From: an uncultured Myxococcales bacterium
GTDB taxonomy: Bacteria > Myxococcota_A > UBA9042 > DTJE01
DNA: 64,000 nt
Assembly (NCBI GenBank): GCA_903847405.1
Contig: CAINDP010000191.1
Location: forward strand, 1-64,000
Direction: 5' to 3'
Below the pieces are notes generated by a model that made no database searches, was not told the origin of the DNA, and saw nothing but the letters and a program-made list of their open reading frames with translations. The position numbers were made by a program, and so were the translations under genes. Below are positions 1-64,000 of this stretch, piece after piece. The first letter of the stretch is position 1. The number at the start of each line of letters is the position of its first letter.

Positions 1-6
1 CTTAAG

Positions 7-118
7 ACTGTCCCCCTTTTTATCGGGGACAGCCTGAAGGCTGTCCCCTTTGGCGACCGGCGCGTGGGAAAAGGGGGACAGCCTTCAGGCGGTCCCCCTT
101 TTTCCTCACGCCGGTCGC
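7..118. repeat. Palindromic repeat cluster, GGGGACAG family (family A)
   Basis: Two adjacent inverted repeats. Positions 25-48 are a perfect 24-bp palindrome built on GGGGACAGCCT. Positions 53-83 and 88-118 form roughly 31-nt arms around a TTCA loop, with only a few mismatches and a run of T at 99-103. A further TGTCCCC copy begins at 10. The right arm covers the last codons and stop of the gene ending at 106, so the element may also terminate transcription. The layout resembles REP-type elements mobilised by RAYT (IS200/IS605-like) transposases, but no such gene is in the window. Confidence 0.8.
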
Positions 119-1065
119 ACCTGCCGCGCATCCAATCGAACAGCCACCTTCCCCAGCAGCACGCGGACATGCCCCCGGGAGTCGATGTCGGCGACCACGC
201 CCATGCGTCCGGCGAACACGCCGTCCACCAGGCGGACCTTCGCGCCGACGCCGAAGTCGATGATGCTGCCGTCGTTGGACACGATCGGCGCGTCCTTGAG
301 GTTGGCCACCCCGTTGGGCAGGGCCGCCACCAGGTAGTTCGACGAGGGCCGCCAGGCCATGAAGTCCCACAGCGGCAGCAGGCCCGTCAGCAGGTCCCGC
401 AGGTAGGGCGCGAACACAGAGGCGGCCAGCAGGGGGTCGCCCGGGGTCATCGGCCGCCCGAACCGGATCAGGAACGTTTCGTTCAGGACCGCCTCTTCCA
501 GGCGCTTCAGGTGCTCGACGTCGAATTCCGGCGCGGGAACTTCCAGCCCCGGCGCCACGCGCGCGGTGCAGCCGGCAGGCATGCTGCGGACCAGGCGCAC
601 GAACTCCATGGCCTCGGCCGGCTGCCGGCAGCGATTCAGCAGGTTCATCACGTCCAGCCAGGCCGTCGACTGGCACATCAGGCCCGCCTCGGCGCCTTCG
701 TGGCTGACGCGGACGCCCAGGACCAGGTGCCGGTGGTGCTCGCCCGCGTCCGAAATCTGGTCCGGCAGCGCGATCCGGGCGTCCAGCAACGGCGCGATGG
801 CCTTCTGGTGCTCTTCCGAACGCGTGAAGTACAGCACCAGTTCGCTGACCTTCTTGGCGTTGAACACCGAGGGCGCGTGGGGCGTCACGTCCCACCGAAG
901 ATGGCGGTCGCGCGCAACCGCGGTCTCGATGGACTGACCAACGGACAGCAACTGTTCGCGCAAACGCATGCGCTCCATGTTGAACATGTTGGAGGACCAC
1001 TTGCGGGGTTCGAACGCCGCGAAGGCCTCAGCATCCAGACCCCGGAACGGCTCGCCGAAGGACAA
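106..1065 (-). CDS. Hypothetical protein with C-terminal KOW-like domain
   Basis: A 319-residue protein of unknown function. The last 45 or so residues (GAKVRLVDGVFAGRMGVV and following) match the pattern of a KOW/NusG-type beta-barrel, which usually contacts RNA or ribosomal protein. The rest is a mixed-charge soluble region with no signal peptide or membrane segment. The chosen start is TTG at 1065, preceded by GGAGGA at a good distance. It lies 35 bp downstream of the ChaN-like gene on the same strand, so the two are probably co-transcribed. Its last codons fall inside the palindromic repeat at 53-118. The KOW call is from sequence pattern only. No further role is claimed. Confidence 0.75.
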   Translation of the reverse strand: MSFGEPFRGLDAEAFAAFEPRKWSSNMFNMERMRLREQLLSVGQSIETAVARDRHLRWDVTPHAPSVFNAKKVSELVLYFTRSEEHQKAIAPLLDARIALPDQISDAGEHHRHLVLGVRVSHEGAEAGLMCQSTAWLDVMNLLNRCRQPAEAMEFVRLVRSMPAGCTARVAPGLEVPAPEFDVEHLKRLEEAVLNETFLIRFGRPMTPGDPLLAASVFAPYLRDLLTGLLPLWDFMAWRPSSNYLVAALPNGVANLKDAPIVSNDGSIIDFGVGAKVRLVDGVFAGRMGVVADIDSRGHVRVLLGKVAVRLDARQVRPA

Positions 1066-1100
1066 AGGCGTTTCCTCCCAGTGCGACGCGGTGGTGCGCG

Positions 1101-2759
1101 TCAGAAACGAGTCGGCAGTCTAATCGAACGGAGGGTGCTTGCCAAGCCGTGCCACAAGGTGAATGCAGCCCCGGGGACCTCGAGGTCGGCAAGGAACAGA
1201 TCCTTGATGCTGGACGCGGGGATACGTCCCGCCCGAAACGCGGTCCACAGCCGTTCGCCCATCTCGTACCCCAGGAGGTGGACCACCGGCCCCATCAGAT
1301 CGGCCCCCAGTTCGCCCAGGCCGCCCTGCAGCCCCAGCGCCTTGAGGTGCAGGTCGAAGCTGTCCGGCATGAACGTCCGTCGCCACTGGCGGGTTCGATG
1401 CCATCCGGCCAGTTGCACAGCCACCGCCAGCTCCGGCGACAGGTCGTCGATCCCCGACTCCGCGCGCCCGTTGCGCCCGATGTGACGCAGCAGGGACTCG
1501 CTGGGCGGCTTGCGCTTGGGGTTGAACACCTTGGCGCCGAAGTACCCGATCGCCTCGTGCAGCGAGCGCCCGTAGAAGAAATCAGACGGATCCTCGGGCA
1601 GTTCGCCGGACGCCAGGCGGGACTTCAGGAAGTGGGCCGCCTCCTCGCCCAGGTGCGTCGGCCCCAGGTGCGCCAGGTAGACCAGGTCCAGCGACGGCAT
1701 GCACAGCGACTCGCCCGACTCCACGTGCCTCACCAGCATCCTGAAGGTGTCCGGATCCAGGCGCGACTCCAGCGACTGCAGGGGCGCCAGGTCGCCCGGG
1801 CCGCACACCGTGACGCCGTCCAGGATCCCGGTGGCGCGCACGCCGATGAAGCGCGCCAGGGCCACCAGGTACCGCATGAACTCCCGTCGCACCGCGGCCC
1901 GATCGCCGGCCTCGGCCGCCTCCTCGCCGGACATGGCCGCCAGGAACGACGCCTGGGCCGCGATGGGCGTGCTGACGGGAACCACGAAGCGATCCTGGTC
2001 CAGGCGCACCGCGTCCACGCTGTCCTGCAGGCCGCGCTCCATCAGTTCGAACCACAGCGGGTCCAGGTTCTGGTGGATCGTCAGGACGGTGGCCCGGATC
2101 CCCAGGCGCTCCAGCGCCCTCGCCAGTTCCAGGGGCAGGTGGTTGGGCGCCAGGTGCGCCTCCCCCATCAGGACGGCCACCTTGTTCAAGGGGGACTCGC
2201 GGATCGATTCGGCGATGCGCCAGGCGGCGAAGGCCGATCGGGACCACACGGTCCCGCACTCGGCGGCCGGGCAGTCCAGGGCCAGGACCCGGGCCTTGCG
2301 CTTCTGGGCGTGCTCGAAGATCGGCCGGAAATTCGGCCACACCTGGTACGAAGGCCACGACCGGGCGTACTCGGTCCTGCGCAGGAAGGCCTCGTCCTGG
2401 ATCCGGCCGCCCACGTAGTCGTCCACGGGCTTCTGGTAGCGGGCCGAAACGAACTCCAGTCCCACGGTCAGGTGCTTCGCGCGGATCGCCCGCAGGACCC
2501 GCACGAAGCCCCGCTGCGACTGCTTCAGGGAGTGGTAGTCCCCCACCAGGATCACCCGGGCGTGGCGGATCGCCGACCGCAGCGCGGCGGGCGTGGACGG
2601 CTGCCAGTCCGACGGGATGGACTTCGCCAGGTCGGCCTCGTACCGATCCAGGTCCTGGCGCGTGAACCGTCGGGGAGTGCTGACCAATTCCCGGATGCGA
2701 CGTTCGTTGGCCTCGTACAGTCGCTGGTGCAGTTCCCGCAGTTGCCCGCTGCCGACCAT
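1101..2759 (-). CDS. ChaN-family (Cofac_haem_bdg-like) protein
   Basis: A 552-residue protein. Residues about 60-240 resemble the ChaN/EreA-like fold. Visible motifs are ILVGDYHSLKQSQ, GLEFV, a GRIQDEAFL segment followed by a W-rich stretch, and VLMGEAHLAPNHLP, with histidines in the positions typical of the family. ChaN proteins are haem- or iron-associated lipoproteins. This one lacks any signal peptide or lipobox and has a C-terminal half of about 300 residues that I do not recognise, so it is likely cytoplasmic with a changed role. The ATG at 2759 follows a GGGGGTGG stretch. It is probably transcribed with the downstream KOW protein. Family membership is fairly secure; ligand and substrate are unknown. 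Confidence 0.7.
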   Translation of the reverse strand: MVGSGQLRELHQRLYEANERRIRELVSTPRRFTRQDLDRYEADLAKSIPSDWQPSTPAALRSAIRHARVILVGDYHSLKQSQRGFVRVLRAIRAKHLTVGLEFVSARYQKPVDDYVGGRIQDEAFLRRTEYARSWPSYQVWPNFRPIFEHAQKRKARVLALDCPAAECGTVWSRSAFAAWRIAESIRESPLNKVAVLMGEAHLAPNHLPLELARALERLGIRATVLTIHQNLDPLWFELMERGLQDSVDAVRLDQDRFVVPVSTPIAAQASFLAAMSGEEAAEAGDRAAVRREFMRYLVALARFIGVRATGILDGVTVCGPGDLAPLQSLESRLDPDTFRMLVRHVESGESLCMPSLDLVYLAHLGPTHLGEEAAHFLKSRLASGELPEDPSDFFYGRSLHEAIGYFGAKVFNPKRKPPSESLLRHIGRNGRAESGIDDLSPELAVAVQLAGWHRTRQWRRTFMPDSFDLHLKALGLQGGLGELGADLMGPVVHLLGYEMGERLWTAFRAGRIPASSIKDLFLADLEVPGAAFTLWHGLASTLRSIRLPTRF

Positions 2760-2880
2760 GGGCCACCCCCCGTCCCGAATATTCTAGGCCATCCCGAGGA
2801 GGGGGGCACGTCGGCGCCCCCCGAAGCGTTGACGGACAAGGGCTGTCGTGGTATTCGCAGTGGGCTCCACGAGCAGAAGA

Positions 2881-3483
2881 ATGATCGAAATCGACCCGGC
2901 GACCCTGGACGGTCCTGCGTCCCACCGACTGCTGACCGGGCTGTTCGTGCCCCGCCCGATCGCCTTCGTGGGGACGGTGTCCGAGGACGGCATTCCGAAC
3001 TGCGCGCCCTTCTCGTTCGCGAACGGCGTTTCGTCGCACCCGCCGATCCTGATGGTGTCGTTTTCGCCCCGTCGGGACGGCTCGCAGAAGGACACGCTGC
3101 GCAACGCCATCCGGACCGGCGAGTTCACGGTGAACATCGTGGACGAGGCCCTGATGCAGCGCATGCACCAGGCGTCCGCCACGCTGCCTCCCGAGGCGTC
3201 CGAGTTCGAGGCGACCGGCCTGACCCTGCTGCCGTCGATCCGCATCCGGGCGCCCGGCATCGCCGAATCGCCCGCCACGATGGAATGCCGCGTCCGGCAG
3301 GTCATCCCGATCGAGGGCACGATCAGCACGATGCTGCTGGGCGACGTGGTGTACTACCGCCTGCGGGACGACCTGATGGAATACGGCCGGGTCCGCACCG
3401 ATCGCCTGCGGGCCGTGGGCCGACTGGGGCCCGACTGCTACATGGTGGTCGACAACATCATCACCCTTCCCCCGGTGAAGTGA
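2881..3483 (+). CDS. Flavin reductase-like FMN-binding protein
   Basis: A 200-residue protein of the flavin reductase-like split-barrel family. The N-terminus carries RPIAFVGTVSEDGIPNCAP and later PPILMVSFSP, a pattern found in FMN-binding members that act as small flavin oxidoreductases or as partners of other oxidoreductases. The middle (TGEFTVNIV) and the segment before the C-terminus also fit. ATG at 2881 is preferred over an upstream GTG at 2848, because the family normally begins shortly before the RPIA motif. The sirtuin gene starts 8 bp after the stop, so the two are likely one operon. The specific electron donor and acceptor cannot be read from sequence. Confidence 0.8.
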   Translation: MIEIDPATLDGPASHRLLTGLFVPRPIAFVGTVSEDGIPNCAPFSFANGVSSHPPILMVSFSPRRDGSQKDTLRNAIRTGEFTVNIVDEALMQRMHQASATLPPEASEFEATGLTLLPSIRIRAPGIAESPATMECRVRQVIPIEGTISTMLLGDVVYYRLRDDLMEYGRVRTDRLRAVGRLGPDCYMVVDNIITLPPVK

Positions 3484-3491
3484 GGCCGTTG

Positions 3492-4232
3492 ATGGACCTG
3501 CGCCCCCTGGACATCCGCCCCGATTCGTCCGTCGTCGTCCTGACGGGGGCCGGCATTTCGGCCGAGTCCGGCATCGCCACCTTCCGGGATTCCGGGGGCC
3601 TGTGGGAACAGCACGACGTCCGCCAGGTGGCCACGCCCGAGGGCTTCGCGGCGAACCCCGACCTGGTGTGGCGCTTCTACAGCGAGCGTCGTCGCCAGGC
3701 CCGCACGGTCGAACCGAACGCCGGCCACTTCGCCATGGCGGCGCTGGAGCGCTTCCTGGCCGCGCGCGGCCGGTTCACGCTGGTGACGCAGAACGTGGAC
3801 GGCCTGCACCAGCGGGCGGGATCGCGGCGGATCCTCCCCGTCCACGGGTCGCTGTACCGGACGCGCTGCGCCAACGTCGACTGCGAAAACGGGTCGAAGT
3901 CCTGGGACGACGAATCGCTGCATCTGGACGGGGCGCCCCACTGCCACAAGTGCGGCGGGCTGCTGCGACCCGACATCGTGTGGTTCGGCGAATACCTGGA
4001 CCCGGCCATCGAGTCGGCCGCACGGGAGGCCATCGCGGACTGCGACCTGTTCCTGGCGGTGGGCACCTCGGGCGCCGTGTGGCCCGTTGCCGGCTACGTG
4101 GAAATCGCCCTGGCCCGGGGGGCCCTGACCGTCCTGGTGAACCTGGAACGGCCCGAAAACGTGTCGCGCTTCTCGGAAGTCCACCTGGGCAAGGCCGCCG
4201 AACTGCTGCCGCTGCTGCTTCCGGGCGCATAG
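3492..4232 (+). CDS. cobB: Sir2-family NAD-dependent protein deacylase
   Basis: A 246-residue sirtuin, which removes acyl groups from lysines using NAD+ and forms nicotinamide and O-acyl-ADP-ribose. Seen: LTGAGISAESGIATFR (NAD site, 17-32), TQNVDGLH (99-106), catalytic His118 in VHGS, and a zinc site from Cys126, Cys131, Cys151 and Cys154. The FYSERRR segment gives Tyr63 and Arg66, the YxxR pair that in SIRT5/CobB class sirtuins binds succinyl or malonyl groups, so desuccinylase activity is likely. Length is standard. It lies 8 bp after the flavin reductase gene and converges on hutH with a 20-bp gap. Confidence 0.93.
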   Translation: MDLRPLDIRPDSSVVVLTGAGISAESGIATFRDSGGLWEQHDVRQVATPEGFAANPDLVWRFYSERRRQARTVEPNAGHFAMAALERFLAARGRFTLVTQNVDGLHQRAGSRRILPVHGSLYRTRCANVDCENGSKSWDDESLHLDGAPHCHKCGGLLRPDIVWFGEYLDPAIESAAREAIADCDLFLAVGTSGAVWPVAGYVEIALARGALTVLVNLERPENVSRFSEVHLGKAAELLPLLLPGA

Positions 4233-4252
4233 ATCGTCGCGCGTCGCGCCCC

Positions 4253-5782
4253 CTAGGCTCCCGCCGCCTTCATCGCCGCCTCGACCAGGCCTCCGCCGCG
4301 CCGCAACCGCTGTTCCAGGATTTCCACGTCCGGCGACACCGCGCGATCCCCGGTGACCGGGGGCACGTCGGCGCGCACGACGGCCATCGCGGCCCGCACG
4401 CCCCGTCCCGGCTGCCGGGGCGCCCGACGATCCACGCCCGCGGCCGCGCACATCGCCTCGATGGCCAGCACGTACCGGACGTTGTCGACCACCTGCCGGG
4501 CCTTCAGGGCCGCCGTCATGCCCATGCTGACGTGGTCTTCCCGGTTCGCCGACGACGGGATGCTGTCCACCGAGGCCGGGTGGGCCAGGATCTTGTTTTC
4601 CGACACCAGGGCCGCCGCCGTGACCTGCGCGATCATCAGCCCGCTGCACAGACCGGAATGGGCGGCCAGGAACGGCGGCAACCCCTCGGACAGGCTGGGG
4701 TTCAACAGGTGTTCCACCCGCCGCTCGCTGATCGCGCCCAGTTCGGCCGTGGCGATGGCCAGCAGGTCCAGCGCGATGGCCACGGGCTCGCCGTGGAAAT
4801 TCCCCCCCGACAGGATCGAGCCGTCCTCGAACACCAGGGGATTGTCGGTGGCGCTGTTCATTTCGATCTCGACCACGGACCGGATCCACGCCATGGCGTC
4901 CCCGGCCGCGCCGTGCACCTGGGGCATGCACCGCACCGAGTAGGGATCCTGCACCTTGTGGTGCTGCCCGCCCCGGTGCGATTCCCGGATCTCGCTGTCG
5001 GCCAGCAGGGCCCGCAACCGGACCCCCGACGCGACCTGCCCCGGGTGCGGCCGCGCCTCCAGGACGCGGGCGTCGAAGGCGTCGGGCGTGCCCAGGACCG
5101 CCTCCAGCGTCATCGCGCCGACCACGTCGGCGGCCCGGGCCAGGTGTTCCGCATCGGCCAGCGCCAGCGCCCCCACCCCGGTCAGCACCTGCGTCCCGTT
5201 CACCAGGGCCAGGCCTTCCTTGGGCTCCAGGACCAGCGGCGTCAGCCCGGCCCGGGACAGGGCCTCGGCGCCCGACAGGACCTCGTCGCCCACCCTCGCC
5301 TTCCCTTCGCCCACCAGCACCAGCGCCAGGTGGGCCAGGGGCGCCAGGTCGCCCGACGCACCCACGGACCCCCGGGACGGGATCACCGGATGGATTCGCG
5401 CGTTCAGCAGCGCCACCATCAATTGCGCGACCGCCGGCCGGACGCCCGCGTTGCCCGTGGCCAGCACCTGCGCCCGCAGCAGCATCGCCGCCCGCACGTC
5501 GTCCTCGGGCAGCGGGGTCCCGACCCCGGCGGCATGGCTGCGCACCAGGTTCAATTGCAGCGCGGCCAGGTCCTCCCGGGAAATGGGCACCTCGGCCAGG
5601 GCTCCGAAGCCCGTGTTGATGCCGTAGTGCGGCAGGTCGTCGGCGAGGTGGGCTTCGACCACGGCCCGGCCCCGGGCGATCCGCCGCACGGCCTCGTCGG
5701 TCAGGACGACCGTCGCCCCGTCCCGGGCCACGGCCACCAGGTCCTCCAACGCCAGCCGGTTCCCGATCTGCACGGTCGTCAT
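4253..5782 (-). CDS. hutH: Histidine ammonia-lyase
   Basis: A 509-residue histidine ammonia-lyase, which converts L-histidine to urocanate and ammonia, the first step of histidine breakdown. The Ala-Ser-Gly triplet that cyclises into the MIO electrophile is at 142-144 ([16 protein letters not shown]). Substrate-loop NLVRSHAAG, with the Ser-His pair typical of histidine rather than phenylalanine lyases, is at 79-87. Tyr53 lies in [10 protein letters not shown]. Length is normal for the family. The ATG at 5782 is preferred over one 33 bp upstream because AGGAGA sits 6 nt before it. No other hut genes are in the window. Confidence 0.95.
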
Positions 5783-5832
5783 CGGTATCTCCTGATTGAA
5801 TCCGGCACCGGTCAAAACGCACGTCCCGCGCG

Positions 5833-5838
5833 ATTGTA
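5833..5838 (-). promoter_or_regulatory. Possible -10 element for hutH
   Basis: On the minus strand this reads TACAAT, five of six matches to the sigma70 -10 hexamer, 45-50 nt upstream of the hutH start. No convincing -35 is seen at the usual distance, so the call is tentative. Confidence 0.35.
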
Positions 5839-5868
5839 GTCCAAGCGTGACGCGGGGAAAGGGCCTCC

Positions 5869-5897
5869 TTGATGCAACCCGACAAATGTTGTGCTAG
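5869..5897 (+). promoter_or_regulatory. Possible promoter for the Nfu-type gene
   Basis: TTGATG (5869-5874) and TGCTAG (5892-5897) are separated by 17 nt and lie about 30 nt upstream of the start at 5927. The -35 is reasonable and the -10 is poor, so confidence is low. Confidence 0.35.
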
Positions 5898-5926
5898 TTT
5901 TCCGCGACTCTTTTGCGAGACTCGCA

Positions 5927-6202
5927 ATGTCCGAAGAGACCAACGTCACCGCGACCCCGGCCGTCAATGCCGTGGAACACCGCCAGGCCATCCAGACCGT
6001 GCTGGACCAGATCCGCCCCGCCCTGCAGAACGACGGCGGCGATTGCGAGCTCGTGGACGTATCGGAGGACGGCAAGACCGTTTTCCTGCGGCTGCAGGGC
6101 GCATGCGCCCATTGCCCGTCGTCGATGTACACGCTGAAGTACGGGATCGAGTCGGTCCTGCGCGAGATGGTCCCCGGTGTCGAGACCGTCGAACCGGTCT
6201 GA
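5927..6202 (+). CDS. NifU C-terminal domain (Nfu-type) Fe-S scaffold protein
   Basis: A 91-residue protein consisting of one Nfu domain. Nfu proteins carry a [4Fe-4S] cluster, usually bridged across a dimer, and pass it to apo-proteins in the cytoplasm. Seen: [17 protein letters not shown], then [11 protein letters not shown] with the CxxC cluster ligands, and a typical C-terminal helix ending in VETVEPV. The ATG at 5927 leaves the normal short lead before the domain; a GTG at 5891 would add 12 residues with no family support. It stands alone between divergent hutH and the tRNA genes. Confidence 0.9.
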
Positions 6203-6214
6203 ACAAGTAAAGTG

Positions 6215-6244
6215 TTGACAAGCAGCGCCGGCCTCCTGTATCTT
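6215..6244 (+). promoter_or_regulatory. Strong sigma70-type promoter for the tRNA pair
   Basis: TTGACA (perfect -35, 6215-6220) and TATCTT (6239-6244) are spaced by 18 nt. Predicted initiation is near 6251, 14 nt before tRNA-Val. Confidence 0.7.
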
Positions 6245-6264
6245 CCAACCCGCTTTGAGGCCCC

Positions 6265-6337
6265 GGGCGAATAGCTCAGTTGGTAGAGCACCGGTTTTAC
6301 ACGCCGGGGGTCACAGGTTCGAACCCTGTTTCGCCCA
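6265..6337 (+). tRNA. tRNA-Val (anticodon TAC)
   Basis: A 73-nt cloverleaf. Acceptor GGGCGAA pairs with TTCGCCC at 6330-6336. The D arm is GCTC-AGTTGGTA-GAGC. The anticodon arm is CCGGT-TTTACAC-GCCGG with anticodon TAC. The T arm ACAGG-TTCGAAC-CCTGT is perfect. The discriminator is A, and CCA is not encoded. Confidence 0.95.
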
Positions 6338-6374
6338 CTGGCGACGGGGTGTCTGTTCAGGTCCTTGAAATGCT

Positions 6375-6448
<74 letters not shown>

Positions 6449-6466
6449 CTACGGGAAAACACGAAG

Positions 6467-6491
6467 AAGCCCTGGGAAACCGGGGCTTTTT
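6467..6491 (+). terminator. Rho-independent terminator after the tRNA pair
   Basis: AGCCCTGG and CCGGGGCT pair around a GAAA tetraloop (8-bp stem with one T-G pair) and are followed by a T tract to 6491. It closes the tRNA transcription unit. Confidence 0.85.
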
Positions 6492-6518
6492 CGTATCTAC
6501 CGATCCAGGTTCCACCCT

Positions 6519-7127
6519 TCAGAACGACATCCCCCGCCCGGCCAGATCGCGTCGCAGGTCCTCGGCCCCGGTGAACAGGACCGCCTGCATCCCGAACGCG
6601 AGGGCCCCGTCCACGTTGCGCTGCAGATCGTCCACGAACAGGCAGTGCGCCGGCGCGATTCCGACCGCATCAACCGCGGCGGCGTACATCGCGGGCGCGG
6701 GCTTCGTGGCGCCGACCTCGTACGAAACCACCGGGTTCGGAATGCGGCCGACGAAGGGGAACGTGGCCTGGCAGTAAGGGAAGTGCAGCCGGTCGGTGTC
6801 GGACAGCAGGCCCAGGGTCACGACGGACGCCAGGTCGGCCAGCAGCGTCTCCATGCCCGGAATGGGTTCAAACACCTCGCACCATTGCCGGACGAACGCG
6901 TCGTAGTCCAGGGACAGCCCCGCACGGCGGCAGAACTCCGCGTGGAAGTCCCGGGGCGTCACCCGCCCGACGTGGAAGCGGATCAACAGTTCGTTGTCCC
7001 GCAACGACCCGATGCTGGCCGGATCCCCGCCCCCGATCCGCATCAGGTCATGCCAGAGGCCCCGGTCCAGGTCCACGTCCACCAGGACGCGCCCGAGGTC
7101 GAAGATCACTGCGTCCACGTTCGCCAT
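6519..7127 (-). CDS. HAD-superfamily hydrolase (IA-type phosphatase-like)
   Basis: A 202-residue HAD hydrolase. Motif I is VIFDLGRVLVDVD. Asp9 would be the nucleophile, but the second acid position is Gly (DLG), as in the subgroup of HAD-IA proteins annotated as epoxide-hydrolase-like or YihX-like phosphatases. Motif II is LLSDTD, motif III lies at GATKPAPAMY, and motif IV is LFVDDLQRNVDGA. A helical cap follows motif I. Substrate is unknown. ATG at 7127, with AGAGG upstream, places motif I at the very N-terminus as expected; longer upstream starts do not. It diverges from the gene at 7204. Confidence 0.85.
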   Translation of the reverse strand: MANVDAVIFDLGRVLVDVDLDRGLWHDLMRIGGGDPASIGSLRDNELLIRFHVGRVTPRDFHAEFCRRAGLSLDYDAFVRQWCEVFEPIPGMETLLADLASVVTLGLLSDTDRLHFPYCQATFPFVGRIPNPVVSYEVGATKPAPAMYAAAVDAVGIAPAHCLFVDDLQRNVDGALAFGMQAVLFTGAEDLRRDLAGRGMSF

Positions 7128-7190
7128 CGCCGCCTCTAAGGTTTCGCCCACACGCCGCACAGCGGCATGGTAGCGCGTCCCCGCCTCGGG

Positions 7191-7196
7191 TACACT
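7191..7196 (+). promoter_or_regulatory. Possible -10 giving a leaderless transcript
   Basis: TACACT ends 7 nt before the GTG start at 7204, and no Shine-Dalgarno is seen there. If used, transcription would begin at or next to the start codon. The -35 region is weak, so this is tentative. Confidence 0.35.
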
Positions 7197-7203
7197 AGCC
7201 GCC

Positions 7204-8436
7204 GTGGGATTCGACGTCGCCCGAGCAGCCCTGGAGGCCTCCACCAGCCGCCTGCCCTTCCTGGACCGGCTGCTGTCGTACCTCTATTTCGCGGAACTCG
7301 ACGTCCTGGAACAGTCCACGTGGGACCAGTTCGGCCACGGCGTGACCGTGCTGGGCCGGCGGGGACCCGACCGCCCCGGGCACGGCGTCATCCTGGCCGC
7401 TCCCCTGCCCCGTGCGTCCACTCTGGCAGGCTTGTCCCCCGATTCCGCCGACTTCGGCCGTGCCGGCACGCTGCTGGCGCTGGCCTGGGCGATCGCCTCG
7501 CTGGAGGACGCCGACCTGCGTGCGCCGGTGACCCTGGTCGCCGCCCGCCCCGATCCCCTGGGCACCGGCCTGCGATCGGTCCTGGATGACCGGTTCACCG
7601 TCGGCCACCAGGTGATCGCGGCCGCCGCCACCGGGCCGACGGCCACCACGCCGGGATGCGCGGTCGTGGTCGTGTCGGTCGAAACCCGGGTCCCGGTCCA
7701 TCCCCTGCGAGCCCCCCTGCGGGACGTGGTGACGCTGTCGTCCAACGGGGCCTCCGGCGCCGGCAGCATGTCGGCCCTGTCGTCCCTGGAATCGACGATC
7801 CGCGACCGATCCCTGGACCCCCTGGAACTGCATCCGGCCCCCGGGATCCACCTGGGCGAACCGGACCCGTTCCGCCTGACCGTGGGGCTCCGGACGGCGG
7901 ACTTCCAGGCTCCGACAGGCTGGCGGGTCGAAGCCCACCCGGGGTCCGTCGGCAGCACGGGTTCGTCCCTGGAGCGGGTCCTGGCCCTGGCCGCGACCCT
8001 CACGCGTGCCACCGCCGAGGTTGCGCGCGCCTGGGATCGGGCCGGGCTCCCTGCACCCGGGGAGTCCTTCCGGATCGTGGACCACGGCTCCATCGACCCG
8101 GCAACGACGCTGCTGGCCCTGGCGCTGCCGCCGGCGGCCGTCACCCCCCCGACGCTGGAAGACCTGGCCTCGCGCCTGTCCGCGGTGGACGGGATCCGCG
8201 CCACGGTGGTCCAGGTCTTCGTCCCGGCCCCTTCGGACGACGCTGCGGCCGGGGCTCCGGGACTGCTGGACACGGCGTCGTGCCTGCTGGGCTGCGTGCC
8301 GCGTGTCACGGCCCTCGGTCCCCGGCCCGGCGCGCTGTCCGACGACCCGCCCACCCGGATTCGCGAATGGGGCGTGCGATACCGGGATGAACTGCGCGCC
8401 GCCCTCCAGTCTCCCTCGCCCCGGAGGTCCCCATGA
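7204..8436 (+). CDS. Unknown protein coupled to NamZ, distant M20-peptidase resemblance
   Basis: A 410-residue soluble protein without signal peptide. I do not recognise the family with confidence. The order of elements (VTVLGRRG, VILAAPLP, DFGRAGTLLALAWAIA, LVAARPDPLGTGLRSVL) recalls the M20 metallopeptidase fold, but the metal-binding His, Asp and Glu positions are not evident. If related, it would be a non-catalytic or altered member. Its stop overlaps the start of the NamZ gene by four bases (ATGA), so the two products are translationally coupled and probably act in the same process, perhaps cell-wall fragment handling. That role is inference from context only. The start is GTG with no clear ribosome-binding site. 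Confidence 0.65.
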   Translation: MGFDVARAALEASTSRLPFLDRLLSYLYFAELDVLEQSTWDQFGHGVTVLGRRGPDRPGHGVILAAPLPRASTLAGLSPDSADFGRAGTLLALAWAIASLEDADLRAPVTLVAARPDPLGTGLRSVLDDRFTVGHQVIAAAATGPTATTPGCAVVVVSVETRVPVHPLRAPLRDVVTLSSNGASGAGSMSALSSLESTIRDRSLDPLELHPAPGIHLGEPDPFRLTVGLRTADFQAPTGWRVEAHPGSVGSTGSSLERVLALAATLTRATAEVARAWDRAGLPAPGESFRIVDHGSIDPATTLLALALPPAAVTPPTLEDLASRLSAVDGIRATVVQVFVPAPSDDAAAGAPGLLDTASCLLGCVPRVTALGPRPGALSDDPPTRIREWGVRYRDELRAALQSPSPRRSP

Positions 8437-9611
8437 TCCGCACCGGAGCCGATCGCCTGTGCGACGACGCCGCGCACCTGCTGGCGGGGCGCCACTGGGC
8501 CCTGGTCTGCCACGCGGCCTCGGTGGACGGGCACCTGCGGTACGTGTTCGACCGGCTGTGCGCCGACCCGCGGACCCGTCCCACGATGCTGCTGGCCCCC
8601 GAGCACGGCCTCTTCGGCGAACGCCTGTACATGGAATCGGTCCCGGACGCCCTGGACCCGTTCCTGGGCCTCCCGGTCGTCAGCCTCTACGGCGATGACG
8701 CGGACTCCCTGGCGCCCTCCCCTGCGCGCCTGTCGGGGCTGGACGCGGTGGTGGTGGACCTGCAGGACGTCGGCGCGCGCTACTACACGTACCTTGCGAC
8801 GTTGGCCATGACGATGGACGCCTGTGCCGCTGCCGGCGTGCCCGTCATCGTCGCCGATCGCCCGAACCCCATCGGGTGCAGTGCCGTCGAAGGCAACCTT
8901 CCGCGCGCACACCTGAAGTCCTTCGTGTCGTGGCTGCCCCTGCCGAACCGCCACGGCCTGACCGCCGGCGAAGCGGCCCGCCTGCACGCGTCCACGCTGC
9001 CGAACCTGGACCTGACGGTGCTGCCGTGCGAGGGACTGCGGCGCGACATGCTGTGGCCCGACACCGGCCTGCCCTTCGTGCTGCCGTCGCCGAACATCCC
9101 GACCTGGGAAACCGCCCTGGTCTACCCCGGGATGTGCCTGCTGGAGGGCACGAACCTCAGCGAGGGCCGCGGGACCACGATGCCGTTCTTCCTGTTCGGA
9201 GCGCCCTGGATCACGGATCCCCGGCGACTGGTGGCCACCCTGGACGCCTGGCGCCTTCCCGGCGTCGCCTTCCGCCCGACGTACTTCACCCCGAACCTGG
9301 ACAAGTGGGCCGGCCGGCGCTGTGGAGGCGCCCAACTGGTCGTGACGGACGTCCACGCCTTCCGGCCGCTGCTGGCCGGACTGGCGGTGCTGGCCGCCGC
9401 CATCGCCAACCACCCCGACGACTTCGCCCTGCGGACGGAAGCCTACGAATTCGTGCACGACCGTCTGGCCATGGACCTGCTGCTGGGCGACGAAGCCCTG
9501 CGGCAAGACCTCCTGGCCGGCGCCTCCCCCTGGGACCTCGCCGCGGCGATGGGCGCCGAAACCGCCGCCTTCGACGACGCCCGCCGGCCCTTCCTGCTGG
9601 TTCCGGACTGA
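8433..9611 (+). CDS. namZ: Exo-beta-N-acetylmuramidase NamZ-like (DUF1343)
   Basis: A 392-residue protein of the family formerly called DUF1343. Its characterised member, Bacillus NamZ (YbbC), releases terminal N-acetylmuramic acid from peptidoglycan fragments. Seen: ALVCHAASVDG, LLAPEHGLFG with the conserved Glu and His, DLQDVGARYYTY, a VADRPNPIG segment, PSPNIPTWETALVYPG, and LLEGTNLSEGRGTT, all strongly typical. No signal peptide is visible, which suggests a cytoplasmic recycling role or another export route. Translation is coupled to the preceding gene by ATGA. Length is slightly shorter than secreted homologues. Confidence 0.88.
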   Translation: MIRTGADRLCDDAAHLLAGRHWALVCHAASVDGHLRYVFDRLCADPRTRPTMLLAPEHGLFGERLYMESVPDALDPFLGLPVVSLYGDDADSLAPSPARLSGLDAVVVDLQDVGARYYTYLATLAMTMDACAAAGVPVIVADRPNPIGCSAVEGNLPRAHLKSFVSWLPLPNRHGLTAGEAARLHASTLPNLDLTVLPCEGLRRDMLWPDTGLPFVLPSPNIPTWETALVYPGMCLLEGTNLSEGRGTTMPFFLFGAPWITDPRRLVATLDAWRLPGVAFRPTYFTPNLDKWAGRRCGGAQLVVTDVHAFRPLLAGLAVLAAAIANHPDDFALRTEAYEFVHDRLAMDLLLGDEALRQDLLAGASPWDLAAAMGAETAAFDDARRPFLLVPD

Positions 9612-9633
9612 GGGTTTCCCGAAGCGCAAATCC

Positions 9634-9676
9634 AACTGTACTTGCACTATTGCCGAGGCTTCTTATAATTACAGTT
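9634..9676. promoter_or_regulatory. Inverted repeat bracketing the promoter, possible operator
   Basis: AACTGTA at 9634-9640 and TACAGTT at 9670-9676 are exact inverted copies flanking the -35 and -10 hexamers. This could bind a repressor, but no regulator gene is adjacent. Confidence 0.45.
9642..9669 (+). promoter_or_regulatory. Near-consensus sigma70 promoter of the ATPase/AlbA_2 operon
   Basis: TTGCAC (9642-9647), a 16-nt spacer and TATAAT (9664-9669) lie about 30 nt before the ATPase start. It is the most consensus-like -10 I saw in the window. Confidence 0.8.
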
Positions 9677-9697
9677 AGACTTGCTGCGGGTGGCGCA

Positions 9698-11071
9698 ATG
9701 CTTCTCGATGTCCTGTCGGAGCAGAATCCCCAGTGGCAGAACGACGGTCGCGGCCAGGGGCCGGGATTCGAGCGCGACATCGTCGCGAGGCTCGAGCCGA
9801 TTCTTTCCGGTCCGCTTCCGGGAGGGGTGCGCCGTGCCGTGGTTCTTTCGGGCCTGAGGAGATCCGGCAAGAGCACCGTGCTGCGCCAGTTGGCCTCGCG
9901 CCTCGCGCGCCAGGCGGAGTCCCCGACCGACGTCGTGTACCTCGATCTCGGCGATCCCCGGATTCTCGGCATCTCGGTCGAGGGACTGCTGGAAGCGACG
10001 GGGCTTCTTCGCACCCGACCCGCCACGCGAACCCTCTTGCTGGACGAGGTTGGCCACGACCGGGTGTGGCCGGACTCCATCAAGCGCCTCGTCGATCTGG
10101 GCCCGGACGCTCCCGGAATCATTGTCGCCGACTCGGCCGCTGCCCGGCTGCGGGCCAGTCCCGGTGGTGAAACGGCCGTCGGGCGCCGGATCGACCTCGA
10201 ACTCACTCCGATGACCCTCGGGGAAATCGCGCGCGCAAGTGGATTGTCCACCGGAGATCCCAGGGACGCAGACCCTCAGCGCCTGGGCATGCTCGCGGAC
10301 GAGTACCTGGTCCGCGGAGGGCTCCCTGAGGTAGCCCTTCCCGGCTCCCCCTCGTTCACCTCGGGCGACGCCTATCGAATCCTCCGGGAGGACGCAGCCA
10401 ATATCCTTGCCCTGGATGCCCCCCGGATCCGGGAGGTACGAGATGTCCATGCCCTCCGGCGTCTGTGGGCGATGCTGGCGCGCGGCGCCTCGCTCTCGCT
10501 GAACGTTGGCAAGATCGCGTCAGCACTGGAAATCTCACGCCAGACAGTCGAGCAGTTGCTTTCCGTCCTCAGCGAACTGTTCCTGGTCCGGGAAGTCCCG
10601 TGCCGTGGAGATGGTCCGGCCGCACCGATTCGGAATCCACCGAAGTGGCTGGTTGCCGACCCTGGAATCGCGGCGGCGCACCTGACCGAGAACGAGCGTG
10701 GTGACCCGGTGCACCGCGGGTATCTCGTCGAGTCGGCGGCCGCGTTACACCTCGCTGCCGCCCGGCAGGAGCTTCCCGGTCTGGAGATCACGTACGCCAG
10801 GGCCGCCAAGGAGATCGATTTCGTGGTTCGTCATCCGGACATTGAGACGGTCGGAATCGAGATGAAGCACTTCGACCGGCCCGCGGAGGCGGTGGACGAC
10901 GAGCGCGCGGCGCGGGTTGCCGCGGAGTTCGGGGTTCGGACACTGATTCGCGTCACGCGCCAACCCGTGCCACGCCTGGCAGTCGTTGCCGGGTGCACCA
11001 TTCGGACCGAGCCCCTCTGGCGATTCCTGAACTGGCCCGTACCCCTGTTGAAGGGAGGCATCGAGCCATGA
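9698..11071 (+). CDS. AAA ATPase with DUF4143-type C-terminal nuclease-like domain
   Basis: A 457-residue protein. Walker A GLRRSGKST is at 52-60 and Walker B LLLDEV at 113-118. The C-terminal third has KEIDFVV (371-377) and IEMK (387-390), matching the E-D...E-K pattern of the PD-(D/E)XK-like fold found in the DUF4143 ATPase family. Such proteins are common in accessory and defence-associated regions, but few have a defined function. A winged-helix-like segment (LEISRQTVEQLLSVLSEL) lies before the C-terminal domain, as is usual. The stop overlaps the next start as ATGA. Codon use is more relaxed than in neighbours (more CTT, GTT, ATT), suggesting acquisition by transfer. Whether the nuclease-like site is active is unknown. 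Confidence 0.85.
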   Translation: MLLDVLSEQNPQWQNDGRGQGPGFERDIVARLEPILSGPLPGGVRRAVVLSGLRRSGKSTVLRQLASRLARQAESPTDVVYLDLGDPRILGISVEGLLEATGLLRTRPATRTLLLDEVGHDRVWPDSIKRLVDLGPDAPGIIVADSAAARLRASPGGETAVGRRIDLELTPMTLGEIARASGLSTGDPRDADPQRLGMLADEYLVRGGLPEVALPGSPSFTSGDAYRILREDAANILALDAPRIREVRDVHALRRLWAMLARGASLSLNVGKIASALEISRQTVEQLLSVLSELFLVREVPCRGDGPAAPIRNPPKWLVADPGIAAAHLTENERGDPVHRGYLVESAAALHLAAARQELPGLEITYARAAKEIDFVVRHPDIETVGIEMKHFDRPAEAVDDERAARVAAEFGVRTLIRVTRQPVPRLAVVAGCTIRTEPLWRFLNWPVPLLKGGIEP

Positions 11072-12270
11072 GCGATCAGCCCCGGTCCTACCTGGGTGCT
11101 ATCGAGGACCGTACGCACGAGTTCAAGGGGCCTGATGCTTCCCTGGACGCGATTCTTGCAGCGGTCGTTGCGTTCCTGAACACCGACGGTGGCGAAGTGG
11201 TTGTCGGGGTCGTCGCCCCGGGTCCAGAGTCAGTCGCCAGCACAGAACCGGGCGTGGCGGAGCCTCACCTCCTGAAGGACCGGCTGGAGCAGGCGCTGCC
11301 TTCCCGGGTTGATCCACCTCCGCCCGCAGGGGCCACGGAGGTGACGGTCGTCCGAACGCCGGCCGGCAACGCGCTGGTCCGGATCGTCGCGCGGAAATCC
11401 GGGCAAGGACCTCACGCCCTCCGGCACGGCAACACCGCCACCTTCTGGGTACGGGAGGGGGCGCACCTGCGCGCACTCTCCATTGCAGAAACTTTCGCGC
11501 GCGTGCGCGAGGTCGACGGAGAGCCGGACGTCCTGGCACGCTCGGAGGAAGAGTTCCGATCCGGGATCGAGTGCGCGAGCGCCAGTGCGAACGCCAAGGC
11601 CCCCGCCCTGTTCGTGGGCTTCCACCCCGTTCGGGAACCGAAGTTTACCGAATCGGCGTGGACGCGCGTTCGCGAACGGATCGCGGAAGGTCTCCGCTCG
11701 GAAGCACCATTGGGCCTGCGCAGAAGCGGATTCACCTTCGCCCTCTGGCCGCACTGGGAGCCTGAGGTTCCCAGTGCACGCGACCGGGTCGCACTGGGAC
11801 GTGGGCGGCCGCTCTTCCGGATCGTGGAGGTGCAACGGAACGGCACGGTCTGGGGCGCCTGGAGCCATGAACTCGACTCGAAGACAGTCGTCACCCGCGC
11901 GGGTCTGAACGCGATCGCGATCCCCGCGATGGTCATCACCGAATTTGTCGTGTCCGTCGCGAAGTTGGCCATGCATTCGATGAATGAAGCAGGAACCACC
12001 GGGAATGTCGTAGGACGAGTCGCCCTGTTCTCGAGCACACCGGTGCTGTTGCATGGGCCCGGCGAACTGGCGACGTTCCATGCCCAGGCGGTAGGCCAGC
12101 CGCTGACCGATCTGCCGCTCGACTCCGGCCCCATCAGCATGGACAACGTGATGGACGAGTCTGCGTCCACGGATCTGGTCCGCGAGTTGCTGACCCGCTG
12201 GTTCGATCTGACCGGAAACCCGGACGCGTGGCGCGCCTTCCGCAGCCAAACCGGATGGCGATTCCCGTAG
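11068..12270 (+). CDS. Schlafen/AlbA_2-domain protein
   Basis: A 400-residue protein. Residues about 8-150 match the AlbA_2 (Schlafen AlbA-like) nucleic-acid-binding domain: an N-terminal HEFK (17-20), then AFLNTDGGEVVVGV (35-48), followed by a region with VRIVARKSGQGPHAL and FWVREG near its end. Residues 200-400 are unrecognised, with alternating hydrophobic stretches and no membrane segment. It is translationally coupled to the preceding ATPase and shares its atypical codon use, so the two likely form one functional module. Related domains occur in bacterial anti-phage and stress proteins and in eukaryotic Schlafens; a defence role here is inference. It converges on the lipoprotein gene ending at 12293. 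Confidence 0.8.
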   Translation: MSDQPRSYLGAIEDRTHEFKGPDASLDAILAAVVAFLNTDGGEVVVGVVAPGPESVASTEPGVAEPHLLKDRLEQALPSRVDPPPPAGATEVTVVRTPAGNALVRIVARKSGQGPHALRHGNTATFWVREGAHLRALSIAETFARVREVDGEPDVLARSEEEFRSGIECASASANAKAPALFVGFHPVREPKFTESAWTRVRERIAEGLRSEAPLGLRRSGFTFALWPHWEPEVPSARDRVALGRGRPLFRIVEVQRNGTVWGAWSHELDSKTVVTRAGLNAIAIPAMVITEFVVSVAKLAMHSMNEAGTTGNVVGRVALFSSTPVLLHGPGELATFHAQAVGQPLTDLPLDSGPISMDNVMDESASTDLVRELLTRWFDLTGNPDAWRAFRSQTGWRFP

Positions 12271-12292
12271 GTCGCCGGTTCAGATCCAACCC

Positions 12293-12847
12293 CTACTTCA
12301 CGCACTGGCCCGTGGTCGAATCGCAGGTCGTCCCCGTCAGCGCGGCGCAGTCGAGGTCCGCCTGGCACCTCGAGGTGCACTGCCGGGAAACCGTCCCGCA
12401 GATCGCGGTGCCGCCGCAGTTCGCGTCGGTGGTGCACTGGCAGGCTCCCTCGAAGCCGCAGGATCGCGCGTTGTTGGCGCAGTATGCGCTTTGGGACTCG
12501 CCCGGGTCCAGGCACGGCAATGCGCACACCTTGGCGGACGAGCACTTCTTCATGCTGGTGTTGTACCAGGTCTTGCAGTCGTCGTCGGTGTCGCAGGGCA
12601 GGTAGAACAGCCCCGGAATGAAGCACTGGCCGGTCGCCAGGTTGCAGACCTCCTTGTCGGACTGCAGGGGATCCGTGAAACAGTCGCGATGGCTGGTGCA
12701 CGTCGTCGGGCCGACCGCGTCCACGCCTACGTCCGCATCCACCTGCAACTCCGAATCCGACGTGGCGTCCGGCTGCGCCGTGGAATTCGACGCATCGCAG
12801 GCCACGAACAGCGCCGGCAGGACGAAGAGGGCGGTACACCGGTTCAT
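12293..12847 (-). CDS. Cysteine-rich lipoprotein
   Basis: A 184-residue exported protein of unknown function. The N-terminus MNRCTALFVLPALFVACDAS is a lipoprotein signal with the modified Cys in FVAC. An acidic, low-complexity linker follows (DSELQVDADVGVDA), then about 20 cysteines in EGF-like or Dickkopf-like spacing (CTSHRDC, CDTDDDC, CTTDANC, CQADLDC). Such modules are common in Myxococcota surface proteins and may mediate adhesion or be disulphide-stabilised spacers. The ATG at 12847 has AGGAG upstream and a plausible promoter at 12910-12937. It converges on the AlbA_2 gene with a 22-bp gap. Confidence 0.8.
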   Translation of the reverse strand: MNRCTALFVLPALFVACDASNSTAQPDATSDSELQVDADVGVDAVGPTTCTSHRDCFTDPLQSDKEVCNLATGQCFIPGLFYLPCDTDDDCKTWYNTSMKKCSSAKVCALPCLDPGESQSAYCANNARSCGFEGACQCTTDANCGGTAICGTVSRQCTSRCQADLDCAALTGTTCDSTTGQCVK

Positions 12848-12909
12848 TGGGGTCACTCCTCGCAAGGGTTTTCAGCCATCGCCGGGTCGATCGCGCCGGC
12901 AGGCCGCGG

Positions 12910-12937
12910 TTTATCACACTCGTCACCGCCGTGCCAA
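12910..12937 (-). promoter_or_regulatory. Putative promoter of the cysteine-rich lipoprotein
   Basis: On the minus strand TTGGCA and GATAAA are spaced by 16 nt, and the -10 is followed by CCGCGG. The vWA lipoprotein gene at 27194 has the same GATAAAC ... CCGCGG arrangement and a leader of similar length (about 55 nt). Confidence 0.5.
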
Positions 12938-13057
12938 GCCGGATCGGCGCGACGGGTCTTCGAAAGGTCCTCTTCCCTCCAGGAACATTCCTGCCGGGTT
13001 TGCGCAGCGGGGGGGTGAATCGGTACTGTCTACCCAGTAGCGAATCGGGAGGGTGTC

Positions 13058-14329
13058 ATGGGCAGAAGAACGGTCCAGGCCGCGTGGTTCCTGGCGGCCC
13101 TGGCGATGGCGTCCTGCGGAAGTGACACAGGGACCTCGTCGGATGCCGATCCGGGCGCGCAGGACACGGCGGACGTCGCGGACTCGCCGAATGGCGGAGT
13201 CCCCGAATGGTGCTCGGCGTTGCCGGCGTGCGAAGGATCGATGAGGGACTGTCCGGACCACTGCACGCGCTATACCGCGACCTGCTGTGCGATGGACGTT
13301 CCCCCAAACTACCAGCGGGGCGACGCGGCGTTCTGCGTGTGCCCGGACGTGCTGGAACCCGGCCTCGACTATGGGCCAACCCCTGACTGCTGCGGCCTCT
13401 GCGTGAAGGAGTGCGGAGCGCACGTTTGCGGCCCGTCCAACTGCTGGGAGTATTCCTGCGGCGAATGCCCTGACTCCACCACGACCTGCGTCCAGGGGGC
13501 ATGTGAACCGAACTGCGATTGGCCGGTGTTCAAGGCGGACATCGACTGGGGTCCGGCGGGAGCCATCTCCTCGCTGACGACCCCGACCGATGCCGCCGTC
13601 GTCAAGTCGCTGTGCTTCGACTACACCGGCGACGGCCTGGGCGACAACGGCCTCAAGGGCCTGGCGGGGCAGGTCAACGGCCCCCTCGCCGACGCGGTCA
13701 GCGGGGGGGCGATCGCGATCCTGTTCGAACTGCCGGGTGTGACCGACTTCGCCAACACGGGGTCCTTCCAGTTGAACGGCCTGCTGGGCAAATCCGCGGC
13801 TACGCCGGTGGCGACTACGGGCGACTTCACCGTCCAGGAAGCCTCGTACATCACGGAAGTCTGCCAGCCCATGATCTACTTCAAGAACGCTTCAATCACC
13901 GCCGGCGCCCTGGCCGCCGGTCCGTCCGAGTTCCAGTTGTCCGTCCCGGTCTCCGACGGTGTGGTGATCGACGCAACCGTCCTCCAGGCGAAGATCAAGG
14001 CCGACGTCACCGCCGGCGCAACGACTGCCGGCTTCGAGGCGACGAACGGCGTCCTGTCGGGCATCCTGACCAAACAGGAACTGGAAACGGCGCTGGCCAG
14101 ACTGCAGGCCACCTGCGACGCGGCACCAGCCAATGCCAAACCCGACTTCTGCAGCTACCTGAAGGTCGCAACCTCGGCGATGAACCTGCTGTTCGATCTG
14201 CACCAGGTCGGTGACGGGACCTTCGTCGCCAAGACGAAGGAACTCCCCGGCGACGCCGCGTCCCTGTGCCTGACCTTCACCCTGTCCCAAGCGAAGATCA
14301 CGGGCTTCGAGCCATCCGCGGCGCCCTGA
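13058..14329 (+). CDS. Cysteine-rich secreted lipoprotein
   Basis: A 423-residue protein with a lipoprotein signal (FLAALAMASCGSD, Cys at about residue 20) and an acidic linker. A cysteine-rich domain spans about residues 50-150 and has CC pairs (ATCCAM, PDCCGLC). The remaining C-terminal region of about 270 residues is rich in beta-forming stretches and carries few cysteines. It probably sits on the outer membrane. No catalytic motif is visible and I do not recognise the family. ATG at 13058 follows GGGAGGG. It stands alone between the lipoprotein on the other strand and nadD, 63 bp upstream of the latter. Confidence 0.78.
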   Translation: MGRRTVQAAWFLAALAMASCGSDTGTSSDADPGAQDTADVADSPNGGVPEWCSALPACEGSMRDCPDHCTRYTATCCAMDVPPNYQRGDAAFCVCPDVLEPGLDYGPTPDCCGLCVKECGAHVCGPSNCWEYSCGECPDSTTTCVQGACEPNCDWPVFKADIDWGPAGAISSLTTPTDAAVVKSLCFDYTGDGLGDNGLKGLAGQVNGPLADAVSGGAIAILFELPGVTDFANTGSFQLNGLLGKSAATPVATTGDFTVQEASYITEVCQPMIYFKNASITAGALAAGPSEFQLSVPVSDGVVIDATVLQAKIKADVTAGATTAGFEATNGVLSGILTKQELETALARLQATCDAAPANAKPDFCSYLKVATSAMNLLFDLHQVGDGTFVAKTKELPGDAASLCLTFTLSQAKITGFEPSAAP

Positions 14330-14392
14330 GCCCGCGCTACGCGTCGGTCCGGACTTGAGGTAGTATTCGGTGCCCGAATCCGGAGCCCATTC

Positions 14393-14971
14393 GTGCCCAC
14401 AGCCCGCGCCGTGAAGGACATCGCGCTGTTCGGGGGGTCCTTCGACCCACCCCATTGCGCCCACGTGATGGCGATGTCGTACGTACTCACCTGCACGCCC
14501 TGCACGGAAGCCTGGGTCCTCCCGGTGTTCCACCACGCCTTCGCCAAGGACAGCGCGCCCTTCGACACCCGCCTGGCCCTGTGCCGCGCCGCCTTCGCCT
14601 GCTTCGGCCGCCGGGTCCGCGTGCTGGACGTCGAGTCCCGCCTCCCGTCGCCCTCCTACACCGTGGACACCCTGCGGCACCTGACACGACGCCACCCGGG
14701 GGCCCGTTTCCACCTGGTCGTCGGAACCGACATCCTGGCCGAAACCGACCGCTGGCGCGACTTCCCGGAAGTGACGCGACTGGCCCGCATGCTGATCCTG
14801 AACCGGGGCGCGATCGACCCCCGGGCCGTGGGACCGGTCTTCCCCCCGGTGTCCTCGTCGGCCATCCGGGCGGACCTCGCCGCCGGTCGGGACGTTTCCG
14901 ACCGCGTCCCGGCGTCCGTCCTGGACCTTGTCCGCAAGGCGGGCCTGTACGGCAGCGGGGTGCCCGCATGA
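14393..14971 (+). CDS. nadD: Nicotinate-nucleotide adenylyltransferase
   Basis: A 192-residue nucleotidyltransferase that adenylates nicotinate mononucleotide in NAD synthesis. Seen: ALFGGSFDPPHCAHVMAM, the (H/T)xGH-type site where Ala replaces the usual Gly; LPSPSYTVDTL; VVGTDILAETDRW; and PVSSSAIRADL, the second ATP-binding motif. Length fits NadD. The start is GTG at 14393 with GGAG upstream. Its stop overlaps the next start by ATGA. The Gly-to-Ala change in the first motif is unusual but conservative. Cytoplasmic. Confidence 0.9.
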   Translation: MPTARAVKDIALFGGSFDPPHCAHVMAMSYVLTCTPCTEAWVLPVFHHAFAKDSAPFDTRLALCRAAFACFGRRVRVLDVESRLPSPSYTVDTLRHLTRRHPGARFHLVVGTDILAETDRWRDFPEVTRLARMLILNRGAIDPRAVGPVFPPVSSSAIRADLAAGRDVSDRVPASVLDLVRKAGLYGSGVPA

Positions 14972-15828
14972 CCGCCGGCGCTCCGGGCCCCGTGATCATC
15001 GTCGGCGCAGGTCGCGCCGGAACCGGCATCGGGCTGGCGCTGGCGATGGCCGGCTTCCCGGTCACCCTGGTGTCCCGGGACGCGCCGCGACGCGTCGGCC
15101 CCCTGGACATCCGCCCGTACGGCGACCCGACCCTGCCCACCGGCACCGCCCCCTGGATCCTCGCGGTCCCGGATCGCCTGATCGCCGCCACCTGCCGCGC
15201 ACTGCACGAGTCCGGTTTCCTGGGGGCCAGTTCCGTGGTCGGCCACCTCTCGGGCGCCCTCCCCGCCTCGATTTTGACGGATGCGATCGGGCCCCTGGCC
15301 GGACGCTTTTCGGCGCATCCCCTGCTGGCGTTCCCCCTCCCGTTCCCTCCGCGCCCCATGCCCCATGGGACGACGGTCCTGATCGAAGGCGATCCCACCG
15401 GCGAACTGGTGGCCCACGCCCTGTTCGGTGCGGCCGGTGCCGAAACCGCCGCGGTGGATCCGGCCCGCAAGCCCCTGGTGCACGCCGCCGCCGTTCTATC
15501 GGCGAACCTTGCCGCCGCCCTCGTGTGGTCCGCCGCCGACGCCCTGCGCGACTCCGGCGTGCCGGACCCGCTGAAGGTGTCCACCCGCCTCCTGAAAAGC
15601 CTGGTCGACAACCTGGGTGATCGGCCCGATGCCGCCGCCCTCACCGGTCCCATCGCCCGCGGCGACGCGCCGACGGTCCTGGCAAACCTCGCGGCCCTCG
15701 AGGCCCGGGATCCCTCCCTGGGACGCCTGTACCGCGACCTCGCCCTGCGGCTCGCCGACGCCCTTCGGGATGCCGGCACCCTCCCGGAGGTACCATGGCG
15801 GACGATCCGCGAGATCCTCGAATCCTGA
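14968..15828 (+). CDS. Rossmann-fold DUF2520-type oxidoreductase-like protein
   Basis: A 286-residue protein. The N-terminus VIIVGAGRAGTGIGLALAMAG is an NAD(P)-binding Rossmann motif, and the two-domain layout (VGHLSGALPAS, FSAHPLLAFP, then an all-helical C-terminal half with RLLKSLVDN) matches the DUF2520 family, which resembles ketopantoate reductase or prephenate dehydrogenase. Substrate is not known. It is coupled to nadD by a 4-base overlap and to the following membrane protein by a 34-bp overlap, so the three form one operon. Confidence 0.8.
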   Translation: MTAGAPGPVIIVGAGRAGTGIGLALAMAGFPVTLVSRDAPRRVGPLDIRPYGDPTLPTGTAPWILAVPDRLIAATCRALHESGFLGASSVVGHLSGALPASILTDAIGPLAGRFSAHPLLAFPLPFPPRPMPHGTTVLIEGDPTGELVAHALFGAAGAETAAVDPARKPLVHAAAVLSANLAAALVWSAADALRDSGVPDPLKVSTRLLKSLVDNLGDRPDAAALTGPIARGDAPTVLANLAALEARDPSLGRLYRDLALRLADALRDAGTLPEVPWRTIREILES

Positions 15829-16433
15829 GCCCCCGCGACACGACGGACCTCCCTGCGGACCTCCCTGCGGACGTCCCTGCCGACGACGTGCCGACACGGG
15901 ACGCCCCGGAAGCCGACGCCGCGGAAGACGGCGACCTGGATTCCGACGCCCCGCAGGACGACGACCCGCCGGTCCCTGCCCCACGTCCCCGGTTCCTGGG
16001 CGAAATCGTCCAGCGCCGCGCGTGGCCCCTGATTGCGATCGTCTTCGTGTTCGGCCTGTTCCTGGCCGCGGTGCCGTTCCTGTTCCAGGTCGAGCGCAGC
16101 CCCTTCACCGCCGCCCTCACCCTCTACGATCGGTTGTGTGCGCCCGGCGCATCCCCGTCCCCGGCGGACCTGTCGGTCGCGGCGCGGGCCCTGCCCCCGG
16201 ATCGGCTGTCCGCGGCCCTGTCCGCCATGCCCTGCGTCCCTCGCGCCCAGTATCGCCCCCGCATGGACCCGGTCGAAGGACGGCAGTTCGGCGCCGAGCG
16301 CGCCTTCGTCGTCACGCTGGAGCGCCGCGCCGATTCGGGCGCGACCGGCCCCGAGTCGTTGCGATTCCTGGTGGAGGAGGAAGGGACCGACGTCCGCTGG
16401 TCGCCCTGGCCCGCGGGCACACCGGCGCAATAG
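15795..16433 (+). CDS. Single-pass membrane protein, unknown
   Basis: A 212-residue protein. The N-terminal 60 residues are acidic and proline-rich, including three tandem LPAD-type units encoded by 12-nt repeats at about 15848-15885. One membrane segment follows (PLIAIVFVFGLFLAAVPFL, about 76-95) and then an exported domain of about 115 residues with two cysteines. No family recognised. The start lies 34 bp inside the preceding gene, so it is translated from the same message. It converges on a lipoprotein gene with a 15-bp gap. Confidence 0.7.
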   Translation: MADDPRDPRILSPRDTTDLPADLPADVPADDVPTRDAPEADAAEDGDLDSDAPQDDDPPVPAPRPRFLGEIVQRRAWPLIAIVFVFGLFLAAVPFLFQVERSPFTAALTLYDRLCAPGASPSPADLSVAARALPPDRLSAALSAMPCVPRAQYRPRMDPVEGRQFGAERAFVVTLERRADSGATGPESLRFLVEEEGTDVRWSPWPAGTPAQ

Positions 16434-16448
16434 GCGGATTGCGGAAGG

Positions 16449-17003
16449 TCAGGGAGTCATCACGTCAATCTTCCAGACGCCGTCTTCCCGAACCAGCACC
16501 GTGGGCGGATCGGACTTCCGGGGATCGTTGGACTTCACGAAGATCTTCACCCGGCCACCCGGCTCGTCGATCGAGCGGCACAGGACGTACGCCGGCCGCC
16601 CCGGATCGGCGACCAGTTTCCCCGCATGCTCCCGGACACGCGGCCACAGGTTCCGGCGGACGTGCGAATCGGAGGTGCCCGCCGTGAACAGTCCCGCGAA
16701 CTCCAGGACCGTCGCTTCCCCATCGGGCTGCAACGCCAGTCGGTAGGCGTCCCACAGCACACCCTCCGGCGATCTGTTCCCGCCCGACCGGACGATGCGC
16801 CCCTCGGGACAGGTCGATGGCACCCGGGCCAGGGGTCCTTCGGCTTCCTCGGCCACACCGCCCACCGCACCCGAGGCGCCGCTCAACACCGCCGGCTCCG
16901 GGCCCCTGGGCTCCGGCCCCCCCGCCGCGGTCCCGCCGGGACCCTTGCAGCCCAGGGCCGCCGCCAGGGAAAGGATCCCAACGAACGCACCACGCGTCTT
17001 CAT
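16449..17003 (-). CDS. Lipoprotein downstream of the Glt-like cluster
   Basis: A 184-residue protein with a lipoprotein signal (SLAAALGCKGPG, Cys at about 19) and a Gly/Pro-rich linker. Its C-terminal domain of about 110 residues ends in PPTVLVREDGVWKIDV, a motif common in DUF4440/SnoaL-like or other small alpha/beta folds. It is the last gene of the minus-strand cluster with GltE-, GltD- and GltC-like products, 53 bp after the small exported protein. The M. xanthus G2 cluster includes an outer-membrane lipoprotein (GltK); equivalence here would rest on position only and is not claimed. ATG at 17003 chosen because it leaves a normal signal length. Confidence 0.7.
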   Translation of the reverse strand: MKTRGAFVGILSLAAALGCKGPGGTAAGGPEPRGPEPAVLSGASGAVGGVAEEAEGPLARVPSTCPEGRIVRSGGNRSPEGVLWDAYRLALQPDGEATVLEFAGLFTAGTSDSHVRRNLWPRVREHAGKLVADPGRPAYVLCRSIDEPGGRVKIFVKSNDPRKSDPPTVLVREDGVWKIDVMTP

Positions 17004-17056
17004 CGGGGACTCCAAGCATGAAAATGGGGAAGGTGGGGAGCGGCGCGGGTTCGGAC

Positions 17057-17317
17057 CTACTTGAACACCTGCTCCTTCGCGGTCTGGAGCATCGGCTCCA
17101 TGAAGGACTTCTTCAGCTTCAGCAGACGGTCGAACTTCACGCGCTGACGGGCGTCCGTGTACAGGGTCGTCGGCTTCTTGATGTCGCCGTCGATCAACTG
17201 GTCACTGAAGTCGTAGAACTTGGACTTGACGCCGCCCTTGGCCGGTTCCGCCGCCATCGAGGGCACGGCAATCCCCAGGACCATCACGACCGCCAGCAAC
17301 CAACCGAAGCGCGCCAT
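17057..17317 (-). CDS. Small exported protein of the Glt-like cluster
   Basis: An 86-residue protein with a signal peptide of about 22 residues (cleavage likely after SMA) and a mature part of about 64 residues, rich in Lys, with KSKFYDFSDQLIDGDIKKP and KFDRLLKLKKSF. No cysteine, no lipobox. The family is not recognised. It sits 58 bp after the GltE-like gene on the same strand, which points to a periplasmic accessory of the envelope complex. A real gene is supported by the clean signal peptide, codon use like its neighbours and its place in the operon. Confidence 0.75.
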   Translation of the reverse strand: MARFGWLLAVVMVLGIAVPSMAAEPAKGGVKSKFYDFSDQLIDGDIKKPTTLYTDARQRVKFDRLLKLKKSFMEPMLQTAKEQVFK

Positions 17318-17375
17318 GCAGCACCTCCCTGTCAGACCCCCGGGACCATCCGGTGGGGGTCGACGGATATTCTAC

Positions 17376-18845
17376 TCACTTTCCCGTGTTCGCGTCAGCC
17401 GGAACAACAGCCGGGGCCGCCGCGGGAGCGGGAGCCGCCGGAGCCGGGGCCGGGGCCGCCGCAGGAGCCGCCGCCGCAGGAGCCACAGCCGGAGCCACAG
17501 CCGGAGCCGCAGCCGGTGCCGCAGCCGCCGGGACCGCAGCCGGAGCCGCCGGATCCTTCTTTTCCTCGACCGGGGGCTCGGGCGGCATCAGGATCATCCC
17601 GCCGTTGGCCTTCATTTCCTTCAGGACGGGCAGTTTGGCCTTGATCGGGTCGTTGGCCGGCGGGTTGCCCTTGGACACCCACAGGTCGTAGTTCTCGATG
17701 GCCTTGCCCAGGTCGTTCAACTGCGACTCGTAGATCTTGCCGATGCGGGCATACAGGACGGCACGATCCGGGTCTTCCTTCAACGCCTTCTGCCAGCGGT
17801 CCAGCGCGTCCTGGGGCTTGTGCAGGCCCAGCAGGCTGGAACCCGAGCCGATCAGCGCCTCGACCTGGTTCGGCACCAGGCGCAGGGCCGCGTCGTACTG
17901 GTCCAGCGCCGCCTGGTAGTGCAGGTACTCCAGGTAGATCGCGGCGACGTTCATCCGCGCCTCGAAATTGTCCGGGTCGACCAGGATGGCCTTTTCGAAC
18001 GAGGACACGGCCTGGGGCGCCTTGCCCATCTTGAAATAGGTCAGACCCAGGTTCGTCAGGGCCTCGGTGCTGTTCGCGTCCTCGCCCAGCGCCTTCTCCT
18101 CGAACACCCACCGGGCGATGCTCAACTTGCCCGCCTGGAGGTTGATCAGGCCGCGGGTGTTCAGGGCAACGACGTTCCTGGGCTGGACCAGCAGGACCTT
18201 CTTGACGAAGTCCTCGGCCGTCGCCCGGTCGCCCTTGAACAGCCAGTACAGCGCCATGGCGTTGTTCGCCGCGACGTTGTCCGGATTCTGCTGAATGACG
18301 GAATCGAAAATCTTCCGGGCTTCACCCTCGAACTCCGATGCCTTCGCCGTGTCGCCGTCGCTGCGGGCCCGCTTGGCCAGCGCCAGGTAGACCTTGCCGA
18401 CGCTGGCCTGGGCGTCCAGGTTGCCCGGGTTCGCGTCCATGGCGTGCTTGTAGGTGCTGACGGCGTCCAGGGGCTTGCCGGTGCGTTCGTACAGCATGCC
18501 CAGGTTGAACCACGCCTCCAGGAAGGCCTTGTCCTTCGCAACCGCTGCCTCGAAGGAGGCCTTCGCTGTCGCGTAGTCCGGCGGAGTCTTCGAGACTGCG
18601 ATGACGCCCTTCCGGAAGGCATCCTGCGCGCTCTTGTCCACGCCCTCGACGTATTCCGGCTCCTTCATCACTTCGATGCTGCGAAGGGTCAGGTCTTCCC
18701 GCTCGCTGCCCTTCCGCACTTCGCCGCCCTTGCTTTCCGGGGCGGCCGGCTTGTCGGCCTGGACCTGCTGCCCGGCGCCACCGCACCCGGCGGCAATGCC
18801 GACCAGACCCAGGAAACCGATGAACGTCATCAACCGCCGGTTCAT
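17376..18845 (-). CDS. gltE: TPR lipoprotein, GltE (AglT)-like
   Basis: A 489-residue protein with a lipoprotein signal (GIAAGCGGAG, Cys at about 21). It has about ten TPR units between residues 70 and 400 (AWFNLGMLYERTGKPLDAV, ALTNLGLTYFKMGKAPQAV and similar) and a Pro-Ala low-complexity tail (about 425-485). In M. xanthus GltE (AglT) is an outer-membrane-associated TPR lipoprotein of the gliding complex, encoded next to the large TPR protein GltD (AgmU). The same pairing is seen here, with an ATGA overlap to the preceding gene. Homology is inferred from signal type, size and neighbours. The tail is encoded by tandem GGAGCC-type repeats at about 17400-17560 and may vary in length. Confidence 0.75.
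   Translation of the reverse strand: MNRRLMTFIGFLGLVGIAAGCGGAGQQVQADKPAAPESKGGEVRKGSEREDLTLRSIEVMKEPEYVEGVDKSAQDAFRKGVIAVSKTPPDYATAKASFEAAVAKDKAFLEAWFNLGMLYERTGKPLDAVSTYKHAMDANPGNLDAQASVGKVYLALAKRARSDGDTAKASEFEGEARKIFDSVIQQNPDNVAANNAMALYWLFKGDRATAEDFVKKVLLVQPRNVVALNTRGLINLQAGKLSIARWVFEEKALGEDANSTEALTNLGLTYFKMGKAPQAVSSFEKAILVDPDNFEARMNVAAIYLEYLHYQAALDQYDAALRLVPNQVEALIGSGSSLLGLHKPQDALDRWQKALKEDPDRAVLYARIGKIYESQLNDLGKAIENYDLWVSKGNPPANDPIKAKLPVLKEMKANGGMILMPPEPPVEEKKDPAAPAAVPAAAAPAAAPAVAPAVAPAAAAPAAAPAPAPAAPAPAAAPAVVPADANTGK
17400..17560. repeat. Tandem GGAGCC-type low-complexity repeat
   Basis: Tandem hexamer variants of GGAGCC/GCCGCA encode the Pro-Ala tail of the GltE-like lipoprotein. Being a multiple of three, length changes would keep the frame. 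Confidence 0.75.
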
Positions 18846-21800
18846 CGCGAAACCTCCTGCGTCATCTTGACCTCGATACCGCCGCGGCGCAGCGAGCGGA
18901 TGAAGGAGGTCGAAGCCAGGGTGTCCTTCACATGGTCCGCCTTCACTTCGGTGTCACCGGCCACCGGGAACGCATCCTGGTTGACCTTCACCGCGTACTC
19001 TGCGCACAGCTTGGACCACTTGTTGTAGACCTTTTCCTCGTGGGCCAGCGTCAGGGCCTTTTCGAAGGCGCGCAACGACTTTTCCTGCACGGGGCGCATG
19101 ATCTCTTCGATGATCGCGCGGTACTGGTCCTGGAACGTCGGCGCAACCGTCATCCACTCCATGCCCCAGTCGAACTTCTGGATCGTGTCCAGATCGCCGG
19201 CCTTGAAGGCGTTCTGCACGACCAGGCAGTCACGCTTGTTGACGCCGGGGCACGGGCAGTCGGGGATCGGGACGTTGTCCAGTTCCTTGTAGAAGTCCCA
19301 GTACAGCAGGCCCATCTTGAACAGGGCGCCCGCCGACCAGCCGCCGGACTTGTAGTTCAGCACCAGGTCGAAGGACTTTTCGGCCTTCTGCTGCGCTTCC
19401 GCCTTGGCCTTCAGCGCGTTCGTCAGGATCTTGGTGTCGACCGTCGAGGGGATCGTCAGCACCTTGAAGTCGTCGTACAGGTAGTCGGACAGTTCGAAGG
19501 CCGCCTGGGCCGCGTACCCCTTGGAGTTCTTCACCGCGTCGGCGTTATCGCCGATCTTGTTGAAGGCATCCAGGGCCCGCTGGAACAGCGCCGACGACGT
19601 CTTCCGCTCCTTGACCTTGTCGATCTGCTTCAGGCAGGCGCCCGCACGGGCCAGGGCTTCGACCGTCAGTTCGGGGCGCTTGTAGTCCTTCTTCAGGAAC
19701 GACTGGTACGCGTCATGCGCCTTGCGCAGCGAAACGACGTCGCCCTTCATCTCGTAGACGATCCCGATGCGCAGGTCCGCCTTGGCGGTTTCCGGCAGCG
19801 ACGGGAACTGCTTGATGAACTTCTGGTAGACCTCGATGGCGTCCTGGTACTCGGCCAGCGCTTCCCGCAACAGGCCGGCGTTCTGCAGGGCGTCCGCCAT
19901 CTGTTCCTGGTTCTTCTTCCAGGTGTCCTTCTTTTCCTGCGGGTCGGTCGCGGCCGGCTCCTTCAGGGTCTTGAACTGATCCATCGACTCGAAGGTCGCC
20001 GCGGCCTTCTCGAATTCCGTCTGGGACTCGTAGATCATGCCGATCGTGAAGATGGCTTCCGGCGCCACTTCGCTCTTCGGGTACTCCTTCACGACGCGCT
20101 GGTACATCTTGATGGCCTTGTCGGGCTCCTTCTGGCCTTCGAGGATGGCCGCCGCGTTGTACAGCATCTTGCTGCCCAGTTCCTCGTTGTCCTTGTTTTC
20201 GCCGTAGGCGCGCATCGTTTCGTCGAACGCCTGTCCGAACTTGCGCTCGGCCGACAGCATCCGGGCGTTCTCGATGACCGCGATGGCCACGATCTTCTGC
20301 AGGTCCTTCTGCGGCTTGACGCTGAAGTTCTTGGCCGCGATCAGCTTGCGCGCCCACTCCTCGACCTTCGGCCACTGCTGCAGGCGCTGGTAGCAGTCCA
20401 GCAGCGTGAAGACCGCGTAGGCCGCGAACTTCGAGTTCTGGTCGTAGTCGAACAGGATCTTCAGGCGGCTGACCGCGTCCTGGAACTTGCCGTGGCGGTA
20501 GAACACCTGGGCCGAGATGTACATGATCTCGGGGATCTTCTCGCCGCGGGTCGGGGTCTTCTTCCGGACTTCCGGGTCCTTCAGCAGGGCCGTCAGCAGT
20601 TCGACGTACTTGTCCGAGCCCTTGATGTACTCGACTTCCAGCGGGTGCAGGTCGGTTTCGGGGATCGGCGCGTCCAGCTTCTTCGGGTCGACCTTGACGA
20701 CCTCGATGTTGCCCTTCTTCGCCACTTCCTGCAGGCCGGCCGCGACCATCAGTTCCTGCGTGCTGTAGATGACGCCCAGGGCGGCGTCCTCGACGTAGTC
20801 ACCCTTGGTGTCGCGCTCGATGACCTTCGAGTACTGCTCCAGGGCGCGCTTGTAGTCCTTCAGTTCTTCGTACAGGATTTCCGCGAAGTAGAAGTTCACC
20901 ACGTACGCCTGCTTGCTGTCGCCGAAACGCGACAGGTACACGGCGTAGTGGTCCGCGGCCTGCTTGTACAGTTCCGGCCGCTTCAGGCGCTGGGCCTCGC
21001 GGTGGTAGAAGTTCGACATGAAGAGGAGGTACTCCTCGGACATGGCGTTGGCTTCGGCCACCACTTCGTCGTTCTTCTGGTTGACGGTCCACCACGTGCC
21101 GTTGGGCTTGAAGTACTCGAGGATCTCGGTGGTGTTCGCGTCCAACTGGGCCATGTCGTTGGTGTTCTTGTAGATGCCCAGGATGATCCGGTAGTACTCG
21201 ATCACGTTCTTGGTGGTCTTTTCGCGCTCGATGAAGTGCCGGAACAGCGCGATCGCGTCGATGGTCTTGTCCTGGCCGACGTACAGGTCGCCCAGCATGC
21301 GCAGCTTCTTGTAGGCCTCTTCCTCGGGCATGACCTTCAGGAAGTAGTCCTTCGCGTGCTGCCAGCCGTTCTCGATTTCCGCATACGTGACGACCAGGTC
21401 GTTCAGCGCCTGGTTCTTGAACTCGATGACGCCGCGCCCCTCGATCTTGGCCACCTGGGAAACGACCCGCTGGAACGTCTCGATCGCGGTGTCGAACTCG
21501 TGCAGGTTGAAGTAGACCCAGCCCAGCTTGTACAGGGCGTAGTTGAACATCGAGGACTTCGGGAAGTTCTGGATGATCTTCTCGTAGTTCGTCTTCGCGT
21601 AGTACAGGGAGTTCGTTTCGAAATAGTACTCGGCCATCGCCAGGTGCGATTCCGGGATGAAGCGCGACTTCGGATAGTTCTGGACCAGGCGGTTCAGGTA
21701 GTCCACGCCTTCCTTCTGCAGGGCCCGATTCTTGGTGGCCTTCCCTTCCTTCACCGCGCCCTTGCCGAGGTAGTAGTAGACCTCGTCGATGCGGATGTAG

Positions 21801-22309
21801 TTCGGGAACTCGCGCAGGATGCGGCGGTACAGGTCCAGCGACTGCGAGTAGTTCTCGATCGGCTCCGCCGGCTGCTCGGCCAGGGTGCCGGAGTTGAACT
21901 GCGCCATCGACCGGTCCCAGTCCGAACGCTTCTGCAGGTACTGGTACAGGCCCTCCTCCCAGTACGCCTCGGCCAGCATGTGCATGACCTTCGGCGCCCG
22001 GTCCTGGTCCTTCCGGTAGTCCGGATTGTCCAGCAACTGCTGCAGCTTGGTGATGTTCTCGCGGCGCTTTTCCGAGATGGCCCGCATCTTCGCGGCGACC
22101 GCCTCGTTGACCAGCGCTTCGGCCTGCTCCAGCGAGTACTTGCCGGTGCGCGCACCCTCGGCGGGCGCGGCGACGGCAGGCTTCGCGGGGGCGGCAGCGG
22201 CCGCGGGCTGCGCGACGGGCTGCACCTTCGTGGCCGTCTGGGCACCGACCACCCCGGGGGCGCCGGCAACCAGGCCCAACACCAGAAGAGATCCGATCGT
22301 CCTGTTCAT
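18842..22309 (-). CDS. gltD: Large TPR exported protein, GltD (AgmU)-like
   Basis: A 1,155-residue protein. A signal peptide (GSLLVLGLVAGAPGVVGA) is followed by an Ala/Pro linker and about 1,000 residues of TPR and related helical repeats (for example FNYALYKLGWVYFNLHEFD, AIFTIGMIYESQTEFEKAA). The C-terminal region carries a cysteine group (VPIPDCPCPGVNKRDC). From memory, M. xanthus GltD/AgmU is of similar size, TPR-rich and periplasmic, and its gene adjoins gltE, as here. The stop overlaps the gltE start by four bases. ATG at 22309 is chosen to give a standard signal peptide. The role by homology is in an envelope-spanning complex that transmits motor force; gliding in this organism is not shown. 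Confidence 0.75.
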   Translation of the reverse strand: MNRTIGSLLVLGLVAGAPGVVGAQTATKVQPVAQPAAAAAPAKPAVAAPAEGARTGKYSLEQAEALVNEAVAAKMRAISEKRRENITKLQQLLDNPDYRKDQDRAPKVMHMLAEAYWEEGLYQYLQKRSDWDRSMAQFNSGTLAEQPAEPIENYSQSLDLYRRILREFPNYIRIDEVYYYLGKGAVKEGKATKNRALQKEGVDYLNRLVQNYPKSRFIPESHLAMAEYYFETNSLYYAKTNYEKIIQNFPKSSMFNYALYKLGWVYFNLHEFDTAIETFQRVVSQVAKIEGRGVIEFKNQALNDLVVTYAEIENGWQHAKDYFLKVMPEEEAYKKLRMLGDLYVGQDKTIDAIALFRHFIEREKTTKNVIEYYRIILGIYKNTNDMAQLDANTTEILEYFKPNGTWWTVNQKNDEVVAEANAMSEEYLLFMSNFYHREAQRLKRPELYKQAADHYAVYLSRFGDSKQAYVVNFYFAEILYEELKDYKRALEQYSKVIERDTKGDYVEDAALGVIYSTQELMVAAGLQEVAKKGNIEVVKVDPKKLDAPIPETDLHPLEVEYIKGSDKYVELLTALLKDPEVRKKTPTRGEKIPEIMYISAQVFYRHGKFQDAVSRLKILFDYDQNSKFAAYAVFTLLDCYQRLQQWPKVEEWARKLIAAKNFSVKPQKDLQKIVAIAVIENARMLSAERKFGQAFDETMRAYGENKDNEELGSKMLYNAAAILEGQKEPDKAIKMYQRVVKEYPKSEVAPEAIFTIGMIYESQTEFEKAAATFESMDQFKTLKEPAATDPQEKKDTWKKNQEQMADALQNAGLLREALAEYQDAIEVYQKFIKQFPSLPETAKADLRIGIVYEMKGDVVSLRKAHDAYQSFLKKDYKRPELTVEALARAGACLKQIDKVKERKTSSALFQRALDAFNKIGDNADAVKNSKGYAAQAAFELSDYLYDDFKVLTIPSTVDTKILTNALKAKAEAQQKAEKSFDLVLNYKSGGWSAGALFKMGLLYWDFYKELDNVPIPDCPCPGVNKRDCLVVQNAFKAGDLDTIQKFDWGMEWMTVAPTFQDQYRAIIEEIMRPVQEKSLRAFEKALTLAHEEKVYNKWSKLCAEYAVKVNQDAFPVAGDTEVKADHVKDTLASTSFIRSLRRGGIEVKMTQEVSR

Positions 22310-22399
22310 CCGTACCTCATCCATGAACGGTCGATTTTGCCTTCCCGGCCCGAGCACGCAGGCCAGCGGATGGCGCAGCAACGACTCAACGAGCAGTCC

Positions 22400-24322
22400 C
22401 TATTCCTTGCACTGGCTGGTCAGAAGGCTGCGATAGAACGGGACCTCGTCGCCCCAGTACTCGCCCTCGAACGGCCACACTTCGGTGTCGCCGCCGACGA
22501 TCGCGATGTTGCCGCCGCGAACCTTCTTGGAGTCGGCCTCGTCACCCTCGCCGACCGACGTCTTGATTTCGTCGGTCATGACGTTGATCGACGCCTGGTT
22601 GATGTCGACCTCGATTTCCGTCTGCTGGACCTGCGCCTCGCTGATGGAGGCCTCCAGCTCGGTCAGGATCTGCTGGATCTTCACGCCCGCACGGACCAGG
22701 CCGTCCTTCTTCAGGATGTTCAGCTTGACCGCCATTTCCTGGGCGAAGGGACCCAGCGGCGCCGCGTGGCCCCGGATCTCCTTGTCCTCGCGCTCGATCT
22801 GGCGGATGGTCCGGTACAGGTTGTAGAACTCGATGTTCGACAGCACCGGGTACGCCAGTTCCTTCGGAAGGCGGGCCGCACCGGGCTTCGGGGTGTTGAT
22901 CGAGGCCACGAAGTTCAGGTAGAAGTCCTCGGGCTGACGCTGGGCGTTGATGAAGCGCTTCAGCGGGTCGAAGTACACGCCGACGTCCTGGTCGAACATC
23001 TTCAGGGCCTTTTCGGCGCGGTCGTACCGGCAGAGGTCGCCGTACGAACGGGCTTCCAGGATCCACAGTTCCGGGTAGAACGTCTGGCTGAAGAACGACG
23101 AGTGCAGGGCGTGGAAGGCGCCCAGGGCACGGGAGTAGTCGCCCTTCATCAGGTAGGTCCACGCCAGTTCGTAGAACACGGTACTGGCGCGGATGGAGTC
23201 CCGCGGAACCTTCTTGTAGTAGAAGATCGCCGCGTCGTAGTTCTCGGACTCGTAGGCGATGCGGGCCAGGGCCATGAACGCCAGGTCGATGATGGCGCCG
23301 TCGGCCTTGGTGGTTTCCGCGACGTTGATCGACTTCTGCAGGTTCTCGACGGCCGACTTGTACATCTTGTACCGCACCTGGACCAGGCCGGTCAGGTACA
23401 GCGCCTTCGCCTTGTCGGGCGACTTTTCGGACACGGACTCGAAGTGCTTCAGGGCCCGCTGGTAGTTGGCGAAGTCGTAGAAGAACTCGCCCAGGACGTA
23501 GTTGAACTCGTCCTGGAACTGCTGGCTGAAGCCCACCAGCGGGAACTTGGTCAGTTCCTCGAGGTCCGGCGGGTTGTAGATGATTTCCTGGCGCAGCGTC
23601 CGCAGCTTCCCGAAAGCCTCGCGGAAGAACGGCTTGTCCGGCCCTTCCAGCAGGACTTCGACCAGCAGCTTGGCAGCCGACTGGTACAGGCCCGCCTGGG
23701 TCAGGGCGGCGGCCATGCCGTACTTGGCGTTGTAGGCCTCGATGGTGCCCGGGGCGAAGTTGCCTTCCTGGACGAACTTCTGGAACACGCCCACGGCCTC
23801 GACCCACTTGCCGCTGTCGGACAGGGCCAGGCCACGGCGCAGGATGCCGCGGGCGTACGCGGCCTTGCGCGCCTCGTCGGCCTTGCGGGCTTCCTCGGCC
23901 AGGCGGCGCGCTTCCTCGCGCTGACGCTCTTCGGCCGCGCGAAGTTCCTCGGGGGTCTTTTCGCGGACCACGGGCGCCGGAGCCGGGGTCGGGGCCACGG
24001 CGGGCTTGCCGGCCACGGCGGGCTGACCGGCCGCGGGGGCGGCGCCGGGCTGCGGAGCGGCAGCCTTCTGGGCCGTCGCCAACATGTACTTGATCACGCC
24101 GTCGGGAACCCCGGCCTTCTTCAGTTCCAGGATGTCCTGGATCTTCAGATCGAAGACCGTATGGTCCTTGTCGATCGACTTGATGATGTCCGCCTCGGGA
24201 ATCCCCAGTTTCACCAGGGTCACCACCTCGTCCCGGCTGATTGCCAGGGCGGGGGATGCCGAGACGGCGAGACCCGCGACAATCATTGTCGCCAGGAGCG
24301 CCTGCGTCAGGGTTCGCTTCAT
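22400..24322 (-). CDS. gltC: TPR exported protein, GltC-like
   Basis: A 640-residue protein with a signal peptide (cleavage after ALA, about 27) and a small N-terminal domain of about 55 residues (VVTLVKLGIPEADIIKSID). An Ala/Pro linker follows, then a charged coiled-coil stretch (RAAEERQREEARRLAEEARK, about 126-150) and TPR units (ALYLTGLVQVRYKMYKSAV). The C-terminus ends in GDTEVWPFEGEYWGDEV, which I associate with GltC proteins of M. xanthus. GltC is a periplasmic TPR component encoded with the barrels GltA and GltB; here a barrel gene lies directly upstream (82-bp gap). The name rests on remembered family features, not an alignment. Confidence 0.75.
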   Translation of the reverse strand: MKRTLTQALLATMIVAGLAVSASPALAISRDEVVTLVKLGIPEADIIKSIDKDHTVFDLKIQDILELKKAGVPDGVIKYMLATAQKAAAPQPGAAPAAGQPAVAGKPAVAPTPAPAPVVREKTPEELRAAEERQREEARRLAEEARKADEARKAAYARGILRRGLALSDSGKWVEAVGVFQKFVQEGNFAPGTIEAYNAKYGMAAALTQAGLYQSAAKLLVEVLLEGPDKPFFREAFGKLRTLRQEIIYNPPDLEELTKFPLVGFSQQFQDEFNYVLGEFFYDFANYQRALKHFESVSEKSPDKAKALYLTGLVQVRYKMYKSAVENLQKSINVAETTKADGAIIDLAFMALARIAYESENYDAAIFYYKKVPRDSIRASTVFYELAWTYLMKGDYSRALGAFHALHSSFFSQTFYPELWILEARSYGDLCRYDRAEKALKMFDQDVGVYFDPLKRFINAQRQPEDFYLNFVASINTPKPGAARLPKELAYPVLSNIEFYNLYRTIRQIEREDKEIRGHAAPLGPFAQEMAVKLNILKKDGLVRAGVKIQQILTELEASISEAQVQQTEIEVDINQASINVMTDEIKTSVGEGDEADSKKVRGGNIAIVGGDTEVWPFEGEYWGDEVPFYRSLLTSQCKE

Positions 24323-24404
24323 CGTCTCACCCGTTCCGTACGAGGTCCGTATCCTCGGATCGCGATGCGGTCACGTACCGCAACGCCGCGCCCATCCCGG
24401 GTCG

Positions 24405-25178
24405 TCACTTCGGTGCCGGCGTGAAGTACCCCAGCCCGAGCGTGACCTCGGCCAGGGACCGGACGCCGTTCGACCATTCCGAGCCGCCGTCGGGGTAGGC
24501 CGGGAAGATGTAGTGACGGTAGTCCAGCCGAAGGGCCAGGTAGTCCGTCAGGAACAGGTGCATGCCCAGGCCCAGGTTCGCCTGGAAGTTGAACGGCACG
24601 GAGCCGTAGGACTTCCGCGCTTCCCACTTCTTGTGGAGGTTGTTGTACGTCTCGGACCCGATCACGCCGAGGCCGACGAGCAGGCCGATGTCGAAGGACG
24701 TCAACTTGGCGTTGAAGATCGAAAGTTTGCCGTGGATCGGCGCCCAGTAGGCGTTGATTCCGGCGTACCAGGTCACCTTCTCGGGGATCTGGACGGACGA
24801 AATCGCGTTCCCGGAGAACTTCAGGAGGTCCTTCCGGAGATTGGTGTCCACCGACGGGACGTACGCGCCCGACAGTTCGATCGCCACCGACTCGTTCAGG
24901 AAGTAGTCGTAGCGAAGGCCCACCGGGAAGTAGTTGAAGAACGAGTCGTTCGGGATGATCCCGACCAGGATGCCAATCTCGTGGCGCTGGTCCTTTTCGA
25001 AGACTCGCTTCTGGATCACCTTGACGTCACGCTCCTTGCCCCAGACCTTGTCCAGGTTCTGGTCAAGGGCCGTGCGTTCCTCCTGGGCCGGGGCACCTTC
25101 TTCGGCGAAGGCGACCGGGATCCAGGCGCACAGGATGACGATGCCGATGACGGTCCGCAGCGCCCACCTACCGTTCAT
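24405..25178 (-). CDS. Outer-membrane beta-barrel protein, GltA/GltB-like
   Basis: A 257-residue protein with a signal peptide (cleavage after AFA, about 26) and a short charged periplasmic segment. A barrel domain follows in which strands of alternating residues end in aromatics (GLRYDYFLNESVAIELSGAY, LALRLDYRHYIFP, and a C-terminal LGLGYF). It fits the myxobacterial OMP_myx_plus type of small barrels that includes GltA and GltB. First gene of the Glt-like cluster, just upstream of the GltC-like gene. ATG at 25178 is used rather than one 57 bp upstream, to give a normal signal peptide. GltA versus GltB cannot be decided. Confidence 0.78.
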   Translation of the reverse strand: MNGRWALRTVIGIVILCAWIPVAFAEEGAPAQEERTALDQNLDKVWGKERDVKVIQKRVFEKDQRHEIGILVGIIPNDSFFNYFPVGLRYDYFLNESVAIELSGAYVPSVDTNLRKDLLKFSGNAISSVQIPEKVTWYAGINAYWAPIHGKLSIFNAKLTSFDIGLLVGLGVIGSETYNNLHKKWEARKSYGSVPFNFQANLGLGMHLFLTDYLALRLDYRHYIFPAYPDGGSEWSNGVRSLAEVTLGLGYFTPAPK

Positions 25179-25277
25179 GTCTGTCCTCACTGATGTGTTC
25201 CCGTCCCACGACGCACTCGGCGCCGGAGAAACCAAAGTTCATGGGCCGTCCGGAATCCCGGGGGCCCCGCCAGCCCG

Positions 25278-27194
25278 TCACGGGCACGTCGCTCCGGCCG
25301 TGCAGGCGCCGCTGCAGCAGACCCCGGTCGCGCAGGTCGTGAGATCCGCGGCGTTCACCAGGTTGCACAGGGCGTCGTACACCTTGCAGTCGTCGGTCGA
25401 GGTCAGGCAACTGGCCCAGCAGCAGGCGCCGTCCGTCCCGCAGACGGTGTCGTCGGGCTTCTGGGTCGTCGTGCAAATCTGGTCGCCGCCGCGGCACGCA
25501 ACCGACGAGCAGTCGTCGACGGCCGGGTACCACGCGCAGGAGTCGCCGGCCGCGCAGGGAATGCGGATCGCGCCGCGCAGGTCCAGCCCGGGGATGTTCT
25601 GGCCGCCCGTCGGCGCCACGTAGCCGACGCGCAGGTCGTACTGGGCGTCGGGGGTCAGGTCGCCCGACAGCAGCTTGACGACGCCGCCGACCGCCAGTTC
25701 CGAGCCCAGGGGCAGGCGCCCGATCGCCAGGTCCGGCACGTCCACGGCCAGCGTCCAGGCGCCGGCCAGGGCGCCGCGCAGGCGCTGGACCGCCATCAGC
25801 AGGGCCGACCGCAGGGATTCCGCGGAGGTCCCGGTCTGGAGGTCCTGGGCGTTGATGAACGTGTAGTGGCCGCCGGTCCGGCAGGCGATTTCCTGCTGGC
25901 GCGGATCCCGGTCCTTGTATCCCAGGGCCTGGAACTGGATGAAGGACACGTGCACCGGCACCTCGTTCGCCGGCAGGTACTTGCCTTCGCCGTCCTTCAG
26001 GTCGGCTTCCAGGACCGTCAGGAAGTTCTCGAAGGACGTTTCGGCGCAGGCGTTGTCCTGCTTGAACTCGACGTACTTGCCCGCCTTCTTCTGCCGCAGG
26101 ACCGGCTGGAAGTCCGGGGAATCCGGGTGGCAGGTGTCGGGGCCGTCGGTGATGACGACCATGTGGCGCACGCGGGAGCCGACGCCGGACTTCATGTAGG
26201 AGTAGACGTCCGAGACGGCGGCCCACAGGGGGGTCCGGCCCTTCGCGTTGACGCCCAGCGTCGTGAAGTCCTTGCCCGTCAGCGTGCAGCCGGCGGCCTT
26301 TTCGGCCGTGGTGCAGCCGAAGACCACCGTGCGGTTCGCGCCGAAGCAGTCGCGCCGACGATCGTCTTCCTTGGCGCCGGCGATGTCACACACGATCTTC
26401 GGGGTGGAGCCGACCGTCTCGCCGAACTGGAACACGCCGGCGCGGTCGTTGGGGTTCAGCAGGCTGAAGAAGGACTTGATGGCCGTCAGGCGCTGGCCGT
26501 CCGGATCCGAGGCGTGGGCCTTGAAGTTGACCGGATCCCAGGGGCCCGAGCTGCCGCCCATGACTTCCAGGTCCGTTTCGGTTTCGACAAAACCCTTCAT
26601 GGAGCCCGACTGGTCCACCAGCACGGCGATGGCCATCGCGTCGCGATCGGACGCCGACGGACGGTACTCGTTGGTGAAGTAGCTGCGGTAGTTCAACTTC
26701 TGGGGCGTCGCGTCCCGGGGACCGACCACACCCTGGCACGCGGCCACGCCGGTCAGATCCACGTCCGGATAGGACTCGAGGCACTCGACGTCCACGCGGA
26801 AATCGGCTTCGGAGATGGTTTCACCCACCTGCACCACCGCGCGCTGGTTCGTGCCCTTCTTCACCAGGTCGCCGGGGCGGATCGACGTGTCCTTGTCGCT
26901 TTCCGTCGAGACGTCCGTGCCGCCGACCTCGGTCCCCACCAGGTTGACCGAATACAGAAGCGAGTTGACGGTCGCGTTGGCGTGATCCGCCGGAGTGCAC
27001 TGACGCTCGTAGTTCCCGGTCTCGTCGCGATGCGCCGGGAACACGGAAAGAACGTCCATGCTCTTGAACTGGAATGTGCTGAGAACAGCCACCCAGCGGT
27101 AGTTGCAAGCCCCGAGGGCCCCGAGTAGCAGCAAGGCCGCCCCGAGCCACGGCGCAACCCATCGAACCCGCCGTCCGAGGTGCGATCGCGTCAT
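25278..27194 (-). CDS. vWA-domain cysteine-rich lipoprotein
   Basis: A 638-residue protein with a lipoprotein signal (Cys at 30 in ALGACNYRW). A vWA domain spans about residues 185-470, with the metal site DxSxS as DQSGSMKG (194-201) and a downstream VVITDGPDTC. A beta-rich domain follows, and the last 100 residues contain about 16 cysteines in short spacings (ACCWASC, GVCCSGAC). It is likely surface-exposed and may bind a partner through the metal site. The putative promoter at 27256-27284 serves this gene. ATG at 27194 has GGAG upstream. It is followed by the Glt-like cluster, 99 bp away; a link is possible but unproven. Confidence 0.82.
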   Translation of the reverse strand: MTRSHLGRRVRWVAPWLGAALLLLGALGACNYRWVAVLSTFQFKSMDVLSVFPAHRDETGNYERQCTPADHANATVNSLLYSVNLVGTEVGGTDVSTESDKDTSIRPGDLVKKGTNQRAVVQVGETISEADFRVDVECLESYPDVDLTGVAACQGVVGPRDATPQKLNYRSYFTNEYRPSASDRDAMAIAVLVDQSGSMKGFVETETDLEVMGGSSGPWDPVNFKAHASDPDGQRLTAIKSFFSLLNPNDRAGVFQFGETVGSTPKIVCDIAGAKEDDRRRDCFGANRTVVFGCTTAEKAAGCTLTGKDFTTLGVNAKGRTPLWAAVSDVYSYMKSGVGSRVRHMVVITDGPDTCHPDSPDFQPVLRQKKAGKYVEFKQDNACAETSFENFLTVLEADLKDGEGKYLPANEVPVHVSFIQFQALGYKDRDPRQQEIACRTGGHYTFINAQDLQTGTSAESLRSALLMAVQRLRGALAGAWTLAVDVPDLAIGRLPLGSELAVGGVVKLLSGDLTPDAQYDLRVGYVAPTGGQNIPGLDLRGAIRIPCAAGDSCAWYPAVDDCSSVACRGGDQICTTTQKPDDTVCGTDGACCWASCLTSTDDCKVYDALCNLVNAADLTTCATGVCCSGACTAGATCP

Positions 27195-27255
27195 GAAACC
27201 CACTCCGCTGGAGATACCGGCGAGGATCCACCCCCGCCTTCGTTCGCCGCGGTAG

Positions 27256-27284
27256 TTTATCCCGGTCTGACGCAAAAAAGTCAA
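27256..27284 (-). promoter_or_regulatory. Putative promoter of the vWA lipoprotein
   Basis: On the minus strand TTGACT (27284-27279) and GATAAA (27261-27256) are spaced by 17 nt, giving a leader of about 55 nt. The -10 context GATAAAC ... CCGCGG recurs at the lipoprotein promoter near 12910. Confidence 0.6.
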
Positions 27285-27403
27285 TGCTTTTTTACCCCAT
27301 CCGAAGGGTTCGGGAACCGCGCGGATCAAGGGCGAAAACAGCATCAGGAGTGAGGGACTGCCGTCGATGGGGAGGGGGGACGATCGGGATTCCGGAGGCG
27401 GCG

Positions 27404-29608
27404 CTAGTACCAGGAGTCGGATACGGTTTCGGCGCTGGCGTCCACGCGGTAGACGACGCCGGTGCCCGAATCGAGGGCGAAGATCGAGGTCCCGGCCACG
27501 ACCATTTCTTCCGGCAGGCCCCCCAGGGTCACCGACTTCCGGACCGAACCGGAGGTCGCCTGGAAGCTCAGCCGGGTGTCCCGCGTCGGCGGGATCCACA
27601 CCGGGCGGAATTTCGAATCGGTCTTGCAGCCCGGAACGACGTTGAAGGACAGGGCCGTGTTGGTGAACCGCGAGGCGAGGAGGTTCCCGCCGATCTTCGT
27701 GTCCCCCAGGCGCACGGGGCACGCGGCAACCAGGGCCCCACCGTCCTCGGGAAGGGTCGTCAGGGCCCGCCCCGTGAAGCGGCTGTCGGCATCGGCGCGT
27801 GCCACGCACAGCCCGCCTTCGGACGTCCGGTTGTGCAGGAAGCCCGTTCGCGTCCCGACGACGGTCCACGACTCCGACGCCCGGATCTCGTACCGGAGGG
27901 CGCGCCCGTCCTGGCAGCCCGCGGGCGGCAGCGGAACGGAAACGTACGCCGGTTCCAGGGCCAGGCGGTCGGCCTGGACGCCCACGATGCGGTACTCGAG
28001 GACCTCGTCCGCGGACAGGGCGCACGTTCCCTGGGGATCGGGCGTGACCACCAGCACGTCGCCCTGGTGCGTCCCGTTGGCCTCCATGACCCCCAGCGCG
28101 CAGAAATCCGCGGAGGGATCGCGGAAGAAGGCCGCCGACGCCGCGCCGGGCTCGGCTTCCAGCGCGCCGCACCCCGAGGTACCCGGGATCACGCCTTCGT
28201 ACGTCACGTCCCAGGTTTCGGTCAGTTCGCCATCCAGGTCCCCGCCGAACCGGACCCCGTAGTACACGGACTTCTCGGTACGATCGGGATCGGTTTCGAT
28301 GTCCGGCATGCCGAACGACGGGTACTCCGGGTTCTGGACGACGCTGCGGGTCAGGATCAGCCCGTCGACCCGCAGGGCCGGCATCAGCGCGGTGCTGTCC
28401 ACGTCCGACGACACCCCGTCCTCGAGGGTCCGTTCCTGCTGGTGCGGCACCGGGTTGTCGGCGTTCGGCGTGACCACGACGCGGGACAGGAAGCCGCTCT
28501 GCTGGGCCACGTAGGCGCGGATCCCCAGGGCGTTCCCGTCCGTGTCGTTGCCCAGGTCGACCATCACGATGGCGCGCGCGGGGCCGTCCAGTTCCAGGTC
28601 CCGGATGCCCAGGCGCTGCAGCAACGGGCTTCCCGAACCTTCCACGCCGGCGACGGGCGCGTTCACGTCGATGCGGTTCATGCCGTCGTCCAGGACCGCC
28701 ATCGCGGCGGGACGGGCCAGCGGCACGTACACGAAGGCGCCGTCGGGGGTCGCCGTGGGCGCGCCCAGGATGCGCGAACCCAGGCCCGCCTGCGCGTCGG
28801 CCGGACAACCGGGAACCGGCAGGCCCGGCACGGGCGCGGGACGGTCGATCGCCGCGACCTGGATCGCCGTCGCATCGTCGGTCGCCTTGGCGAGGTCCAA
28901 CCGCCCCACCGAATCCCCCAGGGACCCGGCCAGGGAGATCCACGCCACGGCACCGTCGGCGCGGACCGAGAACGCACGGGGCGCGGCAGGCAGGGCCCAC
29001 CGCCGCTCGCCGGGCCGGGGCTCCGCGGTTTCGGGCAGTTCCACCACCGGGAACGCCGCGATGCCGACGAACGCGGCGCAGTTGTAGGCGACCAGGATCG
29101 AACGGACGCCTTCGCCGCCACCGGTCGGAGGGACGTACGCCACCTGCACGTCGATCGGCGCGCACGGCAGCGGCGCCCGCGCCAGTTCCAGCCCGGGCAC
29201 CAGATCCTTCGGCCGCATCCACGCGATGGCCGGCTTGCCGGTGGTCGCGTCGGAACGCAGCGCCACGATCACGAGGTCCGACGTCGTCGTGGAACGCACC
29301 ACGACCGGTACGCCGCCCACCGGCAGGGACGTGAACCCCGGCTGGAACAGGTCGGCGTCGAAATGCGTGCCCCCCGGGGCCGTTGCGATCGACAGCCCCT
29401 GGGCATCGGCGTCCAGGCCCCACGTCCGGGCGACGTTGCCGGTTTCGCCGCAATCGGCCAGGGCCACGGGCGCCCCCGTGGCGTCCTCGCACGTCACCGC
29501 GATCGAAACCGGCCGCCGCATGATGCGGGTCGGAACGTTCGTGGTGTCGGAGCACCCCAGGGCAACCAGGACGGCCAGGGCCGCCGCGATCAGGATCATT
29601 CGATTCAC
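27404..29608 (-). CDS. Large lipoprotein, unknown
   Basis: A 734-residue protein with a lipoprotein signal (VLVALGCSDTT, Cys at about 19). The body is beta-rich, with propeller-like segments that read as values and rates (PDGAFVYVPLARPAAMAVLDDG, then VVYRVDASAETV at the C-terminus). About a dozen scattered cysteines suggest disulphides. No catalytic motif is seen. The GTG start at 29608 overlaps the previous stop as GTGA and has GAGG upstream, so it is translated with the gene before it. An internal ATG three codons later is an alternative. Surface or periplasmic binding role is possible; no function is claimed. Confidence 0.72.
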   Translation of the reverse strand: MNRMILIAAALAVLVALGCSDTTNVPTRIMRRPVSIAVTCEDATGAPVALADCGETGNVARTWGLDADAQGLSIATAPGGTHFDADLFQPGFTSLPVGGVPVVVRSTTTSDLVIVALRSDATTGKPAIAWMRPKDLVPGLELARAPLPCAPIDVQVAYVPPTGGGEGVRSILVAYNCAAFVGIAAFPVVELPETAEPRPGERRWALPAAPRAFSVRADGAVAWISLAGSLGDSVGRLDLAKATDDATAIQVAAIDRPAPVPGLPVPGCPADAQAGLGSRILGAPTATPDGAFVYVPLARPAAMAVLDDGMNRIDVNAPVAGVEGSGSPLLQRLGIRDLELDGPARAIVMVDLGNDTDGNALGIRAYVAQQSGFLSRVVVTPNADNPVPHQQERTLEDGVSSDVDSTALMPALRVDGLILTRSVVQNPEYPSFGMPDIETDPDRTEKSVYYGVRFGGDLDGELTETWDVTYEGVIPGTSGCGALEAEPGAASAAFFRDPSADFCALGVMEANGTHQGDVLVVTPDPQGTCALSADEVLEYRIVGVQADRLALEPAYVSVPLPPAGCQDGRALRYEIRASESWTVVGTRTGFLHNRTSEGGLCVARADADSRFTGRALTTLPEDGGALVAACPVRLGDTKIGGNLLASRFTNTALSFNVVPGCKTDSKFRPVWIPPTRDTRLSFQATSGSVRKSVTLGGLPEEMVVAGTSIFALDSGTGVVYRVDASAETVSDSWY

Positions 29609-30894
29609 GGGAGCCTCTTTATTTCCTTGTGTCGATCCGGGTCGCCCAGGCCCAGCGCCACGACGCTGACTTCCTGGTCCTCGAAGTCGGCAATGAACGC
29701 GCGATCGGCCGCGATGGCGATCCCGTAGGGCCCCTGCCCCACCGACACCCGGGCCAGGACCTCGGGGACCACCGGGTCCACCGCATACAGCGAGTCCCCC
29801 TCGAAATCCGTCACATAGACGATGTCGGGACTGCCTGCAGGCGCATAGACCGCGACCCCGGAAGGCAGGCCGGCCAGGGCGACGAAGTTCCGCAGGATGG
29901 GCCGTCCGTCGGCGGGTATGTCGAAGACCGCCAGGGAGGGCGGGGAGCGGTAGGCTGCATAGAGGACGGGCCCCCGGGGGGACATCGTCATTCCGCGCAG
30001 GTAGTCCCCCGTGGCGGAGGACTGGGGGATCGCGACCGGGTCCTCGGTCATCGCCGTCCAGACGCCGTCCTTCCGCAGGACCCGCAGCACATAGATGATG
30101 TTCCGCGACCGCGTTCCGGCCAGCAGCACGCGCTCGTCGTCCGACACCGGGAATTCGATCAGCGTGTGCACGCCCGATTCCAGTTGCTGGTAGCCCTGGT
30201 ACACCGGCGCAGAGCCCTCGCGCAGGGCGAAGATCAGCAGGGTGCCTTCCAGCAGGCTGGCCACGTACAGCGGGCGTTCCAGAGTGTCGGGGGTGCCCTG
30301 GTCGCCGACGATCACCACGGGCTGACCCAGGGTGATGGCGAACGGGTCGTTCGCCGCGACCACGTTGTCGTCGGGGTCCCGGGCCAGGCCCTCCAGCTTC
30401 GTGCTGCTTTCGTCGCCGCACCGGCGACGCCCGTCCGGAAGCGCGGCTCCGCAGGACAGGACGGGCTTTCCGTCCGTGTCCCGGGTCACGTCGATCAGGG
30501 TCAGTTTGTCGTCGTCCCGGATCGGCAGGATCATCCGGGAGGCCGTCCCGTTCAGGGACTCGAACGCGGGCTCGCCGGCGAAACTGCCGGTTTCCACCGC
30601 CGCCTGGTCCAGGATGGTCGGCCCCGCCGCGTCGATGGGCGTGACCCAGCCGAACTGCCACCGGCTGTCGAAGTTCGTCGACACCACGTACACGGTGTCG
30701 CCGGCCGGATCGACGACCACCGACGTCGGGAACGAAAAGGCCTTGGTGTCGGGCACCTCGCCTCGAACCTGGCCGCAGGCCGCCAGGGCGACCAGGGCCG
30801 CGAGTGCCGTCGGGGTGATGCCGCGGGCGGCCGGGAGGCGCCCCTGTCGGACCATCGATCGAGCGTCCTCCCGTGCCATCCGCGTCGGTTCCAT
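29605..30894 (-). CDS. Lipoprotein with beta-propeller-like repeats
   Basis: A 429-residue protein. The N-terminus has a long charged lead before the hydrophobic core and lipobox (AALVALAACGQ). The mature part contains propeller-type repeats of the YVTN/NHL style (TSVVVDPAGDTVYVVST, VSVGQGPYGIAIAADRAFI). It is likely an outer-membrane or periplasmic binding protein. The ATG at 30894 lies 5 bp after the ppdK stop, and its ribosome-binding site GGAGGG lies inside the last ppdK codons. It is therefore expressed with ppdK, and its stop overlaps the next lipoprotein start. A start 15 bp downstream (MARED) would shorten the lead. Confidence 0.75.
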   Translation of the reverse strand: MEPTRMAREDARSMVRQGRLPAARGITPTALAALVALAACGQVRGEVPDTKAFSFPTSVVVDPAGDTVYVVSTNFDSRWQFGWVTPIDAAGPTILDQAAVETGSFAGEPAFESLNGTASRMILPIRDDDKLTLIDVTRDTDGKPVLSCGAALPDGRRRCGDESSTKLEGLARDPDDNVVAANDPFAITLGQPVVIVGDQGTPDTLERPLYVASLLEGTLLIFALREGSAPVYQGYQQLESGVHTLIEFPVSDDERVLLAGTRSRNIIYVLRVLRKDGVWTAMTEDPVAIPQSSATGDYLRGMTMSPRGPVLYAAYRSPPSLAVFDIPADGRPILRNFVALAGLPSGVAVYAPAGSPDIVYVTDFEGDSLYAVDPVVPEVLARVSVGQGPYGIAIAADRAFIADFEDQEVSVVALGLGDPDRHKEIKRLP

Positions 30895-30899
30895 GCTGA

Positions 30900-33653
<2,754 letters not shown>

Positions 33654-33660
33654 GACTACG

Positions 33661-35808
33661 TCACCTCGTTGAGATCCTGCCAAACTCGGCAAACCAATCG
33701 AAGAGGGCCTGGACGCGATGGAGCAGCGCAAGCCGCGCCAACCGCAGGCCCTCGTCAGCCTCGATGAGGACGGGGACCCCGTCACGCCCGGTCCCGAAGA
33801 ACCGCGCCAGGGGATCCTTGAACGAGTACATCGCCGCGATGAGTTCGGTGTAGGCGCCGGACTCGCGGGCGAGGTGGTAGGCGCCCAGGGCCGCATGGCG
33901 CGTGGCCTCCACGGCCTTTTCCAGGTCGTGGGCCAGGGCCGCGGAGTGGTCGGCGTCCGTGGTCAGCAGCCCGGCGGCTTCCGCCTGGGCGCGCCATCCG
34001 GGGACCTTTTCGTCGGCCTGCTTCAGCAGGTTGCCGACGCGCTTGAACACGTTGTCCAGGAAGTCGCGGAAGTCCGTCGTCCCGCTGGCGAAGTCGGCCA
34101 GGGCCCGGGCGCGGACGGCCAGGTCGCCGGGGGCGCCGGTCGCCAGCAGCGGCGCGATGGCGTTCGCGAAGTCGGTCGGAACGGCGAAGTCCTCGGCCAG
34201 GATGCCGCGGAAGCGATCCTCGAAGAAGGACTGCATGGCCGGGGCGACGTCGGCGAACTTGTCGTCCTGGATCAGTGCCAGCAGGCGGCCGAACGCGATT
34301 CCCTGCAGTTCCGGGCGGCCCATGCAGATCCGCAGCAGGCCGATGGCCGCCCGGCGCAGGGCCAGGGGGTCCTTCGAACCGGTGGGGATCGCGCCGGCCT
34401 TGAAGCACCGGAAGATGCTGTCCATGCGGTCGCTGACGGCCAGGATGGCGCCGGCGGCCGTGGACGGGATGGCGTCCCCCGAGAACCGGGGGAGGTAGTG
34501 CTCGCGAATCGCGGTGGCGACGGGGGTTTCGGCCTGGCCCTCGGGGCGGGCGTAGTAGGCGCCCATGATGCCCTGCAGCTCGGGGAACTCGCCGACCATC
34601 GCGGACATCAGGTCGGCCTTGGCGTAGTCCGCCGATTCGGCGACGGTGGCCCGGACGTCGGGACCGACGCCGGCGGCATCGCACAGTGCCAGGGCCAGAT
34701 CCTTGACCCAGCCCGACTTGGCGGCCATGTCGCCCACGCCCTTCAGGAACAGGCGCTCGGGCAGGCGATCCTTCAGCGACGGCAGGCCGTGCTTGCGATC
34801 CTGCTCGTAGAAGAAGCGCGCGTCGTACAGGCGGGCGGCGATCACGCGCTCGTTCCCGCGGGCAACGACGGACATGTCGCGGGCCTTCGTGTTGCAGACC
34901 ACGCCGAAGCTGCGCATCAGGCGGCCCTGGTGGTCCTCCATCGCGAAGAAGCGCTGGTGGGACCCCATGGCCGTGACCAGGACCTCCCGCGGCAGGCGCA
35001 GGAAGTCGGCGTCGAAGTGGGCGATCAGGAAGTTCGGCATCTCGACGAGGTTCGACACCTCGTTCAGCAGGGCGTCGTTCGGCAGGAAGCGGCAGCCGTG
35101 CTGGACCTCGGCGGCGGCCATGGCGGCGACGATCGCGGCCTTGCGGACGGCCGGGACCGGTTCCACGCCGCGGGTCCTGAGGGTCGCTTCGTAGACCGAC
35201 GGATCCGACAGGACCACGGGCTCCGGGAACAGAAAGCGATGGCCGTAAGTGACGGAGCCCGATTCGATGTCCGCGAAGGTGAACGGGATCACGTCGGCGC
35301 CGAACAGGCAGACGATCCAATGGATCGGGCGCACGAAGGGCCCGGTGCCGGAAGCCCAGCGCATGGACTTCGGGAACGTCAGGCGCCCCAGGATGACCGG
35401 CATCGACTCGGCCAGGACCTCGGCGGTGGGACGGCCCTTCACGGCCTTGCGGACCGCGACCATCTCGCCCTTCGGGCCGGCGACCCGCTCCAGCGTCATC
35501 GGATCCACGCCGCGGGCGCGGGCAAAGCCCTCGCCCACCTTGGTGGGAGTGCCGTCGGGGCCGAACGCAACCGATACCAGGGGCCCGGTCTGGACCTCGT
35601 CGCGATCGGCCTGCGCCGTGGCCAGGCCGGCCAGGCGCACGCACAGGCGACGGGGGGTGGCAAAGGTTTCGACGCCGGCCGGGGCCAGGCCCGCCGCGGT
35701 GAGGACCTCGACCAGCAGGCGAGCCAGATCCGCCACGCCGTTGTCCAGCATGCGGGCCGGGATCTCCTCGGTTCCGATTTCCAGCAGGAGGTCTCGCGTC
35801 TGAATCAC
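33661..35808 (-). CDS. glyS: Glycyl-tRNA synthetase beta subunit
   Basis: A 715-residue beta chain of the bacterial alpha2-beta2 glycyl-tRNA synthetase, which binds tRNA-Gly. Seen: LLLEIGTEEIPARML at the N-terminus, FPKSMRW, GHRFLFPEPV, FYEQDRKHGLPSL, and the C-terminal anticodon-binding region. Length fits. The start is GTG at 35808 with GGAGGA 7 nt upstream; an ATG at 35856 would overlap the upstream spacer and extend past the family's usual start. It is 52 bp after glyQ and 7 bp before ppdK. Confidence 0.95.
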   Translation of the reverse strand: MIQTRDLLLEIGTEEIPARMLDNGVADLARLLVEVLTAAGLAPAGVETFATPRRLCVRLAGLATAQADRDEVQTGPLVSVAFGPDGTPTKVGEGFARARGVDPMTLERVAGPKGEMVAVRKAVKGRPTAEVLAESMPVILGRLTFPKSMRWASGTGPFVRPIHWIVCLFGADVIPFTFADIESGSVTYGHRFLFPEPVVLSDPSVYEATLRTRGVEPVPAVRKAAIVAAMAAAEVQHGCRFLPNDALLNEVSNLVEMPNFLIAHFDADFLRLPREVLVTAMGSHQRFFAMEDHQGRLMRSFGVVCNTKARDMSVVARGNERVIAARLYDARFFYEQDRKHGLPSLKDRLPERLFLKGVGDMAAKSGWVKDLALALCDAAGVGPDVRATVAESADYAKADLMSAMVGEFPELQGIMGAYYARPEGQAETPVATAIREHYLPRFSGDAIPSTAAGAILAVSDRMDSIFRCFKAGAIPTGSKDPLALRRAAIGLLRICMGRPELQGIAFGRLLALIQDDKFADVAPAMQSFFEDRFRGILAEDFAVPTDFANAIAPLLATGAPGDLAVRARALADFASGTTDFRDFLDNVFKRVGNLLKQADEKVPGWRAQAEAAGLLTTDADHSAALAHDLEKAVEATRHAALGAYHLARESGAYTELIAAMYSFKDPLARFFGTGRDGVPVLIEADEGLRLARLALLHRVQALFDWFAEFGRISTR

Positions 35809-35860
35809 GTCCGTGTCCTCCGGACCGCGGCGAATCACGCGCCGCGGGAGGGTCATCGGG

Positions 35861-36712
35861 TCAGGCCCCGCCCTGGCCTTCCAGGTACGTCTTGGCGCAA
35901 CCGCGGGCCAGCGCCCGAACGCGTCCGATGTACGCCTGGCGCTCGGTCACCGAAATGGCGCCGCGGGCGTCCAGGACGTTGAACGCGTGGGAACACTTCA
36001 TGCAGTAGTCGTAGGCCGGCAGGGCCAGGTCGCCCATGGCCAGCAGGCGCTGGCACTCCGCCTCGTACCGGTTGAACAGGTCGAAGTGCAGGGGCACGTC
36101 GGCGCGCTCGAAGTTGTAGGTGCTGAACTCCACTTCCGAGCGGTGGTGGACGTCGCCGTACTTGACGCCGTGTCCCCACTCCAGGTCGTAGACGTTGTCG
36201 ATGCCCGACAGGTACATCGTGATGCGCTCGATGCCGTAGGTCAGTTCCGCGGTGATGGGGCTGAGGTCATAGCCGCCGCACTGCTGGAAGTAGGTGAACT
36301 GGGTGACTTCCATCCCGTCGACCCACACTTCCCAGCCCAGGCCCCAGGCGCCCAGCGTCGGCGACTCCCAGTCGTCCTCGACGAACCGGATGTCGTGCTC
36401 GCGGGGGTCGATGCCCAGCGCGTACAGGCTTTCCAGGTACAGTTCCTGGACGTTGCTCGGCGCGGGCTTCAGGACCACCTGGAACTGGTAGTAGTGCTGC
36501 AGGCGGAACGGGTTGTTGCCGTAGCGGCCGTCGGTGGGCCGGCGCGACGGTTCGACGTACGCGCAGTTCCACGGCTTCGGGCCCAGGCAGTTCAGGAAGG
36601 TCTTGGGATTGAAGGTCCCGGCGCCCTTTTCCAGGTCGTACGGCTGGGTGATCAGGCACCCGCGCTGGGCCCAGAATTGCTGGAGCCGGAGGATCACGTC
36701 CTGGAACGTCAT
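35861..36712 (-). CDS. glyQ: Glycyl-tRNA synthetase alpha subunit
   Basis: A 283-residue class II catalytic subunit that activates glycine. Typical motifs are [60 protein letters not shown] and [18 protein letters not shown]. Length is standard. ATG at 36712 with GGGAGG upstream. First gene of the glyQ-glyS-ppdK run. Confidence 0.97.
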
Positions 36713-36817
36713 GGGTGCCTCCCTCGGGGCCGCGCAAAGGTACCAGAGGTCGGCCATGGGTGCAAGGGAGCGCGGGGCAGGAACCCGTCGCAAAAGTCGG
36801 GGAATCGGGGCCGGGGA

Positions 36818-37744
36818 TCAGGGGGGCGTCGCGAGGGCGGCGGCGGCGCGCGTGCGGGCCTCGGAGGCACGGGAATCCTTGGGGAACCAGCGGACGAAGG
36901 CGTCGTACCACCCGGCGACCGCCGCGGGGGGTTCGCGGGCGGCGGCGGCCGCCTCGGCCCGCAGGAACGCCGCATCCGGGTACAGGTCCAGATCGTAGGA
37001 ACCCAGCAGGTACGACCACTCGCGCTGCGCCAGCAGCCGTTCGGCCAGGTCGGCAGCCTCCCGGGGGCGGCCCAGGGCCAGGGCCAGGCGGCCGGCGGCC
37101 AGCGTCGCGTCGTTGGCCATGCCCGAGGAGGGGTGGGCTTCGGCGATCCGGCGATAGAGGGACAGCGCGCGGTCCGGCGCCGTGGGTTCGGCCAGACGGG
37201 CCGCCAGGAACAGGAGGAACGGCGAAACCTGGCGATCCGGGACGACCCGGTATAGGCGACGGAGGGCTTCGATGGCGGCATCGGGACCCGCGGCTTCCTT
37301 GCGGAGGTCGCGGACCGCCTCGGCGGCACGCTGGGCGGCCGGGTCGTCGGGGAATGCCGTCACGACCCGGGACCAGGCACGCTCGGCCACGGCCTTGTTG
37401 CCCAGGCGTTCCGCCAGGGAGGCCACCTCCACGAGGCCCCGGGCGGAGGACTCCGGGACCGACGCGCATTCCCGGCCCAGGGTCGCCAGCAGATCCAGGG
37501 CTTCGGCCGCCCTTCCCTGCCCGTCCACCGCGCGGGCCAGGGCCAGCAGGGCGGGACAGCGTTCGTCCAGGCGGCCGGTCGGCACGGCAAGGAAGGTCCG
37601 CGCCTGGGCCTCGGCCTGGGCGAAACGATGCTGACCCACCGCGATGTCCAGGTCCGTCAGCGCCTGGTCCCGGGCGGCCCGGGCCGGATCCATCGCGCAG
37701 GCGGCGAACACGACCAGGGGAAGAACGAGGAACCGCCACGCCAC
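36818..37744 (-). CDS. TPR-like lipoprotein, unknown
   Basis: A 308-residue protein with a lipoprotein-type signal (FLVLPLVVFAACAMDPA) and about 270 residues of helical repeats rich in Ala, Arg and Leu (ALARAVDGQGRAAEALDLLA, SLYRRIAEAHPSSGMANDA), typical of TPR or outer-membrane YfiO-like arrays. The start is taken as GTG at 37744 because it gives a normal signal length; a GTG at 37768 is an alternative, and longer frames run into the family B repeats and are not credible. It lies upstream of glyQ with a 105-bp gap. Function unknown. Confidence 0.68.
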   Translation of the reverse strand: MAWRFLVLPLVVFAACAMDPARAARDQALTDLDIAVGQHRFAQAEAQARTFLAVPTGRLDERCPALLALARAVDGQGRAAEALDLLATLGRECASVPESSARGLVEVASLAERLGNKAVAERAWSRVVTAFPDDPAAQRAAEAVRDLRKEAAGPDAAIEALRRLYRVVPDRQVSPFLLFLAARLAEPTAPDRALSLYRRIAEAHPSSGMANDATLAAGRLALALGRPREAADLAERLLAQREWSYLLGSYDLDLYPDAAFLRAEAAAAAREPPAAVAGWYDAFVRWFPKDSRASEARTRAAAALATPP

Positions 37745-37809
37745 GGACCACCTGTCGCTGCAAATCACGGCCCGAATGTGGGCCGGGAGCGGGCGGTTGT
37801 CAATGGCAT

Positions 37810-37976
37810 GGAAAAATGGGGACAGACACCATTTTCCACCGCACGGCCCGACAACTGTCAGAACGCAGAGTTCCGAAAGCCGTGCGGGAGGAAGCGATGC
37901 ACCTCCAGTTTCCCTGGAATCGGTGGTTGACTGTGGGAACGGGGACTTGCGAATAATGGTGTCTGTCCCCATTTCC
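37810..37976. repeat. Inverted pair of GGGGACAGACACC repeats (family B)
   Basis: Positions 37810-37837 hold GGAAAAATGGGGACAGACAC and its palindromic continuation; 37952-37976 hold the same unit inverted. They flank about 115 bp of non-coding DNA. The stretch 37745-38051 contains no other gene. The motif is the kind found as dispersed palindromes linked with RAYT transposases in other genomes (from memory). Confidence 0.8.
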
Positions 37977-38051
37977 GGGCGGCCACGTCGGGATCGACGA
38001 GGGGCCATGCTGGAAGTGGTTCGTGCTAGGCTCCGAGGACCGGAGGCGGAT

Positions 38052-39407
38052 ATGGATTCGGTGCTGCTCGGGTTGGCGGGGGTGCTGGGAAACGACCGTG
38101 TCGAGGTGGACGGAGCCCGCGTGGCGACTGTGTCCCGGGACGAGTCGGACCTTCCTCCGGCGAGGCCCCTTGCCGTGGTCCGCCCTCGTCACACGCAGGA
38201 CGTCGTCGCCGTGGTCCGGGCCTGCCACGATGCCCGCCTGCCCCTGACGGCCCGGGGCGGGGGGACCAGCCTCGAGGGATCGTCGGTGCCTTCCGTGGGT
38301 GCGATCGTGCTGGACCTGTCCGATCTGGCGCGGGTCGCCCAGACGTCCGTCGAGGAACGCCTGGCGGTCGTCGAGGCCGGAGTGGTCTTCGATCGCCTGA
38401 ACGAGCGCCTTCGCCCCACGGGGCTCTTCTTCCCGCCGACCCCCGGTGGATCGGCGGACGCGGCGACGATCGGCGGCATGGTCGCCACCGACGCCGGCGG
38501 CCTGTATGCCGTGCGCTATGGCGGGACCCGGCGGTGGGTCCGGGGGCTGACCGTGGTCACGGGGGACGGGACGATCCTGCACACGGGATCCCGCCTGCCC
38601 AAGACCAGCACCGGCGTGGACCTGACCCAGGTCTTCGTGGGCGCCGAGGGGACGCTGGGAATCGTCACGGAGGTCACCCTGGGATTGTGCCCGGTGCCCG
38701 AGGCGCGGCAGCGGGCGGCCTGGGCCTTCGACGACCTGGGGACAGCCTGCGCGTGCGTCGCCGACCTGCTGCTGGGGATCCCCGACCTGGCCGCCGTCGA
38801 GGTCGTGGATCGCGGCACGGTGGACCTGCTGCGCGCGGGTGCGGACGGGGCCGGTGCTCCCGCGGGGGACCTGCTGCTGATCGAGGTCCACGGGCGGGCG
38901 TCCGAGTGCGCCGCGGCGATCCAGGCGGCTTGCGACATCGCATCGACCTTCGGGGCGCGTCCGGTGGACGGGGCGACGGATCCGTGGGAATTGCGGCACC
39001 GGCTGACCCGGGCCGTCCGGGAATCGGCGGCCCCCTCGGGCGTGGTCCGGACCGACGCGGCGGTTCCCCTGCCCCGCCTGGCAGCCTTCGTGGCTGCGAC
39101 GCAGGAACGGGCCGCGGCGCGGGGCCGGCGGCTGCACGTCTTCGGTCACGCGGGCCTGGGCATCCTGCATTTCCTGGCGCCCCTGGCCGGCGCAGGGGCC
39201 TGGCCGCTGGACGAGGCGCGGGACTGGAAGGTCGCGCTGTGCGTGGAAGCAACGCGGCAGGGGGGCGTGGTGTCGGGCGAGCACGGCGTGGGCCTGGGCA
39301 ACCGCGAAGCCTACCTGGCCACGGCGGGAGCCACGCTGCCGTACCTGCGGGCGCTGAAGTCGGTGTTCGATCCGGCGGGCATCCTGAACCCGGGGAAGAT
39401 CCTCTGA
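38052..39407 (+). CDS. FAD-linked oxidase, GlcD/lactate dehydrogenase type
   Basis: A 451-residue flavoprotein of the GlcD/D-lactate dehydrogenase family, which oxidises 2-hydroxy acids. The FAD-binding PP-loop is LTARGGGTSLEGSSVP, followed by GGMVATDAGGLYAVRYG and VGAEGTLGIVTEVTL. The C-terminal cap domain ends in SGEHGVGLGNREAYL and FDPAGILNPGKIL, the classic family signature. No Fe-S domain or partner subunit (GlcE/GlcF) is nearby. ATG at 38052, with GGAGG upstream, is preferred over ATG at 38008 because of the ribosome site. Substrate is not decided. Confidence 0.9.
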   Translation: MDSVLLGLAGVLGNDRVEVDGARVATVSRDESDLPPARPLAVVRPRHTQDVVAVVRACHDARLPLTARGGGTSLEGSSVPSVGAIVLDLSDLARVAQTSVEERLAVVEAGVVFDRLNERLRPTGLFFPPTPGGSADAATIGGMVATDAGGLYAVRYGGTRRWVRGLTVVTGDGTILHTGSRLPKTSTGVDLTQVFVGAEGTLGIVTEVTLGLCPVPEARQRAAWAFDDLGTACACVADLLLGIPDLAAVEVVDRGTVDLLRAGADGAGAPAGDLLLIEVHGRASECAAAIQAACDIASTFGARPVDGATDPWELRHRLTRAVRESAAPSGVVRTDAAVPLPRLAAFVAATQERAAARGRRLHVFGHAGLGILHFLAPLAGAGAWPLDEARDWKVALCVEATRQGGVVSGEHGVGLGNREAYLATAGATLPYLRALKSVFDPAGILNPGKIL

Positions 39408-39411
39408 GCCT

Positions 39412-39489
39412 CCCGAGTGCGCAGGCGGAAGCGATGGGTTTCCGCAGGAAACTCTCGCTGGAGCCGGAGCCGCCTCGGGACAATCCAAT
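39412..39489 (+). repeat. Dispersed repeat family C, copy 1
   Basis: A unit of about 70-78 bp with inverted ends CCCGAG (39412-39417) and CTCGGG (39474-39479) and an internal hairpin GTTTCC-GCA-GGAAAC. It lies between two convergent genes. Copies 2 and 3 are at 45175-45252 (inverted) and 46674-46745. Confidence 0.8.
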
Positions 39490-39505
39490 GACCCGAGCGC
39501 GCAGG

Positions 39506-39766
39506 CTACCGGTTCTCCAGGAACTCCTCGGGGTCCAGGGCCTTCGTGGCCAGCCCCTCGGGCGTCGCCATCAGGACCTCCAGGCGCGACTGGGCACCGT
39601 CCAGCACCCCGCGGGCACCCTTCAGCAGGTCCGCACCCCGGGCATACAGCGCGATCGATTCTTCCAGGGGCAGGTTGCCCCGCTCCAGCCGCTCGACGGC
39701 CAGGGTCAGTTCCTTCAGCAGCGTTTCGAAGTCCATCGACTCGACGGGCACGGGCGTGTCAGCCAC
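39506..39766 (-). CDS. xseB: Exodeoxyribonuclease VII small subunit
   Basis: An 86-residue protein with the XseB pattern: FETLLKELTLAVERLERGNLPLEESIALYARGADLL, then a second helix with LDGAQSRLEVL. XseB forms helical hairpins on the catalytic XseA subunit, which is not in the window. GTG at 39766 with GAGGTG upstream gives a common length; ATG at 39736 would give 76 residues. It stands apart from the operon upstream, with 89 bp to the 70-residue gene. Confidence 0.88.
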   Translation of the reverse strand: MADTPVPVESMDFETLLKELTLAVERLERGNLPLEESIALYARGADLLKGARGVLDGAQSRLEVLMATPEGLATKALDPEEFLENR

Positions 39767-39855
39767 AAGGCACCTCGCTCCAGGCAGCGCAGACCATAGC
39801 GCAGGTCGGTCCCTCTGAAAACCCGTCCCCGTTTCCGTACCCGTCCCCGCCCCGG

Positions 39856-40068
39856 TCACGGCGCCACCGGAACCCACCAGCGCGCCTCCTGGTTCGACAG
39901 GCTGCCCTCCTGCACCCGGCGCAGATACCGATCCATGTCCACGGTGCGAAGGCCCGCCGTGCCTCCGCCGGCGCCGGGACCGGCCGATCCGGCCAGCAGG
40001 CCCCAGCCCACGACCGCCAGCGTCGCGACGGTCAGGAAGGCCAGGAGCAAGGCCGGCAGACGTTTCAT
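39856..40068 (-). CDS. Small membrane protein, last gene of the AmmeMemoRadiSam operon
   Basis: A 70-residue protein with one membrane segment (LLLAFLTVATLAVVGWGLLA, 7-26), a Gly-rich linker and a conserved-looking tail (VDMDRYLRRVQEGSLSNQEA). Its ATG overlaps the stop of the 1,201-residue redox protein (ATGA), so the two are translated together and probably interact. Too short for a family call. Coding status is supported by the overlap, the signal-type N-terminus and normal codon use. Confidence 0.72.
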   Translation of the reverse strand: MKRLPALLLAFLTVATLAVVGWGLLAGSAGPGAGGGTAGLRTVDMDRYLRRVQEGSLSNQEARWWVPVAP

Positions 40069-43000
40069 AACGCCTCCTCCTTCCCCGCCGCGCTGCCCAA
40101 CCCCATCCCGCGAACGCACCGGTTGCACTGCAGGCAGTCCCCGTCGTCGGGCCCCTGGACGCCCAGGTCGCATGCCCCGTAGCGCCGGGCAGGCACCCGC
40201 CCCAGCAGGGCCGCCATGCGGTTCGCCAGGTTGAAGAGGGCGCCGACCGGGCAGAACCCGCGGCACCAGAAGCGCACGGTGAACAGGGAACCCGCGAGGG
40301 CCATCGCCACCAGCAGCGCCGCGGCGCCGTCCAGGCTGCCGGAAAACACCGCAGCCAGGGGGTCCCAGGCCAGACGGGCCTCCGCATCCGCTGTGAACAG
40401 GACCAGGCCGATCGCCGCCAGGACGCCGTACTTGACGATCCGGAACGCGGCGTGCACCCGCGGCGGCATCGCCACGCCCAGGCCCAGGCGCCGCCCCACC
40501 AGCGACACGCCTTCCTGCAGCGCGCCGAAGGGGCAGACATGGGCGCAGTACAGCGGTCCCCACAGGGCCGCCAGCACCAGGAAGCCCGCCCCCATCAGCG
40601 CGACTCCCGGCGCGGCCACGAAGGAGGGGGGATCCAGGCGCAGCCAGCCGATCAGCCAACCCGCGGACAACTGGACCTGCAGCACGGCGCCGCCGACCAC
40701 CGCGGAAACCAGCAGGAAGCCCAGGCGGATCCGCGCGCCCCCCCACCGGTGGACCGTGACCGCGCCGACCAGCGCCAGCAGCGCGTACCACACCCGCGGA
40801 TCGACAAGGGGGGCATGCCAGGGACGCTCCTCCCCGGGCGCGGGCATCGCGATTCCCAGCACCTCGTCCCCGACGCGCCCGGCCGCCAGGGCCAGCGTCC
40901 CCGAAACGGCCCGCGACGTCACGGTCGCCCCGGTCATGGCGTCCACGGCCGCCTGGCCCTTTGCCGCCAGGTCGCGAATGTCCATGCCCCGGAACCGATG
41001 CACCCACGCGGGCAGGTCCTTCACGTACGCCGGCGTTTCCCGATGGGCCAGCACTTCCACGCGCCGGATCGCCCCGTCGGCCCCGACGGACAGGGCCAGA
41101 TCGATCGGCCCGCCATAGCCCTCGACGCCCGGTCCCGCTGCGCCCGTGGCCAGCAACACCGCCTCCCCTGCGGGCTCGCGGACGCCCGCCAGGCGGTGGT
41201 GCCCGAAGGGTGCCTCGCGCCACTCCGCGATGTCCGCCGGATCGAACGCCCGCACCTCCTCGTCGGTCAGGCGGGTCCGTGGCCCGGCGTGCATCGGGCG
41301 GGCGGCATGCCACGTCCACAGGGCGCACAGGAACATTGCGGCGCCGACCATCGTGATCGTCGGCCACGGGAAGGTGCGAAACGTCAGCAGGCGCCCGGTC
41401 CGCGAGGCCAGGAACCGGCGACCGGGCCCGGTTCCCAGCCCGCCGTCCAGCGCGATCAGGATCAGCGCCACGGCCAGGGACCCGGCCAGCACCCGCAACG
41501 TCCCGTCCGCGCCCAGGATGGCCAGTCCGGCGACCCCCGACAGGGCCGCACCCACCGCGGCACCGGCGTGGTCGGCCGCCTCCAGGCGCTGCGACACGCC
41601 ATCCGCCTTGCCCAGCAACGCCGCGATGGGCCAGGCGGCGCCGGCCAGGGCCCCCGCCACGGCCAGCAGTCCCAGGAGGGTCCCCCGGATCACCAGCGGG
41701 GACGCCTCGACGGTCGCGTCCAGGATCCACGGCATCCCCAGCAGAACCCCCGCGGCCGCGACACAGAAGGCCGCCGCCCCGGGACGCGCCGTCCTCGGGG
41801 TTTCCAGCCGCCCGGCCATCGCGCCCAGGAACACCCCTGCCATCACCGCCGACGACGCCAGGCCGATCTCGCCGTACAGCGCCCCCACCCGGGCGCGCCA
41901 GACCGCCATCAGCACGACGGACGCGGCGATGGACGCACCCCCGGCGCACGCCAGCAGCAGGGGCGCCGCCACCGCCCCCGGCTGGTTCCCGGCCCGCAGG
42001 CGCTCCCGCATCCCCACCAGCAGCAGGACTGCCAGCAGGCCGATCGGGATCCACGCCCCGGCCTCCCGCACGCCCCACATCCACGCCAGTCCCCCGGTGC
42101 CGGACAGGCGCAAAGTCGCCAGCAGGGACAGGAAGGTCGCGATCGGACGGTCGTCCCGGTTGACCAGGTCCTCGTCCCGGGGCGCCTCCAGCAGCCGTCG
42201 CAGCCACTCGGCCCGGTCGGGACGGGCACGCTCGGCAACCGCCGCCGGGCCGGCCCCCCCCGCAGCCGCCCCCAGGTCCTGCACCCGCCGGGTCAGCGTC
42301 ACCGGGTCGATTGCCAGTTGCCCCGCCCGGGTCGACGCCAGCAGCAGCGCCTGGTCCCCCGGCACGGCCGCGACGACCGGAAACACCTCGGCGAGGCTGG
42401 CGCGCATCGACCGCCCGTACCGCAGGGCTTCGGGGCCCAGCACGTTTTCGCCCGAGCGGAACCCCGACGCGACGACGCCCCCGGGAGCCAGAACCTGCGC
42501 CAACTCGCGATCGAACTCGACCGTGTGCAGCCGGTTGTCGCCGAGCGTCCGCGGCTCGCCGACGGCGATGACCGCCAGGTCGAAGCGCTCCCCGGTCACG
42601 GCGGCGCGTCGAACCCGGCCCCGGGGATCCTCGACGGTCGTATGCAGGTTGGGCGGCAGGGCCATGCCCCCGGACTCCCAGGCCGCGCGCAGCGTGCGCA
42701 ACGCCCGGTCGTCGGGACCCACCACCTCCACGTCCCCGAACGCCGCGCACAGGGCCGACGCCAGCGCGAACCGGTCGGTTCCCAGCACGATTGCCCGCCC
42801 GCGACCGGCGGGCTGGGCCGCCAGGAGCGCCGCATCGACGGGTACGTCGGGTCCCGGAGGGACGGTCAGCGTGACGACACCGTCGACGGCGACCACGATC
42901 TCGCTGCCCATCCGCGCGGTCGTGACCAGGCCGTAGGGCGTGGAGGTTTCGTCGAGGAGGGCCGCGCCGGAAATGTTCGCGCGCAACCGCAGGTCCGACA

Positions 43001-43670
43001 GGGCACCACGGATCGCCGGTCCCGCCGGAGGGACCAGGATCGCGAGGCAACCGGCGACGACGATCGCCGGGACCAGGCGGGCACGAACGCTCGCGCCACG
43101 CGACCAGGGCATCGCCGCAGCGGAGGTCACCAACCCCGCCGCAGCCACCGCGGTCGGACCGTCGATCCCGGCCAGGAACATCCCGGCCGCCGCCAGTCCG
43201 CCCAGCACCGCGCCCGCCGCCTCCCAGGCATAGCCCGTGGACGCGCCCTTCCGGGATTCCGGGGCCACCGCATCGCACAGCGCCGGGAACAGGACGCCGG
43301 TCACCGCACCGACGGGAAACGCCGCCAGGAACCCGCCGACCAGCAGGACCCCCGGGGGAACGGGGGCCCACGGCGGCACGCCCGCCAGGATCCGGGCCCC
43401 CGCCAGCAGGGCCAGGCCCACCGCCGCCCCGACCGGGTACAGCGCCAGGGCGGCCCGGACCCGCGCAGCCACCACGGTCCTCAACCACGCCGACCGGCGT
43501 GCCGCCGTGGCCGCCACCGCGATCGCCAGGAACCACGAACCGTAGAAGGCCCCCAGGGCCAGCTCGCTGCCCCGGAACAGGACAAGGTACTCCCGGAGCA
43601 GCGCCGCCTGGACGACGATGGTGAAGAATCCCAGGGCCGCGGCCGCCGATCGGGCCTCCCGGGGGGTCAT
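40065..43670 (-). CDS. Polytopic fusion: spermidine-synthase-like + FMN-binding + 4Fe-4S domains
   Basis: A 1,201-residue membrane protein. Residues 1-210 carry about six membrane segments. Residues 230-460 resemble the spermidine synthase core (STPYGLVTTARMG, YDx-type FDLAVIAVGEP, LHTVEFDRELAQVL), but the catalytic Asp positions are not kept. Residues 540-755 are again membrane-spanning. Residues 800-945 form an NosR/RnfG-type FMN-binding domain with covalent-site motif MTGATVTS (912-919). Residues 955-1130 hold further membrane segments, and Cys sites CAHVCPFG (1042-1049), CRGFCPVG (1136-1143) and a final four-Cys group (1167-1185) match NapH/NosR ferredoxin modules. It probably moves electrons across the membrane. 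ATG at 43670 has GGAGGAG 7 nt upstream. The partner genes are those of the AmmeMemoRadiSam system. Confidence 0.82.
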   Translation of the reverse strand: MTPREARSAAAALGFFTIVVQAALLREYLVLFRGSELALGAFYGSWFLAIAVAATAARRSAWLRTVVAARVRAALALYPVGAAVGLALLAGARILAGVPPWAPVPPGVLLVGGFLAAFPVGAVTGVLFPALCDAVAPESRKGASTGYAWEAAGAVLGGLAAAGMFLAGIDGPTAVAAAGLVTSAAAMPWSRGASVRARLVPAIVVAGCLAILVPPAGPAIRGALSDLRLRANISGAALLDETSTPYGLVTTARMGSEIVVAVDGVVTLTVPPGPDVPVDAALLAAQPAGRGRAIVLGTDRFALASALCAAFGDVEVVGPDDRALRTLRAAWESGGMALPPNLHTTVEDPRGRVRRAAVTGERFDLAVIAVGEPRTLGDNRLHTVEFDRELAQVLAPGGVVASGFRSGENVLGPEALRYGRSMRASLAEVFPVVAAVPGDQALLLASTRAGQLAIDPVTLTRRVQDLGAAAGGAGPAAVAERARPDRAEWLRRLLEAPRDEDLVNRDDRPIATFLSLLATLRLSGTGGLAWMWGVREAGAWIPIGLLAVLLLVGMRERLRAGNQPGAVAAPLLLACAGGASIAASVVLMAVWRARVGALYGEIGLASSAVMAGVFLGAMAGRLETPRTARPGAAAFCVAAAGVLLGMPWILDATVEASPLVIRGTLLGLLAVAGALAGAAWPIAALLGKADGVSQRLEAADHAGAAVGAALSGVAGLAILGADGTLRVLAGSLAVALILIALDGGLGTGPGRRFLASRTGRLLTFRTFPWPTITMVGAAMFLCALWTWHAARPMHAGPRTRLTDEEVRAFDPADIAEWREAPFGHHRLAGVREPAGEAVLLATGAAGPGVEGYGGPIDLALSVGADGAIRRVEVLAHRETPAYVKDLPAWVHRFRGMDIRDLAAKGQAAVDAMTGATVTSRAVSGTLALAAGRVGDEVLGIAMPAPGEERPWHAPLVDPRVWYALLALVGAVTVHRWGGARIRLGFLLVSAVVGGAVLQVQLSAGWLIGWLRLDPPSFVAAPGVALMGAGFLVLAALWGPLYCAHVCPFGALQEGVSLVGRRLGLGVAMPPRVHAAFRIVKYGVLAAIGLVLFTADAEARLAWDPLAAVFSGSLDGAAALLVAMALAGSLFTVRFWCRGFCPVGALFNLANRMAALLGRVPARRYGACDLGVQGPDDGDCLQCNRCVRGMGLGSAAGKEEAL

Positions 43671-43731
43671 CCCTTGCTCCTCCCGGAGGGTCATCCAACC
43701 CACGGAAACCGCCTGTTCAGCAGCCTGTCGC

Positions 43732-45381
43732 CTACGGCTTCAACCCGGCCTCGTTGAACACCTGGGCCTGGAAGACCTCGAACGTCGCACCGGTCTTCCA
43801 GGCGTCGCCGGGAAGGCCTGCCTTCGTCGCGAGGTGGGTCAGCGTGGTCGGGAGGTCCCAGCCCTGCTCCGGGGCCACCTGCGGCAGGAACACCGCACGG
43901 TTCCGCCCCTTCGTCAACATCACGCCGTCGCGACCGATGACGATGTCTTCGGGCCCCCGGACCCGGGTGGGCGGCGTCAGGATCGACACCTCGATCTCGA
44001 TCAAGGGTTCCTCCTCCGGCCGCACCGGGCGGAACCGCGGGTCCTCCGACGCGGCGTTCACGGCATTGCGGACAACCCCCTTCCACAGGGGTTCGACCGG
44101 GGCGATGGAACCGATGCAGCCCCGCAGATCCCCGTGCTCCTTCAACGTCACGAAGACGCCGAAGTCCTTCTTCACCGACTCCGGCAGCCGCTTCTCCCGC
44201 TCCGGGTCCGGCAGCGCCCGTCCCGCCACGTGCTGCCGCAACGTATCCCGGGCCAGGGTCAGCAGGAACCGCTGGTCCGCCGGGGGAATCACCGTCACGC
44301 CCTGGAATTCCCGAAGGTCCGGCGGGACCTGGAACACCACGGAGGCATAGGACACCGTGTGGTCCCATTCCCCGGTCATGCGCCCCGACGTGTCGAACTT
44401 CAGCACCGCGGCCTGGGCCGTCTTCGGCAGCGCCTCCAGCAGGACGGCGATGGGGTGGCGCCCGCAGATCGTGTCCTCGGTCCGGGCCTCGTGGGCCCGG
44501 AAGGCGGCGACGTCCCGCCCCTGCAAGGCCGCCAGCGCGTCGTCGGCCAGCGCCTTCAGGTTCGCGGGCACGTCGGTCCGGAACGGCACGTAGCCGAAAT
44601 TCTCGCCGTAATGCGTGAAGTCCGACGACGCCACCACCACCGTCCCGTCGTCCATCAGGGCGTGGATCGCGTCGCCCGCCGCCTTTTCGGCCTCCGGGGT
44701 CAGGGAGCCCACCACGATCGGCACCAGCACGGCGCCCGGCGCGACCACCTGCAGGAAGGGGATCTGCATGTCCACCGAGTGCTCGCGCCGGAAGGCGTCC
44801 GGCCGGACCTGGAACAACGGCGACTGCGCCAGTGCCGCCACCGCAGCCGTGTCGATCGGCATTTCCCCCAGGGGCGTCCGCCAGTGGGTCGCGTCGGGCA
44901 GGGCCAGGCCGGCGAAGGGCACGTGGTGCGACGGGCCCATCACGATCACGCGACGCACGTTCTGTCCCTGCAGCATCCGGTAGCCGTCGGCGGCCACCGC
45001 GCCGGAATACCGGTAGCCCGCATGGGGCGACACCAGCCCCACGATCCGGGCGCCGGTCCGGCGGGCCTGCGCCACGTCGGCCGCGGCCAGGGCGCCGTCC
45101 AGTTCCTGCCGCAGGAGCGCCGGGTCCCCCGGATACCAGGAACCAGCCACCGGCGAGTCCAGGATCTTCTTTTCCTTGGATCGGCCCGAGGCGGCTTCGG
45201 CTCCGGCGAGAGTTTCCTTCGGAAACCCGTCGCCTCCACCTGCGCGCTCGGGCGGAACAGCCTTCTCCCCGGTGTCCGACGGCGTTGTCCCCATGTCCCT
45301 TCCCTCCCCGCCCTTGCAGGCCGTCCCGATCAGCAGGACGGCCGCGAGGCCCAGGCACGCACGCCCGATTCCGACCGGCAT
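43732..45381 (-). CDS. amrB-amrA: AmmeMemoRadiSam proteins B and A fused: MEMO-AMMECR1 lipoprotein-like
   Basis: A 549-residue fusion. The N-terminus has a lipoprotein-like signal (AAVLLIGTACKGG, Cys22, lipobox not perfect) and a low-complexity linker that contains repeat family C (residues about 43-67). Residues 76-350 are a MEMO domain with PHAGY (His120), GPSHHVP (His152-153) and TICGRHP (Cys306), the positions that bind metal in human MEMO1. Residues 365-549 are an AMMECR1 domain with LRGCIG (419-424). The biochemical role of the bacterial proteins is unknown. The signal implies export, which is notable for this family. It is followed, 61 bp on, by the redox fusion gene. ATG at 45381 is chosen to start the signal. 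Confidence 0.88.
   Translation of the reverse strand: MPVGIGRACLGLAAVLLIGTACKGGEGRDMGTTPSDTGEKAVPPERAGGGDGFPKETLAGAEAASGRSKEKKILDSPVAGSWYPGDPALLRQELDGALAAADVAQARRTGARIVGLVSPHAGYRYSGAVAADGYRMLQGQNVRRVIVMGPSHHVPFAGLALPDATHWRTPLGEMPIDTAAVAALAQSPLFQVRPDAFRREHSVDMQIPFLQVVAPGAVLVPIVVGSLTPEAEKAAGDAIHALMDDGTVVVASSDFTHYGENFGYVPFRTDVPANLKALADDALAALQGRDVAAFRAHEARTEDTICGRHPIAVLLEALPKTAQAAVLKFDTSGRMTGEWDHTVSYASVVFQVPPDLREFQGVTVIPPADQRFLLTLARDTLRQHVAGRALPDPEREKRLPESVKKDFGVFVTLKEHGDLRGCIGSIAPVEPLWKGVVRNAVNAASEDPRFRPVRPEEEPLIEIEVSILTPPTRVRGPEDIVIGRDGVMLTKGRNRAVFLPQVAPEQGWDLPTTLTHLATKAGLPGDAWKTGATFEVFQAQVFNEAGLKP
45175..45252 (-). repeat. Dispersed repeat family C, copy 2, inside a coding sequence
   Basis: Inverted copy of the unit at 39412. 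CCCGAG...CTCGGG ends lie at 45185 and 45252, and similarity extends to about 45175. It is read in frame as the linker between the signal and the MEMO domain. Confidence 0.8.
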
Positions 45382-45452
45382 CGCCCTGTACCCACTGCAC
45401 CTCGATGCGACCATGCGTTCCCTCGCGACCCGCGCCGTCTGCCGTCAAACCC

Positions 45453-45650
45453 CTAGCCTGCCAGGTCGTGCTCGCGGTACAGGTCCCCGCGCGTCAACGG
45501 CCGAAGCGCCGCCCCTGCCGCAGGACGCGCAGCCGGGCGCCGCGGCAACGCGATCGCCGCCACCATCGCGGCAACCGCCGCCACGAGCCCCGCCAGGAAC
45601 GTCCGACGCGGAATCCGCGCCCCGTCGGCCCCGTCGTCCAGCCTCGTCAT
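45453..45650 (-). CDS. Small Tat-like/membrane-anchored protein of the AmmeMemoRadiSam operon
   Basis: A 65-residue protein. PRRTFLAG (14-21) resembles the Tat twin-arginine motif and is followed by a hydrophobic segment (20-36) and a basic, Ala-rich tail ending in LYREHDLAG. Its ATG overlaps the stop of the radical SAM gene (ATGA at 45650-45647), and the next gene starts 71 bp on, so it is an integral part of the operon. No family recognised. It may anchor or guide a partner. Confidence 0.72.
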   Translation of the reverse strand: MTRLDDGADGARIPRRTFLAGLVAAVAAMVAAIALPRRPAARPAAGAALRPLTRGDLYREHDLAG

Positions 45651-46642
45651 CCCTGGCCTCCGACCACCCCTCCGAACACCCCGGGAATCACGGCGCCGCA
45701 CGACGGACACCTGCCGTCCTTCATCCGGACGGACTGCAGCCGGTATCCGGCCCGCTCGATCAACAGGGTCCCGCACCCGGCGCACGTCGTCGATTCGCTG
45801 GGGTGTCCCGGAACGTTCCCCACGTAGACATACCGCATCCCGGCATCCTTCGCGATCTGCCAGGCGGTGTCCATCGTGACGACCGGCGTCGAGGGAAGGT
45901 TCTGCAGCCGGTAGTGGGGGGTGAACCGCAGAAAATGCAGCGGGACGTCCTCCCCCAGGTTGGTCCGCATCCACCGGCACAGTTCGCCGATCTTCGCCGG
46001 GTCGTCCGTCATCCCGGGAATCACCAGGTTCGAAACCTCCAGCCAGATGCCTTCCTCCCGGGCCGCCACGAGGGTGTTCAACACGGGCTTCAGCCCGCCG
46101 CCGCAATGGGCCCGGTAGAAGGCGTCGTCGAAGGCCTTGACGTCGATGGTCGCCGCCTTGACCACCCGGAACAGGGCCCGGATGGGAGCGTCATTGGCAT
46201 ACCCCGCGGTCACCAGCACGCTGCCGATGCCGCGGGAGGCGCACGCGACCGCCGAGTCGTAGGCGTACTCGTAGTACACGATCGGATCCGTGTAGGTGAA
46301 CGCGACGAACGGCGTGCCTTCCCGGGTGGCCAGCCGCGCCAGTTCCCCGGGCGGCAGGGGATGGGACTCGACCTCCTCCGGGTTCGCCTGCGAGATTTCC
46401 CAGTTCTGGCACCCGTCGCAGTGCAGGTTGCAGCCCGCCGTCGCAACCGACAGCGCCGTCGCCCCCGGGTGGAAATGGAAGAACGGCTTCTTTTCGATCG
46501 GGTCCACGTGGGCGGCCACGACGGTTCCGTAGGTCGATGCCCGCAGGCGCCCGTCCAGGTTGACCCGGACGCGGCAATCCCCCGACCGGCCCTCGGGGAT
46601 CCGGCACTGCTTCGGGCAGAGGGTGCACTCAACGACCGCCAT
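45647..46642 (-). CDS. amrS: AmmeMemoRadiSam system radical SAM enzyme
   Basis: A 331-residue radical SAM protein with the cluster motif CNLHCDGC (Cys71, 75, 78). Its N-terminal Cys region (CTLCPKQC ... SGDC) and C-terminal zinc-ribbon-like pairs (CAGC, CPSC) match the AmmeMemoRadiSam radical SAM family, related to pyruvate-formate-lyase activating enzymes. It cleaves SAM to a 5'-deoxyadenosyl radical; the target is unknown. ATG at 46642 is used, since longer frames upstream run into repeat family C. First gene of the operon that also encodes MEMO-AMMECR1. Confidence 0.93.
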   Translation of the reverse strand: MAVVECTLCPKQCRIPEGRSGDCRVRVNLDGRLRASTYGTVVAAHVDPIEKKPFFHFHPGATALSVATAGCNLHCDGCQNWEISQANPEEVESHPLPPGELARLATREGTPFVAFTYTDPIVYYEYAYDSAVACASRGIGSVLVTAGYANDAPIRALFRVVKAATIDVKAFDDAFYRAHCGGGLKPVLNTLVAAREEGIWLEVSNLVIPGMTDDPAKIGELCRWMRTNLGEDVPLHFLRFTPHYRLQNLPSTPVVTMDTAWQIAKDAGMRYVYVGNVPGHPSESTTCAGCGTLLIERAGYRLQSVRMKDGRCPSCGAVIPGVFGGVVGGQG

Positions 46643-46673
46643 CGCGGCCTCCGGGCGTGTGGCCACGGTTCCT

Positions 46674-46745
46674 CCCGAGCGTGCAGGCGCAGGCGATGGG
46701 TTTCCGCCGGAAACAGTGTACCTCCGCGCCTGGGTCCCTCCAAGG
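46674..46745 (+). repeat. Dispersed repeat family C, copy 3
   Basis: Starts with CCCGAGCGTGCAGGCG and matches copies 1 and 2 closely over its first 45 nt, then diverges, ending near CCTCCAAGG. It lies just upstream of the radical SAM start. Confidence 0.7.
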
Positions 46746-46830
46746 CTGCAACCCCTGGGATCCCGGACTGCCGAGGTCATGCCCCGGCGGAGGGGGGGGA
46801 TTGTCCCGGCGCCCCCGCAGAATCCGACAT

Positions 46831-46860
46831 TTGGCGTCCATCGGGCACCTGGGGTATCCT
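46831..46860 (+). promoter_or_regulatory. Putative promoter of the sensor-like gene
   Basis: TTGGCG (46831-46836) and TATCCT (46855-46860) are spaced by 18 nt and lie 34 nt before the start. The -10 resembles the tRNA promoter (TATCTT). Confidence 0.5.
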
Positions 46861-46893
46861 CGTTGCGACGCTCGTGGCAGCGCAGGAGGTCGG

Positions 46894-48561
46894 ATGTTTC
46901 GCACTCGCGCGGTCACCCTCTCCCTCATCGTCGGCATTCTCCTCGTCTTCCTGTCGTGGATGGTCGTCCGCGGGCTGGAACACGCGGAGCGGCAGGACGC
47001 CCTGAAACGCCTGAACGCCCTGCGCCCCGGGATCACCCGAAGCATCGAACAGCGCGCCATGGGACAGGCGTTCGTGGCGGCAGCGGTAGCGGACAGCCCC
47101 CTGTCCATCTCGCTGGACGTCCTGGACGACTTCCGGCAGGACCTCGGCGCCGCGGCCCAGGGCGCCGTGGCGTCGGCCAAGGACCTCCCCCCCCGGGAGG
47201 CCCTGGAGCAGCGCCAGAAGTTCGTCGCGTCCTTCCAGCGCGGCGGCGACCTCCTCGTGAACGTCATCGTCGACCGCATGGCCGACCAGATCCACGACCG
47301 TTGGGGCGAAGGCCGCTTCGGGACCGAGGGACGCCAGGGGTTCGTGACCGACGAGCGCACCCGCCTGGTCCAGTGCCTCGCCGTCGAGGTCCGCCAGTGC
47401 TTCTGGGACTACTCCTACGTGACCCTCCTGGAGGTCCTCGCCTCCACGTCCAAGTCCTGGAAGCTCCCGGTCGGACACCGGATCATCGTCACCGATGCCC
47501 GCGGCGTGGGCCTGGCCGACAGCGAAAACGACAAGTGGTCCGACGCGACCGATTTCGCCCGCAGCAACGACCTGACGCGCCTGGCCCGGACCAGCGGCCA
47601 GCCCCAGCGCGACCTCGTCCTGCTGGACGGCACGTGGTACCTGGCCACGGCGCTCCCGGTCGTATCCGGATCGCGCGTCGTGGGGACCGTCCTGGTCGCC
47701 GACCCCTTCAACCGGTGGATGGCCAAGGAAGACAGCGACGCCCTGGGCGTGCCCGTCATCTACGCCAGCGGCGGCAAGGTGGTGGACACCGCGGCGCCGC
47801 CCGACGTGGCCCAGAAGCTGGCGGCCCGGCTGACCTCGGTCCCGGGCTGGGAGGCCGTGTCCTTCACGATTCCGAACCTGCCGCCCAACCGTGATTTCCA
47901 GGTCATCGCGGCCATCGACATCGCCCAGCGCCTGCACGATTTCGCGAACGCGCGGCTCCTGATCCTCGCCCTGGGCCTGCTGATCGCGGCCCTCGGCGCC
48001 CTGGCCCTCCTCTGGGTCGTCGTGCGGTACGACCGGGACATCGAGTCCCTCTACCAGGGCGTGCACGAAATCATCAGCGGCAACCACGACTATTCCTTCC
48101 CGACCGGCCAGAAGGACGACATCCTGCGCAGCCTGGGGAACACGTTGAACCTGATGAGCCTGGTCATCCAGGGCCGCTCGACCAGCGATGACGAATCCGC
48201 GGTCCCGGATGCCTGGACCGGCAAGACCTCCTGGGATTCCATCGACTTCGTGGGCGAATCCCTGGAACAGTCCGTCGACGCCTCGACGCACGACCTCGAC
48301 TTCGAGTCCCCCGGCCTGGACGTGACCGCCCTGGCCGCGCAGCCTGCCGAGGCCTACTACAAGCGCCTGTTCACCGAGTTCATGGCCGCTCGCCGGGCTG
48401 CCGGGATTCCCGACGAGGGCGTGACCCAGCAGAGCTTCATGGTCCGCGTCATCCACCTGGAGCAGAAGCTGAAGCAGCGCTACGGCGTGTCGATGGTCCG
48501 CTTCGTCGTGTCCACCAAGGGCGGCGAGGTCATCCTGGTGCCCGTGAAGATCCGCGGCTAG
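46894..48561 (+). CDS. Membrane sensor-like protein, MXAN_5187-like C-terminal domain
   Basis: A 555-residue protein. A first membrane segment (8-27) is followed by an extracytoplasmic domain of about 320 residues that resembles a double Cache-type ligand-binding region (WYLATALPVVSGSRVVGTVLV). A second membrane segment (about 353-378) and a HAMP-like linker (YDRDIESLYQGVHEIISG) come next. The last 70 residues (YYKRLFTEFMAARRAAG ... VVSTKGGEVILVPVKIR) resemble the MXAN_5187 C-terminal domain of myxobacteria, from memory. No kinase, cyclase or methyl-accepting domain is present. ATG at 46894 has AGGAGG upstream. Ligand and output are unknown. Confidence 0.75.
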   Translation: MFRTRAVTLSLIVGILLVFLSWMVVRGLEHAERQDALKRLNALRPGITRSIEQRAMGQAFVAAAVADSPLSISLDVLDDFRQDLGAAAQGAVASAKDLPPREALEQRQKFVASFQRGGDLLVNVIVDRMADQIHDRWGEGRFGTEGRQGFVTDERTRLVQCLAVEVRQCFWDYSYVTLLEVLASTSKSWKLPVGHRIIVTDARGVGLADSENDKWSDATDFARSNDLTRLARTSGQPQRDLVLLDGTWYLATALPVVSGSRVVGTVLVADPFNRWMAKEDSDALGVPVIYASGGKVVDTAAPPDVAQKLAARLTSVPGWEAVSFTIPNLPPNRDFQVIAAIDIAQRLHDFANARLLILALGLLIAALGALALLWVVVRYDRDIESLYQGVHEIISGNHDYSFPTGQKDDILRSLGNTLNLMSLVIQGRSTSDDESAVPDAWTGKTSWDSIDFVGESLEQSVDASTHDLDFESPGLDVTALAAQPAEAYYKRLFTEFMAARRAAGIPDEGVTQQSFMVRVIHLEQKLKQRYGVSMVRFVVSTKGGEVILVPVKIRG

Positions 48562-48603
48562 GTTCCCCCCGCCCTCCCCTTCCGTTCTTCCATCCACCCC
48601 CCG

Positions 48604-48674
48604 CGGTCCGCGAAAATGGTGTCTGTCCCCATTTCCCCGCCGTCCGCGAAAATGGTGTCTGTCCCCATTTCCCA
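48604..48674. repeat. Tandem pair of family B repeats
   Basis: Two direct copies of a 36-nt unit beginning GTCCGCGAAAATGGTGTCTG at 48606 and 48642, with the same GGGGACAGACACC core as the pair near 37.8 kb. Confidence 0.8.
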
Positions 48675-48679
48675 TTTCC

Positions 48680-48722
48680 CCGTGCACGTGGACGTGGACG
48701 TAGACATCGACGTGGACGAACC
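48680..48722. repeat. GACGTG hexamer-type minisatellite
   Basis: Variants of GTGGAC/GACGTG recur at 48682-48720 between the sensor-like gene and the giant TPR gene. The rest of the 256-bp gap 48562-48817 shows only the family B repeats. Confidence 0.6.
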
Positions 48723-48817
48723 CGTCCCCGCGCTCTTCCGTTCAACCAGTTTCACGGGGCATCATTCAGGCAGGCGGAACGAAACGGCATGCGGAGTTCG
48801 GGTCAGGACCGTTCGGT

Positions 48818-51800
48818 CTAGGACGCTTCCACCGCCAGGCCCAGGGCCCGCCGCAGAATGAAGTGGTCCTCGGACAGCGTGAAGCGCACGACCTCGTCGA
48901 TACGGTCCTTCTGCGCCATCCCCGAGAACGACACGTCCTCGGTCCGCAGGATGTTGATGACCGTCTGCACGTTGCCGCAAACCAGCATGCCGGAGCGCAG
49001 CGCCGTGGACTCCAGTCCGCGGAAGAACTCCTCGTACAACTGGCCGAAGTCCATCGCCGGGTAGCGGGACATCATCTCGTCCATCAGCTTCGCCAACTGG
49101 TTCTTCTGCTGCTGGGGCATCCGACGATCGATCACCTTGACCAGGGACTGGACGACGTCCGCACCCGACGAGATCTGGGTGTCGGGCTTGCAGAACTTGA
49201 GGGCCGCCGCCAGGAAGATCTTCAGTTCCGTCAGGTTCTTGACCGTGGCCAGGAAGTGCATCGGGTGCAGGAACGACATCTGGCGGCCGATGTAGAACGC
49301 CACTTCGCGCTCGTCGTGGCCCGTCAGCATGTCCGACCCGACGATCAGCGCCGGCGGGGACAGGAACTCCAGCTTCAGGCCGGTCGGGTTCTCGTCGCGA
49401 TAGACCTTGTGCGGCATCGGGCCCAGGGCCTTGGACACGCCCTTGTAGACGTTCACGAACAGCAACTTGAGGTCCAGGTCGACCTCGTCCTTCTTCTTCA
49501 GACCGACGTCCTTCAGGTCCTTGGCGCCCAGGTCGCTGCCGACGCCCTGGTAAAGCACCTGCAGCACGCGGCCCAGCAGCATGTTCGCGTTCTTGGAAAC
49601 CAGGTGCGACTCCCACCGCAGGGGGTCGATGGTGCCCTTGAACCACGGCAGGCCGGGTTCCATGTTGCCTTCGAAGAACTCGCGCTCGTCCGGGTCGGCC
49701 TGGCCCAGGGCCACCAGCACCGAGGCCGTCATGAACGCCTTGTCGAACTCCTTCATTTCCAGGAACAGGCGGCGCATCGCCTTGTAGGCCGGCGCGACCT
49801 CGGGGCTCAGCGGGGCCGTGGCCACGATCGCCCGGTGCTCTTCCACCGCCTTGTCCATCTGGTCGCCGTTGACTTCGTACAACTGGGCCAGGATCTCGTG
49901 GATCCGGCGCTCGGTCGGCTTGATCTTGGCCGCCATGCTGAACGCCGACACCGCGTAGTCCATCCTCTTCAGGCGGGACCGGTAGATTTCGCCCAGGGCC
50001 GCGAACAGGCGGTACTCCAGTTCCGGCGTGTTGCGGCCCTTCAGGCGCTCCAGCATCCGCCGGTAGTTTTCGGCCTCGGCTTCCCAGTCCTTGTTGGCCG
50101 TCAGGATCTCGTCGATGGCCCTGAACGCGTCCAGGAAGTCCGGATCGGCGTCCAGCGCCAGGTTCAGGTACTCGATGGCCCGGGCGTCGTCGCCCAGCTT
50201 TTCCCGGTACAGGGCGCCCATCCGCACATAGTGCTTCGCGCGCTTCTCGGGGCTGTCCTCGGCCTGTGCCAGCCGCTCCAGCACGTACAGGCCGTCCTCG
50301 ATCGCGCCGTTGCCGACGTACAGGTCGAACAGACGCAGCAGGGCGACCTTCGCGTTCGGGTTGATTTCCAGGGCTTCCTTGTACGCAGCCGTGGCCCCGT
50401 ACATGTTCCCCATCTTCTCGCGATAGATGTCGCCGCACTCCAGCAGGACGCTGAAGCGCTCGAACTGGTCGGCCTTCGCGGCCGCCTGGGCCTGCTTGTA
50501 GCGGATCACCGCCGGCCAGTCCTCCCGGCGCTCGGCGATCGTCATCTGAAGGTCCACGGCGCGCGCCTGGTTCGGGGCCAGCATCAGGACCATGTCCAGG
50601 TGCTCGACGGCCTCGTCCAGTTCGCCCAGTTCCAGCGTGACCTCGGCCAGCGAGAACTCGATCGCGGCCTTTTCGCTGTCGTCGAAGGCCTCGGCGCCCA
50701 GGGCCAGGCCCTTGCGGAAGTGGTCCTTCGCCAACTGCCACAGCGACTTGCGCTGGTACAGCCGCGCCAGGCCGACCGCCGTCGGGGCGTGGTCGGCCCG
50801 GGTCTTCACGGCGATCTGGTACTCCTTGAACGCGCGGTCCAGGTCCAGCAGGCGCTCGGCGCACAGGCCCATCTGGAAGTGGATTTCGGCCGCGCGGGCC
50901 GGCTCCTGGGTCATCTGGGGCGACTGCAGCAGCATCTCCAGCAGCGGCTCGGCCTTTTCCCACCGCTCGGCGGCGACATAGGCCTGGGCCAGCGACAGCG
51001 CCACGTCGGGCAGGCGCGGGTCCAGGTCCAGGGCCCGCTCGTAGTGCTGGATCGCCCGCTGGCGGTCCTTCAGGCGGTTCATGTACACGTCGCCCGCCGC
51101 CGCGCGGAACCGGGCCTTGACGTCCTCGTTCGACGCCGCCGCTTCCTGCTGCAGCCACACCTCGGCGACCTTCTCCCACTCCTCCAGTTCGCCGTAGATG
51201 CGGCGCATCCGCTCGGCCGCCGCCTCGTTGCCGGCGTCCACGCGCATCACGTCGCCCAGCAGCTTCAGCGCCCGCTCCGGGTTTTCCAGCCGGTCGTGGA
51301 CGATGGACGCGGCCCGCAGCATCAGGTCCGCGAACTCGTGCCCGTCCTCGACGTGCTCCTTCCAGCGCAGCAGCGTCTGGACCACGTCCTCCCAGGCTTC
51401 CATGGATTCGAACATGCGCGACAGGTCGGCATAGGCCTGGCCGTCGGTCGGGTCCACGTCCAGGATGCGCTGGAACACCGACACCGCCGAGTTCAGGTCC
51501 TCGATGCGCTTCTCGTACACGTCGGCGACGCGGCGCAGCAGCGCGATCTTGCGCGTTCCGTCCGTCTCGCGGCCGATGCGGCTTTCCAGCAGGTTGACCA
51601 GCTCGTTCCAGTCCTCGACCTCGGTCAGCAGCCGGGCGCAGGTCTCGAAGGCTTCCTCGTCCTCGGGGTCCAGGTCCAGGATCTGCTGCCAGAAGGACAG
51701 GGCCTTGGCCTTGTCGTCCAGCGCGGTTTCGAACAGCAGGGCCAGCCGGTTGCAGAACAGGATCCGGTCCTGGCTGCTGCTGGACTGGTCCAGGAGGCGC

Positions 51801-54800
51801 TCGTAGACCGCCGCCAGGCCCTTCCAGTTTTCCTGCCCGCCATAGAGGTTCTGCAGGTGATCCAGCGCGACCGCGTGGCTGGGTTCCAGGGACAGGATGT
51901 CTTCCCAGGCCTGGATGGCCCGGTTCGCGTCCTTGATCCGGTCCTCCAGCACCGTCGCCATCCGCACGCGGAGGGTGACTTCGTCCACCGGGGACGAGGA
52001 CGCCAGGCTTCCCAGAACGCCCAGCAGGGCCTCCCAGTCGCTGCCGGCTTCGTGCAGCCTGGCCAGGGCCTCCAGGGCCTCGGTGTTCGCGTCGTCGAAG
52101 TCCAGGACCTTCTTGTACGCCGCCAGCGCCCGTCCGGCGTCGATGCCGGTCAGCACGCGGCCCGCCTTCAACTGCAGCGTCACCTTTTCGAGGTAGTCGG
52201 GCGTCAGTTCGACGCGCGCTTCCAGGTTCAGGACCAGGTCTTCCTTGCGGTCCAGGCGCTCGTACAGGTCCGTCAGGGCCGTCAGGGCCGACTCGTTCTC
52301 GGGCCACTTGGCGATGACGCTTTCGTAGGACTTCACGGCGTCCGAGTACTGGCCCAGCGCGCCGGCCAGCACTTCGCCGTTGCGGACCAGGTGCTCCAGG
52401 CGCACGTCGTCGGGCATCCGGTCCACGACCTCGGCGATGGACTCGACGTAGTCGCGCCAGTTGGTCAGCGTCTGGGCCAGGCGCCACATGTCCGCCAGGG
52501 TCGCCTCGTCGCCGGGGTTCACATCCGAGGCCTTGACCAGGATGATGAACGCCGATTCCTTGTCGTCCTTCCGGTTTTCGTAGACCCGGGCCAGTTCCTG
52601 CAGGTTTGCGACCCGCTCTTCCACGTCGGTCAGGATGCCGTCGCGCCGCAGCAGGACGTCCGCCAACCGGTCCCACTCCTCGGTCCGCTGGTACAGGGCC
52701 TGCAGCCGCTGGCTGACGTCCAGGTTCGCCGCATCGAAGCCGGCAACCTCTTCCAGGGTGGCTGCCGCAGCCGCGGCGTCCTTCATCCGGTCGCCCTCGA
52801 TTTCGGCGGCCCGGATCAGCAGTTCGGCCTTCGGCGCCGTTTCCGTCGCCAGGGCGGCGCGCCGCTTGACGATGGCCACGCACTCGGGCAGGCGCCCGGT
52901 GTCCTCGTACAGGCGGTCCAGGGATTCCAGCGCCGCGGGGGACGCCGGCTCCATGTCCAGCACGCGGTTCCACCAGGTGATGGCGGGTTCGTTGCGGCCC
53001 AGTTCGTCGGTCAGCAACCGGGCGTGCTCCTCGCACAGGGCCTTCAGTTCGCTGCCGTGAATCTGGCCGCCGTCGGCCAGGCGCTGCAGGATGCCCGACA
53101 GGGCTTCCAGGTCGCCGGAATCGCGGTACAGGCGGCGCAGGGACTGCAGGGCCGGGAGGTCGTCGGAGTACACGTTCAGGACCCGACGCCAGGCCTGCTG
53201 TGCCTGGAACGCATCCGCCAGCTGCTCCTCGGCCGCCTTCGCCACTTCGCGAAGCAGCGCCGTCAGGCGCGCGGGGTCGTCCTTCGAAACGTTGATTTCA
53301 CGCTCGCAGGCATCCACGAAGGCCGTCCAGTCCTCCTTGGCCGCGTGCAGGCGCTGCAGTTCCCGCAGGGACTCCGTGTCGCCCTCGGCGACGCGCGAAA
53401 CCTCGTCCCACAGGGCCAGGGCCGCGTCGCTGTCGTCCAGCTTCACTTCGGCGATCCGCGCCATCTTGCGCTGGATGACCGCCCGCTCGGAACCGTTCGG
53501 CGCGATGTCGGACAGGGTGCCCAGGACCTTGTACAGGGCCTTGTGCTCGTCCCGCACGTCGTGCAGTTCCGCCAGGGCCTCCAGGGCGCCCCGGTGCATT
53601 TCGTCCACGGCGAGGATGCCGCCGAAGGCCTCCACCGCGCCGTCCAGGTCGTTCAGCTTGTCGCGCAGCAGCACGCCGGCCCGCAGGCCGAACCGGATCT
53701 TGTCGTCGTCGTAGTCCGCCGCAGCCGACTCGCGCTCCAGGATGCCCAGCAGGTCCGCCCAGCGCTCCTGCGCCAGGTACAGGCCGTCGAGGTCGGCCAG
53801 GGCCTTCCGGTCCGAGCCGTCCACGTCCAGGATCCACCGGCAGACGGCCTCGGCGCGCTGCTTGTCGTCCAGGCGCTCCCGGGCGACGTCCGCGGCCTTG
53901 TGCCACAGGTAGATCCGCCGCTCGTCTTCCTCGGACGCCGTCGCCGCTGTCAGCAGGATGTCCAGCAGCGCGGCCCACGCATCGGCTTCCGCTGCCAGGC
54001 CTTCGATCTGGATCAGCAGGGTTTCGTCGCCGGGCTCCAGGGCCAGGGCCTTCCCGAACCAGCCCAGCGCGACTTCGTGGCGCAGCAACTTGTCCAGTTC
54101 GACTTCGCCCAGCTTCAGCAGCACGGCCTTGCGCTCGCCCGGATCCTCGACGGCGGCCAGGACCGACTCGTACACGGTCGCCAGGTCCGACCACGCGCCG
54201 GTCTCGCGGTAGATCGGCTCGATGACTTCCAGGATTTCCGCGCGCATCTTCCCGGCGTCGAACATCTGGCGCAGTTCGGCAACGGCACGGGGATGGGCCG
54301 GCTGGAGGTACAGAACCTCGCACCGGGCCTCGAAGGCGTCCTTGCCCTTGGCCAGCCGGTCCTCGCAGACCGCCGCCAGGCGCAGCAGGAACGTGATCTT
54401 GTCCTCGACGTCCTGGGTCGAATCGATTTCGGCCCGCAGGACGCGCACTAGGTCCTTCCACTGCTCCATCTTCCCGTACAGGGCGTCCAGGGCGGACAGG
54501 GCGTCGTGGTTGTCCGGGAAGTCCTCGATCACGCCTTCCAGGGTCAGGGCGGCGTCATCGTTTTCGCCCACCTTGTCCCGCTGGACGTAGGCGGCACGCA
54601 GGCGCAGGGCCAGGGCCTCGGGACGCCCCTCGATCGTGTGCGCGCCGGCCAGCAGCAGGCCGGGCACGTTCTCCCACATGTCGTGGGTGGCGGCGAGGGA
54701 CTCGATGCGGTCCAGCGCCTCATGGTTCAGCGGGTCGGTCGTGAAGGCCTTCCCGTAGCACTCGAAGCCCGTGATCGCGCGGCCCACGCGGTGCTCGGCG

Positions 54801-57800
54801 ATTTCGCCCATCGTCAGCAGGTTCGTGACCTTGTGCGCGATGTCCTCCTCGCGCTCGGTCATGACCTCGTAGACGACATACAGGCGTTCCCACTCGTTGC
54901 GCTCGGACAGGACCGGCGCCAGGACGCGGAAGGCTTCCGTGGCCGCCTCGCCCTTCCGGACCATGCCCTCCAGGGCGTCCACGGCGTCGCGGTCCTCGGG
55001 GAACTCGATCAGCAGGGTTTCGTACGTGTCGACGGCCTTGATCGGGTCCGACAGTTCGCCTTCCAGCAGGCGGCCCATGCGGTACCGGATCGTCAGGGCG
55101 TCGTCACCGGAAACCAGCGCCAGCATCTTGTCGAGGATGCCGAACAGGTTCCACCAGTCCTCGCTGGCGGCGTACAGGCGGTCCAGGGTCCGCAGCGCGT
55201 CCACGTCCTCGGGCACCAGCGTGTGGACCTCGAGGATCGTCTCGATGGCCTCGCCCGTGGCCCCCAGGCGCTCGTGCTGCACCAGGCCCTTCTTCTTCAG
55301 GGCGGCGACGCGGTCCTCGGTGGTCGCGGCGTGGGCGGCCTTGCGCCCCATGACCTCGACCAGTTCCTCCCACTTTTCCGCCATCTCGAACAGGCGTTCC
55401 AGGGCCTCGATCGCCGGCTGGTTGCCGGGGGCCAGGTCCAGCACGCCCGAGTAAGCCAGGACGGCCTCGTCGGCCTGGTCCAGGCGACGGGACTGCAGAT
55501 CGCCGGCCTGCAGCAGCAGCGCCACGCGCGCATCGGCATCGCCCAGCAGCCCGGCCTTCCGGAGCAGCAGGGACACCAGCGGGCCGATTTCCTCGTCCTC
55601 GCGCCGCAGCGCGATCAACGCGTCCAGGGCGTCCAGATCCCCGTCGTCCATCAACAGGACTTCGGCGAAGTGCTTCTTGGCCAGATCGCGGTGGGCGGGC
55701 AGGCCGCCGTCACGGGCCACGCGGGCGATCGTGCGGTGGGTTTCCTTGCGCCGTTCCGGATCCTCGATCGCGAAGACCTTTTCGCACAGGACGTCCACGG
55801 CCTGGGTCAGCGAGTCGCGCAGGCTGCCGACGCGCAGGACCTCGTCCACCAGGGACTGGCGGTCGGGCGCCGCACGGAACGCCCGGGCGCGGACCGCGAA
55901 GGCCCGGTCCAGGTCGCCGATGCCGCTTTCCAGGATCAGGGCGATGGTGTCGTAGTGCGCCAGGCGCGCGTCCAGGTCCCCGGCGGCCTCGGCCAGGACT
56001 TCGTAGACCTCGACCAGCTTCTCGTCGTCGTGGCGGGCTTCGTACGCCGGCAGAAGGATCTGCGCGATCGTCACGCGCACGTCGGCGTTGGCGAACAGGC
56101 GCTCCAGCTGCTTGACCGCGTCCTCGTTCGTCGGCTCGGCGACCAGGACCGTGTGGTACACCTCGACGGCGCCCTCCACGTCCTCCAGCTTCTCTTCGCG
56201 GACCTCGGCCAGCCGCAGGCGCAGCCACGTGCGCTCACTGTCGGTTTCCGCCAGGCGGACGCGCTCGGCCAGCACCTGGGCCAGGTCGAACCAGCGCTCG
56301 GCCTGGATGTACAGGCTGTCCAGCTGGCGATAGGCCGCCGTGGACTCGGGCTCCAGGTCCAGGATGTGCTTGACCGCGGTGATCGCGCCCTCGACGTCGT
56401 CCAGGTGGTCGGCCAGTTCCGACGCGACCTTGAACGCGTAGGCGATCTTCTCGCCGACGTAGGGGGAAACCTCGAAGCGGCGCCGGTAGATCTTCAGCAG
56501 TTCGGGGTGATCGCCCTGCTCTTCGTAGATCGTTTCCAGGGCTTCCAGGGCGTCGCCGTTGGCGTCGTCCAGTTCCAGCACGCCCTGGAACACCTTGCGG
56601 GCCTGCTCCACGTTCCCCAGGCGATCCCAGGCGATGCGCGCCAGGCGCAGGGCCAGGGCCACACGGTTCTCGGCGGTGCCGATGCCCGCGACCGCCTTTT
56701 CATAGCGGCCGGACAGTTCGCGCCAGCCGTCGACTTCGCCGGCGGTCGCTTCCAGGGCGTCCCAGCACTTGGGGTCGTCGGGGGTGACTTCCAGGATGCG
56801 GGCCAGCGTCCGGAACCGCCGGGCGGCGTCGGGCACCGACCAGGTGTACAGTTCGTCCAGGCGCCACAGCAGCGACACGGTTTCCAGCGTGTCCCCGCGG
56901 CGCTGCAGCTCGATTTCGTTCAGGTCGGCCAGGTCGGCCCACCGGCGGGCGGCCTCGAAGGGCCCCTTCAGCAGGTCGACGATCGCCAACTGCAGATCCT
57001 CGACGCCCAGCAGGTCCTCCAGGAAGGCCAGCGAGTCCGCGTGTCCCGGATCCAGGGAAAGGGCCTGGGCGAAACGCTCGACCGAGGTGGACGACGGGCC
57101 TTCCAGGGCGCACGTCAGCATGCCGATGCGGGCATGCAGGTCCGCCAGCACCACGGGCGTCCCCTCGACGGTCTCGACCTGCCGGATCAGCACGTCGCGC
57201 AGCGCCTCGAAGCGCTTTTCGGCCAGCAGCAGCTCGCCCAGTTCCTCGAAGGCCTTCGCTTCGCCGGGCTCGGTCGCGAGGATCTCCTCGTACATGGCGA
57301 CGGCCGGATCGACCCGGTTCAGCTTGTGGTACAGGATCTGGGCGATCTCGAAGCGCACGGCCGTCCGCTCGTCGGTGCGCCGCTCCAGGCCCAGACGCTT
57401 CCGCAGCAGATCGATCAGGGCCTCGTGACGGTCGAACTGGCGGTACAGGACCTCCAGGGCACGAATCGCCTCGCGGTTGCCGGGATCCAGTTCCAGGGCC
57501 CGCTGGAAGGCGGTCTGCGCCGCTTCGGGATTCCGGATGTGCTCGGTGTGGATCTCGCCCACGCGCAGGAACGCCCGCACCTTGCGGCCTTCGTCGTCCA
57601 GGATTTCCGCGGCCTGCTCCAGGACGGCGGCGTAGATTTCCCAGTTGTCCGAGGGGCCGGCCAGGCGCTCCAGGTCCTCGCGCAGACGGTCGTCCTGCAG
57701 GTCCTCCTTGAAGGCCTCCAGGTACCAGAAGAACGCCCGCTCCCCATTGCCCAGGTGGCGCTCGTGGATTTCCGCCGCCTCGATCATCAGCAGGCGCCGC

Positions 57801-59566
57801 TCGATCGCGTCCACGGTACCGGCGATGGCGACGTCGTAGACCGGGGGCAGGCGCCGCCAGTCCGACAGCCCGCGGTACAGCGCGATCAGTTCGGTCGCCG
57901 CCTGCAGGTCGTCATGGAACAGCGACAGGACCTGCTCCAGGTCCTTCACCGCGCGGGCCGGCTGGGCCAGTTCGTCCCGCCACAGGCCCGCCAGCTTGAC
58001 CAGCAGGACCCGCTTTTCGCGCGAATCGGTGATCGACCCGACCTGGCTTTCCAGCGTGCGGGCCAGTTCGTCCACGGTGCCGAACTTCCGGAGGAACCAG
58101 TCCAGGTCGTCCCAGCGGTGCTCCGCCAGGTACCGCGCGCGCAGTTCGCGCTTGGCACGGTCGTGCCCGGGGTTCACGTCCAGGATGCGCCGCCAGGTGT
58201 CCAGCGCCGCGTTCGCGTCGTTCAGCTTCGCGCCGTACAGGCCGGCCAGCTTCTCCAGGCAGGCGACCCGCTCGGCGTCGTCCGTCGCCAGTTCATAGCG
58301 GCGCTGCAGGATGTCGCACTGCTTTTCGACCAGCTTTTCGCGTTCGTACAGGCCCTCGAGGGCCTTCAGGGCTTCCAGGTGCCGCGCGTCGATTTCCAGG
58401 ACCTTTTCCCACAGCTCGATGGCCAGCGGGAACTTGCGCAGGCGCTCGGTCGCCGTCATCGCCAGGTCGACGTACACCGCGGCCCGGGCCCCGGCGTCCG
58501 CCAGGCCCTCGGCTTCGGTCCGCCGCAGCTTGATCAGGCTTTCGAAGTCCCGCCGCTTCTCGTACAGGTCCTTCAGTTTCTCGATGATGTCCTGGCGCTC
58601 GGGGGCCAGTTCGTGGATCTGCTCGTAGGCCTTCAGGGCCTCCAGCGCGTTGGCAAACCGCGTTTCCATCAGGTTCGCCTGGACTTCGCGCAGGGCGATC
58701 CGCTGGGCGGTGTCCGTCGTCGCCTCGATCTTGCGGATCAGCACCTTCGCATAGTCGGGCCACCGGCCGGCGGCCTCGTAGCGCGTCAGCAGGGCGTCGA
58801 TCGCTTCCATGTTGGACGGATCGGCGTCCAGGATCATCTGGTACGTGGCCAGCACCTTCGGCTCGGCCTTCATCTTGTCGCCGTAGATGGCGATCATCTT
58901 CAACAACAGGTCGGACTTGCCCGCGGCGTCATCGTCCGCGACGGTCTTCAGGCGCTCCTTGTACAGATCGGCCAGCGACGGCCAGCGCTCCAGCTTGGTG
59001 TACAGGCGTTCCAGTTCCGTGTCGGACTCGGCGTCCCCGGGGACCGCCTGGGCCAGGGCCTGCCAGTACGACAGTTCCTTGCTGGGGTTGTCGAACTCGC
59101 GGGCCGTCCGGGCCAGCGTGCGCTTCATGTCCACGGCGGTGATGCCACCCTGCTGGGACACTTCGCCCAGGAACTGCTCCAGCCGCAGCCAGTTCCCGCG
59201 GCTGGCATAGAAGTGCCGGTAGAAGTCCCGCCATTCCTCGGCGTGGGGACCGCTGCCGCCGACGGCCCGCATGTAGAATTCCGCCCGAACGACGTCGTTC
59301 AGGGTCTTCCATGCCAGGTGTCCGGCCTGCCAGGCGGTCACGCGCCCCAGCTCGGATTCGCGGTGCCTGCGGAACGTGCCGTCCAGGGCCTTCAGCAGGA
59401 TTTCGGCCTGCGCCGGATCCTCCATCCCAAAGGCGAGTTCCTCCAGCAACAACTCGGCGGCGGCCTCGCCCCCCTCGGCGAGGGCGGCTTGCAGCGCCTC
59501 CTCGATCCGGGCAGCGGCGGCGGCGGGCTCGTTCTGGATGGTGGCCAGCAGTTCCGTAACGTCCAT
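48818..59566 (-). CDS. Giant TPR protein, AgmK/GltI-like
   Basis: A 3,582-residue protein made almost entirely of helical TPR-type repeats, many in the form ALxxLYxxxxxWxxLxxVYxxxL, recurring about every 34-37 residues. There is no signal peptide, membrane segment or catalytic domain, so it is probably a cytoplasmic scaffold. Size, repeat type and the presence of GltC-, GltD- and GltE-like genes elsewhere in the window suggest the AgmK (GltI) protein of M. xanthus, from memory about 3,800 residues. The last 300 or so residues differ from the repeats (VNVYKGVSKALGPMPHKVYR ... SEDHFILRRALGLAVEAS) and may form a distinct domain. ATG at 59566 has GGAG upstream and a promoter at 59615-59643. Confidence 0.8.
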   Translation of the reverse strand: MDVTELLATIQNEPAAAAARIEEALQAALAEGGEAAAELLLEELAFGMEDPAQAEILLKALDGTFRRHRESELGRVTAWQAGHLAWKTLNDVVRAEFYMRAVGGSGPHAEEWRDFYRHFYASRGNWLRLEQFLGEVSQQGGITAVDMKRTLARTAREFDNPSKELSYWQALAQAVPGDAESDTELERLYTKLERWPSLADLYKERLKTVADDDAAGKSDLLLKMIAIYGDKMKAEPKVLATYQMILDADPSNMEAIDALLTRYEAAGRWPDYAKVLIRKIEATTDTAQRIALREVQANLMETRFANALEALKAYEQIHELAPERQDIIEKLKDLYEKRRDFESLIKLRRTEAEGLADAGARAAVYVDLAMTATERLRKFPLAIELWEKVLEIDARHLEALKALEGLYEREKLVEKQCDILQRRYELATDDAERVACLEKLAGLYGAKLNDANAALDTWRRILDVNPGHDRAKRELRARYLAEHRWDDLDWFLRKFGTVDELARTLESQVGSITDSREKRVLLVKLAGLWRDELAQPARAVKDLEQVLSLFHDDLQAATELIALYRGLSDWRRLPPVYDVAIAGTVDAIERRLLMIEAAEIHERHLGNGERAFFWYLEAFKEDLQDDRLREDLERLAGPSDNWEIYAAVLEQAAEILDDEGRKVRAFLRVGEIHTEHIRNPEAAQTAFQRALELDPGNREAIRALEVLYRQFDRHEALIDLLRKRLGLERRTDERTAVRFEIAQILYHKLNRVDPAVAMYEEILATEPGEAKAFEELGELLLAEKRFEALRDVLIRQVETVEGTPVVLADLHARIGMLTCALEGPSSTSVERFAQALSLDPGHADSLAFLEDLLGVEDLQLAIVDLLKGPFEAARRWADLADLNEIELQRRGDTLETVSLLWRLDELYTWSVPDAARRFRTLARILEVTPDDPKCWDALEATAGEVDGWRELSGRYEKAVAGIGTAENRVALALRLARIAWDRLGNVEQARKVFQGVLELDDANGDALEALETIYEEQGDHPELLKIYRRRFEVSPYVGEKIAYAFKVASELADHLDDVEGAITAVKHILDLEPESTAAYRQLDSLYIQAERWFDLAQVLAERVRLAETDSERTWLRLRLAEVREEKLEDVEGAVEVYHTVLVAEPTNEDAVKQLERLFANADVRVTIAQILLPAYEARHDDEKLVEVYEVLAEAAGDLDARLAHYDTIALILESGIGDLDRAFAVRARAFRAAPDRQSLVDEVLRVGSLRDSLTQAVDVLCEKVFAIEDPERRKETHRTIARVARDGGLPAHRDLAKKHFAEVLLMDDGDLDALDALIALRREDEEIGPLVSLLLRKAGLLGDADARVALLLQAGDLQSRRLDQADEAVLAYSGVLDLAPGNQPAIEALERLFEMAEKWEELVEVMGRKAAHAATTEDRVAALKKKGLVQHERLGATGEAIETILEVHTLVPEDVDALRTLDRLYAASEDWWNLFGILDKMLALVSGDDALTIRYRMGRLLEGELSDPIKAVDTYETLLIEFPEDRDAVDALEGMVRKGEAATEAFRVLAPVLSERNEWERLYVVYEVMTEREEDIAHKVTNLLTMGEIAEHRVGRAITGFECYGKAFTTDPLNHEALDRIESLAATHDMWENVPGLLLAGAHTIEGRPEALALRLRAAYVQRDKVGENDDAALTLEGVIEDFPDNHDALSALDALYGKMEQWKDLVRVLRAEIDSTQDVEDKITFLLRLAAVCEDRLAKGKDAFEARCEVLYLQPAHPRAVAELRQMFDAGKMRAEILEVIEPIYRETGAWSDLATVYESVLAAVEDPGERKAVLLKLGEVELDKLLRHEVALGWFGKALALEPGDETLLIQIEGLAAEADAWAALLDILLTAATASEEDERRIYLWHKAADVARERLDDKQRAEAVCRWILDVDGSDRKALADLDGLYLAQERWADLLGILERESAAADYDDDKIRFGLRAGVLLRDKLNDLDGAVEAFGGILAVDEMHRGALEALAELHDVRDEHKALYKVLGTLSDIAPNGSERAVIQRKMARIAEVKLDDSDAALALWDEVSRVAEGDTESLRELQRLHAAKEDWTAFVDACEREINVSKDDPARLTALLREVAKAAEEQLADAFQAQQAWRRVLNVYSDDLPALQSLRRLYRDSGDLEALSGILQRLADGGQIHGSELKALCEEHARLLTDELGRNEPAITWWNRVLDMEPASPAALESLDRLYEDTGRLPECVAIVKRRAALATETAPKAELLIRAAEIEGDRMKDAAAAAATLEEVAGFDAANLDVSQRLQALYQRTEEWDRLADVLLRRDGILTDVEERVANLQELARVYENRKDDKESAFIILVKASDVNPGDEATLADMWRLAQTLTNWRDYVESIAEVVDRMPDDVRLEHLVRNGEVLAGALGQYSDAVKSYESVIAKWPENESALTALTDLYERLDRKEDLVLNLEARVELTPDYLEKVTLQLKAGRVLTGIDAGRALAAYKKVLDFDDANTEALEALARLHEAGSDWEALLGVLGSLASSSPVDEVTLRVRMATVLEDRIKDANRAIQAWEDILSLEPSHAVALDHLQNLYGGQENWKGLAAVYERLLDQSSSSQDRILFCNRLALLFETALDDKAKALSFWQQILDLDPEDEEAFETCARLLTEVEDWNELVNLLESRIGRETDGTRKIALLRRVADVYEKRIEDLNSAVSVFQRILDVDPTDGQAYADLSRMFESMEAWEDVVQTLLRWKEHVEDGHEFADLMLRAASIVHDRLENPERALKLLGDVMRVDAGNEAAAERMRRIYGELEEWEKVAEVWLQQEAAASNEDVKARFRAAAGDVYMNRLKDRQRAIQHYERALDLDPRLPDVALSLAQAYVAAERWEKAEPLLEMLLQSPQMTQEPARAAEIHFQMGLCAERLLDLDRAFKEYQIAVKTRADHAPTAVGLARLYQRKSLWQLAKDHFRKGLALGAEAFDDSEKAAIEFSLAEVTLELGELDEAVEHLDMVLMLAPNQARAVDLQMTIAERREDWPAVIRYKQAQAAAKADQFERFSVLLECGDIYREKMGNMYGATAAYKEALEINPNAKVALLRLFDLYVGNGAIEDGLYVLERLAQAEDSPEKRAKHYVRMGALYREKLGDDARAIEYLNLALDADPDFLDAFRAIDEILTANKDWEAEAENYRRMLERLKGRNTPELEYRLFAALGEIYRSRLKRMDYAVSAFSMAAKIKPTERRIHEILAQLYEVNGDQMDKAVEEHRAIVATAPLSPEVAPAYKAMRRLFLEMKEFDKAFMTASVLVALGQADPDEREFFEGNMEPGLPWFKGTIDPLRWESHLVSKNANMLLGRVLQVLYQGVGSDLGAKDLKDVGLKKKDEVDLDLKLLFVNVYKGVSKALGPMPHKVYRDENPTGLKLEFLSPPALIVGSDMLTGHDEREVAFYIGRQMSFLHPMHFLATVKNLTELKIFLAAALKFCKPDTQISSGADVVQSLVKVIDRRMPQQQKNQLAKLMDEMMSRYPAMDFGQLYEEFFRGLESTALRSGMLVCGNVQTVINILRTEDVSFSGMAQKDRIDEVVRFTLSEDHFILRRALGLAVEAS

Positions 59567-59614
59567 TGATGTCTCCTTCCGGCGGTGCGGGGCCCTGGAA
59601 CCCTACGTCGGTCG

Positions 59615-59643
59615 GGTATAGCAGATCAACAACGGGCGGGCAA
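59615..59643 (-). promoter_or_regulatory. Putative promoter of the giant TPR gene
   Basis: On the minus strand TTGCCC and TATACC are spaced by 17 nt, with predicted initiation near 59608 and a leader of about 42 nt. Confidence 0.55.
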
Positions 59644-59734
59644 GGTGGAAGGCGCATGTGCGGCGGTGCGCACGCCTGCACGCGAGGGATTGGAGGGGGG
59701 ACGGGTCGTCAGGACGGTTTCGTGCGGGGCGCGA

Positions 59735-61879
59735 TCAGGGGGCGACGGTGACGGTGACCGCGGCTTCCTCGCTGAAGTACGACATCCCGCCGATCGGGGC
59801 CGGGTCGTACGCGTAGACCACCAGGCGGAACTCGTAGGTGCCCGCGACGTCCGGGATCACGGTCACCTTCGACGGCCCCGGTCCCGGGTTCAGGTAGACC
59901 TTGCTGGCCAGCGGCTTGGCCGAAACGAACCAGGTGTAGCCGACGTTCGGGATCGCGAACGTCCCGGCCACGCTGGCGCTGGCGTCCAGGACCAGCGATT
60001 CCCCGACCTTCGCGCCGGCGTAATCCGCCGACGTCCCCGGGTCGGCGACCGGCAGGGTCACGCCCTTCACGTTCACCCACCCGATCAGGTTGGACGTCGA
60101 ACGGGCGTCGCCGCCGACCAGCGGGTCCACGTAGTCCACGTAAAGCAGCCCGTTCAGGGCGACCGGTCCCGACACGTCGGGATCGGTGATTTCGATCAGG
60201 GTGCCGTCGAATTCCAGCGTCAGCGGCAGCAGCGCGCCCGGCTCCATCTGGAGGTCGCCGCCGGTGGGCGGATTCAGGATCTTGAACCCTTCCGGATCGA
60301 TGCCGACGTTGACCGGGGACGCGGACACGCCCTTCAGTTCCAGCACGGCGTTGCCCTTGTTCATCAGGACCACGGTCTTGGTCGCCTTGTTCGTCGGCTC
60401 GACCGCGAACAGCACGATGTTCGAGGCGCCGGGAGGCGGCGCGACGGCCAGTTCGCCCTTCTTGAAGCCGCCGCACAGCGGGACGACCTGCTCGCCCGCG
60501 TAAGGGGAGTTGAAGGAAACCACCAGTTCGCCGTTGGCGGCCTTGGCGCCGGGCGCGGTGTAGGTCACGGCCACGGTGATCGGGCCGTTGCCCTCGGTCA
60601 GGCTGAACCGGCTGGCGCTGATCGGCGTGCCCACCACCGGGGCGCAATCCGAGGCCTGGGTCGCGCCCAGGCCGTACCATTCGACCGTGTAGGGACTGGT
60701 CAGGCCGTCGCCCACGCGGACGGTCGGCTTCGTCAGGGTCACCAGGCCGGCCTTGCTGTTGGACAGCTTGACCATCTTGGTGCAGGTCGTGCCGACCTCG
60801 GTGATCGTCGTGAAGTCGACGCAGCCGGTCAGCGCGTCGCCGTAATCGACGCGCAACTGCCCGGCCTCGACGTTCCCGCTCAGTTTCACCCGGGTCCGCT
60901 GGGGCTCCCGGCAGACGCCCGTCATGCAGACCTCGCGGCAGGTCGCGGGGTCGTCGCAGTAGGCCTGGCAATCCGAATCGGAGGTGCACATGCAGCGGCC
61001 GTTGCCGCAACTGTACGGGCAGACCTTGTCCGCCTTGCCGCACAGGTCCGCGTCGTCCTGGCACACCTTGTCGCTGTTGCAGGTCACGCCGGTCTGCAGG
61101 ACCTTGCCCCACTCCACCACCAGATAGTTGTCGTCCGGCGGCTCGGCGGGCCGGTACTCGATCTTCACGGTCCGGGGGCCGTTGCCCGAGCCGGAGTCGT
61201 CGGGATCGATGATGGTGTCCTTGTTGGGCCGTCCGGCGATGATCGAGTACGCCGCCGACTGGATCTCGAAATCGACGGAACCCAGCGCCAGGGCCTCGGA
61301 GCCGGTGTTCGACAGGACGAATTCCTGCGAGTCGGACGACGTGGCCGTCGCGTTCAGGAACACGAAGTTCGGGGGGTTCACCGTCAGCAGGGCGGCCTTC
61401 TCCTCGGGCTCCAGCGAGAAGGTCAGGACGCCGCCGACCAGCGACTCGTCGTTCGTCGTGATCGCCAGCACCGTCGCGGTGTCGTCGGGGTTCGCGCCGG
61501 GCGTGAAGTGGACCGCCAGGTTCAGGACCGACCGGGACGACGACAGGATTTCGCCCGCGACGACCGTCCGCGGGAAGGACAGGCCGGCCAGGTTCGGCAG
61601 GAGGTCCATGTCACGGTTCTTGGTCGTGACCTCGACCTTGATGATTTCCAGCGGTGCGTCGCCCTGGTTTCCCAGCACCAGGTTGATCTGGCCGCCGCCC
61701 GGCACGAAGGCCAGGACCATGCCGTCCTTCACCTGGCCCACCGGGGTGACCAGCGCGCCGGTCGCCGAGATGTACAGGGACGGGGCCAGGGCCGATCCGG
61801 CCCGCGTGCAGCCCGCCGCCAGGGAGGCCGCGACGGCCAGCATCGCGATCCATCGAATGCCACGGTTCCGGGTATTCAT
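59735..61879 (-). CDS. ASH-type lipoprotein with cysteine-rich insert
   Basis: A 714-residue protein with a lipoprotein signal (SLAAGCTRAG, Cys at about 24). Several ASPM/SPD-2/Hydin (ASH)-type immunoglobulin-like domains follow (DAPLEIIKVEVTT, EFVLSNTGSEALALGSVDF, VVLMNKGNAVLELKGVSAS). A cysteine-rich insert (CNSDKVC ... CREVC, roughly residues 270-325) interrupts them, and the C-terminus is PKD-like (LVLDASASVAGTF ... GTYEFRLVVYAYD). Likely a surface or outer-membrane protein. ATG at 61879 has GGAGC upstream. It follows the vWA protein by 67 bp on the same strand, so the pair is probably one operon. Confidence 0.8.
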   Translation of the reverse strand: MNTRNRGIRWIAMLAVAASLAAGCTRAGSALAPSLYISATGALVTPVGQVKDGMVLAFVPGGGQINLVLGNQGDAPLEIIKVEVTTKNRDMDLLPNLAGLSFPRTVVAGEILSSSRSVLNLAVHFTPGANPDDTATVLAITTNDESLVGGVLTFSLEPEEKAALLTVNPPNFVFLNATATSSDSQEFVLSNTGSEALALGSVDFEIQSAAYSIIAGRPNKDTIIDPDDSGSGNGPRTVKIEYRPAEPPDDNYLVVEWGKVLQTGVTCNSDKVCQDDADLCGKADKVCPYSCGNGRCMCTSDSDCQAYCDDPATCREVCMTGVCREPQRTRVKLSGNVEAGQLRVDYGDALTGCVDFTTITEVGTTCTKMVKLSNSKAGLVTLTKPTVRVGDGLTSPYTVEWYGLGATQASDCAPVVGTPISASRFSLTEGNGPITVAVTYTAPGAKAANGELVVSFNSPYAGEQVVPLCGGFKKGELAVAPPPGASNIVLFAVEPTNKATKTVVLMNKGNAVLELKGVSASPVNVGIDPEGFKILNPPTGGDLQMEPGALLPLTLEFDGTLIEITDPDVSGPVALNGLLYVDYVDPLVGGDARSTSNLIGWVNVKGVTLPVADPGTSADYAGAKVGESLVLDASASVAGTFAIPNVGYTWFVSAKPLASKVYLNPGPGPSKVTVIPDVAGTYEFRLVVYAYDPAPIGGMSYFSEEAAVTVTVAP

Positions 61880-61946
61880 CGCTCTGTGCTCCATTCGTGG
61901 GAACATCACCGGGACACCGGCCACGCGGGCCGGCCTCGACTCCACT

Positions 61947-64000
61947 TCAACCGTTCAGGCACAGGGTTTCGTAGTCGATCACGATCTCGTCGCCCGGCTG
62001 CGGCATGCAGGCGTTGGTCTCGTCGAACAGGACCGAGTTCGACACAGCGTCGTAGGTCCAGCCGGTCGCGCAGGCGGTCCCGCGGACCTTCACCGTGACG
62101 GTCGCCGGATCGGCCAGGCGGCTGAGGTAGAACTGGACCTTCAGGCCGAACGCCTGGGCGCCGATCTCGTTCATCACCGTCGCGAAGGTCGGGTCGCAGA
62201 TGGTGCCCTGCTTGCCGCCGGTCTGACCGGCGACCTCCAGATAGCGCGGCGACGCCTGCGCCACGGTGCCGTCCGACGCCGTGCAGATGCCCTGCCCGCT
62301 GCCGTCGTCGATGCCGACGATCGTGTTCACGTGCATCATGTTGACGTTGTAGTACCCCTTGATGTTCTTGAAGAAGTCAATGTAGAACGCCGGCGTCGAG
62401 GACGACTGGTCCTCCTCGTCCGACAGGATGATGATTTCCAACTGGGCGTCCTGGCGCATGAAGCCCTTGTTCCAGCCGCCGCACGTGCCTTCGATGCAGT
62501 AGTAGGGGCAGGTCTTCGGGTCGCTGCACAGGTTCTTGTCGTTCTTGCAGGCGTCGTCGCCGGTGCAGGAAACGCCCGTGTCGGTGGTCAGGGGGGCCGA
62601 CAGGGCCGCCTGGCCGGCCTGCAACGCAGCCTCCTGCTCGTCCGATCCGCCGTCGCAGCCCATGTTGACGAGGTTCTTCAACTGGGTCGCGGCCTGGGTC
62701 CCCGGCACGACGTACCGCGGAGTCACGTTCTTGTTGCCTCGGTTCAGCTTGCCCGCGACGGCGTCGATCACGACGTTCAGGCTCATCACGCCGATGTGGA
62801 AGTTGTTGTTCCAGATCGTGGACAACCCGATGAACGACGCGAAGTTGTCCGTCAGGCGCTGCTGCTTGTCGCACATGGAACCGGAGTCGTCGATGACGAA
62901 CAGCACATCGACGTCCTGGCCCGACACCTGCTTGAACGTGTCGGTCTGGTGCGTGTCGTAGGTGCCCTCGCCGATCAGCGCGACCGACAGCGCCGTCACC
63001 GTCGTGTCGTCACTGGAAACCTGCATCGTGCACTCGTCGGGCCCCTCGTCCTGGGGCGCGTACGCCACCTCGAAGCAGAACGGGACCGCCGGGGACACCG
63101 CCTTGGGCAGCGCGGGGACGTTCTTCTTCTTGAACTCGGGCGTGCAGCCGGTCAGCGTGATGTCCGTGACGTTCAGGGCCACGCTGCCCGTGTTGTAGAT
63201 GCAGATCTTCTGGGGACGGGACCAGCAGCCGATCGTGACCTTGCCGAAGTCCACCTTGTCCGGCAGGACCGACACCTTCGCGATGCCGCCCGTGCCCTTG
63301 AGGTTGGGCGAGTAGGTCCCGCCCAGCCCGCCGCCAGGCGCCGGCAGCGCGATGTCCAGCTTGTTCGCCGCATCGTAGATCTTCACGGACAGCAGGGCGT
63401 TGAACTCCGTCAACTGGCCGAACGCCGACGCGACGTTCTTCGGCGTGAAGCGGATCCGCAGCGGGACCGCGGCGCCGGGGGCGATCCCGTTCATGATCAT
63501 CGGCGGCATGGGGGGCATGAACTGGAAGGTCGAGGACGTCGTCTGCGAACCCGGGGCCACGCAGGTGACCCCCATCCCGGCAAAGCCGATGCAATCCTCG
63601 ATGCGCGCGCCGCGGAAGGAACAGAACCCCGAACCCGTGTTCATCAGGTTGATCGACAGTTCCTTGTGGAAGCCCTCGGCCACCGTCCCGAAGTTCTGGG
63701 ACGTGGGAACCAGCGCGATCTTGCAGACCGGCGATCCCGAGCGCGACGCCGTCATCCCGACCGTGACCGTCCCGTTGCCCGGGCTGTTCGACGTGATCAC
63801 GACCTTGCCCGTCGCGTTGCCCGTGGCCGGCCCCTTGTTGGTGAAGGTCAGCGTGACCGGGATGGACTGGTTGCCCTCGACGACCCACTCGCCGGCGGGC
63901 CCGGTGGCGTACTTCGGATCGATGACGAACGCGAATTCCGTCCCGTACTGGGTCGTGCTGAGGTCCGTGAACGCCAGGGACGTGATCGTCAGCGGGCCGT
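61947..64000 (-). CDS. ASH/vWA secreted protein, 5' end outside window
   Basis: The gene runs in frame to the right edge of the window, so its N-terminus is missing; about 684 residues are present. Two or three ASH-type domains (SLAFTDLSTTQYGTEFAFVI, NFGTVAEGFHKELSINLMNTG, VDFGKVTIGCWSRPQKICIYN) precede a vWA domain with metal site FVIDDSGSMCD and a later IIILSDEEDQSSS. A cysteine-rich segment inside the vWA (CTGDDACKNDKNLC, CPYYC) resembles that of the next gene. The C-terminus ends in a short beta domain. GTG at about 63800 is an internal codon, not the start. Probably surface-exposed. Confidence 0.82.
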   Translation of the reverse strand, partial: GPLTITSLAFTDLSTTQYGTEFAFVIDPKYATGPAGEWVVEGNQSIPVTLTFTNKGPATGNATGKVVITSNSPGNGTVTVGMTASRSGSPVCKIALVPTSQNFGTVAEGFHKELSINLMNTGSGFCSFRGARIEDCIGFAGMGVTCVAPGSQTTSSTFQFMPPMPPMIMNGIAPGAAVPLRIRFTPKNVASAFGQLTEFNALLSVKIYDAANKLDIALPAPGGGLGGTYSPNLKGTGGIAKVSVLPDKVDFGKVTIGCWSRPQKICIYNTGSVALNVTDITLTGCTPEFKKKNVPALPKAVSPAVPFCFEVAYAPQDEGPDECTMQVSSDDTTVTALSVALIGEGTYDTHQTDTFKQVSGQDVDVLFVIDDSGSMCDKQQRLTDNFASFIGLSTIWNNNFHIGVMSLNVVIDAVAGKLNRGNKNVTPRYVVPGTQAATQLKNLVNMGCDGGSDEQEAALQAGQAALSAPLTTDTGVSCTGDDACKNDKNLCSDPKTCPYYCIEGTCGGWNKGFMRQDAQLEIIILSDEEDQSSSTPAFYIDFFKNIKGYYNVNMMHVNTIVGIDDGSGQGICTASDGTVAQASPRYLEVAGQTGGKQGTICDPTFATVMNEIGAQAFGLKVQFYLSRLADPATVTVKVRGTACATGWTYDAVSNSVLFDETNACMPQPGDEIVIDYETLCLNG

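Follow-up and report, generated by a model that had tools for sequence, protein, structure and literature searches.

A recurrent DUF4143 ATPase–Schlafen operon that is probably an uncatalogued phage-defence-type unit

Described relatives of the two proteins

PDC-S01, an ATPase fused to a PD-(D/E)XK domain, is a prevalent single-gene defence candidate that awaits experimental validation (PMC12988326). DUF4143/PDC-S01 ATPases reportedly rank fourth in frequency among the candidate defences of prokaryotes (PMC12988326). PMC12839542, citing a preprint, describes Schlafen-linked systems as acting against phage through cleavage of tRNA.

We identified an operon that joins these two kinds of protein in the window, a 64,000-nucleotide stretch of contig CAINDP010000191.1 from an uncultured Myxococcales bacterium. 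Gene A matches the PDC-S01 models (4e-34; to 9e-57 in other pairs) and has the same architecture. Unlike the catalogued single-gene PDC-S01, however, it is followed by an overlapping Schlafen gene in six of six loci, and most of the paired A copies are without the nuclease lysine. Gene B shares the AlbA_2 core, the E..E-F-K residues and R129 with bacterial Schlafen and AlbA_2 proteins (PF04326; SLFN11/13/14; CbCash, 9ylu) but is partnered with a DUF4143 ATPase and has no match in PADLOC-DB 2.0. Whereas BREX-linked Schlafens carry a histidine-kinase/wHTH part, B has a C-terminal domain of its own. A is also related to MNS/STAND-type ATPases (SSO1545, PABY2304; NLR/CED-4) through a predicted AAA and winged-helix fold, a low-identity fold match only, and differs from them in having a PD-(D/E)XK tail and no sensor repeats.

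Other DUF4143 ATPases have effector-type or restriction-type neighbours. Two NPWW-family DUF4143 ATPases have a SIR2_2 gene downstream on their own strand: one in genome G015 (L068, 1547-5233; Dsr1-like, gap of 9 nt) and one in Stella vacuolata (L085, 5977-9289; gap of 70 nt). These resemble the present pair in having the same kind of ATPase ahead of an effector-type gene, and are perhaps another ATPase-effector pairing. They differ in having a gap of 9-70 nt instead of an overlap and an NADase-type effector, and there are only two cases. Another NPWW DUF4143 ATPase lies within a DUF1156/HmaB-type methylase locus (G156; L057, 2036-10025), so that here a PDC-S01 gene sits in surroundings of a defence type, and inspection of sequences placed DUF4143 relatives beside restriction-type genes at L063 and L108. 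The SIR2, Hma-type methylase and restriction-type neighbours are consistent with a general link between DUF4143 ATPases and defence.

The fixed A-B pair has no model in PADLOC-DB 2.0, and DUF4143 and Schlafen were not found together in the literature searched, although preprints may describe the exact pair. Each half of the pair is of a known kind, and the fixed pairing is probably the new part.

Layout, recurrence and acquisition of the pair

The pair and its upstream region comprise the following features.

9698–11071, + strand: gene A, AAA_14/DUF4143 (PDC-S01-type) ATPase, 457 aa (Pfam, PADLOC, AF2)
11068–12270, + strand: gene B, Schlafen/AlbA_2 protein, 400 aa (SLFN_AlbA_2 match, homologs)
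11068–11071, + strand: ATGA overlap of A and B, 4 nt, shared by the stop of A and the start of B
9642–9669, + strand: promoter-like site, -35 TTGCAC, 16-nt spacer, -10 TATAAT

A and B are two intact ORFs that overlap as the original prediction had described, and the ATGA arrangement likely couples their translation. A longer ORF starting at 8876 was ruled out as gene A, as paired homologs start at the equivalent of 9698; a NP[W/Q]W motif near the N-terminus is common to these paired A homologs. The promoter had been called near-consensus, a description that holds for one half of the site only. TATAAT at 9664-9669 is a perfect -10 element 28 nt upstream of the ATG of A and the sole copy in the window, where 0.37 would be expected. 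The -35 element (9642-9647), however, has just three of six consensus bases and a sigma-70 scan did not report a promoter at 9642-9669. We therefore reject the near-consensus label.

We identified the A-B pair in five genomes in addition to the window genome (G153, G048, G957, G997 and G955). The six loci span at least two phyla, the window genome's own and Planctomycetota. The A-then-B order and the 4-nt overlap are identical in all six, the overlap being GTGA in G955. In G153, matches to A and B coincide in a sample of 379 genomes from the window phylum. The G048 pair was seen on inspecting the top A matches, and its ORFs are identical to those of SXRM01000240.1. A B profile search of the phylum of a Planctomycetia genome identified G957 (9e-59), G997 (7e-47) and G955 (2.9e-33), whose sequences lay outside the set that built the profile; all three matches are near-full-length and directly behind an A gene. 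At the G955 locus (L253, 4757-6531), only the final 198 residues of A remain, the ATPase half being gone, while B is intact with a GTG start; from its sequence, this appears to be a decaying pair. The A-B operon is almost certainly real and conserved, and the co-occurrence in other genomes on which the original prediction depended is borne out.

The pair occupies a narrow part of both families. Among the lower-scoring B relatives, 15 proteins from several phyla, none adjoins an A gene. At approximately 80 other loci of the wider A family, AlbA_2 neighbours are lacking and the ATPase gene is mostly solo, without a coupled gene. Close B relatives were absent from the sampled same-genus and same-family genomes, and an initial contig scan with P0002 gave no match. 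The B profile had no paired-type match in 246 actinobacterial, 299 proteobacterial and 129 acidobacterial genomes, in which gene context was inspected for the better matches only; this suggests that the pair is rare and patchy. B had no match in plasmid, phage and IMG/VR viral collections, nor A in viral contigs. A match of L012 to the B C-terminus (34%, residues 276-376) was discarded as chance, being antisense to a gene for a Cys-rich protein.

In a B tree, the paired proteins group in a single clade that excludes the solo proteins (support 99/97). The A tree unites four of the paired copies in a clade but does not place the window copy, which sits on a very long branch (4.8); a single origin of paired A is not rejected (AU p 0.48). 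Among the paired members, the window A and B have diverged furthest, with long branches in each case.

Several observations indicate how the pair came to lie in the window genome. The relevant features are as follows.

9623–14355, no strand: insertion between NamZ and NadD, absent from same-genus G001 and G002
12293–12865, - strand: lipoprotein-like gene inside the insertion
13058–14329, + strand: lipoprotein-like gene inside the insertion

The insertion has a NamZ gene (8433-9611) upstream and a NadD gene (14393-14971) downstream. Both genes are present in 13 of 13 relatives searched, in most of them approximately 60-150 bp apart (102 bp in G001, 128 bp in G002). G001 DNA, 82% identical, aligns to the window through 9622 and resumes at 14356, with 48 bp between. 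As NamZ and NadD are adjacent in relatives, 9623-14355 is best described as an insertion, and most simply this 4.7-kb stretch was gained by the window lineage. When the 24 window genes are ranked by codon-likelihood deviation, A and B come out lowest (-0.54 and -0.46; the next is -0.24), and their GC3 is 0.77 versus ~0.91; the earlier claim of codon use unlike the surroundings is thus confirmed. Together, the codon and insertion evidence is consistent with horizontal acquisition.

The two lipoprotein-like genes encode secreted or lipoprotein-like, Cys-rich proteins without a Pfam match, and their codons are more host-like than those of A and B. Neither occurs beside the other pair loci, and we treat them as bystanders. 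The window neighbours of the pair are otherwise housekeeping or secreted-protein genes (NamZ, NadD, HAD), in agreement with the housekeeping-type surroundings first noted, and housekeeping genes also adjoin the pair in G957 and G997. PADLOC had no match among ten window genes, eight of them from the near neighbourhood, and the pair has no defence-island context there.

In a further relative, G012, an unrelated multihaem-cytochrome-like gene occupies the gap between NamZ and NadD (L299, 1814-4487), implying that the gap accepts insertions. The NamZ-NadD gap (window 9612-14392) is a possible insertion-tolerant site in this family.

Domains and conserved residues

Four domains can be placed on the two genes.

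9830–10228, + strand: AAA_14 ATPase domain of A, residues 45-177 (Walker A GLRRSGKS, Walker B LLLDE, R163)
10706–10957, + strand: PD-(D/E)XK-fold tail of A, residues 337-420 (E345, E372-x-D374, E388-M-K390)
11104–11475, + strand: AlbA_2/Schlafen core of B, residues 13-136 (E13, E18-F-K20, R129)
11518–12267, + strand: C-terminal domain of B, residues ~151-400, unnamed (HHalign with solo AlbA_2 C-termini)

A matches AAA_14 (7e-18) and DUF4143 (3.8e-21) in Pfam, which establishes the AAA ATPase assignment proposed from the letters. Its match to the PADLOC PDC-S01 models (4.2e-34) covers residues 46-381, the other four full-length paired copies match them at 4e-42 to 9e-57, and PADLOC assigns PDC-S01 to every A copy tested. 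An AlphaFold2 model built from 38 sequences (pLDDT 87.1) shows A as a predicted AAA+ ATPase followed by a winged helix and a tail with the element order of a PD-(D/E)XK fold. The modelled tail has an alpha-beta-beta-beta-alpha-beta topology (helix 337-356; strands 363-368, 372-379 and 382-389; helix 398-410; strand 415-420) with E345, D374, E388 and K390 at the expected positions, and so upholds the PD-(D/E)XK-like tail that had been claimed. In Foldseek searches, the model resembles the archaeal ATPases PABY2304 and SSO1545, ORC/Cdc6 and NLR/CED-4 STANDs (E 1e-5 to 1e-6 and TMq about 0.4 for 2qen, 2fna and CED-4/NLR). Among PDB sequences, the A profile also hit designed PPR proteins and RecA, which we set aside as spurious or generic P-loop matches.

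K58 of Walker A, D116 and E117 of Walker B, R163, E345, E372 and D374 are invariant in the 38 relatives. The catalytic lysine after E388 behaves differently: the window copy has K, five of the six paired copies have T, and 33 of 36 other relatives have K (Fisher p 0.0004, ignoring shared ancestry).

B matches SLFN_AlbA_2 (PF04326) over residues 13-136 with 1.3e-7 and 32.6 bits against a gathering cut-off of 25.3, so the Schlafen-type domain of the original prediction is secure. Each of the eight aligned B sequences hits PF04326 at E <= 0.1, with a best value of 1.4e-12, and the B profile matches structures of SLFN14, SLFN5 and bacterial CbCash at E about 1e-4. E13 and R129 are kept in all six paired B proteins and E18-F/Y-K20 in five, the G048 copy having lost E18 and K20. 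The third Schlafen acidic position, after the GV strand, is absent in the window B and is E in G153, G957 and G997. From these residues, catalysis by B is not certain for every copy.

The remainder of B had been described as a 200-residue unrecognised C-terminus. It does lack a named family, with no Pfam (eight relatives), PADLOC or NCBIfam match, but it is longer, approximately 250 residues, and is conserved also in solo AlbA_2 proteins. HHalign of paired against solo C-termini gave E 6.5e-7 and a probability of 92%, so the two are homologous and represent a conserved unnamed domain of AlbA_2 proteins. An AlphaFold model of B from two sequences has low confidence (pLDDT 41.4) and thus gives no fold support for the C-terminal domain or an A-B interface.

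Possible function of the pair

The A-B operon is probably an uncatalogued phage-defence-type unit, judging from the relatives and context described above. A defence-type role is suggested by the membership of A in the candidate PDC-S01 and by reports of antiphage activity in bacterial Schlafens. The insertion, the foreign codons, the patchy spread across phyla and the presence of HipBA or NTase-HEPN at two loci point the same way. Several observations count against it. Given the abundance of DUF4143 ATPases, belonging to PDC-S01 is a poor guide to function, PADLOC finds no neighbours at the window, and no phage, plasmid or viral copies were detected. The defence-type module of the original prediction is thus supported in its recurrence across at least two phyla and its signs of acquisition, but not by defence neighbours or mobile copies. 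Known defence genes near the pair were likewise expected; PADLOC finds none at the window, and elsewhere only two pairs have toxin-antitoxin-type genes beside them: HipBA in G153 and NTase-HEPN in G048, where a PDC-S09-type NTase lies within 0.5 kb of B. On balance, there is about an even chance that the two genes together make up a single horizontally moving defence or conflict unit in which A is the switch and B the effector.

Because the nuclease site of A is mostly disarmed and the core of B mostly kept, we infer that A would act as an ATP-driven switch and B as an RNase effector. A would sense intrusion through nucleic acid bound by its winged helix or nuclease-fold tail, and ATP binding or hydrolysis would then release or activate B. 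The Schlafen core of B would cut RNA, tRNA being the precedent, and halt translation, leading to abortive infection. The C-terminal domain could hold B to A or to its substrate. Cutting would have passed from A to B where the nuclease site of A is without its lysine; the window A, with the lysine kept, may still bind or cut DNA. We propose only tentatively the fuller reading, that a STAND-like DUF4143 ATPase, its own nuclease usually disarmed, controls a dedicated Schlafen RNase and that the two make up an immune system not described before.

A reversal of these roles, with B as a nucleic-acid-binding or specificity subunit and the PD-(D/E)XK tail of A cutting the invading DNA to which B points, is unlikely. 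AlbA_2 carries a DNA-binding annotation and occurs as a fusion with some Argonautes (PMC6299218), and the window A keeps the full E345-D374-E388-x-K390 set; in each of the five other paired A copies, however, T replaces the catalytic K, and five of six B proteins keep the Schlafen residues.

We consider it quite unlikely that the pair is a toxin-antitoxin or selfish stabilising module without phage specificity, with B a toxic RNase and A its neutraliser. The two-gene overlap, the sparse distribution, the single-site insertion and the toxin-antitoxin-type genes that adjoin two pairs would fit such a module. A large ATPase would be unusual as an antitoxin, though, the ATPase gene comes first, and solo B relatives persist without A.

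A host regulatory or nucleic-acid-maintenance pair with no part in conflict is improbable: its absence from two genomes of the same genus and from every sampled genome of the same family, its foreign codon use and its patchy occurrence in distant phyla outweigh the housekeeping neighbours in the window, G957 and G997 and the lack of PADLOC genes nearby. Finally, chance placement of a common DUF4143 gene beside an AlbA_2 gene, conceivable given how common both domain families are, is ruled out for practical purposes by recurrence at six loci that share gene order and overlap, of which a search with the B profile only supplied three, and by a B clade exclusive to pairs.

A switch-effector reading of the operon has consequences for both families. 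The operon represents a branch of PDC-S01 welded to a recognisable effector, which offers a testable readout: does A control the RNase of B? For bacterial Schlafens, which are related to the antiviral human SLFN11/13, the pair would bring a new partner of the switch type. If the reading is true, the very common PDC-S01 candidate would be linked to a defined effector, and bacteria would possess an immune unit built from a switch ATPase and a Schlafen.
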